A DNA stretch of 64,000 bases. Source: Crossaster papposus (taxonomy: Eukaryota > Echinodermata > Asteroidea > Velatida > Solasteridae). The translations under genes were made by a program, and so were the position numbers. Location of the stretch: contig JBAIAA010000352.1 of assembly GCA_037893245.1 (NCBI GenBank), positions 1,612,001-1,676,000 of the forward strand, read 5' to 3'. Position 1 is the first letter of the stretch, and each line of letters begins with the position of its first letter. Shown here piece after piece: positions 1 to 64,000 of the stretch. The notes beneath the pieces were generated by a model. That model was given only the letters and a program-made list of their open reading frames with translations. It was not told the origin of the DNA and searched no databases.

Positions 1-600
1 ACATGTAGTAGTAAAGCCACAATTGTTCATCTATTTAAACTCAACCGAACGAAGGTGAATTGGGGTTAGGGTTAGAATCGAGGACGTCCTCGATTGAGAT
101 CGTGTACAAAACCACGTCGGAAAAAGTACAAACAAAGGAAAGGAAATTATCGAGAGGAACAAAAGAAACTCCTCGATTTACACCATAAACAAACGTGATG
201 GTACATGTAGTAGTAAAGCCACAATTGTTCATCTATTTAAACTCAACCGAACGAAGGTGAATTGGGGTTAGGGTTAGAATCGAGGACGACCTCGATTGAG
301 ATCGTGTACAAAACCACGTCGGAAAAAGAGTACAAACAAAGGAAATTATCGAGAGGAACAAAAGAAACTCCTCGATTTACACCATAAACAAACGTGAGTG
401 TACATGTAGTAGTAAAGCCACAATTGTTCATCTATTTAAACTCAACCGAACGAAAGTGAATTGGGGTTAGGGTTAGAATCGAGGACGACCTCGATTGAGA
501 TCGTGTACAAAACCACGTCGGAAAAAGAGTACAAACAAAGGAAATTATCGAGAGGAACAAAAGAAACTCCTCGATTTACACCATAAACAAACGTGAGTGG
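1..600. repeat. ~200-bp tandem satellite, about three units
   Basis: Units begin at about 1, 203 and 402 with ACATGTAGTAGTAAAGCCAC and are nearly identical; each contains GGGGTTAGGGTTAG. The array continues left of the window. A 40-bp piece of the same unit recurs at about 887-930. Minus-strand frames of 62-75 residues here are shadows of the repeat. Confidence 0.9.
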
Positions 601-1028
601 GTAGGCACTCACTGCGTTAGGGGGACAGGCTCTTTTGTTTGGAAAAGACAGACCGAGTAGTGGGGACATTTTCGAGTCCCCATAGCGCGTTGGGTCTTCA
701 GTAAAGGTAGAACAAGGTAAAATTGGGTTAGGGTATAATGAAAGAAAATGTAGAAGAGGACAAATTAGGGTGATGCTGAAAATTTTAGAATTTTAGAGTG
801 TTCTGAGTTTGAGATTAGAGAGATTTCAGTTTACGCACAACCCTATGGGTTGTCCCCATAACGCTATGTACCACACGAGTACATGTACATGTAGTAGTAA
901 AGCCACAATTGTTCATCTATTTAAACTCAACAGCCAAATGTCTTGTGACATTTACAGGCAGCTTTCCCACTCATGTCCTGTCGATTATGTTTTCTTTCTT
1001 TGATTCATTCCGTCTTCTCTTTTGGCAG

Positions 1029-4000
1029 TCGTTCCTTCCCGTCTGGCCACGCGGCTACTGCCGTCTACTGCATGTTATATCTGACGGTGAGTCACTCTCC
1101 CCTTATCACTCCCCCTCCTCGATCCCTGCTCCCCTTCTTTGCAAACCTACCCTCTCCTTCTCTCATGATTACACACATCCTCCCGGTCGGGGATTAAAGT
1201 TAGCTACTCGCTCCGGGGAAACTCCTAATGATTCTATATCCTTCTTAATGGGCTCGTTATCATTGTTCAGCCAATCTGCACGACATCCTGAACTTTAAAA
1301 TCAAATCTCCCCTTGCTACATGTTAGCGTTCAGGTTATGCTGTACTGAGATAGAGGGTAAAGCCAAGGTAAAAACAAAAGATTGTTTCTTGTACGAGGGT
1401 TTTGAAAAATGGGTGACCTAGGGAGAAAAAAAAGTATGTGGGTGAAGCTATAAACTGGTTTATATATATGTGACCTGTCATCACAAAATGAGCGTCAAGT
1501 CGGCAAAATCAAAAATTGTGATATGGGTATTTCTAAATTCTGTGGAAACAAAGCTTTCCAATGGTATATAACACTTGGAGGTTTGATACTCAATATTTGT
1601 TTTATTTTTCTTTTTTAGTCTGGAGTCTTATAATACAGAGATTATGAGAAAACGGGCATTTCTTGCGAGAAATTGTGTGAAAGGCATAGAAAAGCATAGT
1701 CAAAATTGTCTCAAAAACTAATTTTGTTTTTATCTGATCGTCCTGAAAAATTGGGAATTGATTGTTGGGGATTTAGTCTTTAAAAAAACCATATAATCTC
1801 AAAATCGACCACCCCTTCAAATTTTGACTTTGACTGGCTGTACTAGGAAATCACTCCGTGCGACTTTACGCTCATTTTGTGATAACAGGTCACATATTGA
1901 CTTGGCCAGGGTTGTGGGTTTCGACGATAAATAAATCACTCAATTTAATATGTAATTGAGTTGAGCTCAACACATTTTCGGTTTATAATCCGTGGTCTTA
2001 GGAAAATTACGGATTGCCCTGTTTTCTAGTTGGAAATGACAGTTTCTTGGCTCGGGGTTCGGTGGGTTGCGTTAGATACGGGAGGTTAGGGTTGTCATAT
2101 CGGCCAGGTTGCTGTGCCTGGGTTACCTAACGGAGAGTTGACCTTTTAGCGTCTCCGTTAGGGATGACAAGCGTGAGATGCTTCCACGAAATCAGAGTAA
2201 AGTTGACATTTTGATATTTTGAGATATTGGTATTTCCAGATTCCTTGAATTCTTAGCTTTAAAATGACATATAATTATTGGGTAGGGTATTAAAAAAAAT
2301 TATCGAATATTGAGCAAAACCAGGGGTCATTACACACATCAAATTAAGAATAGTTAAGAATTAATTTCGCTACATTTTACTTCTTGGGTACGCTCAGTAA
2401 AATCAAATTTAGAAATTTTATCTGCTAATTTTTGGCAAAAAAATACTTGGTAGTACAAAAGAAAACATATGTACCGGTAGGAACACGCAGTTATAAAGGA
2501 TCATTCTATATATTTTTTTCAAATGATAAAAACGCAACTGACAAAAGGTCTACTATAACTCTAGACCCCTGATTTTCTTGTTAATATGTGACCTGCTCCA
2601 ACGAAACCTGGACAAAGTTGACAATATTTTAGTTTTTTAGATGTTACTTTTTTCAAATTCTCTAGGTTCTCAGCTTTAAAATAAGGTATCTCCCCCACCC
2701 TATCTCCCCTGGGGATAGGATTTTGTGATAAAACCCTGACAACCTAGTTATGAGATAAACAGCTTTGAAGGTCAAAAAAGCGTATTATTTCTATTCAAAA
2801 TGGTTTCACCAAATCGATAAAAAACACACTTCTAGGTGCAGATTATGTTCAAATTTGGGGAGATTGTAGATTAATAGTTCGTGATTCAGAAAAAACCCAT
2901 CAAAATAATAAAATCAACTCCGAAATGACTTCATGTGTACATTGTAATAAAACACATTGTGCGACTTTGTCTGGGTTTCGTTGGGAACAGGTCACATAAT
3001 GGCGTCTTTACACACCCTCTTTCCCCAATTTCACAGCTGTACCTACAGTCCCGTTGGAAGTGGGGAGACACGGCTTTCCTGCGCCCCTTGGTACAGTTCA
3101 TCGCCCTCCTGTTGGCCCTCTATACCTGTCTGAGTCGTGTCTCGGACTACAAGCACCACTGGAGTGACGTGCTGGGAGGGGCAATCATGGGATCTATTAT
3201 CGCTGTGCTCGTGGTAAGAGAAACCAAAAATAATTTCCAATTGTTTTAAATGTAACTTCTAAAAGTATCAAGTATTCAGATTTTTGCTTCCTCTTAATGA
3301 AGACGCATCATTTTTAACCCTAACCTCCCTGAATCTATCAAAATCCATATTTCTGTTTTGGAGAATTTCGGCGGATTCAGGATTCCTCCATATTGAAAAC
3401 TAGGGGATTTTTTGATGGATTCAAGTTTCCATATTGAGTAGTCATCAACACCGACATATTCGTGCGCAACACAATTGGTGGATTTTGGTGGATTCAGGAT
3501 ATTTTCTAATAAAGATTCCCAATGGGTTAGGGTTTAACCCATTGATCTCTATTATGAAGATTGGATAGGATTGTCGCCCGCCATCTTGTGTGCGCTCGTG
3601 GGTTTCACCGGTGAGGGTGGTTTAAAACTTTGTCACAGAGGCCACGCGACGGGCATGGCAACGACAGCGCGTCATGCGCATGCGCGTTTTCCCAAACCCT
3701 CGCAGAAAGGGCTGTTTGCATTTTTCTAATCTTCACCGCTCGTGAATATACGCATGTCCTATCCAGTCTTTATAAAGAAGATCAAAGATTAAACCAAACT
3801 CCCTACTGCCTTTTACTGACAAAATCCGCCAAAATCCGCCAAAATCCGCCAAAATCCATCACTTACTCTGCTTCTTATAACGGAACCACCACTGAAGTTG
3901 TAGTTGATGGACAAAATCAATGGGATTACCCCAGCAGTGCCTCGGGCCGCAAGTCCCCAAAGATTCGCCAAAATGGGAGGATGGATTTTAATGGATTTTG

Positions 4001-7000
4001 TAAGGTTAGGGTTAACACATGGTGTGCGCTAGAAATGAAAATGCTGAACAAACAAGCTATTCATGGTATAGTTTTCACTCACTCCAAATTCTGATTTTTA
4101 TGTTTTATAAAAAACATGCATAGTACTACTGAACATGAGAAAAGTTAGGCATGGTCTGCCTGAAAAATTTCCTTTCTTCCCCTCATCAGAGTTGTGTAGT
4201 TTAGCATGTACAACACAAGCTTTTATATTAAGCAAGTTCATGATTTTTGTCCACAATTGTTGTGCCTCTAAACAAACTCAAATCATTCAGAAAGCTTTTG
4301 TGCTGGAGAAGGTGCCTGTAGGCTTGTAAGGTTTGAGAAGTCCATTAAACAAAATAAAATTTACTAAATTGCCCGTAATACATGTGAACGTTAAAAGCAC
4401 AAAATAGTTAACCAGTTCGCGCCGGAGGACGTATAAACACGAGAAAAAAAATTCCGACATTCAAAACGGAAGATGCATAAACACATCACGAGCAAGGCTG
4501 GAAATGTCTGTCAGCAGCGAGCAAGGCCAGAAAATGCCTGGGTGTGCTTCCTGGTACTATCGGCCTGGTACTATCGGTACTATCAGTACTATCGAGTTGT
4601 GTTAAAAATAATCCGGCGCCTCTGCTCGGTGAATGTTACAATAATCTCGGTGCGAACTGGTTAATTTAAATGGTAATGTTAACTTATTTGTATGTAACCA
4701 CCCTAAAAATTTTTTTTAAATAATTTGAAAGTAAGATTGGCATTAACCTTTTCTATACCCGCAGTATTTTGGTCTCAACCCACAAACACAAGGTGAGTTG
4801 ACCGTGCTGTGTGTGTGTGTGCGAGAGAGGCATTTCTTTTTACTTTTAATTTATCTTTTTGTCATGTTTAAAAGGCATAATACATGTACATGGATGCAAA
4901 GATGATCGAATATATTCCTAAAAGAAAGACATTAATTGCTGTCCCTTCTAAACAATTTGTTTAAAAAACTTGGCATTTTGAAGAAAAGTTAAATTGGCAA
5001 TTACACCCAACCATAAAATATTTGTTATTGGCGCTAAAAAAGTACATGGCTGGATTCCTAATGAGTTTCTTTATTGATTAGTGGTTATTTTACTGAATTA
5101 TTCAGTAGTTTTTGTGGAAGTTCCATTTTGGTTGAATCATGGAGGTAGGATGTACCTTATCCGAACATTTTACAAAAATGTTATCTGCCTTTCTATTCTT
5201 ACAGCAAATATGCATATTTATTGACAGTTTTCAGTTCAATGTTAACAACAATCAAAAAGTGAACATGTATTCTGCCTTTGGGTCATTCTGTGTCAATTCC
5301 AGACGTTTTGTCACCCGACACTCGCAGATTGAAAAGATTTGTTTGTATGTGCTATACTTTAGGAAACCTGTACAAGTATTTAAAACAGGTAGTTCATGTT
5401 ATTCGTCTTAAAGTTTGTTGACCCATAGAGAAAGGAACAGTTCCTTTCTCTATGGTTGACCCTTATCTCAAAAACTAACCAGCCAAATTTCCCCCCAAAA
5501 ATTATTCTTGGGGGGTTTCTCATAATAGGCCAGTCATGACACCAAATACATGCATCGTTTAAATCTGTGAGTGTCGGGTGAAAAAATGTTGGTTGAATTT
5601 GACTACGGAATGGCCCCTTTTTAAGCATGTCAACAAGTTGGGATCCTATCTGTTTATGCTGCAATGTGATTTTTTTTCGGGCGTTATAAATGTGTACTTT
5701 TCTTGCATCTTGGGTTTCCGAATTTACCAGTTAGCGTCGGAGGACGTTTATTAACGCAAAATTGTTCCTGAATTCAAAACGAGTGACGGATAAGCACGTC
5801 AAGAGTAAGGCCGGAAGCATCTTTCAGAGGCCGGACATATCAGGTTGTGCTACCCTCAGATGTCGGTCTGAACCCGTCTAGGATCGAGGCTCGTGAAAAA
5901 CAATCCTGTCCCTTGGTCCGGTCAATGTCAAAATAATCCTGGCGCGAACTGGTTAATCTTTTAAAAATCGCCAAGTTGATATTATTATTAGCAGAACGTT
6001 CAAGGGTCTTTTGGTACTTTTCCTGTACTCTAAACAAAGGGATAAAGTTGATCAAGGACCAATGGTTGGTTTGGGACGTACATGCGCATGCGCGTTGAAG
6101 TACAATCGTCTCTGAGAAAATGGCGCTGAACATCGCACTGAACAACAGCTTAACAATATTTAACACTATGTTTCTGTGTATTTACACAATTATAGTGACT
6201 GTGTAGTTTTAGGATACCTTCAACCTAATCGCCGCGATTATCGTACAATGGTGACAAAAGTGACAGAACTGTAAACTTTTACCTGGAAACCTACGCAATG
6301 AAAATGACATTTAGCATGGCAACGTTTTCATTGTTACGCAATTTTAGTTGATAGTTGATTTTAGTTGATATTTTAGTTGATTGTTGTACTGTGCTATACA
6401 ACTTGCTGTTCATGACCAGCTTTTAACTGTAGTGTGACCAGCCGCTGTAGGCTGGTCCTAAATAGTCGACTGGACTTGTACAACCATCATCAATTAACTT
6501 GCGTTTGATCAGACATTTAAACTATGGTTAACTGTAATCCTTGATCAAATTTGCCCAAGATGTGATTCTGTTAAACTGTGCTGATGAATGCTTATACATG
6601 CGCTGCGCATTCACGAACCCACAAACAGTAACAAAAAATAGCACAAGGCGTTCCAACCTTCATTTAAGATAGGATACACCATTGGTAATTGCTTGAATTA
6701 TCAGGAATGAGAGGATTTGAAGGGTTGTGTTTTACAGTAAATATCATTTACCTGACCTATCCAAAGTTTTACAATCATGGATGCCGACAAAAAAGCCAGA
6801 AAAGCGGCGTTCGTTTTCAACCGGCATCGGGTAGTTGTTCTTCTTGTTTTATACAACTCAGAACAATGTCAGGATACCTAGCGCAATCATTTTGCTGGAT
6901 GCCTAGGATCATTATTTACTTTCAAATAAGTAAGATATTTCTTAACAATTCGGTAGTAATTTTTTTCCGATATCTGCAAATGGTGTATCCTACCTTTATA

Positions 7001-7466
7001 CCACAGCACAGAATAGTCACTCACTGAAATGCCATGTGCTTAGCTGCGCTACACCGTAGAACACGGCCTGTGTGGCAGCTGCACGCTCGGGCCCATTGTG
7101 TAGTGCAGCTACTGGACAAAGGCTGCTGTGCAGTCGTGCGTGGAATCCAGTGCAATGAGGAGTTAATACTGGCGTCAAGGGGTTAATCCGGTCGCCTCTA
7201 TGTTGTAAGAATCTCACCATATTTGTATCCTTTGTCCGGCAACATGTCTGTTTGTTTTTTCTCCGCCCACATTCTCTTTCAAACCCCTCCCCTTGCGTCT
7301 CTTCCGCCCCGTTCCGTCCTCCTCCTCCTCTCTACAGACCATCGGAGCAACGGACCTCTACCGAAACCGCAACAGCGGAGCGGCCAGTCAACACAATTCC
7401 GAAATGGTGTTTATGGAAATGAACCCACGTTCGACTCGTAGTAACAAGAGCGACGGCTTCCTCTGA
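1029..7466 (+). CDS. PLPP1: Phospholipid (lipid phosphate) phosphatase, PLPP1-like, 3' part of gene (three exons)
   Basis: Integral-membrane PAP2-family phosphatase that removes phosphate from phosphatidate, lysophosphatidate, sphingosine-1-phosphate and ceramide-1-phosphate. Coding exons: 1029-1086, 3037-3213 and 7338-7466 (stop TGA 7464-7466). The first carries catalytic motif 2 (SFPSGHA) and ends in MLYLT before a GTGAGT donor. The second opens with LYLQSRW, contains motif 3 (SRVSDYKHHWSDV, catalytic His and Asp) and the last membrane helix, and ends in IAVLV before GTAAGA. The last exon continues in phase as TIGATDLYRNR and gives a 42-residue cytoplasmic tail. Family knowledge: vertebrate PLPPs have the same YLxLYLQ junction and a ..VSDFF.. 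continuation after the last helix, which supports this splice. The motif-1 exon and start codon lie left of the window. Introns are filled with MITEs, one ending 37 bp before the second exon. Which PLPP paralogue it is cannot be settled here. Confidence 0.9.
1467..1895. mobile_element. MITE with GTGACCTGTCATCACAAAAT ends
   Basis: About 430 bp framed by ATGTGACCTGTCATCACAAA and its inverse TTTGTGATAACAGGTCACAT. The inner arms (GAGCGTCAAGTCG / CGACTTTACGCTC) extend the hairpin. Confidence 0.82.
2584..2999. mobile_element. MITE with ATGTGACCTGCTCCAACGAA ends, 37 bp before a PLPP exon
   Basis: Inverted ends ATGTGACCTGCTCCAACGAA and TTCGTTGGGAACAGGTCACAT. Its right end supplies sequence next to the polypyrimidine tract of the PLPP acceptor at 3036. 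Confidence 0.82.
3317..4017. mobile_element. 700-bp inverted-end element rich in AAAATCC motifs
   Basis: Starts TTAACCCTAACCTCCCTG and ends TAAGGTTAGGGTTAAC. The arms then share CAAAATCCAT-type inverted stretches. A GCCAAAATCC unit is repeated four times at about 3819-3858. The 154-residue plus frame here is not a gene. Confidence 0.7.
4412..4660 (+). mobile_element. MITE family B copy
   Basis: Ends CCAGTTCGCGCCGG and its inverse, TTAA on both sides. The interior has GAGCAAGGC(T/C)GGAAATGTC-type blocks. About 250 bp, in the last PLPP intron. Confidence 0.85.
5280..5617. mobile_element. MITE with GGTCATTCYGTGTCAA ends
   Basis: The left arm includes TTTTGTCACCCGACACTCGC; the right arm has GAGTGTCGGGTGAAAAAATG and ends ACGGAATGGCCCC. 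It contains a near-perfect 44-bp hairpin at 5418-5461 (CCATAGAGAAAGGAAC). Confidence 0.7.
5727..5952 (+). mobile_element. Diverged MITE family B copy
   Basis: Left end CCAGTTAGCGTCGG, right end GGCGCGAACTGG followed by TTAA. Confidence 0.75.
6668..6995 (+). mobile_element. MITE family A copy
   Basis: About 330 bp. The left TTAA flank is kept; the right flank reads TTAT. Family ends are AGGTAGGATACACCATT and its inverse. Diagnostic inner pieces are present: CAAAGTTTTACAATCATGGA and GCTGGATGCCTAG. It lies in the last PLPP intron. Confidence 0.85.
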
Positions 7467-8609
7467 GAAACAAAATGCTGTGGCCGACGATCATCTTGAG
7501 AACGAATTTCGATCGTTTTTTGGTTGAAAAACTTGTTTTAATTTTTTTTATATGGTAAACCCCATGGAGTGGCTTGGCATAATTGTACTGGTTTTGGAAA
7601 GAATTTTGCAACCGGACGCTGTTTTTTTTCTTTTATATATCATCTCAATAAGGTCAATCAGTGTACAAATGTTAACAAGACATGAATCTGGGACTGAGAA
7701 ACATTTCCAGTTTTGTTAGGGAATTGTTTTTCTTTTCTTTTTTATAGCCACTTGGTAAACAAAACAAAGAACAGGAGATTTTTACACTTTCCAATGAAAA
7801 TTTTCGGCAAAACCATGTATTCGCGTTTTTGTATCACTATGGAGACATGGCTTTGTTCTAGTGTACAAAATGGTTAGAAAGTCGTGCACGTTTTTCAAAA
7901 TGCTCCCATTTTAACCACAATTATTTTCCTGGGTTGAAATTTCGACCCAATATACCCTAACCCACATTCTAACCCTAGTTCTTGAGTAATTTAAGTACAA
8001 TCCAAAAATCTAATTCGTGAAATTTCTAATGGAGACCTATTCATCTATAGAAATTACCCTTTGGAGACCTTTTCACTCCCATTGTCCCCATTGTGTTTAA
8101 GTCTCCAGACTAGGGTACCGTATTTCACACCAGACACACTCACAAAGTAGATTGACCCAGTAGTGCCACTTGCAAACGTATTATCTTATAGTCCCCATTT
8201 GTTTTTAATTAAAAATTCTACCAGTAAATGTTTTGCCGTATTTGCGGATATCCCGAATGCGCCGAGCTTCTCTCTTCCTTGAGATAGTGCCAGGTTGTAA
8301 TTGGCACAAGCCAGACTTCAGATTGCTAAATGGGAATTTCCTTTTCAGTTACGGGAGTTTTTAATTTTTCAATTTCTGCCCGGTTTACATCCAAGTTGAC
8401 AACCCGCTGCAATTGAGCAGTGTCTGCGTGGGTCTTGATGTGTTTTTTTCAAGGTCTCCTGTAAGATCAGTGTTATTTATATCTTGCATGTTTACTTGCA
8501 TATGTAATATTATATTGTACATACTAATTGTTTGCCTGATCTGGAATGCATGTGTCTGTTACTACATGTGCAGTGTACATTGTTAATACCTCTGCCTTGG
8601 ATACTGTAT
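7467..8609. other. PLPP 3' untranslated region and downstream sequence
   Basis: AT-rich, no coding signal. I see no clear terminal exon beyond 7466 and no recognisable repeat apart from short ACCCTAACC-like pieces near 7960. Confidence 0.4.
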
Positions 8610-9057
8610 AATGTGACCGGCTCTACAAAAGGTGTATTAAATCGCGCTGTGCACTATCATGTAATGGCCCGCTCAACGTTGAGAGGGTAAACATTTTATA
8701 AAAATGTGATTTTTATCTTTTGTCATGAATGACATTTTTAATACCTACACTTTCAGGTTTCTTTCAAAGAAATGTTGATTTTGATAAAGAAAGTGCCAAA
8801 AACGACCATTTTGTGTGCATCGTTCTGTTGTAGTACAACAGAGCCGGCTGTTTCAAAGCCTGTTTTCTCAGTTGTGTAATTTGAACTCCAAGGAAGTAAT
8901 CAATATGTAAACACGTCATATCTCCAAAATGAGAGGGGCTATGGAGCTCTATTATATACTAAATGAAAGCTTACGTTGTGGGCATTTAAACCATGTATAT
9001 AACTCTATTTTACTATTTTGCAACATAATACACCTTTTTCTAGAGCCGGTCACATTT
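8610..9057. mobile_element. MITE with AATGTGACCGGCTCT ends
   Basis: AATGTGACCGGCTCTACAAA at the left and AGAGCCGGTCACATTT at the right; both arms extend over the GTGTATTA block. The 69-residue frame inside is a shadow. Confidence 0.82.
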
Positions 9058-9565
9058 GTATTGGTCTGGAACGATCACGTGTCCGGTGTATTCACAACGC
9101 ATATCCCACCCCTTCCGTGTGATTTCACATCAGTTTGAGGGCGTGATATTACATGGTTGCTGTTCTGTGAGTTAAATATCATTGGTACCCGGGCAATTGT
9201 CACCTACACCTTATTGATGATAGTAAACTGTAGTGGAGCAGCAAACGAGCAGACGATCAGCTGAAAAATTTACTTGTTTACTTGAAAGTTTTGTATCTTC
9301 AGTCCTCATAAATGTCTGCTGAGTTTCAAGACAGAGGTGAAACGAAACAATTGTTGACTGCTGTGATGTGGGATATGACGTTTTGAACAGCCTTGAAGAC
9401 GCATAGCACCCTCAGGTTCGCCTCGGGTGCTATGCGTTCCTCGGATAGCTATGCGTTCCTCGGATAGCTATGCTATGGGTCAACAATTGTATATTGTACA
9501 GCCAGGAAGATGAGATATTCTTACACAAATCGTCGTTAATTTAATTTAGAAAACATGTACTTTAA

Positions 9566-9835
9566 TCAGTTCGCGCCGGGATTATTTTAACATCACCGAG
9601 CCGACGTGCGGGATTATTTTTAACGAAACTCGATCAAAAGCAGGTTCAGGACGCCAGTACCGGGAAGCACACCCACGCATTTCTGCCTTTGCACGCATTT
9701 CTGCCCTTGCACGCATTTCTGCCCTTGCACGCTGCTGACAGGCATTTCCGGCCTTGCTTGTGGCGTGTTTATGCGTCATCCGTTTTGAATCTGGGGAAAA
9801 CCTTTCGTTTATATTCGTCATCCGGCGCGAACTGG
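9566..9835 (-). mobile_element. MITE family B copy with internal short tandem repeat
   Basis: TTAA on both sides. A TTGCACGCATTTCTGCCC unit is repeated about three times in the middle (9673-9730), which is not seen in other copies. Confidence 0.85.
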
Positions 9836-10538
9836 TTAACCCTAACTCTGCCAGACGCAGCATAGTGCATCAAGAAAAAAAGTCTGGTGCACTTTGATGC
9901 TCAACTTGTAGTGACTTTTTGACTGAAAGGTATTTGTGAATCGGAATAAATATGTGCTTGGCCAGTACATGTATATTACAAAAAAAAATTAAAAACCAGC
10001 CAGCACATTTATTTCCTTTTTAACAATGTATGACATGACAGGCTCTCGACCAAATTTTCAAAATGGCTGCCAACTGTTGCTTATTACTCTACTTATATTT
10101 CTTTAATGGACCAATCATTATCTGCGATTGGCCCTAAAGCCAATATAAAGCTAATATCTTTCACATGACATACTCTATGTGCCAAATTACATGCTTGTCT
10201 CATCAAAGGCACAATCTCATCACATATCTGAAATACTATACAATAAAAACTGTTTTTCTAAAACTGTAGATACCTTGCCTTAAGAAGGGGATCAGTAGGA
10301 CACGGATCATAACAGTCCCTTAGTATTGTCTGTCCTAAAACCTTTTGAACAATTTGAATTGACTGATTCACCTGATGTTTGAACGCCAGGTTTCCTAGCT
10401 TCGTGGGGTTTTTTTCTCTTGGGTGTGAGACAAGACAGGATATGCCGTATTTCCTCCGCGCAGGTTTGCGCGGCACAGACTCTCGATGAGTGATGCCTCG
10501 AAATGTCAAGCAACCAAAAAAGAAAGAAAAAAGCTTAA

Positions 10539-10927
10539 AGGGATCGTATACGTTTGGTAATTGGAACCCACTGTTTGTTTCAATCCTATATAGTTATAGA
10601 TATATACCATAAAACTAACCTGTACAATTTTCATTTCAAAAGGTGGTAGAGATTTTGAGATATTGCCGAAAATCTGGAGCGGTTATGTCCACGCAGAAAA
10701 AATAAACTGCATTGGAATACACAGTCTGAGAAACGTCACTGCAGTAACGCTTCTCAGATTCAATTTTTTTGGGATAAAAAGTGATATCTTTTTCCATAAC
10801 CGCAGTACTTTGAAGTGAACAGTTTCTAAAAATACATTATACTATCCAAAGCTGCTGTACTTTTTATACCAAGTAAGTTTTTATTGCCATTAATTTTTGG
10901 AGTAATTACCAAACGTATACGATCCCT
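10539..10927 (+). mobile_element. MITE family C copy
   Basis: 389 bp between TTAA sites. Ends AGGGATCGTATACGTTTGG and its inverse. The interior has an inverted pair around CACTGCAGTAACGCTTCTCAG. Confidence 0.88.
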
Positions 10928-11043
10928 TTAACAACTGTTGCCCATACATTACACTGCTCAGTTTTTTGTCAATGCCTTTTTTGTGTGTTATACTAGAACA
11001 CGGTTTACTTTGACCGAATGCTAAGTTTAGAATGCAAATGATC

Positions 11044-11345
11044 TGGGGCCAATTTCATAAAACGTGTAAGTACCAACATTTGCTTAGCATTAAAATTCTT
11101 CCTTGGGAGAAAAAACAGGGTTACAAACCTAAATTTCAGTTGACGATTATTGTTTGTGACTGGTATTCAGCTGATTTTTGCTTTGAATAAAAAAGCACAT
11201 GGAGTTTGTTTTACTGAGCAAGACCTATTTGTGCTAAGCAAATTTTTGTGCTAAGCAAATTTTTGTGCTAAGCAAATATTTGTGCTAAGCAAATTTTTGT
11301 GCTTAGCAAATTGTTGTGCTTACATGTTTTATGAAATTTGCCCCT
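11044..11345. mobile_element. MITE with GGGGCCAATTTCATAAAAC ends
   Basis: Inverted ends, with a run of five TGTGCTAAGCAAATTTT units (about 11230-11320) in the right arm. Confidence 0.82.
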
Positions 11346-12727
11346 GTATATTTATGATTTACTACATGTACAACAGAAATGTTGTAATTGTAGTTGTTTT
11401 ATTTGTACACAAAATATGGTGCTAAAAATGTGTAACAAAAAGGTTTTTTAAATGTTTATTATTGAAGCAATTCTGTGTAATACTTGATTTATATACCAGG
11501 GGCCATATTCAATAGTAAGCTATTAACTGAGAGGCATTTATGTTTTTTAGAGGCATTTACGTTTTTAGAGGTCAAATCACCGTCTGTATGTAAACATATG
11601 ACGTCATTCTTGGAGACGGTGGCACTGCATACATATGTACAGTATATGACGTCATTCTGGGAAATGGTGACACTGAATACATATGTATGCAGTGCCACTC
11701 CCAAAATGACGTCATATGTTTAAATACAGACTTTTCAGATTTCTGGCTGTGCAGGAGCAGAAAGAAAATGCCTCTAAAAAATATATTTCTTACCTAATTT
11801 ACCCAATTTTTTTGTATTTATTTTTTAATCTACATGTATACTCTGCCACAAAAACACACAAAATCGAAAAAAACACACTTTTAGTTCCCCTTTAACTGAA
11901 AAGGACTACCCTCTTTAAAGATTACATTAATTACAAATATGGAGTTGTATACCCAGCATGATATGAGACCGAGAGACTCTCACCATGTCTAGAATCTTTA
12001 TTTACTTTCAAATAAATAAGATATTTTTTATTAATTTGGTAGTAAAATTGTTAGATATTTAATAAGCATGTTAGTATAAATTATATGAATTGGCTGAAAC
12101 CATATAAGATGGTTGACAATGAAATACCGAGAAATGTGCCTTAAAAAAATAATTGTTGTATGTACATTTGTATTGCATGTATATTATACTCAGGAAATGA
12201 ATACAGTATATTTTAATCATTTAAAGTAATTTTGTCTTGGATTTTGTCTATTGTTTTTGTTTTTGTTTTTGTTTTATCAATTTAGAAAGAATATTTACTC
12301 TGGAAAACTTTCAGAATATATACATGCCATGTGGAACTCAGTGAAGCAATTTTTTTATTGAAACTAAACTGTTTGATTTATTATTAACAATACATCTTAG
12401 CCTCTCATTGTTACCTTCTCCCTTTCTTTTAATGTTGGTTGAACTCGCCCCCCCCTCCCACTCCCACCTCCCCCCCCCCCCTTCCCCCTCCCACCTCCCC
12501 CCAACATCTTAACAAAAGGTGCCCACACCAACTCACACGGAAACCTAAAGTTCCCTCTACTCTTCAACAAGAAACAGCATCCAATTCTGCCCATCAAGCT
12601 TCCTTGGGACCAACACACTCTGCATAACCTTCTAAAGAACCTACAGTGTAAACCAAAGACGATGTTGAATTAACTACATCACCTTTTTTGACAAGTGAAT
12701 TTAACTTGAAACCACACCAGCGGAGTC

Positions 12728-13517
12728 CCAGGGAATGAGGTGTCCATCTCACCCAGAATGAGGTGTCCATCCTACCCAGAATGAGGTGTCCATCCCACCC
12801 AGAATGAGGTGTCCATCTCACCCAGAATGAGGTGTCCATCCCACCCAGAATGAGGTGTCCATCCTAACCCAGAATGAGGTGTCCATCCCACCCAGAATGA
12901 GGTGTCCATCTCACCCAGAATGAGGTGTCCATCCCACCCAGAATGAGGTGTCCATCCCACCCAGAATGAGGTGTCCATCCCACCCAGAATGAGGTGTCCA
13001 TCCCACCCAGAATGAGGTGTCCATCCCACCCAGAATGAGGCGTCCATCCTATCCAGAATGAGGTGTCCATCCCACCCAGAATGAGGTGTCCATCCCACCC
13101 AGAATGAGGTGTCCATCCCACCCAGAATGAGGTGTCCATCCCACCCAGAATGAGGTGTCCATCCTAACCCAGAATGAGGTGTCCATCCCACCCAGAATGA
13201 GGTGTCCATCCCACCCAGAATGAGGTGTCCATCTCACCCAGAATGAGGTGTCCATCCCACCCAGAATGAGGTGTCCATCCCACCCAGAATGAGGTGTCCA
13301 TCCCACCCAGAATGAGGTGTCCATCCCACCCAGAATGAGGTGTCCATCCTAAGCCAGAATGAGGTGTCCATCCCACCCAGAATGAGGTGTCCATCCCACC
13401 CAGAATGAGGTGTCCATCTCACCCAGAATGAGGTGTCCATCCCACCCAGAATGAGGTGTCCATCCCACCCAGAATGAGGTGTCCATCCCACCCAGAATGA
13501 GGTGTCCACCCAGAATG
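12728..13517. repeat. 23-bp minisatellite, about 34 copies
   Basis: Unit approximately CCACCCAGAATGAGGTGTC plus CATC, with a few 24-bp variants and C/T changes. Because 23 is not a multiple of 3 and the unit lacks stops in several frames, long minus-strand frames rich in MDTSFWVGWTPHSG appear; I treat them as artefacts. Confidence 0.95.
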
Positions 13518-13587
13518 GTGTGATGTTCGACGCCAGTGCAGAGTTTAAAGTCATCTTTCTAAAAAAAAAAATCACTCCTCCCTCCAT

Positions 13588-13735
13588 AGACCAGACTTGA
13601 TGAATAGCCTGTTGGGGATTCTCCTACGATTTAGGCTAGGCGAAGTTTGCTGTGATCGGGGATGTGGAGCAGATGTTCCAAAACTTCTATGTCAACTCGG
13701 AACATGTGGCTGTGTCTGCGCTTTTTGTGGTTTGA
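13588..13735 (+). pseudogene. Decayed BEL/Pao-type reverse transcriptase fragment
   Basis: One frame reads PDLMNSLLGILLRFR; one base-shift later the next frame reads KFAVIGDVEQMFQNFYVNSEH. Together these look like the BEL/Pao RT block (NxLxGxLxRFR followed by AxxxDIExMF), with Asp in GDVEQMF as a catalytic candidate. A frameshift lies between them and a stop ends the second part, so it is dead. It is squeezed between the 23-bp minisatellite and a MITE-derived tandem array; the rest of the element is missing. Confidence 0.6.
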
Positions 13736-13753
13736 TGTCAAAGACCCTACTAT

Positions 13754-14155
13754 ACACCATTGGTAATTGCTTGAATTATCAGGAATGTGTGGATGTAAAG
13801 GTAGGATACACCATTGGTAATTGCTTGAATTATCAGGAATGTGTGGATGTAAAGGTAGGATACGCCATTTGGTAATTGCTTGAATTATCAGGAATGAGTG
13901 GATTTAAAGGTAGGATACACCATTGGTAATTGCTTGAATTATCAGGAATGGGTGGATTTAAAGTTAGGATACACCATTGATAATTGCTTGAATTATCAGG
14001 AATGGGTGGATTTAAAGGTAGGATACACCATTGGTAATTGCTAGAATTATCAGGAATGAGTCTATTTAAAGGTAGGATACACCATTGATAATTGCTTGAA
14101 TTATCAGGAATGGGTGGATTTGGAGGGTTGTATTCTATCGTAAATATCGTTTAAC
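13754..14155 (+). repeat. Tandem array of a 54-bp MITE-A end, seven copies, with truncated MITE
   Basis: Each unit contains ACACCATTGGTAATTGCTTG and ends in GGATTTAAAGGTA. The last unit runs into about 50 bp of the rest of family A (TTGTATTCTATCGTAAATATCG) and then stops. This is amplification of one terminus only. Confidence 0.88.
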
Positions 14156-14501
14156 TGTGGTGCCACTTTGATTATTAGGTCTAATCCGAAAGACAAAAGA
14201 CATCTTTCAACTGTACGATTGGACTTCAAAAAAGATTAGAAAGGTATGGAAATGTATTATGTAATAGTTCAATTGCAGATGATTAAACTGTTCCCTACAG
14301 TTAAAAAGTAAATACAAATCTCATTAAATATAACAATGTTACACTCTGTCATAATCACACAATGAAAGGCTTTGGGCGCAACAGTACTGCAAATGTACTT
14401 CCAAGAGCTTACAGGTATTTGAGATTGAGCACAATTAAGTGTAGTGAGTTAAGAACATGCCAAATGAGGCAACGTACACAACACCACCACTTGGATATTT
14501 A

Positions 14502-14692
14502 CCCGGTTCGCGTTTAACGAAACGCGGTCTGAAGCGGGTTCAGGCCGATAGTGTCGGGAAGCACATTCATGCATTTCCGGCCTTGCTCGCTGCTGACAGA
14601 CATTTTCGGCCTTGCTCATGGCATGTTTATGCGTCATCCATTTTGAATCTGGGGAAAACTTTGCGTTTATAAACGTCATCCGGCGCGAACTG
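14502..14692 (-). mobile_element. MITE family B copy, shortened
   Basis: Central ~190 bp from GGTTCGCGTTTAACGAAACG to CATCCGGCGCGAACTGGT; the outer part of one end is deleted. Confidence 0.78.
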
Positions 14693-14824
14693 GTAAGTTA
14701 ATTCACAGGAAATATTTTACTTTGGACTAACAAATTTGAATAATTGCTAACAAATTTGAATAATTTGCCTGTTTTTGTTTTGTTTTTGTTTTGTTTTTGG
14801 TGTTTGAATACCGTAGGTGGTATC

Positions 14825-14947
14825 ATGGCTGTCATCGATACATGTATAGAAGACGTGGAAACATTGCGAATGCGACTCAAGTCAAATTTCTCGGTTCGTG
14901 AATTGGCAGGTGTAATTATGGTTCTGCAACACTATAAGGACTCGAAG
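14825..14947 (+). other. Exon-like open stretch, unassigned
   Basis: ATG-initiated frame MAVIDTCIEDVETLRMRLKS continuing to HYKDSK, then GTGAGC as a donor. It looks more like protein than its surroundings, but I recognise no family, find no partner exon in phase nearby, and an inverted repeat follows 20 bp later. It could be a first exon or a transposon remnant. Confidence 0.25.
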
Positions 14948-14965
14948 GTGAGCATTGAGTCTTAG

Positions 14966-15082
14966 CTTTGTGTCCATCTCTGCCAGTGAGGAATTGCTCA
15001 GTGATTCCACCCACAACACAGATGTGGCTGGAATCACTGCATCACTGAGCAATTCCTCACTGGCAGAGAAGGACACAAATCA
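14966..15082. repeat. Inverted repeat with ~45-bp arms
   Basis: Left arm ...TGCCAGTGAGGAATTGCTCA, right arm TGAGCAATTCCTCACTGGCA..., with a ~25-bp loop. The arms carry small insertions relative to each other. It is not part of families A-C. Confidence 0.75.
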
Positions 15083-15496
15083 AGACAAATAACCATTTTG
15101 GGGGCGTTTATATTTTTGTTCAGTGTACATGTACATGTAGTTGGCTGGCACCCATTCACAGACTTAGATGCGTAACAGTATTGCAAATAGCATGTGGACA
15201 AATTAAATTTAATAAATTTTTTTTTTTATGTCCGCAAATGTTGTATACATTTTGTACCACCTTTAAACACTATTTTTTTGATCAACATTATTTTGTTCAA
15301 AACACGTTTTTGTAGCCCAATTAGGCACTTTCAAGGCCGTAGTACCCCTTTAAGAATATGTTCCCATCCTCTGGCCGTGTTGTCCATCGTGCACACTTTT
15401 GGCACCAGAGTTACTAAAAAATTGTGTCTTGTCTTTTATATTCCTCTTGTCCAGCTTGCTACGAAGGCCTTTACTGTGTTGGAAGGACACCGGTGA

Positions 15497-15603
15497 CGTG
15501 CTCAATCTGAATCACACCTTTGGCTGAGATGAGCACCAGCTGGTTGCCGTGGAAGCAGCGGAGGGCAGTGATTGGTGCCTGGACAACAATGATCAGAACA
15601 CCT
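15497..15603 (-). other. Exon-like open stretch, beta-propeller flavour, unassigned
   Basis: Between CTCAACCCAG and a GTGTCC donor the minus strand reads VLIIVVQAPITALRCFHGNQ and on to LVLISAKGVIQIEHVTG, which resembles a WD40/beta-propeller strand pattern. No neighbour exons were found; it may be a pseudogene piece or an exon of an otherwise missed gene. Confidence 0.3.
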
Positions 15604-16049
15604 GGGTTGAGTAGAATCATTTTTCATAGACATCTAAAAAAAAACCTAGACACGACAACATGTATATACTTGTATATGTATATGTATATATCATTGTCAT
15701 TATTATTCTGAAAATAGGCTGTGTCGTGGAACACACATGGCCTGAATTATATTTTACGCGTAATGCGAACGTGCGCTTTTTTGTGCGCTCGCAACGCCTG
15801 TGATGAGCATTGGCGTATTTACATTATATACGCGGATAATTTTTGTAAGAACAGTTTTGAAAACGCATGCCATGTCTAGGTTTTATTAGATATCTATGAA
15901 TTATATGTAGCATTATCATTTGGCATGGCTGGCCATACCCGGGTATAGTCTCCAGAGAGGTTTATTAGCTGGATGGTTGATACTTATACTTTATTGCAAA
16001 TTACGTGAACCTAAGGTTTATATATAACGTCCGAGAATATTTTTCTTCA

Positions 16050-17020
16050 AGAGCCAGTAGCTCAGTGAGATGAGCCTAGGACTGCAGTGCGGAAGGTACT
16101 GGGTTCAAGCCTAGGCGGTGCCATCTTCTGGACAGGTAGTCGATAAATAAAATTGCCCAGGAGTTTACAGGTGTGGGGTTCATGTGTAGGTGGTGGCATC
16201 CAAATAGGTCCCCTCCCTCACGAGCAAAGTAGGTAGATCTTAGACTTGGTGCCAAGTCGGTAATAAGCGGTCCACTCGGTATATACACGGGGGAGGTTGC
16301 CTCGTTTCCAATGTGAAGAGTTCAAAGTTAGTCGCAACTCGGCACGTTACTAGTCTTAAACCAGCCGTGCCGATGAATCACGACTATCTAACGACTTGTC
16401 ACCAAGTCTAAGTAGATCTATGCTCTAACAACTACACTACCGGGTTTTCTTTCTAAAAGTAGACTTTCTCTAATTTAAAACCAGGATGTTTGGACTTAGT
16501 CTCCAGGAGAGATTTGGAAGCTGATGGTATGGGTTAGGAACTTTGGACTTAGGTTTGGGCTGAAAACCCTTGGGAGGTTTGTACTTAGTCTCCAGATAGA
16601 TTTACTTATTGGAGATTTTTTTGTAGATAGTCTATTTTTCAACCTGGGACCTTGATATTATAAAAACCCATAGGATGTTTGGACTTAGTCTCCAGAGAGG
16701 TTTATTGGTTGATACTTTTTTGCAAAATACATGAACCTAAGGTTTAAATATAACGTCCGGAAATATTTTCTTCAAGAGCCAGTAGCTCAGTGAGATGAGC
16801 CTAGGACTGCAGTGCAGAAGGGTCCTGGGTTTAAGCCCAGGTGAAAAAGACAGAGAAATAAAAAGGCGGATGGTTGATACTTATACTTTATTATGAAATA
16901 CGTGAACCTAAGGTTTATATATAATGTCAGAGAATATTTTCTTCAAGAGCCAGTAGCTCAGTGAGATGAACCTAGGACTGCAGTGCGGAAGGTTGTGGGT
17001 TCAAACCCAGGCGGTGAAAG
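16050..17020 (+). repeat. Three tRNA-like SINE units within a duplicated block
   Basis: AAGAGCCAGTAGCTCAGTGA with B-box-like GGGTTCAAGCC (or GGTTTAAGCC) follows at about 16050-16115, 16783-16847 and 16947-17012. Each is preceded by CTAAGGTTTA and AACGTCCGAGAATATTTT-type sequence, so the unit was copied together with its flank. They are tRNA-derived rather than functional tRNA genes: the acceptor stem and 3' half do not fold. Confidence 0.6.
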
Positions 17021-17534
17021 ATAGAAAAAAGGAAATTAAAAATAATGAGGACCCAGGACTGTGTGGAAGATCTGGGGTTCAAGCATTAGGTGGTGGCATC
17101 CTCAGGACACTCCCAGGACTGAAGCCCAGAAAGATCCGGGTACAGGTCCTGGGGGGGTCCCGGGGAGGGGGTTTTAGATAAATGTTGAAATATAGACTAT
17201 CTCCAAACTTTTGAAAAATTTGGGCATAGATTCCCCTCCCGTGCGGCCCCGTTGAACCAGGGACCACAGGGTAGTTAATCATATAATTAAAATAATTAAA
17301 ACTTGGGAGTCAGGTTTGATAAACTCACTTGGAAATTTATTAGCTGGATGGTTGATACATGTACTTTAAGTACTTTTTTACTAGACTGGATTTTTTGAAG
17401 TAAAGTTAAAGAGAGGCACATATGCTAACATGTTTAACATGCCATAAAAAGGATTTTGAATTTGTTTCTATACAACAAGCAGTAACAAACTAAGGTACAA
17501 TACCAGTAATGTGACAATATCTGTTAAAGGTACA

Positions 17535-18046
17535 GGTAGGATACACGATTGGTAATTGCTTGAATTATCAGGAATGGTTTCACAATGCGTCTGGCAGTTC
17601 TTATTGTTGTTTTTTTCAGGATATCTAGCGCTATCATTTTGCTGGATGCCTAGAATCCTTATTACCTTTCAAATAAGTAAGATATTTGTTATTAATTCGG
17701 TAGTCAATTTTTCGATATCTGAAAATGGTGTATTTAAGGTAGGATATACCATTAGCAGATATTAAAAAAAGTTACAACCAAATTATTAAGTAATATCTTA
17801 CTTTTTAGAAATTATAATGATTCTAGGCATCCAAACAAATAATTGCACTTGATATCTTGTAATTGGTCTGAAAACTTGAATTAAACAAAACAAAACGATT
17901 GCCGGATGGTGATCGTAAAAAAACAACTATTTTTGTTAGCATCCATGATTGTAAATCTTCAAACAGGCAAGTTAAACATTATTTACTATAAAATACAACC
18001 CCCCAATTCCACCCAATCCTGATAATTTAAGCAATTACCAATGGTG
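17535..18046. mobile_element. Two MITE family A copies, head to head
   Basis: A plus-oriented, internally deleted copy (17535-17740) runs directly into a minus-oriented copy (17740-18046) that ends AATTACCAATGGTGTATAG. They share the junction GTATTTAAGGTAGGATATACC. Confidence 0.75.
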
Positions 18047-18049
18047 TAT

Positions 18050-18740
18050 AGTTTTACCAATAGAGCAAGGTACACTTTCTTTACTGATCATTCTACTTGA
18101 CAGAAAATTTAAGAGATTTACTGGTCAACAGTAGCTAATTGTTGGGTAAATAATTATAAATACACATTAAGCAACAACAGTTCGGGGGCATTTTTCATAT
18201 GATCGTATGTTAAAGTTTCAGGTTAAGTTTTTTTAAAACAAGATTCCATTAAGATCTCAAAGGCAATTTGCATGTTTACTAGCATTTCCATATAAAGATA
18301 CCGGTATTTCAGATGTTGGCAAATTTCTTTAAAAAAATTTGCCACTTTAATTTACAATTTTGCATTGGATACCCAGTCGTATTAAAAAAAACGAGCGAAC
18401 CAAATTAGGTGCTCTAATTTCAGTGTGTTTCAAAGCACTTTTTGAGTAACATACCGAGTGAAAATGACTTTGAAGTTAAAGTTTATACTAGAAATTGCCA
18501 CTGATAACTGCTGAATAGTAAAACCAGAGTGGCTAGACAACTAGAAATAAGTACCGGTAAAGAGCAAATACATGTAAACAGATGACCACCCACCCGCCAA
18601 AAATAAATAATTTCTTATTTTATGCTCCACCCCCAAAACGCCTTAGTTTGCCTCGACAGTAAAAGCTGCAATACTTCTGATGTACCGGTATATTAAAGGA
18701 AGAAATAAAGATATAAAATATATCCAAATGAAATAAAGGT
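18050..18740. other. No feature seen
   Basis: AT-rich sequence between MITEs with short homopolymers; no coding frame, tandem repeat or inverted ends that I can support. Confidence 0.5.
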
Positions 18741-18748
18741 CGTATGTC

Positions 18749-18945
18749 CATTGGTAATTGCTTGAATTATCACGAATGGGTGGATTTTATAGTAAATGTC
18801 AGTTAACTGACCTGTCTAAAGTTTTACAATCATGTAGGGGTGGGGTGTGGCGGGGCCAGAAAGACGGCATTACTTATTCGTTTTTAATGGTCGGGCAGTT
18901 GTTTTTTCATGTTATTTTTCGAGATTGCCACCCGGCAATGTATTC
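18749..18945 (+). mobile_element. Truncated MITE family A copy
   Basis: Left half only, from CCATTGGTAATTGCTTGAAT to the centre (GTTATTTTTCGAGATTGCC); the right end is missing. Confidence 0.7.
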
Positions 18946-19270
18946 GTGTCAATAATATACTTGCATGGAAATGAATCGTTTTACTCAAAACTTGAGAATT
19001 AATATCTACCGATAGGTACCAAATTAACATTGCATTTCAAAGCAATATATAAAGCACACCAAACAACGAAAACAAATACTATTTGGTTTACCAACTTTTC
19101 ATCAGATTTTGAAAAGGACTTTTTACATTGTATATTGGTGCATAATACTATTGTACAATACATGTGTATGACCATAGGTACGACACTTCCTAACTGTCTT
19201 AATCCTCCAATTTTCACATGATTTTGACATGCCCGAGGGAATAGGGCTACAAAACTTGAGGATTTTCCAT

Positions 19271-19683
19271 AGGGTCATTCCGTGTCAAATCAAACACTTT
19301 TCCGCGTCAATCTCACAGATTTTCTTTAAATTTGCTGGAAATGTTTATTCTGCTCGATTTCGCATTTTTTCTGTCTTATTCGTAACCTAGATATTTTCTT
19401 ACATTAGGAGGAGCTTCAATTTAAGATAACAAGGTGATCAGTGAATTAAGTGTTTCGCTCTTTTGTAGTATATTTTTGTGTTGCAACATGCATCCGAACA
19501 ATACCTTTAATAAGGGAATAAATGTGTGTTTGAGAGGTTTTAATCACTCTGTTTAATACCGCTTGGAGTCTGGGTGCTGATAATTAGCCGAAGGCGAGGG
19601 TAATTATCAGCACCCAGACTCCAAAAATCTGTGATATTGATTATTGACACACAAAAGTGTTTGATTTGACACGGAATGACCCC
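19271..19683. mobile_element. MITE with GGGTCATTCCGTGTCAAATC ends
   Basis: Inverted ends GGGTCATTCCGTGTCAAATC / GATTTGACACGGAATGACCC. The centre is a hairpin around CTTGGAGTCTGGGTGCTGAT, seen again at about 36650-36682 inside another repeat. Confidence 0.82.
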
Positions 19684-19860
19684 ATAACATCTTCATGCAT
19701 GTATGGACGTTACATGTAATGGATCCCGGCCCGACTTAAATATGTACATGTTCAGCTGTGCTGATATTTACAAAATTTATTCCTTAATATCTACAGTGCA
19801 AGTGTGCGAATTCAAGAATTTTCATAAAGAAAAGAACAGGACTTAAACCTCAAAAACCTG

Positions 19861-19891
<31 letters not shown>

Positions 19892-20159
19892 CCTCATGCA
19901 TATTGCAATCTGAATAATGATGTTTACCAAGACAATAGTAGAAAGATGAATATATTTGCACGTCTCATAAAAAAAAAATCTTATAAAACATATTTACAGT
20001 ACAAAAGCAAGAAAACAAATTCTTAAATAAACTTCAGGAAACATTTTGAAATGTTTATATGGCCGTGTCTGAACTACTTGGCAACAACTTGAACTTACAC
20101 ACGAGTCTATAGAAGTGACTGCAGCCGTTACCATAGCCACGTGTGTAATTTCACTTCGT

Positions 20160-20300
20160 AGCTAAGAAGCAATGAGTGACAAAGTGCCTTGCCCAAGGGC
20201 AAACGCACCATAGTGCCAGGCTGGACTCGAAACCCACAACCTGCAGCTTTACCCACAGACGGCGAATTCAACGCTTCAGACCACGAGGCCACGGCACTCT
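20160..20300 (-). repeat. tRNA-derived SINE
   Basis: GTGACAAAGTGCCTTGCCCA followed by GACTCGAAACCCACAACCTG and GAGGCCACGGC. On the minus strand this gives A- and B-box-like motifs. Confidence 0.55.
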
Positions 20301-20341
20301 ATGGCATCTATACAAGTTGAACGATAAATAGCACAATGCTT

Positions 20342-21067
20342 AGGGAGCGTCCCTTTTTATGTCTGTGGTTCTCATTTACGACCAACCCTATTCTGGGCTC
20401 CCGACCGAAAAAAAAAAATCCTTTTTATTAACGCCGAACCTATCTGGAACCCCATTCACCCAAAAATTTAGCCAACCAAAATATAATAAATAAATATTAA
20501 ATACAATCCGGCTCTGTGTTATTTGAAAGATATTGAAAATTATTAGTTTATATGCAAAATATGGCGTACAACAACCTGTGTAATCCCAGAAGATGATAGG
20601 ATGCCTTATGTTGCCTCTCATCATATTAAGTTTCTGCATTATTCCTTACTGGTATGTCATGACTGCCAATACAGCTGCATGCTTGTGAGTGCAGAAGCCA
20701 AAAATGGTTTTAATAAAGTTCATGCATATGGCGTCACATGCACGTCGCACTTCACGACAGCGCCCCCAATGAGGTCAAGTTGCGTATTCACAGTAATGTA
20801 CCGTCTGCACTTTGTTTAACCTCAATAATGGCCGCTTGGCCCGGTTGCTAGTGCGATTAGCGCGTGACGTCAATGCAACCCCTTTATTGTATGCAGCGAT
20901 ATTGATCAACTCGTGATAAACTCACGGCAATAAACAAAACTGGAGATAGTACACACTTATTTTATTTATCCATCTAATCAAATAAGTTTTCCCTTCAATT
21001 TTAGATTTTTTTTTCTCGACTGACCGGCCCAGAATGAGAACTATAGAAATAAAAAAGAGACGCCCTT
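20342..21067. mobile_element. 725-bp element with AGGGAGCGTC / GACGCCCT ends
   Basis: Inverted ends extend through GGTTCTCATT / AATGAGAACTA. AATGCT occurs outside both ends, a possible target duplication. No coding capacity is seen. Confidence 0.6.
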
Positions 21068-21303
21068 AAATGCTAATGAAAGGGGGGGGGGGGGGGGGGG
21101 GGGAAGGGTGATTCAAGTGACTAGAATCTAAATCATTCTACAGTGCCTAAATACTATTAAACGCTGTATGGGGAAACATGAACAGATACCTGGAAATCCT
21201 GAAGATATTTAGCACAGCAGTTTGGTGGGAGGAGTACAGAAGGACATCACACGCATCTGAGGACATCACACGCATCTGAGGACATCACACGCATCTGAGA
21301 ACA

Positions 21304-21457
21304 TCACGTCCATCGCTCTTTACGTGACCTTCTGTCCTTGGCTTTGGGACAGTGGTGCGGTGACATTCGTGCAAGAAGGCTTTCGTAAGGCATCTGTGTA
21401 GCGTAAGAACAGTATACCCTGAAGAGGTCGAGATACTTCAGGTTTCGTTTTTGCCAC
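21304..21457 (-). other. Possible alternative last exon of WSB1
   Basis: After a CCACCTAG acceptor the minus strand has 50 codons (WQKRNLKYLDLFRVYCSYAT at the start, SRKERWT then TGA at the end) in the same phase as the regular last exon. Used in place of it, the product would lack the SOCS box. The phase match alone has a one-in-three chance of being accidental. Confidence 0.25.
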
Positions 21458-21982
21458 CTAGTGAAAAAACAAACAAACAGAAGAACAGAGAATGTTTATT
21501 TTGATACAAAGTTTGGACCTGTGAAAATACTTTACCTATGTGAGAGTAGCATAACTTAACTGGCGAGCATATGAAGCACGATATGTGGCAGAGAAACCCC
21601 CTCTTTTGTGTTGACCATTGTGTTCTCGGAATCTCAGGAATTCCTTTTAGGTTTCAAGGGGGGATGGGTTAGGTTACAATAGTGTTGAGTGCGTATAAAG
21701 TTTAGGGATAAGAGGGGGGTACCCCTCTGCCACATATCGTGCTGGGTATACTGGCGAGTTGCACGGGTCAAAAACAGGTCGTCTGGCATCTAAACATCCC
21801 TTTTGGTACTCGACAATCAAACTGAGACTATTCACGACTTATACTTTACGGGGACTTATACTGAACTTGTATTCAAGCTCAAGTGAAATAAATGAAAGGT
21901 ATGCTTGGGATTACTTGGGTCCCTTTGCCAACATTTCCAAGACGGGATCTGTTCTTGCGCTTGTTAGGAATCACTAAAAAAA

Positions 21983-22180
21983 TCCAGGAGGGCCAGGGTA
22001 GGAGGGCCAGGGTAGGAGGGCCAGGGTAGGAGGGCCAGGGTAGGAGGGCCAGGGTAGGAGGGCCAGGGTAGGAGGGCCAGGGTAGGAGGGCCAGGGTAGG
22101 AGGACCATAGACCATGGCAGGAGGACCATGGAGGACCATGGCAGGAGGACCATGGCAGGAGGATCATCGTAGAGGGATCA
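21983..22180. repeat. 14-bp minisatellite just beyond the WSB1 stop codon
   Basis: About eight copies of GGAGGGCCAGGGTA, followed by diverging GGAGGACCATGG-type units. It lies 160-360 bp downstream of the stop, so it may be in the 3' untranslated region. Confidence 0.85.
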
Positions 22181-22340
22181 TAGTTAGAGGAAAGGAAGGA
22201 GAAAAGTAGAATAATTGTGGGTTTAAAAAAAAACAAATGTAGGACTTTGTGGGCTTTCAGAAGTAGCATCATAAACGTCATTTGGTGCAAGCAAATCATA
22301 GACTGTTGACACGACACCGGCTTGTACACCTACCTACATG

Positions 22341-25300
22341 TCAGGTAAGCATGTCATATCGCAGGTAATTCCCGAGTCCCGGCGGTAAGCCCAGCTGGAC
22401 GAGGTCGTTGGTGTTGGACACCAGTCGGCGGACGGTAAGACGACACAGGTGCTGAAGCGTCTGCACCTCCTTGGGCGCTACCAAGAAACGAACCGAACCG
22501 TTTCTTGTCCTGCAGAACAAAATAAACGACTGTACTTTTAGCAGGAAAGGATAACGTGGTCTGCTGTTAAACTCTGACTAAGGCCGTGTCTGAAATAGGC
22601 TTCCAGAGCTACGGCTACGTCTATTCTCAGCCTGCTTATGCATAGTTTAATTGGCGAACACCTAGACGATAGCCATAGACAAGTTATCTGGAGGCTGCCT
22701 TAGATACATTTTAGGGCTCAACAAGAAATTTTCTTTCCTGTCTCTATTGACTTGGTAGTTTGTTGACATTGTCCCGACTAAGGCGCGGGATTGTTTTTCA
22801 CAAACCTTGATTCAGGACGAGTTTAGGCCGGCATCTGTGGGTAGCACACCCCGATATTTCCTGCCTCGCTCACTTCGAGCCGGACCTCAACAGATCACTA
22901 CAGCCTTGTGTTTTGAATTCGGAAAAAATGAGCATGTATACACGTCCTCCGACGCAAACTGGTTAAGAATGACATCAAACTGTTGGACTCGGACTTCGAC
23001 CTCGAGTTTGTTGACTTGAATACAAGTCTAGTGACAGCTAAGACTTACCCAGTAGCGAGGACGTGTCCATCCGCTGAGTAACTGCAGCACAGTCCATCAA
23101 CAACCACAGAGACTGAGATGGGATCTGATGTGTCAAACAGCGACCAGAAACGCACATACCTAGGATATGAAAAAACAAAAAATAAATCTTATAAGGATCC
23201 AAAGTTATCGTTTGCCGACCTCCTTTGCAAATGTTTTGTTGTGCTCCTCTCAGACCAGCCGTCGGTAAAAATCAACAGATTTTCAGGCTCTTTTTTTTAA
23301 TTTTATTTTTAATAAAATGTCAATAAAAACATAACTTGACCTATAGTTCATTTTAGTATTAAAGTTGTCACTAGAGTTCAGACTTGATGACTTATGATGA
23401 ACTTGTGATTAGCTTGTGACAGACTAGTGATTAGCTTGTGACAGACTAGTGATTAGCTTGTGACAGACTAGTGATTAGCTTGTGACAGACTAGTGATTAG
23501 CTTGTGACAGACTAGTGACCGGCTTGTGATCGACTAGTGACCGGCTAGTAATCGACTAGTGACCGGCTAGTAATCGACTTGTGACCGGCTAGTAATCGAC
23601 TTGTGACCGGCTAGTAATCGACTAGTGACCGGCTAGTAATGGACTAGTGACCGGCTAGTAATGGACTAGTGACCAGCTAGTAATCGACTTGTGACCAGCT
23701 AGTAATCGACTTGTGACCAGCTAGTAATCGACTTGTGACCAGCTAGTAATCGACTTGTGACCGGCTAGTAATCGACTTGTAACCGGCTAGTAATCGACTT
23801 GTAACCGGCTAGTAATCGACTTGTAACTAGCTTGTGATAGATTTGTGCCTTGCTATTGACTGATTTGTGGTGAACTTGTGAATGGCCTATGATGAACCTG
23901 ATCACAACCGCGACCACTGCGTGTCGTTTGTTCTTACTTATCGTCACAGACCGTAGCGAAGTGACTGCCGTCCGGTGAGAAGGCCATGTGTCTGACGTAG
24001 TTGTTGTTGGAACCACCAGCAAAGACAGGCGACAGAGGAGGAAAGACGTGGCTGTAGGGGGATGAAAGGAGGGCAAAAGAACAGAGTTGCAGTCGAGTAC
24101 ATTCACGGACCTTCCAACATTTGGGATCACAAAACTGTATTCTGAAACTCCAAAAGTTGTATTTAAACAAACAACAATCGTATTTTTCTTTTAACATGCA
24201 TAGCCGAGCTTACAAACAAAGGTCTAATGTGGCTGCAATGTCTTAACGTTCTGTAGTTTGTCAGGTTGGCCTCTTGCGATGATAGGCAAATCAATTTAAA
24301 AGATCAAAATTCAATTGAAGAAGATCTTTTTAAGATCGAAATAGTAGGCCCTCTTAACTTATTTGATTTGTAGATTCAGGTCATTCCAGCCAGTAAGCAG
24401 TTTGCAGCTTACGAGATCGCATTGTGGAGCCTCGTGGCCATTTTCCAAAGCCCGGATAATGTTCCGTTTTCGGCTCCATCACCATTGCCAAACTGCATAA
24501 ACAAAGCCACAGCAAAGACGAAGCTGGGGGTTCATGAGCTAAATGCTAATTTGTAAGCTAAATGAACGACCTGGGACTAACTCGTGCTGACTCAGGTGAT
24601 TGAAATAAACGAACTTGGTCTTTGAGTTATAAATTGGTTTTTGAGTTGTAGTAATTCCCCAATATGTTACACTAAAGCTTACTGGTACTGTTGTAGTATT
24701 GTGCCGATGTGTGGGTCCCATATCAACACTCTGGTGTCGTACGATGCCGTTGCGAGCAGGGCTCCGTCCGGAGAGAATTCACAGGACACTGCGTCATGGT
24801 GGTGCCCCGTCAATCGGCGGAGTATCTTGCACTGTCTCAGGTTACGGTCCTTCAGGTCCCAGACGATAACCTGATTGGTCAAAAAGTCAATTCAAGATCA
24901 ACACAAACTTCAAGTAAATAAAGATTTCAACTCTAGATGTTGTCCAGTTTGCGCCGGAGGGCGTATATACACGCAAAGTTTTCCCCAGATTCAAAACAGA
25001 TGACACATAAACACGATCACGAGCCGGAAATGTCTGTCAGCGGCGAGCAAGGCCGGAAATGCGTGGGTGAGCTTCCTGGTACCATCGGCCTGAACCCGCC
25101 TCGGATCGAGTTTCGTTACAAAAAATCCCGCGCCTCGGCTTGTTGATGTTAAAATAATCCCGGCGCGAACTAGTTAAACGCAACTGCCAAGAAGAAGGCA
25201 GCCAACTTCTAATCCAAAGCAGAGATTTGTCCACAACGTGGAAGGGCCTTTATAGTCTTCAAATACATACACATTTCTGAGCGCCGACCGATGCCAGCAT

Positions 25301-28300
25301 GCTCATGTCCGGAGCGAAGGCACATCCGTAGACCCAGTTGGTGTGGCCTCGTAGGGTGACCACCATGTTCCCATCATCCTTCAGGTCCCAGACTTTGAGA
25401 GTTTGGTCGCGGGAGGCAGACAGGAGAATCAGGCTGCCGTCCGGGCAGAACTTCAGGTCTCTGATCACGTCCTTGTGGTCTACCAGGAGGAGGATTTGCT
25501 CTGGAAGCGAGTTTAAAAAAAAAAAAATGAAAAAGAAAAAGCTGAATACTTTTATAAACATGAAGTAATAGGTTATAACAGTTATAGCTGGGCTCATGTT
25601 ATTACATTTGATAGGCTGTCATACCAGTAGGTTTGATCCCTAAAATAGTTAAAGCTCTGGCACTTTCACCTTTGTTTTAAAGGTAGTATACACCATTGGT
25701 TATTGCTTGAATTATCATGAATGAGTAGATTTGGGGGGTTGTATTTTATAGTAAATATCGTTTAACTTGGCTGTCCGAAGTTTTACAATCATGGATGCCG
25801 AGAAAAGCACGAAAAACAGCGGGTTTTTTCAACCAGCGGTTATTCACGAATTTTTCATTATAAAATTATATTTTTCAGGATAATTACAGGATATCTAACG
25901 CATCCTTTTGCTGGGTGCCTAGAATCAACATTTGAGTAAGATATTTTGTAATAATTCGGTAGTAAATATTTTTGATATCTGCAATTGGTGTATCCTACCT
26001 TTAAATTTATCCCAAATATCTAAATACAGTGAACGCTACTATACTAAACACTGCTACATGTATGCCTAACATTCTGTTATACATAACACCATCCTGATTT
26101 GTGTGTCCAAACATACCGAACATTGTAATTGAAAATATGTCAACAGACTTTTAGAAGCCCACTAGGTATATAAAACACTATTTAGGCCGTGTTTTATTGC
26201 CAAACAGCTGGTACTTTATGTTTAAAGGTAGCGTTGTCACCACGCCGGGCGGCGCCGGGCGGTGCTACCCAGCTCCCAAAATTTCCGCCCGGTACTCAAG
26301 GTCAAGTTCAGCCTTACCGCCCGGCACAAATTTCTTACCCTAACTCAGGCCTCAACCTTGTACATGTACTATGTATTCAAAAGTGTTAACGTTAACGTTG
26401 TGACTCATTATGGAAGTAAAATTGTACGTAGCGTATGCGTGCTCCCGCACACTGGTTTTCATAATGCTGCTTGCCATGGGTTGCCGCGCCACGCATCGCG
26501 CACCGAAGTACTTACCTGCAGTGGAGAACCGAACGTGGCATGGCAACCATATCAAAGTAGTTGAGTTGTTTACTACTAAAAACACGGCACCAAACTACTC
26601 TCATGTATAGACTGGCTACAGGTCCCTACACTGAATTACACATTTTCGCACTGATTCTGTCTATTGAGATCTGTATTTGTAGGGGATGGGGCCGGGAGCT
26701 ATTTCGCTGGTATCCAAGGCTTGTTCTATTGCATAATTAATGTCTGTGAACCAGTGACCTGCCTTCTTGCAACATTCTTTTTCGTTTTAGACGTGTTTAT
26801 TTTTTAGGTGAGATTGTTCAGGCATATTACATGGACGTTTTTTACTTGTCATAGGCCAATAAGTTGGCGTTGGGAGAATTCGTTTTCAATTTTCACAATC
26901 ATATTTGCGTTTACATGTAGGCTTTTTTGGGGAGGGGGGGGGGGGGGGGTTGTTGTTTTCAATTTTCAAATTTTTCAAAAGGGAAGGGGGACACCCCCTC
27001 CCCTTATACCCAGGCTGCGGATCGATGGCACAAACTACCCGGCTCTATAAATGGTCTGGTGACAACCCTGATTTAAGGTAGGATACACTATTTGCAGATA
27101 TCAAACAAAAAATTACTGCCAAATTTATTAGGAAATATCTTACTTATTTAAAAGTAAATAAACATTTCTGGCCTTGCTCGTGACGTGTTTATGCATCATC
27201 CGTTTTTAATCTGAGGAAAACTTTACGTGTAAATACGCCCTCCAGGGCGTGAACTGGTTAATAGAAGATAAAAATTGACTTTCTCAGTCGACTGATTAGC
27301 AATGATGCAAAGGAAAGATTAATGTCTCAGTTTAACTTCATACTTTATTTGCACATTGGCTTGAAGAGGAAGTTCACTTGACCATAAATATTGAGTGAGC
27401 AAAGTACATTGAGTATACTTGCTATTCAGACTGTTTTATGTTAATGTCATGTCTATGCTACACATAAACACGTACCATAGCATAGTTGGAAATGTGCCAA
27501 CAAACAATGCTTATAGACGCACATGCGATGTAAACAGCAGAAGCCAGTTTCATGGTGATGCTTAAAAGGTAGGATACACCATTTTCAGATATCAAAACAA
27601 TTTACTACCAAAATATTAGGAAATAAATATTAGGAAAAAAATGATTGCGCTAAATATCACTGAATTTTATAAAACAACAAGAACAACTGCCCGACGCCAG
27701 TTGAAAACGAACGCCGGTTGAAATCGAACGCCGTTTTTCTTGCTTTTTTCTTGGCACGATTGTAAAACTTCGGACAGGTCAGTTAAACAATATTTACCAT
27801 AAAATACAACCTCCCAAATCCACCCATTCCTAATAATTCAAGCAATTACCAAAGGTATCCTATCTTTAAATCCACCCATTCCTGATAATTCAAGCAATTA
27901 CAAACGGTTTATCCTACCTTTATATCCACTCATTCCTGATAAAGCAATTACCAATGGTGTATCCTACCTTTAAATCCACCCATTCCTGATAATTCAAGCA
28001 ATTACCAATGGTGTATCCTACCTTTATATCCACCCATTCCTGATAAAGCAATTACCAATGGTGTCTCCTACCTCTAAATCCAACCATTCCAGATAATTCA
28101 AGCAATTACCAATGGTGTATCTTACCTCTAAATCCACCTATTCCTGATAATTCAAGCAATTACCGATGGTGTATCCTACCTCTAAATCCACCTATTCCTG
28201 ATCATTCAAACAATTACCAATGGTGTCTCCTACCTCTAAATCCACCCAATCCTGATAATTCAAGCAATTACCAATGGTGTATCCTACCTTTAACATCAAC

Positions 28301-31300
28301 CCATTCCTGATAATTCAAGCAATCACAAATGGTGTATCCTACCTTTACATCCACCCATTCCTGATAATTCAAGCAATTATCAATGGTATATCCTGCCTTT
28401 AACTACAATCTATCTCATTAAATTGACACCATATTGTTTGTTTGTGATACTTGCAGTTTGGAAGATTTCATAAATTTTTCCCACTTTTCAGCCGGAATCG
28501 CGACTTAAGACTTCAAATTGTTCACCAACCTGTGGCAATGTCCACGGTCATGATCTTGCCCGACTTGAGCCCCACGGCCAGGATCAGGTCATAGCTGGAG
28601 TCCAGGTGTTCAAAGTGGTGGTACTTGATGTTGATGTGCTTCCAGCGCTTGTGGGGCTTGGATGCCCCGAAGGCCAAGGACCAGACGGGCTCGCCGCACT
28701 GGAGGACCTTCATCTGGTGAACGGCTCTCACCTCCAGGGGCTCGTCTCGCCGCTGTTGCTGCTCCTGCTGCTGCAGCAGCTGCTGTTGTGGGTGCTGGTG
28801 TTGGTGTTGATTATGATTCGGTTGAAGGTTGACGGCGCCGTAGCGAATGACGTTGACATTGTTGATGTCCTGGCTGCAACCAACAAAAAACAGGCAGAAG
28901 GGGTGAACTTTAGGGTGAAATTAACCAGTTCGCGCCGGATGACGTATATAAACGCAAATATTTCCCCAAATTGAAAACGGATGACGCATAAACACGCCAA
29001 GTTCAAGTTCGGAAATGTATGTCCCGGCACTATCAGCCTGAACCCGCTTCAGATCGAGTTTCGTTAAAAATAATCCCGCCCCTCGGCTCGGCGATGTTAA
29101 AATAATCCCGGCGCGAACTGGTTAAACAAAATTGCCGACTATACTTACAAGTAAAGGCATACACCATTTGATTTTGCTGTTAATTTGTATGCCCTGCCGG
29201 CAAAGTCGAAGGGACAATTTGAGAAATACTTTACAAACGAACTTCATTTTTTGGTTGATTGGTTGTATTGAGGTCCTCAAAGATCATATCAATTTTAGGT
29301 CAAAGGTTAGGGTCATTATGGCTATTCACTAAAAAAAGCATGACCTGTGGACTAAAAATGTTTCGGGAAACGAGCGACTTGACCAGAACATTTCAGGAAG
29401 TTCTGGAAAGTTCTGGGTCAATGTAATTGATAATTTGTTTCCAGGGCTCCAACTGAACTGTTAGACCGAGTCCAATTATTCAACTGCCGGTCTAATGTCT
29501 TCTACGCAAATAAGACTGCTGGCTCATCAGTCCCTCTTTAAAGTTCCGATCAGAATCTAAATGCCAAATGCTCCATTTTAATTGCTAAGCCAAATCTACT
29601 TTGAACTTTAAGGTTATCTCTATTGCATTATTCCGTTTCCCAATTACCAACTCAGATATGACTCATGGTCTTGACCTTTGCATTTTCATTTGGAACAGAA
29701 GTATATTTATAATAACTGAATTCTTATAAAGTGCTTGTACCTGTATGTACCAGTTTGTAAAAAAACAAACACTGTTGTCCAATTGTTCAATTTAAGCCTT
29801 TTATTTACCAAGCAAACTTTTCCTTATTATCGCTTCAAGCCTCAGGCTCAACCTGGGGCCAATTTCACAGAGCAGCTAAGCACAAATAATTGCAAAGCAT
29901 ACAAATGTTTTCTTGGCAAAAACATGGTTACTTATAAACCAAATTGTTCAGGTTACGTATATTTTTGTTTCCGAGTGGTATTCAGCTATTTTTATAAAGT
30001 GCTTGTACCTGTATGTACCAGGGCCCAATTTCATAGAGATGCTTAACGGTAAGCACATTTTTTTGCTTACTGTAGCCGAAAAATTTGCTTAAGCGTAAAC
30101 GTATTTCACCAGCGGTTGCTAACTTAAGCACTTAAACAAACTGCGCGGGCAATATTTTAGATCGTCTGCTTAAGCACAAAATTCCCCCAAAATAAAATAA
30201 AAATGGCGGACGAAACCAACAGCGTAATAAAAGTAGTCTTGATCCAAGACCAAGCTAGCCGTTTATTTGTTCCGCGGCGCGCCGTCCTTATATATCCGGG
30301 CTTATTGAGGGCGCCCTTAATTATCGCCAGATTCGTACCCTATCTGAATAGGAAGTCACTATAAACTAACCAGTGTAGCGGTTCTTGTTGTATTTTTCAA
30401 GAAACTTATGTAACCTTACCCGGTTTTCCCTTCAGCCTTGTTCAATGATTAAAATAACCCATAAGAACATCGTTGAAGAAAAAACAAACGTTAATGAGTC
30501 GTATTCGAACCGCAGACCTTTTGATCTATAGCTCTCCTCTTTACCAACTATGCTACTGGCGGGTTGGTTGAGGAAGCCGTTTTTTATAATTCTTTATAGT
30601 TCTTTAACGTATATGAGTTGTCATTGCTCGTTCTCATGAATATTCATTTACGCACCACCCAGCTCCTGAAAAATAATAACGCGAACCGCTACACCGGTTA
30701 GTATTAAGTGTCTTCCATCTATATCTAGGGGAACGAATCTGGCGATAATTAAGGGCGCCCTCAATAAGCCTGGATATATACGGACGGCGCGCCGCGGAAA
30801 AAATAAACGGCTAGCTTGGTCTTGGATCAAGACTATAACAAAAGTTGCGCAGGGCGGGGCAAAGCCCAAATCGTCGCCCTTTACTGCAGAAATGGATCTG
30901 GCACTGGCTACCTCATACATCGAGGAGAAAGCAGTGATTGAGGGGTCCTAAAGGGTTCCTTTTTGACATTGAAACACAAGATAATTTGAATTTCACGTCG
31001 CCTTCGAAGAATAGCCGCCATTTTAACTGTTGCTACGTTAAGGTTAGACCTTGCTTAACCCTAACTCCCTCACGGCTTTTACTAGAAAGTATCCTGATTC
31101 CGCCACAGTCCACCAATTTTGGTTTGCAAAAACTGCTGGTGTCCTGAGTCCATCAGACTCCACCAGTATGCATTCTGGAGAGATCCTGAGTCCATCATAC
31201 TCCACCAGCAAAAGTTTGATGGACTGTGACGGATTCAGGATACCTAGGTGGCATACAAAAAATTGCAGTGCGTTTTCTCCATAGAGTCCATCACAGTCCA

Positions 31301-34300
31301 TCACCTAATTTCTGTATCCTGAATCCATCACACTCCTGCAGTAACGCTAGGCTTAAAATCCTCAATCCATCACACTCCTCCAGTTGGTTCAATATGGAGG
31401 TATCCTGAATCCGCTAAAATCCTCCAAAACAGGAAATGGATTTTGATGGACTCAGGGTGGTTAGGGTAAAATGCGGTGGTTAAGGCTCCTTTTTCTTTGC
31501 TTATCGCTTTAAGCAAAAAATCTTGCTTAACGGTTGCTATGAAATGAAAATTTGATTAAACACCCCGCTTAAGCAAAAAATCGTCCGTTAAGCAGCTCTA
31601 TGAAATTGGGCCCAGGACTGGTACTCAAGACACCGTCTCATTGGGCCCATGGATTATTTCAAATACCATCTCGGCTGCCCGGGGAGTATTCAGCTGGATG
31701 CTGCCATTTCAACGTAAGGCAGCTAAATCAATCACAGAAACCATCTCTTCCCTCACGTACATGTACCCATTTCCACTTTAAGCCCTGTTCGCACTGGATT
31801 TTTTGGATAAAACTTACCGGGACGATGGGTACTTTTCCCATTTTAAGTCCAGTGCGGACAGCCTAGGACTTTTTCCTCTCAGTTATCTCAGTTCCTCTCA
31901 GTGGTTACTTTTACCGGCCAACTGCTGCCCGGGAAAACTTCCCAGGTAACTTTTCCCTAGACGATAAGTCCCGTGCGAACAGACACAAGACACCGCGCAT
32001 GCACTCTTTGCATTGTTTCGTGCGCGCGCTGATATGCATGCACATCGCATTGTGATCACATTCGCCTTCATGAGTCATTATAATGACAGCTCGGCTACTT
32101 CTCCCGCGGTCTCGGTAACAATTTTTCTGTGTCGAAAGTCCAAGTGCGAACAGTGGTAACATTTGACCATTTTTTATTTTACCATCGTCTCAGTAAAACC
32201 TTCCGCACAAAAAGTCCAGTGCGAACACAGCTTATGTAGGTAGAGGCAACGAGTGACAAAGTGCCTTGCCCAAGGGCACACGCAATAATAGCCCCTGGCT
32301 AGACTCGAACCCACAACCTGCAGCTTTACCCCCAGACTGTAAATTCAAGTTTGTAAAAAAACAAACACTGTTGTCCAATTGTTCAATTTAAGCCTTTTAT
32401 TTACCAAGCAAACTTTTCCTGATTATCGCTTCAAGTCTCAGGCTCAACCTGGGGCCAATTTCACAGAGCAGCTAAGCACAAATAATTGCAAAGCATACAA
32501 ATGTTTTCTTGGCAAAAACATGGTTACTTATAAACCAAATTGTTCAGGTTACGTATATTTTTGTTTCCGAGTGGTATTAAGCTGGTTTTTGCTTAGCATA
32601 AAAAGAAAACAGAGTTTTGATTGGTAAGATGCTCTTACTGAGCAAACTTTTTTGTACTAAGTAAATTTCTGTGCTTGGCAGCTCCACGAAATTGGCCCCG
32701 AGAATGTTAAGGTTAAGCCTTGCCCTTCCACTTGCCTTCCCAAGCTAAAAATCCCCCGATTATCGATTCAGGCTTCAACATGGTGCTTACACTGTATTTC
32801 TCTGGGCGTCCCAGGGAACAAGCCTGACGATGCTGTTGCCCGACGACCAGGCAAAGTAGGAGCGGTCGGGTGCAAACGTAACGGCCCAGGTCTCATGGTT
32901 GGCCGAGCTGTTCCTGTAGGCAAGGACTTGGTGCTGGTTGCCGGTCTGAGGTCGAAGGTCACATATGGGCTGGGCTTTGGCTGAGAAAGTTGGGAGAATC
33001 GTACAGACAAAGTCGATTTAGCTGACAAAGTTGAGTATGGGGATGCAACACAAAGGTTTCGCTTTTGACCCAAACTCCTGGAGTGATTTAGAAGAACTTT
33101 CCTTAATCCATTCAGCAACTTCTTAACACGGCACGAATGTCAAACATTCACACCGGAATAAATCTTCGTCATCTGAGTGGTCAGAGTGCGACCAATTATG
33201 CGACCGGGCAATGAAAGTTCTATTCGGCGTTGAATGCAACTTCTATTTTTGCATTGGGGCAAATAATTCAATGACACATGATCAGCAATCCACCAATTAG
33301 ATGACGGGGACTTTCATGTATTCAGGTGTTGTATCAAACCAGTCTTCAGTTTAACTGATGGTACTTTAGTATGTAATTAATGCATTAATTTATTATAAAG
33401 TATACCGGTACATAAAAATACCCGAGACAGTTTAGTCATTTCTATTGGTCCAGAGTAGCGCTGGACGATATCACGATAATATCGTCACGATACGATACTG
33501 AAGACGATATCGACAGTATCGACTTTGGTTTTAAAAATATCGAAATATCGTGACCCAGACGATATTCGCAAGATATAGTCGATATTTAACAAAATGTATT
33601 AAAACTGCTTGCAAACAAACAAAAAACTTCACTGAAATCAGAACTTAATATGTGCCGCAAAAGTTATTGTAACTTACGCCTTCCCCTGAACGTACCCTTT
33701 GTCAACAAACCCAATTGCAGCCGATGCGCCGCTCACTACTTCCTCAGTGACAAGATCGTTATCCAATCCTAAAGTCCAGTTAAAACATTCTTCGTTGCTA
33801 TTTGGTGTTGACTTTCTTTTCTAGCTTTCCGCACAGAGTTCTCTCAACACAAAGGGCTACTCAAAGAATGTTGCCCTGGCCCCGCTTATCTCCAACAAAG
33901 ATACATTGTATTTACTTACACTAGCCCTTGCCTGGCAGATACAGAATGTATTTAAAAGGCTTTGGCTGGTGTATTCCTCGAATTTATTTATCTCTTGGCC
34001 CAACCGATGGTCATTAAATTGGGTGTGAGTACTTTAAAAAAACTTTGCCTACTCATTTGCAAAATGTATTAAGATGTAAAAATAAAAAGGGGTTAAAAAA
34101 CCCTGAACCTGTTTATTTACAAAACCCTAGTCGTAAAAAAATATATTTCTAAGGTTAATTATGAAATTGTCCTTGTTTTATAGAAAAAAAGAAAAAGGGT
34201 ACTTAAAGACTTATTTGTCTGATTTCCCAAAACATTTCCAACCAATTTCAGGGGTAAATAATAATACGATTTATTCTTGGTTTTTCCGGTATCTAACAAA

Positions 34301-37300
34301 ATCGACATACACCTGACCATTGAATTACGAGGCTAGCGAAATAAATTCCAGGTTTATATAATAATATTTATTTCTAGTTTTATTGTTTAAAAAAGAACAA
34401 AAAAGAAAACGGGACCTTAACACTTAATATTTTGAGCTCCTCAACATTTTTCCAACAGATTTAAATGGGAAATTTAATACGATTTATTTTCCATTTTTCT
34501 TGTATTTGACAAAAAAGATCTATTTCGTGGCCCATAAATTACAAGGCTAGCTTTTAAAAACATTTACCAAACCTACACGAGCCAAGAATAAATAAGCAAG
34601 AATAAAATCGAGGTGGTACAAAATCCCGATGGCGGACCCCAGGATAAACTGAGCCATGAATATTTGAAATACTTTAAATTAAGACCCAGAAATCAAGGCA
34701 TGATTTGGAAACGGGTATTATTTGTTGTCCTGCATTGTCCCTTAAAATGCACGAGCTGAGGTTTTATCCCAGCAAATTACTCCCGGAAGCATGTACTTCA
34801 ATCTTAAAGTGAATATCTAAACGTCCTAATAAGAAGTGGTTATTCAAATTTAATAAATAATTTGCTGGGTGTTATTTAATAAAACCATAATAGTTAATTT
34901 GTCCCTAAAAAGATGTGGAAATTGTAAGAGCTTGTTACATTTTTCAATTTATAAGTGGTTCTGTGGTGTAGTTTTACATAATATTTAATAAACACCTTTA
35001 TAGTGCACGAGGAATAAAATAAAATCACGGGAGAATTATTCGGGAGTATTTTCCAAATATATTCCAAGTTGGAGCAAGCAACCCAGACAATGATTGACAG
35101 CTGACCTACAAAATGTATTACATGTACATTGTAGCAAGTAGACCAACATGTGGCCGACCATTTCAATAGCTGGGAAAGTGGCCCATGTTGCTTTGAGTGC
35201 CGACAGTACCCGACCAGGCGGAATTCACAAAGTAAAAAAAAGGTATTACATTATTGTCAGATAAGCCTCCAACTGATCAGTCATGGACCAATAGGATTTG
35301 GCAGTTAGGTTTTGTTGAACCAGCGCCACAACCTTTCTTCCAAGGAGCGCCCAGTTCGTTGCCCTCTATGAAAATTGGCCAATCAGAATAATCTATCTTT
35401 GCGCAATAAAACCGCAAGTGCCCCCTCCGACTTGAACGGCGGCTGGATTTTAGTGGAAGACGACGGAGCATTTTCACCGTCGCGTCTATTTTCAGCAACC
35501 ATTCTGTTTATATAGTTTTCTTTTATAGACGTTCAGGAATCGCCACGATTCACACATGTCGTGTGACCGCGTTTAATTAACAGCTCGTTTGAGTTATTTT
35601 AACCATTATAATTTGAAAATTACGGCGATATATCGACATATCGGCGATATTTACCTGACGATATTATCGCCAGTCAAAATTTACGATATCGTCCAGGCCT
35701 AGTCCAGAGCCTGTTACAAGGCCGTTATAAACCGGTATTAAACGGATGATAAAGACATGGTTTGGCTGGTTTTAAACACTTTTCCAGTGTCACATGAAAT
35801 TTTTAATCCAATTTATTGGTTGAACGTTCACAATGGTTGAATTATCACGAATTGGTGGATTTGCGAGTTGTATTGTATAGTAAATATCGTTTAACTGACC
35901 TGTCCAAAACTTTACAATCATGAATGGTGAGAACAAAAAAAATGACGTTCGTTTTCAACCGGCGTCGGGCAGTGGTTCTTATGTTCTTGTTTTTTTTAGC
36001 GATCACCGTCGGGCAATCGTGAATTTTGTTTAATAAAATTCAATTTTTCGAAACAATTATAGGATATTTAGCACAATCATTTAACTGGATGCCTACAATC
36101 ATTATTTACTTTCAAATAAGTATTATATTTTGAAATGTTTTGATATCTGCAAATGATGTACTCGACCTTTAAACATTAATTCATAAATACCTGGGACAGT
36201 TTAGGCATTCCTATTGGTCGAGAGCACGTCACGTGGCCGGTATTAAACGGACGATAAAGACATCGCTGCAAGTATTTAAAACCAGCTGGCAACAAAGCGA
36301 TGTCGCATTATACTCGTCCTAAGGGCTCACTTTATTTCCAACCATACCTCGTCTCCAATAGTACATTGTAAGAGCGGGTAGTGTTAGGTGCGTACAGCTC
36401 TACACCCTGGGAACGAGGTTGCCAATGGCAGTAATAGTCTGGTTCATAGTAAATACTCTTTATTGCATGTATTGTGTAGAGCGACAGAGGCGGAAACATG
36501 TCACTTGACACACACAGAATGGCGAAACACCAAAATTTACTTGCGACAATTTTCTGGGATTTTCGGGGCTTTTTTTGCTGAATTTTACAAAAAAATATCT
36601 ATGAATGGGAATAAATGTGTGTTCGGTCGGTAATTACCCGAGTCGAAGGCGAGGGTAATTATCAGCACCCAGACTCCAAGCGGTATTAAACAGAGTGATT
36701 AAAACCTCTCGAACACACATTTATTCCCTTAATTAAGTATGCATTCCCAGTATGCATTTCCCATTCCCAATAGTGCATTATTTATAAGTACATACGTGTA
36801 TGTACTGTACAAAATTCCAACTGAGTGTGTTATGTGATAGGCCTACATGTATGTTGTTTTGTTGAGATCAAAGTGCCATGGTTCTATTAATCACCAAACA
36901 GCCACCTAACCAATAGGAGTGCAAGGAACTGTAGCGCGACCGTGACAATTACATGTAGATAGTGTAGACTCGGGGAAAAAAAAAATAATAATTTCAACAA
37001 ACATGGCTCACACAAGTAAAATTCATTCTCAAATTGTTGTTTGGTTTTTGCAAAGTCATGTTTTAGTTTAATAAAGCAGCTAAAAAAAATTGCTCAAAAA
37101 TCTAAAGATGGGACTATTAACCAGTTTGCGTCAGGATTATTTTAACATCGCCGAGCACACGGGCGGGATTATTTTTAACGAAACTCGATCCGAAGCGGGT
37201 TCAGGCTGATAGTGCCGGGAAGCACACCCACGCATTTCCGGCCTTGCTCGCTGCTGACATACATTTCCGAACTTGAACTTGTCGTGTTTATGCGTCATCC

Positions 37301-39176
37301 GTTTTGAATTTGGGAAAATGTTTGCGTTTATCTACGTCATCCGGCGCGAACTGGTTAAATGCGCCTATCAATAGCTTCCCAGTTGTTTTCGGGGAATGTG
37401 CAAAATTGTCTCTAAAATTACAGGATACATGTAGCTTCCTGCTATTTCACATGGCTGCTGTGTGGCTCACAATATACAGACGAAGTCCAGTAGGGTACGA
37501 GTGGGTATTTTCGAATGTATATTTTTACCACTCATGACTAAACTGATTTTTTTTTTAATGTGGCAAAATGAGTCGCCCATATAACGCCTGTCCTTGATCG
37601 TCAGTTGATTCAAAAAATTCTTAAGAACAATTTAACATTTACAACACATGTATATAATTGATAAATGTTCCTATTATGCTATTTATAAACCGTTTTGTGA
37701 TTTGTGTCTACGGTGCGTGGTCAATCAATTTCTGACGAGACAGAATTTGACTAACGCGAAAGGGGAATTGGAGCGATGCGTAGGGATGGGTTAAAGACAT
37801 TAGTTGGAGGTTTAGCTAGAATGAGATTTTTGTTGTCTTTACAATAAAAAACAAAAGGTGCCTGAAAAAAACCCCACAAATTATTATGTTATAATTTTAT
37901 TCATTGATTAAATTTACTGTTCATTATAAGAACAGGAAATTAAGGCTAGTTTAGTAGTCAAGATTTTTCATAGCTGAGATTTAATCAAAATTAATCGGCC
38001 AGGCAATGAATTTATATTTTATATTTTTTAATCCACACTTCAATTAAAGTCCTTTACATCAACATTAGTCAAAGAAAATTTGCCGATACGGTCCATATCC
38101 CTTATTTGCATGCATGAAGTTGGTTGCAATAAGGTGTTTCAAGGTAATATGCGCCATCTTGTTCGCGGGGCAAATTTACACCCGTTGTTGTGTACGCATT
38201 GTCGATCGAAACCTGTTGCGCTTCCAAGTCATCATGCGTTCATTCTAAAATGTGCGCGCGTCTAGCCCCGTGAACAAGATGGCGCATTTTACCGTGAAAC
38301 ACCTTATTGCACTACCATGGGCATACATCAGCGACAGTCATACGGTCACCAGGTCAAATAATCGTTTTAATAATAATAACAAAGAAGTAGGGAACTAACG
38401 AACCGACAAACCAGCACAAAATGTATCCGATATAATTTTATTTATTTATTACATTTAAAGTTAATGACCAATAAAACTAGGAGCAGTTTAGTGGCAGCAT
38501 TTCCCACGTGCGTGGCTAGGATCCAACTCTCATATTTAATAGATCAGATGGTGCCAATATTCTTGTTAAATACTCCCCCTTTTTAGCCTTGAGCCATATA
38601 TTCAACTCATAGGGTTAATTACGTTGTTTTAATCTTTGAGTAGTGCCACTTAAAGGTAGGATACATTGGTAATTGCTTGAATTATCATGAATGGGTGGAT
38701 TTGGGGGTTGTAATTTATAGTAAATATCGGAAACCTGTACCAAGTTTTACAATCATAAAAGCCAAGAAAAGCACGAAAAACAGTGTTGTTTTCAACCGGC
38801 GTCGAGCAGTTATTCTTATGTTAATTGTGTTCTTTATAAAATTATATTTTTCAGAATAATTAAAGGATGTCTAGCGCAATCATTTTGCTGGATGCCTAGA
38901 ATCATTATTCAGTTTCAGATGAGTAAGAAGATTTTTTTTTAATGATTCGGTAGTAAATATTTTCGATATCTGCAAATGGTGTATACCTTTAATCATGTTA
39001 ATACAGCACACAGCACACACACCGACATCAAAAGACATGCCCACCCCACCCAAGTGACACAACAGTGACATGCAACTTCCCATGCTTGCTATAAAAAAAA
39101 AGGCAAACTCACGTATGTTTTCTGGCGTGGAAAACTGAAAACTGCTCATACTAATTCTTGAACAGGCTGAAGCCAA
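22341..39176 (-). CDS. WSB1: WD repeat and SOCS box-containing protein 1 (complete, 8 coding exons)
   Basis: Substrate-recognition subunit of an Elongin B/C-Cullin 5 ubiquitin ligase (family knowledge). Coding exons in gene order: 39113-39176, 32791-32980, 28530-28873, 25271-25500, 24683-24870, 23938-24051, 23049-23159, 22341-22509. All junctions are GT-AG with matching phases; total 1410 nt, 469 residues. The first exon starts MASACSRIS. The second carries TWAVTFAPDRSYFAW. The third has a Gln/His-rich insert (about residues 103-127) and GEPVWSLAFG. The fourth and fifth carry typical blades (SASRDQTLKVWDLKDDGN, LATASYDTRVLIWDPH). The sixth has FPPLSPVFAGGSNN, the seventh VDGLCCSYSADGHVLATG. 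The last holds the SOCS box (TLQHLCRLTVRRL ... LPPGLGNYLRYDM). Blade order and linkers match WSB1 better than WSB2. Human WSB1 is about 421 residues; the excess is mostly the Gln/His insert. A GC-rich stretch with an ACATGGCCGC motif (about 39330) lies upstream and may be promoter. Confidence 0.93.
22772..22963 (+). mobile_element. Diverged MITE family B copy in WSB1 intron 7
   Basis: GCGCGGGATTGTTTTTCAC to GACGCAAACTGGTTAAG; the left end has decayed. Confidence 0.65.
23400..23840. repeat. 22-bp minisatellite in WSB1 intron 6, about 19 copies
   Basis: Two unit types follow one another: an AGCTTGTGACAGACTAGT-type block (about 23408-23518), then a GACCGGCTAGTAATCGACTT-type block. Both keep the 22-bp period, so one type probably derives from the other. 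The array ends about 100 bp before the intron meets exon 6. Confidence 0.9.
24953..25173 (+). mobile_element. MITE family B copy in WSB1 intron 4
   Basis: CCAGTTTGCGCCGG at the left, GGCGCGAACTAG then TTAA at the right. It fills most of the 400-bp intron between exons 4 and 5. Confidence 0.82.
25678..26003 (+). mobile_element. MITE family A copy in WSB1 intron 3
   Basis: TTTAAAGGTAGTATACACC at the left and GGTGTATCCTACCTTTAAA at the right, so TTAA is present on both sides. Confidence 0.85.
26228..27072. mobile_element. Possible 840-bp element with GTTGTCACCA ends
   Basis: GCGTTGTCACCACGCC at the left and TGGTGACAACCCTG at the right are inverted. The interior holds a GGGCGGCGCCGGGCGG stretch and a long G run (26927-26949). 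It may belong to the hAT group, but I see no clear target duplication. Confidence 0.45.
27075..27163 (-). mobile_element. MITE family A fragment fused to a family B fragment
   Basis: About 90 bp of the family A right end stop after AAAGTAAATAAACATTTC and switch to family B sequence (GGCCTTGCTCGTGACGTG, running to 27259). The join is a recombination or nested-insertion scar. Confidence 0.7.
27566..28400 (-). repeat. MITE family A copy followed by an ~11-copy tandem array of its terminal unit
   Basis: 27566-27845 is a family A element in reverse orientation. Its outer ~54 bp is then repeated about eleven times (units ending GGTGTATCCTACC), some lacking an internal TTCAA. It lies in WSB1 intron 3, about 130 bp past the exon 3 donor. 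Confidence 0.88.
28748..28812 (-). repeat. CAG/CAC-rich polyglutamine/histidine tract inside WSB1 exon 3
   Basis: On the minus strand the exon encodes NHNQHQHQHPQQQ followed by LLQQQEQQQRR, placed before the first conserved propeller blade. The CAG/CAA/CAC mix is interrupted, so it is less prone to expansion than a pure CAG run. Human WSB1 has a Ser/Asn-rich linker here, so this is probably a flexible loop rather than a domain. Confidence 0.85.
28925..29121 (+). mobile_element. MITE family B copy, 50 bp from WSB1 exon 3
   Basis: TTAA on both sides; ends CCAGTTCGCGCCGG and CCGGCGCGAACTGG, a clean short copy. Confidence 0.87.
30021..31613. mobile_element. GGGCCCAATTTCATAGAG-ended MITE interrupted by nested elements
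   Basis: The outer ends are GGGCCCAATTTCATAGAG and CTCTATGAAATTGGGCCC. Between the arms lie a foldback element (30235-30834) and an element rich in GATCCTGAGTCCATCA motifs (about 31056-31473). It sits in WSB1 intron 2. Confidence 0.75.
30235..30834. mobile_element. Foldback element with ~170-bp inverted arms and a tRNA-like centre
   Basis: Left arm AGTCTTGATCCAAGACCAAG, right arm CTTGGTCTTGGATCAAGACT; the arms match imperfectly to about 30410/30660. Between them, on the minus strand, lies a tRNA-like module (A-box-like TAGCATAGTTGGTAAAG, B-box GGTTCGAATAC, 30505-30560). Confidence 0.78.
31783..32233. mobile_element. MITE with CCTGTTCGCACTGGA ends
   Basis: GCCCTGTTCGCACTGGATTT at the left and AAGTCCAGTGCGAACACAGC at the right, with TTA/TAA-like flanks. 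The form recalls PIF/Harbinger MITEs; the superfamily is a guess. Confidence 0.75.
32235..32345 (-). repeat. tRNA-derived SINE, same family as 20160-20300
   Basis: GTGACAAAGTGCCTTGCCCA and GACTCGAACCCACAACCTGC recur almost unchanged; the 3' part is cut short by the duplicated block that follows. Confidence 0.55.
32348..32700. repeat. MITE plus flank, duplicated from 29752-29990
   Basis: Starting at TTTGTAAAAAAACAAACACT, both loci share about 240 bp, covering unique sequence plus the left part of a GGGGCCAATTTCACAGAG-type MITE. Only this locus keeps the right end (ACGAAATTGGCCCC). The shared flank shows a segmental duplication rather than two transpositions. Confidence 0.75.
33456..35701. mobile_element. 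hAT-superfamily non-autonomous transposon with 8-bp target duplication
   Basis: Flanked on both sides by GTCCAGAG (33448-33455 and 35702-35709), a perfect 8-bp duplication typical of hAT insertions. The ends are inverted: TAGCGCTGGACGATATC at the left, and the right end read in reverse is TAGGCCTGGACGATATC. Both ends are rich in ATATCG motifs that extend the inverted repeat imperfectly for about 80 bp. The 2.2-kb interior is AT-rich and has no transposase-like frame, so it depends on a partner. It sits in WSB1 intron 1, inside a host segment that is itself duplicated at about 36180-36290. Confidence 0.88.
35830..36175 (+). mobile_element. Diverged MITE family A copy in WSB1 intron 1
   Basis: Contains GAATTATCACGAATTGGTGG, ACTTTACAATCATGAATGG and TCATTTAACTGGATGCCTA; both ends are eroded. 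Confidence 0.7.
37121..37354 (-). mobile_element. MITE family B copy in WSB1 intron 1
   Basis: TTAA flanks intact; one terminus has drifted (CCAGTTTGCGTCAGG). Confidence 0.85.
38124..38313. mobile_element. 190-bp palindromic MITE with TTGCA flanks
   Basis: AAGGTGTTTCAAGGTAATAT and GCGCCATCTTGTTC arms return inverted before ACACCTTATTGCA. TTGCA occurs outside both ends as a possible 5-bp target duplication. Confidence 0.75.
38652..38996 (+). mobile_element. MITE family A copy in WSB1 intron 1, near exon 1
   Basis: Starts ACTTAAAGGTAGGATACATT and ends GGTGTATACCTTTAATC, about 120 bp before the exon 1 donor in transcript terms. Confidence 0.82.
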
Positions 39177-39299
39177 GGCAGACAGTATCCAGTGAATTCA
39201 AAAAAGTAATACGTTCTTACGAACGCAAAAACGCCTATCCCCTTCTCTTGAAACACTGTACATGCAGATTACACTTCCACCACATCTACTGTACGAGCG

Positions 39300-39440
39300 C
39301 CACGAGCAAATGATGCAACTGAACGGACAACATGGCCGCGACGCGACAATCTTATCTGACTACGGAGCGGTTCGTTCACCGTGAATGAAGGAGGCTCGTC
39401 GTGGGTTGGGCTCTGACGACAACACACGCATGCGTGTCGT
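39300..39440 (-). promoter_or_regulatory. Probable WSB1 promoter / 5' untranslated region
   Basis: Higher GC and CpG density than the surroundings, with an ACATGGCCGCGACGCGAC stretch that resembles a YY1-type initiator, 120-260 bp upstream of the start codon. No TATA box is seen. Confidence 0.35.
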
Positions 39441-40174
39441 CTGCGCGGAGAAAATAACCTAAACTGCCGCCAGGGAAAACGAGAATTTTAAATCACTTCC
39501 TATGCCAAATAAACCCTCCTACTAGAACGACGCTGTTTCGAACTACACACCCACTACACGTAATGATATAATCTCAACAGCTATTACACTATTAGAACGC
39601 CCCGTTTGTTGACATGGTTGAAAGGTGAATTTCACGAACGGTTCGATGATCAACAAAGCGTGCGTACTACGATAATGTATGTGGGTGATGCGTGTACGAC
39701 CCGTAGTATAGTATGTCGTGAGAGGGCGCGCGCACACGTACACAGAGCCGAGTTCATGGCCGTTTTCCAAACCGCTTGTTTCGGTTTCATCTGGCTCTAG
39801 CCGGTTGCTTAACTGCATAAATAAAGCCCAAATAAAGACGAAGTTGGTGTTTAGAAAACGGCCCAAGTGCTATGCATTTCATAGTGTCGGTGGTATAGAT
39901 CTGCCAATAATAAATAGTCATTAATGTCTAGTAATAGTGTGTAAAAACGATAAATAAAGATGAAAATAAAGAGGATTTGTGCAGTATGATTTTGGTAAAT
40001 TTTGTTTATTTCAAAGCTGTTTTTCTCGGAATGTGGTTTCGGCAAATAAATGTACACCTGTCATCTTTATCAGACCATAACTCGTTAACCTAAAAATCAT
40101 TAGAAAGCTTATGAAATTCCCTTTCTCACCACGTGCATATCTCAAAAAGTCATCTCGAGACTTATTCTTGATTT

Positions 40175-40830
40175 CGATGGAGCGGGTCACTTGAGGTATG
40201 GGGGACTATAAAGGCCAGGGACCGGGGGCCCCTCCGTCTGTCGAGCTGGGTATATTTGCCAAAGACCACTGCTGGACCACTGCAGAGCCGCTGGCGTGAT
40301 TTTTTTTCCCAACATGGTAAAGGCCAATTATCATAACTGGGCGTGTCTAGACCACACTGAATGGAAGACACTTAGGTTCTTAGAACCTTGCTTCCCCTGA
40401 AATTAAACTCATCCCACAATAAACTTACAATACAAAAATAGTCAATGAAAAATGAGCACAATTGAACCCATGAGAACTCGAACCCCAATCTTACGACCTA
40501 TAACCTAACCCATTATCTACTTGGCTACTGGGAGAGGTCGACAGAAGCTGTTTTTCTAAGTGCTTTAATGTACCTCTGGCCTACGTGTAACTAGTTGACT
40601 GAGCAATAACAATATATTTTAGTATTATTGTTGAAACTACTGAATAATCATGACGCGAGGGGTGTAGAAACGCCCATTTACCCTTTCCCATAGTGGGGAA
40701 AATAATTTCGCGAGCCGCTGGACCACTGTATGACAGTGCGCCCGCTAGCGACACGTTTAGTCCAGCACTTCCTTGATTGGCTAAAGTTAGTGCAGGGGGC
40801 CCCTGTTTTCGCGATCGTGACCGCAAACAT
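40175..40830. mobile_element. Second foldback-type element with tRNA-like centre
   Basis: Inverted pieces include GGGGGCCCCT near both ends and the pair CGCTGG / CCAGCG region around 40265 and 40710. The centre (40470-40535, minus) has TAGCCAAGTAGATAATGGG and GGGGTTCGAGTTC as A- and B-box candidates. The layout parallels 30235-30834. Confidence 0.5.
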
Positions 40831-40945
40831 GTTTCGGCCAGGAAAGAAGCCGCGCTGCGGCTAGTCTAGTCCTAGACCCTTGTGTTATTTCCACTGACCT
40901 CTATAGAGGTCAGTGGTTATTTCGGCGCCCACGCGCGCAGATTCG

Positions 40946-41029
40946 GTCTTATCTTTTCTTTTACCTATACAAATTATACAACAAAACACCTTTTGATTTG
41001 GCGATAGCAAAGCACGGAGACACCTCTAG
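40946..41029 (-). repeat. Ngaro split direct repeat B2 (3' terminus)
   Basis: 84-bp copy of B1 forming the far end of the element. A 368-bp unique stretch separates it from A2; I see no coding capacity in that stretch. Confidence 0.88.
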
Positions 41030-41397
41030 GTCACCTTTATTGACAGATTTAGGCCCGGCTTTAGGCACTTGTACATAATAACTTATAGTACAATCACAAT
41101 ACATAGTACAATCACTGTCGCTTATACAAGAAAATCACTGAATAATGCAGCTTGCCGTTGCTGTAACCATGGAGCTATAGCTCCATGCTGTAACAATTAT
41201 CTTATTTAGACGCTTCAACGGAGAAGACGACGTCCAGGCAAAAAACAGAGATAAATTTAAAATGCTCTGAAAAACCTGTACCCAACAACATTCAGAATTC
41301 TCCTCAGCGCGGGTGTTGGGCTTCACCCTTATATATACAATTTTATACATGTAGGCCTACATGTACTCGCATTTTTTAAAACAAAAAATTTCAAAAA

Positions 41398-41571
41398 TTA
41401 AAAATTTGAGTGCCTCGTATGTAGTGCTTGCTAGAACTGATCTGAATACCCCTATTCTTCTCTATTTAAACCCTCTCATGCCCTTATTACATAACCTCTG
41501 CACCTGCTACAGGTGCTCGAATTCCCAAGACAATTATTTCCCGCTATACTTCGAAACGCGGGAAATGTATA
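41398..41571 (-). repeat. Ngaro split direct repeat A2
   Basis: Second identical copy of the 174-bp A repeat, directly adjoining B1; the B1-A2 junction should equal the junction of a circular intermediate. Confidence 0.9.
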
Positions 41572-41655
41572 GTCTTATCTTTTCTTTTACCTATACAAAT
41601 TATACAACAAAACACCTTTTGATTTGGCGATAGCAAAGCACGGAGACACCTCTAG
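41572..41655 (-). repeat. Ngaro split direct repeat B1
   Basis: 84 bp, identical to 40946-41029. It lies between the recombinase stop and A2. Confidence 0.9.
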
Positions 41656-41900
41656 AAAAAATACCAAAGCATGGGATTAGGAAAGCTAATCAAATTAATT
41701 CAGATTAACAGAAAACAAACTGTTCTTACAGACCTGGTTTCTTGGTCACTCGTAACCCGCTTTTTGGCCGAGTTTTTACTACTCAACTAAAATAAACAGA
41801 AAATGTTCTTACAGATTCTGTTTTTTGGTCACTTGTAAACTTTTTTTTTCAAGTAAGTGTTTTATGATCAAATACATTTAAATTTAACTAGAAATGTACT

Positions 41901-42905
41901 CTACAGACCCAGTTTCTTGGTCACACTTAACCTCTTTTCGAGCGAGTCTTCTATATATCCATCTTTACTCTCATCCCGTCTCCAGCGCCCGTGTCTCTTT
42001 AGACAGCGCTCTTCTACCTCGTTGTTGGCCGCAGCCGTTACTCCTCCCGCTCTGAGGGAATGTAAACCTAGATTTAGGTTAGGTGCTACCGAAGATAGCA
42101 TCTTGATTACACACTCCCTGGTCCTTGTGTAACTTAACTTTTTGTCTTTGGAAATTAATTTACAACCGTTCCCTGATCTAACAGCGGGTCTAAATAAGTA
42201 TCGTGTAGTTGTATTATCCATACCTGCGGTCGACATATACCTTAGCAACATAGCATAAGGACATGCTGAAGTGGAACCCTTTGCAATTACTACTTCTTTT
42301 CCACATCGATATTGATCCGTCTTGCTTTTCTCTATCTCAACAGTGAAATAATCATCTGACATAACAATATTATTACAACGTAAAGAACTCAATTCGTTAA
42401 ACCGAAAGAAACCTGCAAATGCTAACGTTATCATACACAAATCTCTAATAACCAATAAATCTGTTTCCTCAGAATATCTATCACAAAGCTCTACTATGAT
42501 ATCTGATGTAACTACATCCTTTTTCTGGGTCTTATGGCCTGTTGTGCGTTTAGCCGATTCGTGAAGATTTTTCACAAATGAATTATTCGTTGGGTCGACT
42601 AAACCATTCATCTCGTGTGCCCATTTAATACTGTAAATGACTGATGCAATGACATGATGAGACGCACCCGTGTCCAGGAGCTCCGTCAGATACACAGCAA
42701 TGAGAATTGGCTGGGCTGGTAATGAGGTGTATGCGGATCGGGCACAGAAGTTCTGCCATTTCTTGAAACTCCCAAAGTATTTCTTGACCGTAGCGTCACT
42801 CCTGGAAGCCATCAAGTGATGACACATCCGGTCGACCAGTTTGTCGTCCGCCACTCCAACAGTCTCCAAAGCTGCGGAGACGTTGTACCTCAATCCTATC
42901 TCTGT
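41901..42905 (-). CDS. Ngaro ORF3, tyrosine recombinase (integrase)
   Basis: Phage-integrase-fold recombinase that would insert the circular DNA copy. Numbered from the TTG at 42893 (330 residues), catalytic residues are visible as R164 (GFFRFNEL), H278 and R281 (LHSLRAGG), H301 (HGRW) and nucleophile Y313 (DGYIEDS). The spacing and the LRAGG/HGRW wording fit DIRS/Ngaro recombinases. The frame differs from pol, and no ATG precedes the conserved region: the open stretch begins next to a pyrimidine-rich ...TTTTTCCTACAG at about 42906-42918, which reads as a splice acceptor. It may therefore be expressed from a spliced RNA. The stop is at 41901, 246 bp before repeat B1. Confidence 0.85.
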   Translation of the reverse strand, partial: TEIGLRYNVSAALETVGVADDKLVDRMCHHLMASRSDATVKKYFGSFKKWQNFCARSAYTSLPAQPILIAVYLTELLDTGASHHVIASVIYSIKWAHEMNGLVDPTNNSFVKNLHESAKRTTGHKTQKKDVVTSDIIVELCDRYSEETDLLVIRDLCMITLAFAGFFRFNELSSLRCNNIVMSDDYFTVEIEKSKTDQYRCGKEVVIAKGSTSACPYAMLLRYMSTAGMDNTTTRYLFRPAVRSGNGCKLISKDKKLSYTRTRECVIKMLSSVAPNLNLGLHSLRAGGVTAAANNEVEERCLKRHGRWRRDESKDGYIEDSLEKRLSVTKKLGL

Positions 42906-42966
42906 AGGAAAAATTCAAAACAGCGTTAACCAATCCCCTCCAGCAATTGCAATAATACTGGATAAT

Positions 42967-45210
42967 TCAGTAAACTAGCTTCATAGCAATCATCTTGAAT
43001 TTCAATGTTTCCTCAGAAAAAATGCCGTTACTACCTTGACCTTTAATGATCACATACTGCTGTGGTAGTATCATGCTATTTTGTACAAACGGCCTAAAAT
43101 CTTTACTTTCCGTCACCAGAAAAGGCCAAAACGGTGCCGATTCCCACATCGGAATAATCAATGTACCTTTAGCTTTTTCAGTTTGCATTTTTAACAATAC
43201 TCTCAGAATTAACCTGGGTGGAGGTACTAGCCAATTTACATTATTTGCCCACATCTGACCGAAAGCGTCAATTCCCTCCGTTCCTGGGCACCACCATCTC
43301 GAGTTGAATCTTTTGCACTGATTATTCAAATTAGATGCAAATCTATCCACATCATGTGGTCCCCATTCTTTATCCAGTAATCTATAAATCCATGGTTGTA
43401 TTTTCCAACCATCACTGTCAGTGGTTCTACTCAACAAATCTGCTTTAGTGTTGTTATTTCTTCTGATCCACTCTGGTTCAAGAATTATAGAATTCTTTTC
43501 ACAAAAATTATTCACACTCAAAGAGATTGTTTGTAAGCTAGACTTCTTACTTCCGTTATTCAGCACCCTTTTTACATTTTTGTTATCATTGAAACATCTA
43601 ACTCTTTTGTTCTTCAACAAATCCTCATTACTTTTAAGTACTCTGTGTACAGCCTCCGTTTCTCTCCAAGTGGAGCTGCTCCTAGACTCTTCTTTGTCCC
43701 ATGACCCTACTACTTCGCTACCCTCAACCGCCTGATCCTTGTCCAAAGGATTTCCCACACAAGGGGTTGGTGTACTACCGCATCCGACAATGGATGGATC
43801 ACTGCCTTTAGTAAAGGCTCCCGCACAAAGGGATGGTGTACAACCACATCCAACAATGGATGGATCACTGCCTTTAGTAAAGGCTCCCGCACAAAGGGAA
43901 TTGACATAAACGTCTTTAGTAATAACTCCTGAACAATGGGACACATACCCACCATATCCCACAGCGGATGCGTCACTAAACACTTGTATCTCACATGAGT
44001 CTACATTTTTTATACTTAAACCTTTGTCATTTAGGGACTGCACACAGCGTTTCCAGAATAACGCCTCATCAAGTGCTTCATCACTCATCAATACAGGTGC
44101 ATTCCAACTCGCACGGGTATCAATACTGCGATACAATGCTCTGGTTTTTAATCTTACCACTTTACCGATTGAATTCGCAAGGGAAATTATTTGTCCAACT
44201 ACAGAAGCTAGGAATCTAACAGGAACCAGCTTAGTTCGACTGGTGTTAACCTGATAAATTAAAGAAGTCAAAGCGAGAATTACTCTTTCAATTCTGTCTG
44301 AAGTAGCATGTACTAAGCCTGTATTGGTGTGCCAGTTGAAACCCAACCAAGTCACGTGTTGTGAAGGTTTCCATTCACATTTTTCGTGTGCAATCAAAAA
44401 CCCGAAATCCTGCAAGGACAATTTAACAGTATTGCTAAACCTTTCAGCTTGTTCCATGCTGTGGCTCCCTCCTAGGCCGTCATCTAAATACATGATCACC
44501 CTATAACCTTGTGATCTCCAGTGGGTCACAACCACTCTCATTACTTTTGTGAATATGTACGGCGCTGTAGCCAACCCAAACGGGAGCACATTAAAATGAT
44601 AGAAAACACTTTTCTCTCCGTAATTCCATGAAAAACCTAGATATTTTCTGTGATCTCCGAATATCCCAATGTGATGATAGGCAGACTTTAAGTCAAAAGT
44701 GAACAAAAAATCACCCATTTCAAACATCTGTTTAGCAACTGTCACATCTTCGTACTTGAATTTAAACTTGGCCAAGTGAGGATTAATATTTCTGCAATCA
44801 AGAACCAATCTCCGTTTTCCATTCTTATTAAATGCTACCGTTAAAGGATTAACGATGTATGGTTGTGAATTTAATTCCGAGATGCATCCTTTACCAAGTA
44901 ATTTCTGTATTTCTTCAACAACAAATAAGGGGTTTTCTTTTGCCGACTTGTTATTATCTGAATACATGGTATCTGGTAAAACTCTTAATGGAATTTTATA
45001 CCCTTCCTTTATTACATTTCTGATAAACGGATTAACTTTTATTTTGTCCCACTGGCCCAAAGCTTTCTGTAATCTTCCAACTGGTGAAATTTGAACCAAA
45101 ATCTCCCTATTATCCGATACATTAGCGGAATACAAACTTGCGTCAAACTTTTTCATTTTATCTTCATTCAGTACAATTCTGTTATTCACATCTTCCAAAT
45201 CGGAAAACCG
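42967..45210 (-). CDS. Ngaro ORF2, reverse transcriptase plus RNase H (probably Gag-Pol readthrough product)
   Basis: Open in the Gag frame directly after its UGA stop. There is no ATG at the beginning; the first in-frame ATG is about 17 codons in (MKKFDASLY). Numbering from 45198, RT shows LVLDCRNINPHL, FDLKSAYHH (first catalytic Asp about 169), LPFGLATAPYIF and YLDD at 237-240. RNase H shows FSDASAVGYGGY (Asp about 409), WRETEA (Glu), CFNDNKN (Asp) and NNNTKADLLSR. A 66-bp (22-residue) tandem duplication lies between the first RNase H Asp and the Glu. Catalytic motifs are complete with no internal stop, so the copy may be active. Stop codon at 42967-42969. Confidence 0.88.
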   Translation of the reverse strand, partial: RFSDLEDVNNRIVLNEDKMKKFDASLYSANVSDNREILVQISPVGRLQKALGQWDKIKVNPFIRNVIKEGYKIPLRVLPDTMYSDNNKSAKENPLFVVEEIQKLLGKGCISELNSQPYIVNPLTVAFNKNGKRRLVLDCRNINPHLAKFKFKYEDVTVAKQMFEMGDFLFTFDLKSAYHHIGIFGDHRKYLGFSWNYGEKSVFYHFNVLPFGLATAPYIFTKVMRVVVTHWRSQGYRVIMYLDDGLGGSHSMEQAERFSNTVKLSLQDFGFLIAHEKCEWKPSQHVTWLGFNWHTNTGLVHATSDRIERVILALTSLIYQVNTSRTKLVPVRFLASVVGQIISLANSIGKVVRLKTRALYRSIDTRASWNAPVLMSDEALDEALFWKRCVQSLNDKGLSIKNVDSCEIQVFSDASAVGYGGYVSHCSGVITKDVYVNSLCAGAFTKGSDPSIVGCGCTPSLCAGAFTKGSDPSIVGCGSTPTPCVGNPLDKDQAVEGSEVVGSWDKEESRSSSTWRETEAVHRVLKSNEDLLKNKRVRCFNDNKNVKRVLNNGSKKSSLQTISLSVNNFCEKNSIILEPEWIRRNNNTKADLLSRTTDSDGWKIQPWIYRLLDKEWGPHDVDRFASNLNNQCKRFNSRWWCPGTEGIDAFGQMWANNVNWLVPPPRLILRVLLKMQTEKAKGTLIIPMWESAPFWPFLVTESKDFRPFVQNSMILPQQYVIIKGQGSNGIFSEETLKFKMIAMKLVY

Positions 45211-45939
45211 TCAGAAATCACTTATCTTATCTGCCTTGGCGGCATCCATCTTGTGAGTACACTCGTACTTCCAATGACCGGGTTGTCCGCAACCGAAACA
45301 AAGCCCTGGCTTGCCCTTGCCCGCTGTGGCTGTGCGGGGTGCCGCTGCTGATGAAACCGCCGAAGTATGCCGCTCCGATGGCCATGAAGAAAACCTGGTG
45401 GTCTTCCTGCTTTTCTTTGCCTGTTCTGTCTTGAGCTTCTTCGAGGCCCTGGCTTCGGCCCTGTACATCTTCTTCTCGTCTTCTGAGTCAGAAGCAAGAG
45501 GGTTAGTTTCGTACTCCGTAACTATTCTCCATCCTAGATCTGATCCATCAGCCATTCTGATTAGTTTTTGCCTGTGGTTTATTAGCTCGATACCTTCGGA
45601 AATGTCTGTTGATGCTTGCTTGATGTTAGCTCTGCCTTCCAGGTGCGACTCTGCGTCCCTCAGCTTGCTCGCTACCTTGACGTTAAACTTGAACTGATCT
45701 TCGCTGCTCTTGCGTTTGAAAGAGTAACCATCGTTGGCCAAAATACTGCCCTGAATCTTCGTGAGCTGGGTGTCAGATAAGTCTTTCTGACTACAGCTGA
45801 TCTTGCTCTCGAGAGCAGAAAGTTTTGACGTTATAAGACCGTCGAGCTTGTCCAACATGGTGGCCTGTGAACCGGCTACTGCTTGTCTGACTCGGTCGTC
45901 AATGGAGCTGGCGCTGGCCTGTAGCTGTGTGTGCTCCAT
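45211..45939 (-). CDS. Ngaro ORF1, Gag-like protein with CCHC zinc knuckle
   Basis: 242 residues starting at an ATG only nine bases inside repeat A1. The C-terminal part carries one zinc knuckle (CFGCGQPGHWKYECTH) preceded by a basic, Ala/Ser-rich stretch, as expected for a nucleic-acid-binding Gag. The N-terminal half looks helical and charged with no family I can name. It ends in ...ADKISDF then TGA (45211-45213), and the downstream pol frame continues in the same reading frame straight after that stop. Role by family: packaging the element RNA. Confidence 0.85.
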   Translation of the reverse strand: MEHTQLQASASSIDDRVRQAVAGSQATMLDKLDGLITSKLSALESKISCSQKDLSDTQLTKIQGSILANDGYSFKRKSSEDQFKFNVKVASKLRDAESHLEGRANIKQASTDISEGIELINHRQKLIRMADGSDLGWRIVTEYETNPLASDSEDEKKMYRAEARASKKLKTEQAKKSRKTTRFSSWPSERHTSAVSSAAAPRTATAGKGKPGLCFGCGQPGHWKYECTHKMDAAKADKISDF

Positions 45940-45947
45940 TGTGTAAT

Positions 45948-46121
45948 TTAAAAATTTGAGTGCCTCGTATGTAGTGCTTGCTAGAACTGATCTGAATACC
46001 CCTATTCTTCTCTATTTAAACCCTCTCATGCCCTTATTACATAACCTCTGCACCTGCTACAGGTGCTCGAATTCCCAAGACAATTATTTCCCGCTATACT
46101 TCGAAACGCGGGAAATGTATA
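45948..46121 (-). repeat. Ngaro split direct repeat A1 (5' terminus)
   Basis: 174 bp identical to A2. In minus-strand orientation it forms the 5' end of the element and abuts the gag start, so it probably holds the promoter. It contains a GC-rich inverted pair (TTTCCCGC ... GCGGGAAA) near its outer edge. Confidence 0.9.
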
Positions 46122-46129
46122 TTAACGCT

Positions 46130-47100
46130 GTCTCTTTTTCAAATCCCGACTTCGTGTGCGTTGGTGTCTCACGCATGCGTAGTTTACATAATGCGGCTGG
46201 ATCCATACTCGCACTGGAGCCGACGTTTGACAAACGTACATGATTTTGGGTGAGTCCACTGAGTTCGCGGGTGCGATTCGTCTGTAGATAGCGCCCTCTA
46301 TAACATCGGTGGTTTGTGTCAGTGATCGCGGAATAAACAACACGAAGGTCTTGGAACCAAGACTACGCTGCGGCCGATGATTCGAGAATTTCCTTTTACA
46401 ATCACTTTACTCCGGCACCCGGAGGCGTGAACCTTGTTTTGTTTGACATACAATGTTTTTTTATACCATGGTCAGGAGACCAAACTCTTTAAGAATCTGC
46501 ATGATGACCCAGTCTCGGGTTTGAGCATTTTGAGATATCGATTAGGCAAATACGGGTGGTTTATGTACGTTAAAAAAACAAAAACAAGGAGCAATCGATA
46601 CTAACTCTTCTGGTATTTATTCGGATTTAAACACATCTTGAACAAATGTTTTTTGATGATTATGTTTATTCGTCAATTATTTGGATATGCCTTCATCCAA
46701 TGAGAATCCTAAGTACACATTTTGGCTTGTTACGACACACTGTAGCCGAACGGTTCTAATTTTTTTCTTTCAAAACTAATCACTTTGATAATATTTTTTA
46801 ATTTATTTAAAGAGTATCTCAAAGCCAGTAAAAATTAAGGAAACAAACCATTTATTTAGTTGACTTTAATAACTCAACGCATATTTATTTTGCCAATTGT
46901 AACAAACAACTTAGTAAAAACATTTATTACAGTTAAAAATTGTATTTTTTTTCAAATACAGAGAATCATATTAAATTTTATTTGCTCCTTTATTTACCCA
47001 AATACTAATAGTCTTCGGTTAATAAAAATGCCTTTAAAAAACAATAATCTACAATAAATATGTTTCCAAATGTATGCATATCAAATAAATACAAACCTTA
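46130..47100. other. Flank between the Ngaro element and MITE-rich DNA
   Basis: The first 250 bp is GC-balanced and resembles a host promoter or gene-proximal region (CGCATGCG at about 46171). The rest is AT-rich with no supported gene. Confidence 0.35.
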
Positions 47101-47102
47101 AA

Positions 47103-47505
47103 AGTTGGAGACACCATTGCAGGCAGCGATCTGTTTATGTTTATACTACCGAATCATTGAGATATATCATACTTATTTGGAAGTAAATAATGATTCTAGA
47201 CATTGCGCTATCCTGTAATGTTCCGGACCGCAATCGCGAAAAACACCAAGAACAGCAAAAACAACGTAACTGCCCGACGCTGGTTGAAAAAGAACGCCGT
47301 TTTTCTCGGCATCCGTGATTGTAAAACTTCGGACAGGTCAGTTAAACAATATTAACTATAAAATACCACCCCCCCGAAAAAAGAAAAAAAATAATATTAA
47401 AAAAAATATATAAAAAAAATAAAAAATAAAAAATAAAAAAATAAAAAAAATACATCCATTTCTGACAATTCAAGCAAATTCCAATGGTGTATACAACCTT
47501 TAACT
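47103..47505 (-). mobile_element. Diverged MITE family A copy with A-rich insertion
   Basis: Has AAGTAAATAATGATTCTAGA and AGTTAAACAATATTAACTAT, plus an A/T-only stretch at 47386-47452 that interrupts the right part. Confidence 0.7.
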
Positions 47506-47685
47506 TTATTTGAAACATGTGAACAGAAGCTTATGAAAAAATATTGAACCTTGCACACAACTCTGTATAAAAATGCTTTCAAACTTGTTCTACGTTAACT
47601 TATTGAAGTTACAATTAACATTTTTTCTACGATTTATGTAATGCGGATGCTATAGAAAATTCTTACTATTTGTGTGAAATCATTA

Positions 47686-48157
47686 ACCTTGCGACGTGCC
47701 ACCGTACTTTTTTTCGAAGTCGCTTCGCTGTAAAAAAAAACCCAATTGATTTGTCATCATTTGTTGACAAAATCTCATATTACATGTATTCCTAGTTCAA
47801 AGCATGCCGAATAGCATAGTAAGTGCCGCTTGAACCCTGGTTGAACCGGTGACCCAGCTTTTAGCAAAGCAATGTGCTGCCCCACGAGTATCCCATTACT
47901 TTGTGTACATAATGGGGCCTTTCAAGTCTTGGTTTTCTAGACCTACCCAAGCAATTAATCATGCTATTGTTGCCTTGCCCCATTCAACAACACCAGATTG
48001 GATCGAATATAATTATTCAGACACTATGGGAAAGCAGTGTTGAGATAAAGCCATAAAACCGAACAGCATGGGGTTACACACGAAATACAAGCGACTTTGA
48101 AAAAAGGTACGGACGCGCGTTCGTGTAAAAACAAAATGGCCGCACGTCGCAAGGTTA
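47686..48157. mobile_element. MITE with AACCTTGCGACGTG ends
   Basis: AACCTTGCGACGTG at the left, CACGTCGCAAGGTT at the right; inner arms GTACTTTTTTTCGAAGTCGC and GCGACTTTGAAAAAAGGTAC. Confidence 0.8.
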
Positions 48158-48758
48158 AACCTCCCCATTGGGGACAAACATAATGATATCCAATATAAAT
48201 GGAAACATTACAGTCTCTTCTTCCCAAAATTTGGCAAGATCATAAAGTATTCCCTTTGATTTTGTGCAATCTTTACCAAACGAAAGACTCCCATTTTAGA
48301 CTTTATTTTTCTCACAACATTGTAACAATTTGATTTATAAAAGCACCGTTTTCTTCTCTAAAGATTATAATAATGCCAACCTAGTTTACTTCTTTTTTAG
48401 TTACTAGCCTCTAGCTTACGCCCAAACATCGGATTAAATAGACCTGCAACTGATGAAGTTCTCGTAATTGACTTATTAAAGGGACTTGCAGGGACTCAAA
48501 TACTCCAACATGTTTTGCTGGAGTCTCTTAGGATGATGGGTACTAGACCAGATAATACCTTCAGAATCAGAGTCCAAGTTGTGCGTATACATTCCATAAT
48601 GAGGTTGGAACTTACGAGGATGAGTATGGTTCCTTGTAAATTACACAAGGAAGTTAGGTTAAAACTTAAAACAGTAAGCACACAAAACCCATGCTTACCT
48701 CAATAAACGTTCTTTGTTAAAATCAATCACAATCCTTTGTGGTTTATTTGTTTATTAA

Positions 48759-49101
48759 AGGTAGGATACACCATTTGCAGATATCGAAAATATTTACTAC
48801 CGAATTATTAAAAAATATCTTACTCATTTGAAAGTAAATAATGATTCTAGGTATCCAGCAAAATGATTGCGCTAGATATCCTGTAATTATTATTCCGACG
48901 GCAATCGCGACAAAACAAAGTTAACATAAGAATAACTGCTCGGCGCCGGTTGAAAACAAACGCTGTTTTTCGTGCTTTTCTCGGCATCCATGATTGTAAA
49001 ACTTCGGACAGGTCAGTTAAACGATATTTACTATAAAATACAACCTCCCAAGTCTACCCATTCATGACAATTCAAGCAATTACCAATGGTGTATCCTACC
49101 T
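48759..49101 (-). mobile_element. MITE family A copy downstream of the septin stop codon
   Basis: Left flank TTAA at 48755-48758; the right flank reads TTGA. Full set of family blocks. It lies about 370 bp past the septin stop. Confidence 0.85.
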
Positions 49102-49309
49102 TTGAATCAATGAGGAAACAATTCAAATTGTTAACAACTGTGCCACGAAATAGGCTCTATCTTCCCCACAGCGAAAATCTTCAGAAGTTCATCTTTCCCG
49201 CAAGGAAAACGCTATGGCGTTTGAAATTCCAATAGGGACAAAGGATAACAAAAGAAGGGGAACGAAGGGCAACAAAGGTTTTCCCCACAAGTATAATTCG
49301 TGTCGAACA

Positions 49310-49392
49310 CAGGAGAACAGGAGAACAAAAGAAGGGGAACAAAAGAAGGGGAACAAAAGAAGGGCAACAAAAGAAGGGCAACAATAGTTTTC
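49310..49392. repeat. 15-bp GAACAAAAGAAGGGG repeat past the septin stop
   Basis: Four to five imperfect copies, preceded and followed by a duplicated GTTTTCCCCACAAGTATAAT block (49278 and 49388), so the array sits between direct repeats. It is likely 3' untranslated or downstream sequence. Confidence 0.75.
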
Positions 49393-49469
49393 CCCACAAG
49401 TATAATAGTGTCGAACACTGGGTGCTCATCAGCGCAAGCACGATTTTCTGCAAGTTACTAAAACCGTGA

Positions 49470-52400
49470 TCATACTTCCACCGTGCTGCTTCTGCTGTCG
49501 TTCGGGTCGCTCATCTCTTTTGGCAGGGGCGGCTCCGAGTCACCCCGGCGTTTGGCCGCGTTGTTGTTAGCGGTCAGGTCGGCCAAGCTGCCCTTGTTGC
49601 TTCCCCCGCCGCTAGCCCCCTGCTGTTGTTTGTCCATCTCGGCCTGCATCTTATGCAGCATGTCTTGCATCTTACGCAGCTCTGCCTCCTTCTCTTCCAG
49701 CATGCGATCCTTCTCGCTGACCTCCTTGGTGGCGCTTTTCTCCTTCCGGATGGAGTTACTAACGGGGAGACGAAAGAATATAAATGAAACTGGGCAGACA
49801 GCGGGCGCTCTATAGACGTACTTCCAGCCCCGAACAGAATTAGAACATAAAAACCGTGCATCATTGACCAACAGATGGCGCTATCCTGGCCAACGTTAAC
49901 AAATCATTCAAAGTGATCCAGATTCCTGATCTAGATCCAGATCAATCTAAAAATGTCAACGGAACCACCTTTGACCCATAAGCTGTCTACCCACTAAGTT
50001 TCGTTAAAATCACTCTAATAGTTATATTTTCCCCGTAACACTGGTAACAAACCAACAAACACCCCCAACACCCCGACATACTAATTCAGTATACATGTAG
50101 TTTTGCTTTTGTATGTTTGCAAATGGTGAAAACTATACATTTAATTGCAGAACATATTAATATGAAATAGCAATCCTTCAAAAAAAACCGAAGCCAGACA
50201 TCAATAGAGTGTAAATCTGGCAGCAAACTGTTTACTGAACTCACAGTCGTTCCTGTTTGACGTCAGGATTGTCGGTTTCGTCCTGGATTCTTCGCAGTCG
50301 GTAATTCTCATAATGCAGGTCCCGTGTTACATCTTTCAGGTCCTGCATGTGAGTCCTAGCGACAACAAAAACAACAACAAAACAGAAAAGAAACAGGGAA
50401 ACAGGGAAAAAGGGGAAAGAAATTTGAGAAAAGTAATGCCGTCAGTAAATCTGTCTCGAGTCATTATGCCAGGCCGGTGTTTAACTTCTGTTTCAGTAGC
50501 ATGAAAAGACTGATAATATGTTGTATTTCCCCTGGATGGGATGCAAGTTCAACCCAAGTTACTCCCCAAGCTCATGCATGCCGGTACCAATTTATACTCC
50601 TGGGTGAATAGAGGCAAGCTAGGGGTAAACTGGCTTGCCCAAGGACACATCATATAAATGACCAGCAGCTGGATTCGAACCCCTAAACCGTATACCCTCT
50701 GACCACAAGTCCTGAACCCTAATCACTATAAAAATGTATCATCGTGTTTTAAGATCAAATTTGAAACGGGTTTTATAAAACCGAGGAGGCCTTCAATAAT
50801 TTAGTTTTACCCGTATAACCAACAATGATAATTGCTAAACACTTGTTAACTCAGTGTCGTTCATAGTTTTGAATGGGATTGAGACCCACAACCTCATGCT
50901 TATAGTTAAAGGGATAGTATACGTTTGGTAATTACTCCAAATATTAATGGCAATACAAACTTACTTGGTAAGAAGTATACAGCAGCTTTGGATAGTATAT
51001 TGCATTTTTAGAAACTTTTCACTTCGAAGTACTGCGGTTATGGAAAAAGATATCCCTTTTATACCAAAACAAAAATGAATCTGAGAAGCGTTACTGCAGT
51101 GACGTTTCTCAGATTTTGTATTCCAATGCAGATTATTCTTCCTGCGTGGACATAACCGCTCCAGATTTTCGGCAATATCTCAAAATCGCTACCACCTTTT
51201 GAAATGAAATTTGCACATGTTATGGTATATATCTATAACTATATAGGATTGAAACAAACAGTGGGTTCAAATTACCAAACGTATACGATCCCTTTAAACA
51301 CATTTCATTCAGATCTGTTCAAACCATTATCAAGTTCCAAACTGAGTTGACAAGAACTATAGGCGAACGGTGTACTTTATACTGCTTAATTGGACAAAGC
51401 TTTTGAAGATTTTAGACGAAATGTAATTCCATGACCGACAATATTTGTTTGTTTGTTTGTGTTATACTCACCGGATGAGCATGGTTCTCAGCTTCACAAA
51501 GTCACAATGTTTGGGATTCTCCACTGCAAAAAACACCAAATTAAACAGTAAAACAAAAATAGGTTTTCTCGTCAGTTCCGTAAGAAAAACAATCAAATTG
51601 ATGCCATTTTTTTTACGGGCGTTCAGTTTTGTTCAAGGGACATTCAAATTCGTTTGGAATTCAAATTTATTTACAAATTTGAATGCTTTTTGAGTGCATG
51701 GATTGTTAATCTATTTGGAAATTTTGAATCCCGCACAAACAATCTGTTGCCATTCAGTGCGCCCCCGAAAATTCGGTGCACCCCAGGTGCCCCTTACAAA
51801 TTCAAGCCTGTAGTTAATCTGCTGAATAGATTTTGAGATTTTGTTCTTCCAACGGGAAGAAATGCAGAAAATTACATGGTTTAATGCAACTAAAATTAAG
51901 TTCGATAACTGTCTCAGATTAGCACTGCATGTTTAGAACCTGTGGCCAATTTCATAAAACATGTAAGCACCAAATATTTGCTTAGCACAACAAAAAGCGT
52001 GCCCAGTAAAAACAGTTTGCCAGCCAAAACTCTGTACTTTTCATGCTAAGCAAAAACCAGCGGCATAAATACCAGCCACAAACACTAAACTTCGCCAGAA
52101 CATTTGGTTTGTAACGCTGTTTTTATTAAGAAATAATTGTCATGCTAAGCAATTTTGTTGCTTACATGTTTTATGAAATTGGCCCAATAATAGTTTGTCA
52201 TGTGGTCATATTGTCGTCAGGTATCTTGTTGAATTTTTTTTCTTTCTAAGATAAGCCTCCAAAATACTTTATAAAAATGAGAGTATACTAGCAGTTAACG
52301 AGTTCGCGCCGGATGACGAATATAAACGCAAACCCTGACTGTATGCCAAACTTAATGCTTTTATCAAGATCAAAATAATGAATAATTCTTTTATGGCACC

Positions 52401-55400
52401 AGTCTGCCTGACTATGAGCTAAATTTTCAACAGTATTTTCAACGTATACTCGCACAGTTTTCCCCAGATTCTAAACGGATGACGCATAAACACGCCACAA
52501 GCAAGGCCGGAAATGTCTGTCAGTAGCGAGCAAGGCCGGAAAAGCGTGGGTGTGCTTCCCGGTACTGGCGGCCTGAACCTGCTTCGGATCGAGTTTCGTT
52601 AAAAATAATCCCGCGCGTCGGCTCGGTGATGTTAAAATAATCCCGGCGAGGTTTGGTCCGAGGTTTGGTCCGTACCCTCTGTAATGCCCCATGGGTAGAG
52701 TCGACCGCGGACCCGCTTGCCTCCAACCTCCACCACGGTGTTACTACCGATCACGGCAAACGGAACACTCGCCTGAGAAGAAAAAAACACAAAAAAAAAT
52801 CAAAATATCGTGTTACTGCTCCCACAAAACCAGACATAAGTTGTTGTTTTTTAAAAGTGAGATATTGTTATTTCCATTTAGTACACATCATCTTCATAAG
52901 ACATAAGACATAAGAACATTTTATTAGTCTTCAGATGAAGAAATTACACTGCTCGCAAAGGATCAATTAAAATCTTACAATCTTTCATTTGGTACCAAAA
53001 CCACCTTTATACCATACATACTTCCAATTTTATGAGGATTTTAAGACGATGTATTTGGGAGATAAATTACCACTTTTAGGACACAGTTTGCCTCAATAAA
53101 TGCATGATTTGTGTACTTCCTCACCAATAAAGTTGATTTTGTTTAACTGAGGATTAAAGTTAAGTATACATATTAAAGAATACAAAAACATAACGAAGAA
53201 CAAAAAACGATTTCTGCCAGATTTTTCACCCCATTTTAACTTTGACGAGCTGTATCTCGAAATAGCCTGTGTGACTTATGTCGGGTTTCGTAGGAGCAGA
53301 ACACATTATTACTGTCAATGGCACCGTGTTTCTTTGATGTTAGATGTTCATAGGGCCTTTCCGAATCGCTGGCTTCGTCTTCGTGCTTTTGGGTGATTTT
53401 GAGCACCCAACTTCGCCACTCCAGCCACATGTTGGTGTCTGTTTATGCTTCAGAAACATTCAATCCGTTGATATGAACCCAAAATTCGAATATTTGCGTT
53501 TGCTTCTATTCGATTTGCTTCTCAGTAATTCGGAGGCGAAACCGAAGTCGAAGCCGAAGCCGAAGCCGAAGCCGAAGCCGAAGCCGAAGCCGAAGCCGAA
53601 GCCGAAGCCGAAGCCGAAGCCGAAGCCGAAGCAAATGTTTCGAAATGGCCTATAGTGATAGTTTTAGGACTATGTTTTTACCTTCGGCATTCACGCTATA
53701 ATGGAATTTCAAAAAAGGTTGGTGCTAATTAATTGATATTCCAAACCGTACCATTTTTTCCACTCTACGTTTTTTTATTTTAAAAGTCAATACACAATAA
53801 AGATTATTGTAAGCTGGACAAATCTGGACGAGACAGATTTAATCACCCGAAATGTCTAGCAATTTTGGTTTTGTTTTTTGGGGAGGGGGAATCCTTTTTC
53901 TTAATTTACATTACAAGTAAAGGCTACAAAATCCAGAGTTCAAACAACTCCAGATTAATAAGATAAACCACAACAATAAAAATGTTGCTCTTTAAGTTTT
54001 TCAGAACAATCTACAACGAAAAAATTGTCGGCATACCAACTCTATAATTTCAACTTCAAATTCGATATTGATATGAGGGCCTAACAAATTGTTGTCGTTT
54101 TGTAAATAAATGTTATACATTGTAAATCTTTTCGGTTTTTTTGTCCTGATATTATTATTCCTTACCTTTAGCTCTTTGTCTTGCTGTTTGTATTCTTCGT
54201 CCTCGTCTGATTCACAGTCAGGGAAGTTGTAGATGTTAATATCGTGCTCTCGAATCTCCCGTAACACCTGTCACAGTGTGTGTTAAAAGGTAGGATACAC
54301 TATTGGTAGATATCGAAAATGTTTACTACCGAATTATTAAAAAATATCTTACTTCAAAACATGTATTAAAAATTGATTGGTTAAACAAGTTGGTTAACAT
54401 TTTAACTAACATTGTGTAAATGTTTCCAATTTGACCATTGTTGGGTATATTTTACCCAACGTTGGACAAACTGTTTAACCAATTTGTTAACCAACTGTTG
54501 TGTTGTTCACCTGGTAACCAACAGTTGGTCAAAATGAGTACATCTACCCAACGTTGGTAAAAATTGGTTAAACATAACCAACATTGGGTAAAAATGAATA
54601 CTTTTTAACAACAGTTGGTTACCAGGTAATTAACAACATAACAGTTGGTTACAAAATTGTAAACAAAATTGCCCAACGTGGTTAAAATGTATACCCAACA
54701 TTGGTACAATTGGAAAAGAATTACACATTGTTGGTTAAAATTGTAACCAACTTTTGTAACCAACAACCTTTTAATACATGTTTTAAGAGTGTAATTATTT
54801 GAAAATAAATAATGATTGTAGGCATCAAGCAAAATGATTGCGCTAGATATCCTGTAACTGCTCGACGCTGGTTGAAAACGAACGCCGTTTACTTTGCTTT
54901 TCTCAGCATCCACGTTTGTAAAACTTCGAACAGGTCAGTTTAAACGATATTTACTATAAAATACAACCCCCAAATCCAGCCATTCATGATAATTCAAGCA
55001 ATTACCAATGGTGTATCCCTACCTTTAACATTTGATATTTATGTCTGACCGATTTGGTGTAAGTTCTAATCAAACTTAATGTGTTAAATAAATTAGTCTG
55101 CAAACTAATCTATTTAACATAAGTTTGAAATTGATATTGAAGACAAATTTGATCTCTGAATGCTGAATTTGATCTGTGAAATAATGACGAATATTCCAGA
55201 GACATTATTGTTTACAATAATAAAGTTACCAAAATTTGAAATTGATGATAAATGACTAAATTGGTTTGGTAAAAGCATGTTGTTGTTTTTTCCCGGACGA
55301 AATTGAATGCGAGAGCTGGTAAATTTGAATTAAACAAATGTTTAAAATAGCCCGAAAAACTTTATCGATTCATAATATAACTGCATTTAAAATAAATCTT

Positions 55401-58400
55401 CCTAAAGGGATCGTATACGTTTGGTAATTGGAACCCACTGTTTGTTTCAATTCTATATAGTTATAGATATATACCATAAAACTAACCTGTAAACATTTCG
55501 TTTAAAAAGGTATCGATTTTGAGATATAGCCGAAAATCTGGAGCGGTTATGTCCACGCAGGAAGAATAATCTGCATTGGAATACACAATCTGAGAAACGT
55601 CACTGCAGTAACGCTTCTCAGATTTAAAATTGTTGGGGTAAAAAGTGATATCTTTTTCCATAACCGCAGTACTTCGAAGTGAAAAGTTTCAAAAAATTCA
55701 TTATACTATCCAAAGCTGCTGTACTTCTTACCAAGTAAGTTTTTATTGCCATTAATTTTTGGAGTAATTACCAAACGTATACGATCCCTTTAAATAATAT
55801 CCACAATCCTTATTTTTTTCAGATTAAAAACGTACCCTTTCTTTCAACGTTTTCACTTCCGTTGGCGTTAGACAATCCGCCTTAGCCAGGACCGGAACTA
55901 TGTTCACCTTATCGTGAAGTCGTTGCATAAACCCGACATCAATGGGCCTCAATCTGCTCATACGAATAACAAATACATAAATAGCAATTCTAAAATCTAT
56001 CCCTACTACCAGTCCAAAGTCCTCTAATTTTAATACGATTAGTAGAAGTTCGTAGAACCATGCGTTTAGATGTGTGCGCTAAAAGGTATAGATACATCAT
56101 TTGCAGATATCGAACATTTTTACAACCAAATTATTAAGAAATATCCTACTTATTTGAAAGAAAATAATGGCTGTAGGCATCCAGCAAAAGAATTGCGCTA
56201 GATATCCTGTATAAGTGTTCCGAAAAAAATATTTTAAACAAATTACGATCGCCGGACGGCGATCGCGAAAAAAAAAATAGAATTTAAGAACCACTGCCTG
56301 ACGCCGGTTAAAAACGAACGCCGTTTTTCTTGCTTTTCTCTGCATCAATAATAATTGTAAAACTTCAGACAGGTTGGTTAAACGACATTTACTATAAAAT
56401 ACAACCCCCGAAATCCACCCATTTATGATAATTCAAGCAATTACCAATGGTGTATCCTACCTTTAAACAGATTAATACAATTCTTGAAATTCCAAAAGTC
56501 AGCATTATAATAATTTATTCATTCTGCACTAATCACTCAACAATTTTGAGGTTTCAAAATTTTTGGATATTTCAAAAACTGTGAAAAATTTACGTATTTT
56601 TGAAAAACCAATTAGATTCAGAATGTATATAATTTACTCAGTTATTGGGGGTGTTTTGTTTATTTGTTTTTGTTATTTTAAATGTACAGGTTCCTGAATT
56701 TGTTGAGTGATAGGGAAAAATCATTTATACAAATTTGTTTTGTAGATCACATTACCTTGAATAGTAAATTGAAATTTTACTTTTGCATTGCTAACAACAT
56801 AACAGAGTCACTACACTTTTGTAAAAAGAAATAATTATTTTATCTTTGCAAAACACGACAACGTTTTCCAGTTTTGTATTCCTGAAGCGACTCGGCACAC
56901 AAAACAGCCGTCGCACATGCACAGTTATTATCCCCTCATTTGCCCCCCCCCCCCCCCCTGTAATGGAGTGGTTTTTGCAATTCACTCACGACACCTGATT
57001 CTGTCATCGAAACCCCCGAGGCGCTCCATATCTATATATGTATTCGGATTCTGAAGCACAGACGAGATATGAACATATTGTGCATTAAAGGTAGGATACA
57101 CCATTGGTAATTGCTTGAATTATCATTAATGGGTAGATTTGGGGGGTTGTATTTCATAGTAAATATCGTTTAACTGACCTGTCCGAAGTTTTACAATCAT
57201 GGATGCCAATAAAAGCACGAAAAACAGCGTTTGTTTTCAACCGGCATGGAGCAGTTATTCTTATGTTATTTGTGTTTTTTTCGCGTGCCGTCCGGCGATC
57301 GCGAATTTGTCTTCATAACATTAGGCTATATTTTAAAGAATAATTACAGGATATCTAGCGCAATCATTTGACTGGATGCCTAGAATCATTATTTACTTTC
57401 AGATGAGTAAGATATTTCTTAATAATTCGGTAGTAATTTTTGTCGAGATCTGCAAATGGTGTATCCTACCTTTAAGTGGAGATGAATGTACTTGAATTGA
57501 TTTTGATTGACTGTTAACTTAGTGCACACAAACAAAATGGTGTTTTTAAATAAAAAGCAAGACTGAATTATAGCAATAGTAGACTAAATAAATTGGGATG
57601 GGTTCGCATAAATTTTAAATTTTTAAACCAAATTACGTTCTCATTATTATTAATCATAATGGGGTGTCTCCGTGAATTTGTTTAGTTACAGAAGGAGACT
57701 ACATTTATGTTCATGTTTTTGTTAACATATAACATATTTATATAATTATTTGCTTTATCAAGATTATAGTCTTTGTTGTTTAAAGGTAGGATACACCATT
57801 TGCAGATATCGAAAATATTTACTAACGAATTATTAAGAAATATCTTACTCATTTGAAAGTAAATAATGATTCCAGGTATTCAGCAAAATTATTGCGCTAG
57901 ATATCCTGTAATTATTCAAAAAAAAATTATAAAGAAATTTTATAAAGAAAAATTTGCGATCGCCGGACGGCGATCGCGGAACAACAAAGATAACATAAGA
58001 ATAACTGCTCGGCACCAGTTGAAAACAAACGCTGTTTTTAGTGCTTTTCTCGGCATCCATGATTGTAAAACTTCAGACAGGTCAGTTAAACGATATTTAC
58101 TATAAAATACAACCCCCCAAATCTATCCATTCATGATAATTCAAGCAATTACCAATGGTGTATCCTACCTTTAACGATGTTAATGAAGATTTATTTTGCT
58201 TGCAATAATATTCCCTATTTCCTTGTTATCTTTTATAAAAAAATCTTAAACTTTGTTTAGCAAACGCAACAGTTTCAATATCAATGCAACTGATTTAACA
58301 TACAGGAGTTCACACCCTAGTTCACGCCTGTTCACACCCTCTTACCCGTGTCCGTACGGCGAGATAAAGTAGAGACAACAATGCACTCGGTTGTCGACGA

Positions 58401-60715
58401 TGTTTTTCCGGTTCAAACCGCTCTCGTCCTCGTAATACTGAGCGAACTGCTCTTCGATGTGGTCGATAATGGGTTTCCATCTTTGAGAAATGGGAACGAG
58501 GAAATCGTATAAATTCACTCTCAATGAAGTTCATTAAGTTTTCTTTTAAAGTTGCACTCAGGATGGTAAATAGGCTCGAGGTTGCGGCTTGCCTACGCCG
58601 ACCAATTCACGATTTGCATGCCCTCGGTTATTTTATGTTTACTATTTAAGCATTTTTATAGGCTATGAACTTCAGGGTTTATACCCAAAACATGACTGCG
58701 AACTCGTATTTCTGTGAAAATCACATGAAATTGGGTCCCAAAATAAGCTTGTTAAACCATAATTCTTTACACTGTAGGCCTATAATCATTTAAAGCCAAA
58801 ATACAAAAATGCATTTTTTTTTAAATTTTGTTGAACAGAAACATTGACAAATTTCCGCCTTACATCAGTTTCGAAATGACCGTATATCCGTTTGTGATCA
58901 TTATAGAATCGAACTGTATTAACAACCACTTGTTCGACTGATTCATTGCAAGGTTTCCGTCCGACTTACGAGTCGACGCAGTTGACGGAGTCCCCGAACC
59001 CCGGGGTGTCGACCACGGTCAATCGTAGCCTGACTCCCTGCTCTTCGATGTCGACCGAGCATTGCTTAATTTCCACCGTTTGCTCGATTCGTTCTGCGGA
59101 GGGATTTAAAAAGGTTGCGTTAGCGCTTAAAGTCGGTTTACCCGTCCTTAACCTTGGCTAAGGGCTACGTGTGCGCCTATTTCATGTACAACTGCGTGAG
59201 AAAATGCTCACTATAACCGTAGCCATTAAGTATATATACGGAGAAGCCCGTTTGGGACAAGACCTCATTTAACATAATAACTTTTTGAAATGAGGTATAC
59301 CCTACCTTAAATGGCCAGTTTCGTTGAAGATAATTGTGACCCAGCACGAGTAAATGAGACACTTTGAGGCAAAAATGAAAATTGAGATTTTGATTTTATC
59401 ATTTAAAGCTTGTTTAGCTTTAAATGATGAAATCAAAATCTAAATTTTCATTTTTGCCTCATAGGTGTCTCATTTACTCGTGCTTGGTCACAATTTACAA
59501 TGATTATTTCAAATTTCAAATTTGTATATTAAATGTATCAATCTTTGTGACAATGTTTTACTATACCAAAAATAGTGCGTATCTTATAGTATACAGAAAA
59601 AAGAACTTATAGTTCAAATTATTTCCCTCTAGAATTCGTTAGAAAGGAAACGTTTATTTATGACGGTCGCGGAACTAGCTTGGGCTGTTGGGCAAACCTT
59701 TGGCACTCTTACTAAAGCCCCCCCCCCCCACCCCAACCCCCCGGAAAAGTGTTGGCATGCCTAAAACTGAAACAGATCCACCGAAAGAAAAACTGTATCC
59801 AATCGACAAAATACTTATGGGAAGATATTTACAAAATTGTAGCACTGACAAACATTAATTGATAAAACCCCAGGAAATAATTTATTACCATCGGCACTGA
59901 GCTCCTTTCGATCCTTGTACAAATCCGTCAGAAACAAACTATTCACTAAGGTGGATTTACCAAGACCCGATTCACCTGTGGTGCACGTAAAAAAAATAAA
60001 AAAATAAAAAACTTGTAACATACAACATCTGCAAACATCAAAACATAAAAATACTGGATTATTGGAAAATACCTTATACTTGATTGTAAGTGGATAATAG
60101 TAGTCTAAAGCTCATGTGAACTTATTGTGGACATTGGGGGATCAGGTTGACGTAGGGGTTCTGATCTATGCCTTTCACCGCTGTGACCCGGGTTCGAATC
60201 CCGCCTGATTCCGTGAATTTTCCCCAAGGGTTTTCCCGCCAACCTCTAAAACTATACCTTATAATTCTCATTGTCTTCTCTCTGCAGGTTTCTTTAAGCT
60301 TACGAGCTATGCAGTGCCTAGGGCCAGGGATCCTTCTGAGTGATAGTTTTATTACCAGATAATCGACCAAACAGGAATATACATGCAGTAAAGGCAGAAT
60401 GTTGCAAGTTGTGTGTTTTTTCCCCCAAGATTTTCAAGTTATTTTGCAGCAAATTTCTTGCCGATTTTGCTCAAATTCGACCACGAGATAACCAAGACAT
60501 GTTTATAACATAAGTTTAAAGCTTAGGCCGATAGGCATTTTTCTGAAAGAGACTTTTCTGGGGGGACACCATAGCTAGCTGCGCAGTAAACCTTTCTTTC
60601 CATCGTATTCCTACTTACCTACGACCATGAGTGTGAATTCAAATCCTTTCTTGACGGACTTCCGATGGACTTGGTCTGGTAGTGTAGCAAACCCCACATA
60701 TTCCCTACCCGGTTG
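49470..60715 (-). CDS. SEPTIN4/5: Septin, SEPT4/5 type (ten 3' coding exons; start outside window)
   Basis: Filament-forming GTPase of the cytoskeleton and cell cortex. Coding exons in gene order: 60619-60715, 59889-59975, 58970-59093, 58346-58480, 55836-55953, 54166-54267, 52676-52772, 51472-51523, 50245-50355, 49470-49758; all phases agree, 403 residues plus stop. Visible in order: [20 protein letters not shown] (septin N-terminal region), G1 P-loop GESGLGKST (33-41), G3 DTPGFGD (89-95), [21 protein letters not shown]4 AKAD (171-174), [16 protein letters not shown], septin unique element with RGRLYPWG, then LHYENYR and a C-terminal coiled coil ([19 protein letters not shown], about 325-356) before a Gly/Ser/Asn-rich tail. 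These match vertebrate SEPT4/SEPT5 blocks (SEPT2 group). The first exon here begins in phase 0, so at least one upstream coding exon lies beyond 64 kb. Introns hold at least ten MITEs. Confidence 0.93.
50620..50725 (-). repeat. tRNA-derived SINE in septin intron
   Basis: GGCTTGCCCAAGGACACATC then GGATTCGAACCCCTAAACC and CTGACCACAAGTCCTGAACC, the minus-strand B and A boxes. Confidence 0.5.
50910..51293 (-). mobile_element. MITE family C copy in septin intron
   Basis: TTAA on both sides; AGGGATAGTATACG at the left, CGTATACGATCCCT at the right. Confidence 0.88.
51949..52187. mobile_element. MITE with GGCCAATTTCATAAAACATG ends, in septin intron
   Basis: Same family as 11044-11345 but shorter. 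The ends are GGCCAATTTCATAAAACATG and CATGTTTTATGAAATTGGCC, with only one TGCTTAGC unit per arm. Confidence 0.82.
52299..52650 (+). mobile_element. MITE family B copy with insertion, ending 25 bp from septin exon 7
   Basis: The left end after TTAA is followed by about 110 bp of unrelated sequence (52335-52445), then the family body. The right terminus is cut at ATCCCGGCGAG, next to a GGTTTGGTCCGA duplication that leads to the exon donor. Confidence 0.8.
52804..53312. mobile_element. MITE related to the element at 2584-2999, 32 bp from septin exon 7
   Basis: Left arm GTTACTGCTCCCACAAAACC, right arm GGGTTTCGTAGGAGCAGAACAC, inverted to each other with drift. Confidence 0.65.
53541..53633. repeat. 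GAAGCC hexanucleotide repeat in septin intron 6
   Basis: About fifteen copies of (GAAGCC), running at the end of a plus frame that would read KPKPKP; it is intronic for the septin. Confidence 0.9.
54286..55022 (-). mobile_element. MITE family A copy split by a second inverted-end insertion
   Basis: The outer parts are family A. The middle (about 54355-54790) is foreign, framed by AAAACATGTATTAAAA and its inverse, and filled with scrambled AACCAACGTTGG-like motifs. It lies in a septin intron, 20 bp upstream of an exon acceptor in transcript terms. Confidence 0.8.
55405..55789 (+). mobile_element. MITE family C copy in septin intron
   Basis: The left flank has drifted to CTAA, the right keeps TTAA. 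It ends about 45 bp from the exon 5 donor site. Confidence 0.87.
56083..56461 (-). mobile_element. MITE family A copy in septin intron
   Basis: Carries the central palindrome GATCGCCGGACGGCGATC and ends GGTGTATCCTACCTTTAAAC. Confidence 0.85.
57089..57470 (+). mobile_element. MITE family A copy, near complete, in septin intron
   Basis: TTAA on both sides; the clearest example of the family in plus orientation at about 382 bp. Confidence 0.9.
57783..58170 (-). mobile_element. MITE family A copy, near complete, in septin intron
   Basis: Opposite orientation to the copy 300 bp to its left. It keeps the central GATCGCCGGACGGCGATCGC palindrome and TTAA flanks. Confidence 0.9.
59332..59496. repeat. 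165-bp near-perfect hairpin in septin intron
   Basis: Two arms of about 78 bp, starting TAATTGTGACCCAGCACGAG, meet at a short loop around 59411 (AGCTTGTTTAGCT). Only a few bases differ between arms, so it is a very compact palindromic MITE or a hairpin-forming RNA in the intron. Confidence 0.85.
60130..60215 (+). repeat. tRNA-like sequence with perfect B box in septin intron
   Basis: GGGTTCGAATCCCGCCTGA matches the tRNA T-arm/B-box consensus, but the 5' half does not form a convincing cloverleaf. Probably a SINE head. Confidence 0.4.
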
Positions 60716-61465
60716 CTGTATAACAGGGGAAATGATTTTTTTCTCATAAAGTCTAATTCTTGCAGCAAATTTGTATTACAAAAGCAAAAAAAAACCGATG
60801 CCTTATGTACACAGGATTCTAGAATATCAAAATTAACCTCGCATATAAAATCTGTATTCCAAGGCCCTCCTTTATAACCCAAAATTGCTGCCTTTTTTTC
60901 CATATCCGATTTAAAAGTACAGTCAATAAATCTCTCTTTTCGCTGCCATCGAAATAATACAATCTCTTTTTTTTTCTCAGCGATAAATTGCAATTACTGA
61001 ACCCAGTATTTATAAATATCGCATGACCTTCTGACCTTTCGAAACGGGTGACCTAATTTGGCAACAATATATAAAATAGTGGGATTGTCACATTGTCCAC
61101 TTCGCCGGATGGAGTATTTCCTAACGGCAGACGCCTTGCGGTAAATTTATGATTTGAATTGAAACTCAATACAGATAAGTTGGAATATCACAAACAATTA
61201 CACATACATTCACTATACCGGTATCCGTGTTTACGTTCATTTTCATCAGTATACATGGCCTGGTTTCGACATTAAGAAAACAGATCGCGCGCCAAACGGA
61301 CCACTATTAATTTAATTTATAAAATAGCCAAATAGGAATTTTAGAATTTTAGAGACTTAAAGTCGAATAGTAAACTGTTGCATAATATTAATCGTTAAAA
61401 ACAAATAGGGCTTTGATTGTTTTTTTAGAACCCGATTATTTTTCTTTATGATAAAAGATTTATTT

Positions 61466-62313
61466 AAAGGTAGGATACACCATTGATTATTGCTTGAATT
61501 ATCATGAATGGGTGGATTTGGGGGGTTGAATTTTCTAGTAAATGTTGTTTAAAGGCAGGATACACCATTGGTAATTGCTTGAATTATCAGTAATGGGTGA
61601 ATTTGGGGGTTGTAATTTAAAGTAAATGTCGTTTAATTGATGACCTGTATGTCCTAAGTTTTACAATCATGGATGCCGAGAAAAGCAAGACAAATGGCGT
61701 TTGTTTTCAACCGGCGTCGGGCAGTGGTTCTTATGTTGTTCTTGTTTTGTACTTTTGTTGGCTATCGCCGAATATATAATTCAATTTTTCGGGAACAATT
61801 ACAGGATATCTAGCGCAATCATTTTGCTGGATGCCTATACAATCCGTTATTTACTTTCAAATAAATAAGATATTTCTTAATAATTCGGTAGTAATTTTTT
61901 TCCGATATCTGCAATGGTGTATCCTACCTTTAAAGGTAGTATACACCATTTGCAGATATCGAAAATATTTACTACCGAATTATTAGGAAATATCTTACTC
62001 ATTTGAAAGTAAATAATGATTCTAGGCATCCAGCAAAATTATTGCGCTAGATATCCTGTAATTATTCCGAAAAATTGAATTTTATAATGAAAAATTCGCG
62101 ATCGCCGGACGGCAATCGCGAAAAAACAAAGATAACATAAGAATAATTGCTCGACGCCAGTTGAAAAAAACCGCTGTTTTTCGTGCTTTTTTCGGCATCG
62201 ATGATTGTAAAACTTTGGACAGCTCAGTTAAACGATGTTTACTATAAAATACAACCACCCAAATCTACTCATTCATGATAATTCAAGCAATTACCAATGG
62301 TGTATCCTACCTT
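61466..62313. mobile_element. Two adjoining MITE family A copies sharing one TTAA
   Basis: A plus-oriented copy (to about 61930, with its left end duplicated at 61466-61560) meets a minus-oriented copy (61934-62313) at CCTACCTTTAAAGGTAG, so a single TTAA serves both elements. Confidence 0.85.
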
Positions 62314-62375
62314 TAATGCCCGATGTAGGACGTAAACAAATCCGATATTGTTCTTTTAATATAATTTCGCACACA

Positions 62376-62872
62376 ACGTTACTTTAGGCCAAATAATTTT
62401 TTTATTTTTTTTAGCGTCATGCCCTTTTTTAAAAAGGAAGGAGGAGGCCCTTTTTTTTTTTTTTTTTCCCAAAATGGCCGCCAGACACATCTTAATTCGA
62501 GTCATGTAGTGAACATGTCACACCCTATCTTCTAATTTAAAATTAAAACATGGTTCACCCACGATTAAAAATTAAAATTCATGTGGGTCGATCATGTATG
62601 CACCGTACACGACTACACGTCACACCCTAGCCTTCCTAGTATTAGAACAAATATATTTCCAGAGCATGTACACAGTGTGATGTTAAAGTCTAAAAATCCG
62701 ATCTGAAAATTTTATTATCTTAAAAAAAAAAAAAAATTGTTTTTGCTAAAATGGTCAAATTTATCTCTTTTTTTTCAAAAAGAAAAAAGAAAGAAAAAAG
62801 GAGGCGGCCCCAAAAAAGGAAGAGGGCGGTGACGCTAAACATGTTTTTTATTTTATTTGGCCTTACTGTAAT
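62376..62872. mobile_element. 497-bp element with AGGCCAAATAA ends
   Basis: Left TTTAGGCCAAATAATTTTTT ... TTTAGCGTCATGCCC; right GGCGGTGACGCTAAACATG ... TTATTTGGCCTTA, imperfectly inverted. Confidence 0.72.
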
Positions 62873-63219
62873 ACAACACGCGCTGTGCTAAACTGTTCCC
62901 CAATATAAATTATTAAGATATAAATCAACGTATAATTATCATTTCCAGACAATAATGTCGAATTGCAATCCATTGTACCTTCGCACACAAACAATTCGAA
63001 GCTTATTCCCAAACATAACAAAACAAAAATCACTCAACCCAACCTCTCACGTAAATTTGGTTCTCTATTCAAAGTATCAACTGGCCACGAACTGCATGCA
63101 TGTTATTGTTCAAAACACTGGAATAGTACGGAGAGAGAAATTCGATTATTATTAGTTGTGGTTTCTCATTCACGCTCAGATCCCGGAAATAAACGCGACT
63201 AAACAAAAGTGTGGGTTAA

Positions 63220-63605
63220 AGGGATCGTATACGTTTGGTAATTACTCAAAAAATTAATGGCAATAACAACTTACTTGGTAAGAAGTACAGCAGCTTTGGA
63301 TAGTATAATGCATTTTTAGAAATTGTTCACTTCGAAGTACTGCGGTTATGGAAAAAGTATCACTTTTAATCCCAACAAATTTGAATCTGAGAAGCGTTAC
63401 TGCAGTGACGTTTCTCAGATTGTGTATTCCAATGCAGATTATTCTTCCTGCGTGGACATAACCGCTTCAGATTTTCAGCAATATCTCAAAATCTCTACAA
63501 CCTTTTTAAATAAAATTTTTACAGGTTAGTTTTATGGTATATATCTATAACTATATAGGATTGAAACAAACAATGGGTTCTAATTACCAAACGTATACGA
63601 TCTAT
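63220..63605 (-). mobile_element. MITE family C copy near the right edge
   Basis: TTAA flanks; the right end reads CGTATACGATCTA, otherwise close to the other three copies. Confidence 0.87.
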
Positions 63606-64000
63606 TTAAGGAATAGGCTTTCAAACAACTACATTTGTGTGTGGGCTATAATGGGAAAGAGTGATGACATAATTATTCAAAAGACTGAATCCCTTTTAAA
63701 AAAAAACACTCCAAAAAACCGAATCCCTTATAAATGTTTTATAAATAGTGAAATGTTCACACTTTCGGGAAGCCACAATGGAAGACCGCTCTTTTTAGGA
63801 GTTATCCTTCATTTGGCTCCTCGAAGAAGTGGTTTTCACTATGTTTGGCGGGTGATTTTTTTCACTCTGAAAAAGTAAATTTCACTCTTTTTGAAGTGGT
63901 TTTAACTAGAGATTCACTCGTTTTAAGAGTGAGCATTTCACGATTTTACATTTGGAGAGCGACAGTTTCATACAAACCAATACAATTCGTATCTGCGAAT

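Follow-up and report, generated by a model that had tools for sequence, protein, structure and literature searches.

Organization of the element

The window analysed here is a stretch of 64,000 nucleotides of Crossaster papposus DNA, and its minus strand carries an element with gag, pol and tyrosine recombinase (YR) coding regions and direct repeats (Table 1). In a profile search, the zinc finger of Gag scored above the cut-off of 20.8 bits, the reverse transcriptase (RT) of pol reached 69.3 bits with RVT_1, and a third frame gave a match to Phage_integrase. A Dam-like methyltransferase match follows the RNase H part. It scores 24.0–25.3 bits in the family of the window element and 27.8 bits in the sister family F2, with E-values of 3.5e-5 to 2.4e-6, which is weak against a cut-off of 28.1 bits; we lean towards the presence of a methyltransferase domain at this position. 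The inner repeat pair sits downstream of YR and gives the split-direct-repeat arrangement A1...B1A2B2. Such repeat pairs were also found in the sister loci L045–L048, L050 and L051, and none in L049.

Table 1. Features of the element in the window (positions count from the first letter of the window)
Feature	Position	Strand	Basis or remark
A1, 5′ split direct repeat	45948..46121	-	one of a 177-nt repeat pair; A1/A2 mismatch 1/177
gag ORF, 242 codons, ATG at 45939, terminates in TGA	45211..45939	-	ORF reading
Predicted 5′ splice site GAAG/GTAT, phase 1, intron from 45593	45590..45597	-	sequence only
CCHC zinc knuckle of Gag	45253..45300	-	PF00098, 22.5 bits, residues 214-229
AAGATAAGT, conserved 9-nt motif (K-I-S), U1-like apart from A at +1	45220..45228	-	
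TGA separating gag and pol	45211..45213	-	sequence reading, family alignment
Codon following the stop: CGG, with AGG or CTG elsewhere in the family	45208..45210	-	
In-frame pol ATG nearest to the stop, 54 nt past it	45154..45156	-	ORF reading
pol, in the gag frame, with RT and with weak matches to RNase H and a Dam-like methyltransferase	42967..45210	-	profile matches
Predicted 3′ splice site of YR, TTTTTCCTACAG, phase 1	42902..42913	-	acceptor comparison
YR exon, first 24 codons without ATG	41901..42901	-	Phage_integrase match
B1 repeat	41572..41655	-	B1/B2 identical
A2 repeat	41398..41571	-	repeat comparison
B2 repeat, 3′ end of the element	40946..41029	-	repeat comparison

The original prediction had assigned the element to Ngaro. 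According to passages of PMC4157794, split direct repeats are common to Ngaro and PAT-like elements, Ngaro by definition lacks a methyltransferase and PAT has one, and a Gag zinc finger is, among PAT elements, a feature of Pat1. The window element shares with Ngaro the split direct repeats and the order of Gag, RT, RNase H and YR, and differs by its Dam-like match, which lies under the Pfam curated cut-off. Because of the split direct repeats, the zinc knuckle of Gag and the weak methyltransferase match we prefer PAT-like to Ngaro, and the original assignment appears doubtful. With caution, the element may be regarded as a young full-length YR retrotransposon, with PAT-like as the best fit. 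This naming is based on domains and repeats, the RT tree described below being built from rows of the same genome.

Two repeated segments were seen within the coding regions. In the RNase H part of pol, two in-frame units of 66 nt, each of 22 residues, stand in tandem at 43753..43884 of the minus strand, and the five further copies of the family have them too. The final codons of YR (GTGACCAA.AAAC..TCTGTA, 41924-41893) recur twice downstream as imperfect copies (41832-41801 and 41749-41718).

The stop codon between gag and pol is a family trait

On the minus strand, the end of gag reads GAT TTC TGA CGG TTT TCC. Pol is open in the frame of gag for 747 codons (45210-42970) and closed by TGA, and 18 sense codons separate the gag stop from the first ATG. 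This reading confirmed three points of the original prediction, namely the direct succession of TGA and CGG, the common frame of gag and RT, and a lack of ATG for about 17 codons after the stop.

A search of the genome (1.02 Gb) yielded six copies with 98–100% identity over the junction. The five other copies are 98.55–99.40% identical to the window copy (Blast). The right ends of homology agree to 4 nt in all five and the left ends to 19 nt in four; C418 misses about 100 nt of A1. Since the six copies are located on different contigs, they represent separate insertions. All six carry TGA at the end of gag, which rules out a private mutation of the window copy. The alignment of copies, which had been suggested as a check, thus upheld both the stop and the shared frame, and the TGA between gag and pol is a real trait of the family. 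The following codon, on the other hand, varies: the window copy and C825 have CGG, C502, C279 and C567 have AGG (Arg to Arg) and C418 has CTG, so that UGA-CGG does not hold as a conserved signal. Pol is open over the 747 codons in five of the six copies, the exception being C502, where it is frameshifted, and the pol ATG is kept in all six. Further defects were seen in C567, where a 7-nt deletion just upstream of the stop throws gag out of frame, and in C279, where the gag ATG is gone; both also have 2-nt deletions in YR. No relatives beyond this genome were found in viral_contigs or genome_contigs.

Sister families and RT tree

In a protein search with Pol, 120 of 4716 candidates were scored and 30 were retained as loci; junctions were inspected in these 30 loci and in later gag-side matches. 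The families F2 (C198, C781, C306, C364, C130), F3 (C531), F4 (C31, C599, C1095) and F5 (C528, C114) are stop-free at the junction in 11 of 11 copies. Several of these copies carry stops or shifts elsewhere, and C599 has a small shift between the knuckle and the 9-nt motif. In C198, a sister copy in the same genome, gag and pol form a single open frame of 884 codons. Because gag runs into pol in one frame through a stop-free junction in four sister families, the shared frame of the window family is not a product of chance.

Two more families contain a stop at or near this position. F6, a single decayed copy (C22), has an in-frame TAG-ACA directly after the knuckle. In F7, an in-frame TGA-CTA is present in C722 and C517 (the latter holds two identical duplicates and was counted once), versus TGG-CTA in C833. 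Clean convergence of F7 on UGA-CUA was considered and is weakened by this TGG copy. The two copies of F8 (L058, L059) are broken beyond the knuckle. Among 11 more distant loci (L028–L038), the knuckle lies in a frame other than that of pol in nine, and none was found in two. In three loci that were read further (L053–L055), the N-terminus of gag, too, lies apart, which hints at an intron within gag. As a separate observation, gag pieces of F4 occur in tandem arrays, mostly with a spacing of 1554 nt (C1095:97856-117641 and C738:371135-382702, locus L008), and in the single stretch inspected, L008, there are internally deleted copies (gag, end of pol, YR) such as a circular intermediate might yield.

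In the RT tree (28 rows, midpoint root, two C502 pieces excluded), the window family and F7 group with F2, F3 and F4 (100/99), with the branching order within this group unsettled, and F5 and F6 fall outside. The simplest reading would be that the stop was derived from a single-ORF ancestor; alternatively, an older stop may have been lost in F2–F4.

Substitutions in pol suggest selection

Substitutions in pol were counted in all six copies, C502 being read in the frame of the window copy, and those common to at least two copies were taken as changes that presumably passed through transposition. Shared substitutions comprise one amino-acid-changing and six silent changes, compared to 28 changing and 12 silent private ones (Fisher p=0.009; p=0.020 with the post-stop codon excluded). 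Under neutrality, one would expect about 71% of changes to alter the amino acid, 24% to be silent and 4.6% to create a stop. The counts are low, and the window copy and C825 are set apart from the rest by five of the seven shared changes. In gag, shared (4 changing, 1 silent) and private (18 and 4) substitutions do not differ, and there is no sign of constraint. The open pol alone says little because the family is young. The excess of silent shared changes, however, suggests selection on Pol during the spread of copies with the TGA. It points to a lineage that carried the TGA and still had a functional Pol. Some bypass of the stop is likely, and we consider it most likely that the stop is bypassed in some manner.

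This pattern bears on a different view, in which the stop is a defect of the master copy and the family makes just Gag and YR, with Pol borrowed from related elements. All copies are indeed young (0.6–1.45% from the window copy), their private changes are unconstrained as would be expected, and C198 with its open gag and pol is part of the same genome. With a borrowed Pol, however, the pol of the window family should drift, whereas its shared changes are silent in six of seven cases and its frame has stayed open in five of six copies. A master-copy defect is therefore improbable in our assessment.

A predicted intron connects gag to YR

The YR frame opens just upstream of a pyrimidine-rich CAG. 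A phase-1 acceptor of this kind was found in 14 of 16 copies (window family 5/6, F2 3/4, F3 1, F4 2, F5 2, F7 1); the pattern was not found in C502, and a small deletion has put it out of phase in C364. The CAG is exactly 74 nt upstream of a conserved Met in 12 of the 16 copies. Acceptor loci beyond the window are L045–L051, L008 and L062. Since the first 24 codons of YR lack an ATG and the phase-1 CAG acceptor is conserved, an exon upstream of YR is very likely.

A scan of the window element for donors, using a position-weight table, began 250 nt upstream of the gag ATG and extended to the acceptor; it gave no strong GT donor (>4.5 bits). The mid-gag site GAAG/GTAT is weak by this table, yet it is the best candidate. 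Its phase fits, and it is present in 17 of the 19 copies of F1–F7 in which the region is seen, being absent from C722 and the decayed C599. When six families were aligned by codon, 129 residues other than Met and Trp were invariant, and 14 of these also kept an invariant codon, among them the Glu-Gly of this site as well as a Lys-Ile-Ser (AAG ATA AGT) close to the gag end. Strong donors in other families were rejected as candidates; a few lie inside pol and are not common between families.

The predicted intron, 45593-42902, contains the C-terminus of gag, the UGA and all of pol, and its removal to give a Gag-YR RNA is likely. An intron that provides Pol had been named beforehand as an observation that would speak against readthrough. 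An intron does probably exist, but it would serve YR and not Pol. Spliced, pol-less copies were not found in the genome, where the 5′ part of gag matches at >=97% just six places, the full-length copies.

A conserved motif upstream of the stop

The motif AAGATAAGT, which encodes the Lys-Ile-Ser mentioned above, is present in seven of eight families and in 20 of 23 copies, including those at the loci L044–L052, L056, L057, L060, L063, L007 and L008. It is missing in C567 and in both copies of F8, in the latter apparently through a 5-nt loss, and it is absent from all 11 of the more distant loci (L028–L038). Across the seven families it is invariant to the third codon base, within an otherwise unconserved gag–pol linker. 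The motif also arises by chance, because C22 has a second copy in pol. It matches a consensus 5′ splice site but for the A at +1.

A conserved donor-like sequence just upstream of the UGA could indicate a spliced RNA from which the stop is removed, joining gag straight to pol. AAGATAAGT, however, has AT instead of GT, it is equally conserved in families with no stop to remove, and reading the linker by eye gave no convincing acceptor between the motif and RT. Splicing of gag to pol is thus highly improbable. As a donor for YR, the motif is mismatched in phase. An AT-AC intron at AAG/ATAAGT was ruled out as well, as the YR acceptor ends in CAG (F1–F5, F7) and as the break after AAG is in phase 0 versus phase 1 of this acceptor. 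The motif also resembles the 3′ terminus, where B ends in AAAGATAAGAC; this is probably due to chance, the corresponding sequences being CTAAGAC in F2 and AGATAAGAC in F4.

Proposed expression of Gag, Pol and YR

The best explanation, which we hold with moderate confidence, would be a PAT-like element that uses UGA readthrough for Gag-Pol and a spliced RNA for YR. On the unspliced RNA, termination at the UGA would give Gag and readthrough a minor Gag-Pol, in the manner proposed for the Tj1 group of fission yeast. YR would be made from a spliced RNA in which an N-terminal portion of gag precedes the YR exon, pol and the UGA being inside the intron. The stop is probably leaky, because the family keeps a UGA in a shared frame while most close relatives are stop-free.

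The readthrough of the original prediction, giving Gag plus minor Gag-Pol, was in part supported. In its favour are the TGA in 6/6 copies at separate sites, a common frame throughout the clade, the 11/11 stop-free sister junctions, the mostly silent shared changes in pol and the TGA-CTA in two copies of F7. Against it count the varying codon after the stop, with CGG in 2/6 copies and UGA-A, which is no recognised leaky context, in half of them (3/6), the TGG sense codon in one of three F7 copies, and a case for selection that rests on just seven shared pol changes. RNA structure 3′ of the stop did not exceed shuffled sequences (local folds only; z 0.02, 0.03 and 0.51), and a weak hairpin predicted a few nucleotides past the stop in the window copy is not above shuffles either.

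The pol ATG 54 nt after the stop also counts against readthrough, since Pol could be made separately, either by reinitiation or internal initiation at this ATG or from a shorter mRNA driven by an internal promoter. The ATG is kept in 6/6 copies and lies upstream of the first block conserved between families, and the gag UGA junction of Candida Tca2 contains a minor promoter and by itself directed no readthrough in S. cerevisiae (PMC2194720). In four sister families, on the other hand, gag runs into pol, hence no separate start is needed there, and we regard a separately made Pol as rather unlikely in the window family.

A more elaborate form of the readthrough proposal includes the 9-nt motif. 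AAG/AUAAGU, which departs from a full U1 match solely at +1, would serve as a decoy 5′ splice site and keep part of the RNA unspliced. One transcript would then give three proteins through two switches, Gag and minor Gag-Pol by UGA readthrough and Gag(N)-YR by splicing. This scheme as a whole is tentative and, in our view, unlikely. The gag gene of Rous sarcoma virus contains a negative regulator of splicing, and the decoy role proposed for AAG/AUAAGU in the window family would be its counterpart.

Comparison with known systems

We found no description of an in-frame UGA between gag and pol of PAT-like elements in the literature searched. In the open-licence literature, no paper joined Ngaro, stop codon and readthrough. 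By word search, 'stop codon' is absent from the YR-element papers PMC4157794, PMC9210276, PMC6681497 and PMC3783388, and 'stop' from PMC3266345. Such a stop may have been described before, for instance in the original Ngaro and PAT papers. The passages searched likewise gave no account of how the Gag:Pol ratio is set and the recombinase expressed in YR retrotransposons.

Compared to the echinoderm form of PAT-like elements, Pat1, as described in passages of PMC4157794, the window family has the same A1...B1A2B2 repeats, Gag zinc finger and order of RT, RNase H and methyltransferase followed by YR. It differs by the in-frame UGA between gag and pol. In type II readthrough of viruses, UGA is followed by CGG or CUA, often with a 3′ stem-loop about 6–12 nt after the stop in many but not all cases (passages of PMC3542737 and PMC11166343). 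UGA CGG is shared by the window copy and one other copy, and UGA CUA by two of three copies of F7. In contrast to the viral cases, the context of the conserved UGA varies among the copies of the window family, and no stem-loop was found among local folds. Tca2 resembles the window family in that a UGA separates gag and pol, but it is a yeast LTR element whose junction alone did not direct readthrough in the S. cerevisiae experiments noted above.

A close parallel is found in the Ty3/gypsy elements Tj1, Tosmo1-3 and Tcry1 of fission yeast, which carry an in-frame TGA-CTA or TGA-CTG between gag and pol and have the single-ORF relatives Tf1 and Tf2 (passages of PMC10085805). The window family likewise combines an in-frame TGA with single-ORF relatives. 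Those elements are LTR elements with an integrase, and their TGA-CT is strictly conserved, unlike the context in the window family. The window clade thus parallels Tf1 and Tj1 among LTR elements, and the presence of single-ORF and UGA-split versions within one clade of one genome provides a natural experiment on the origin of recoding.
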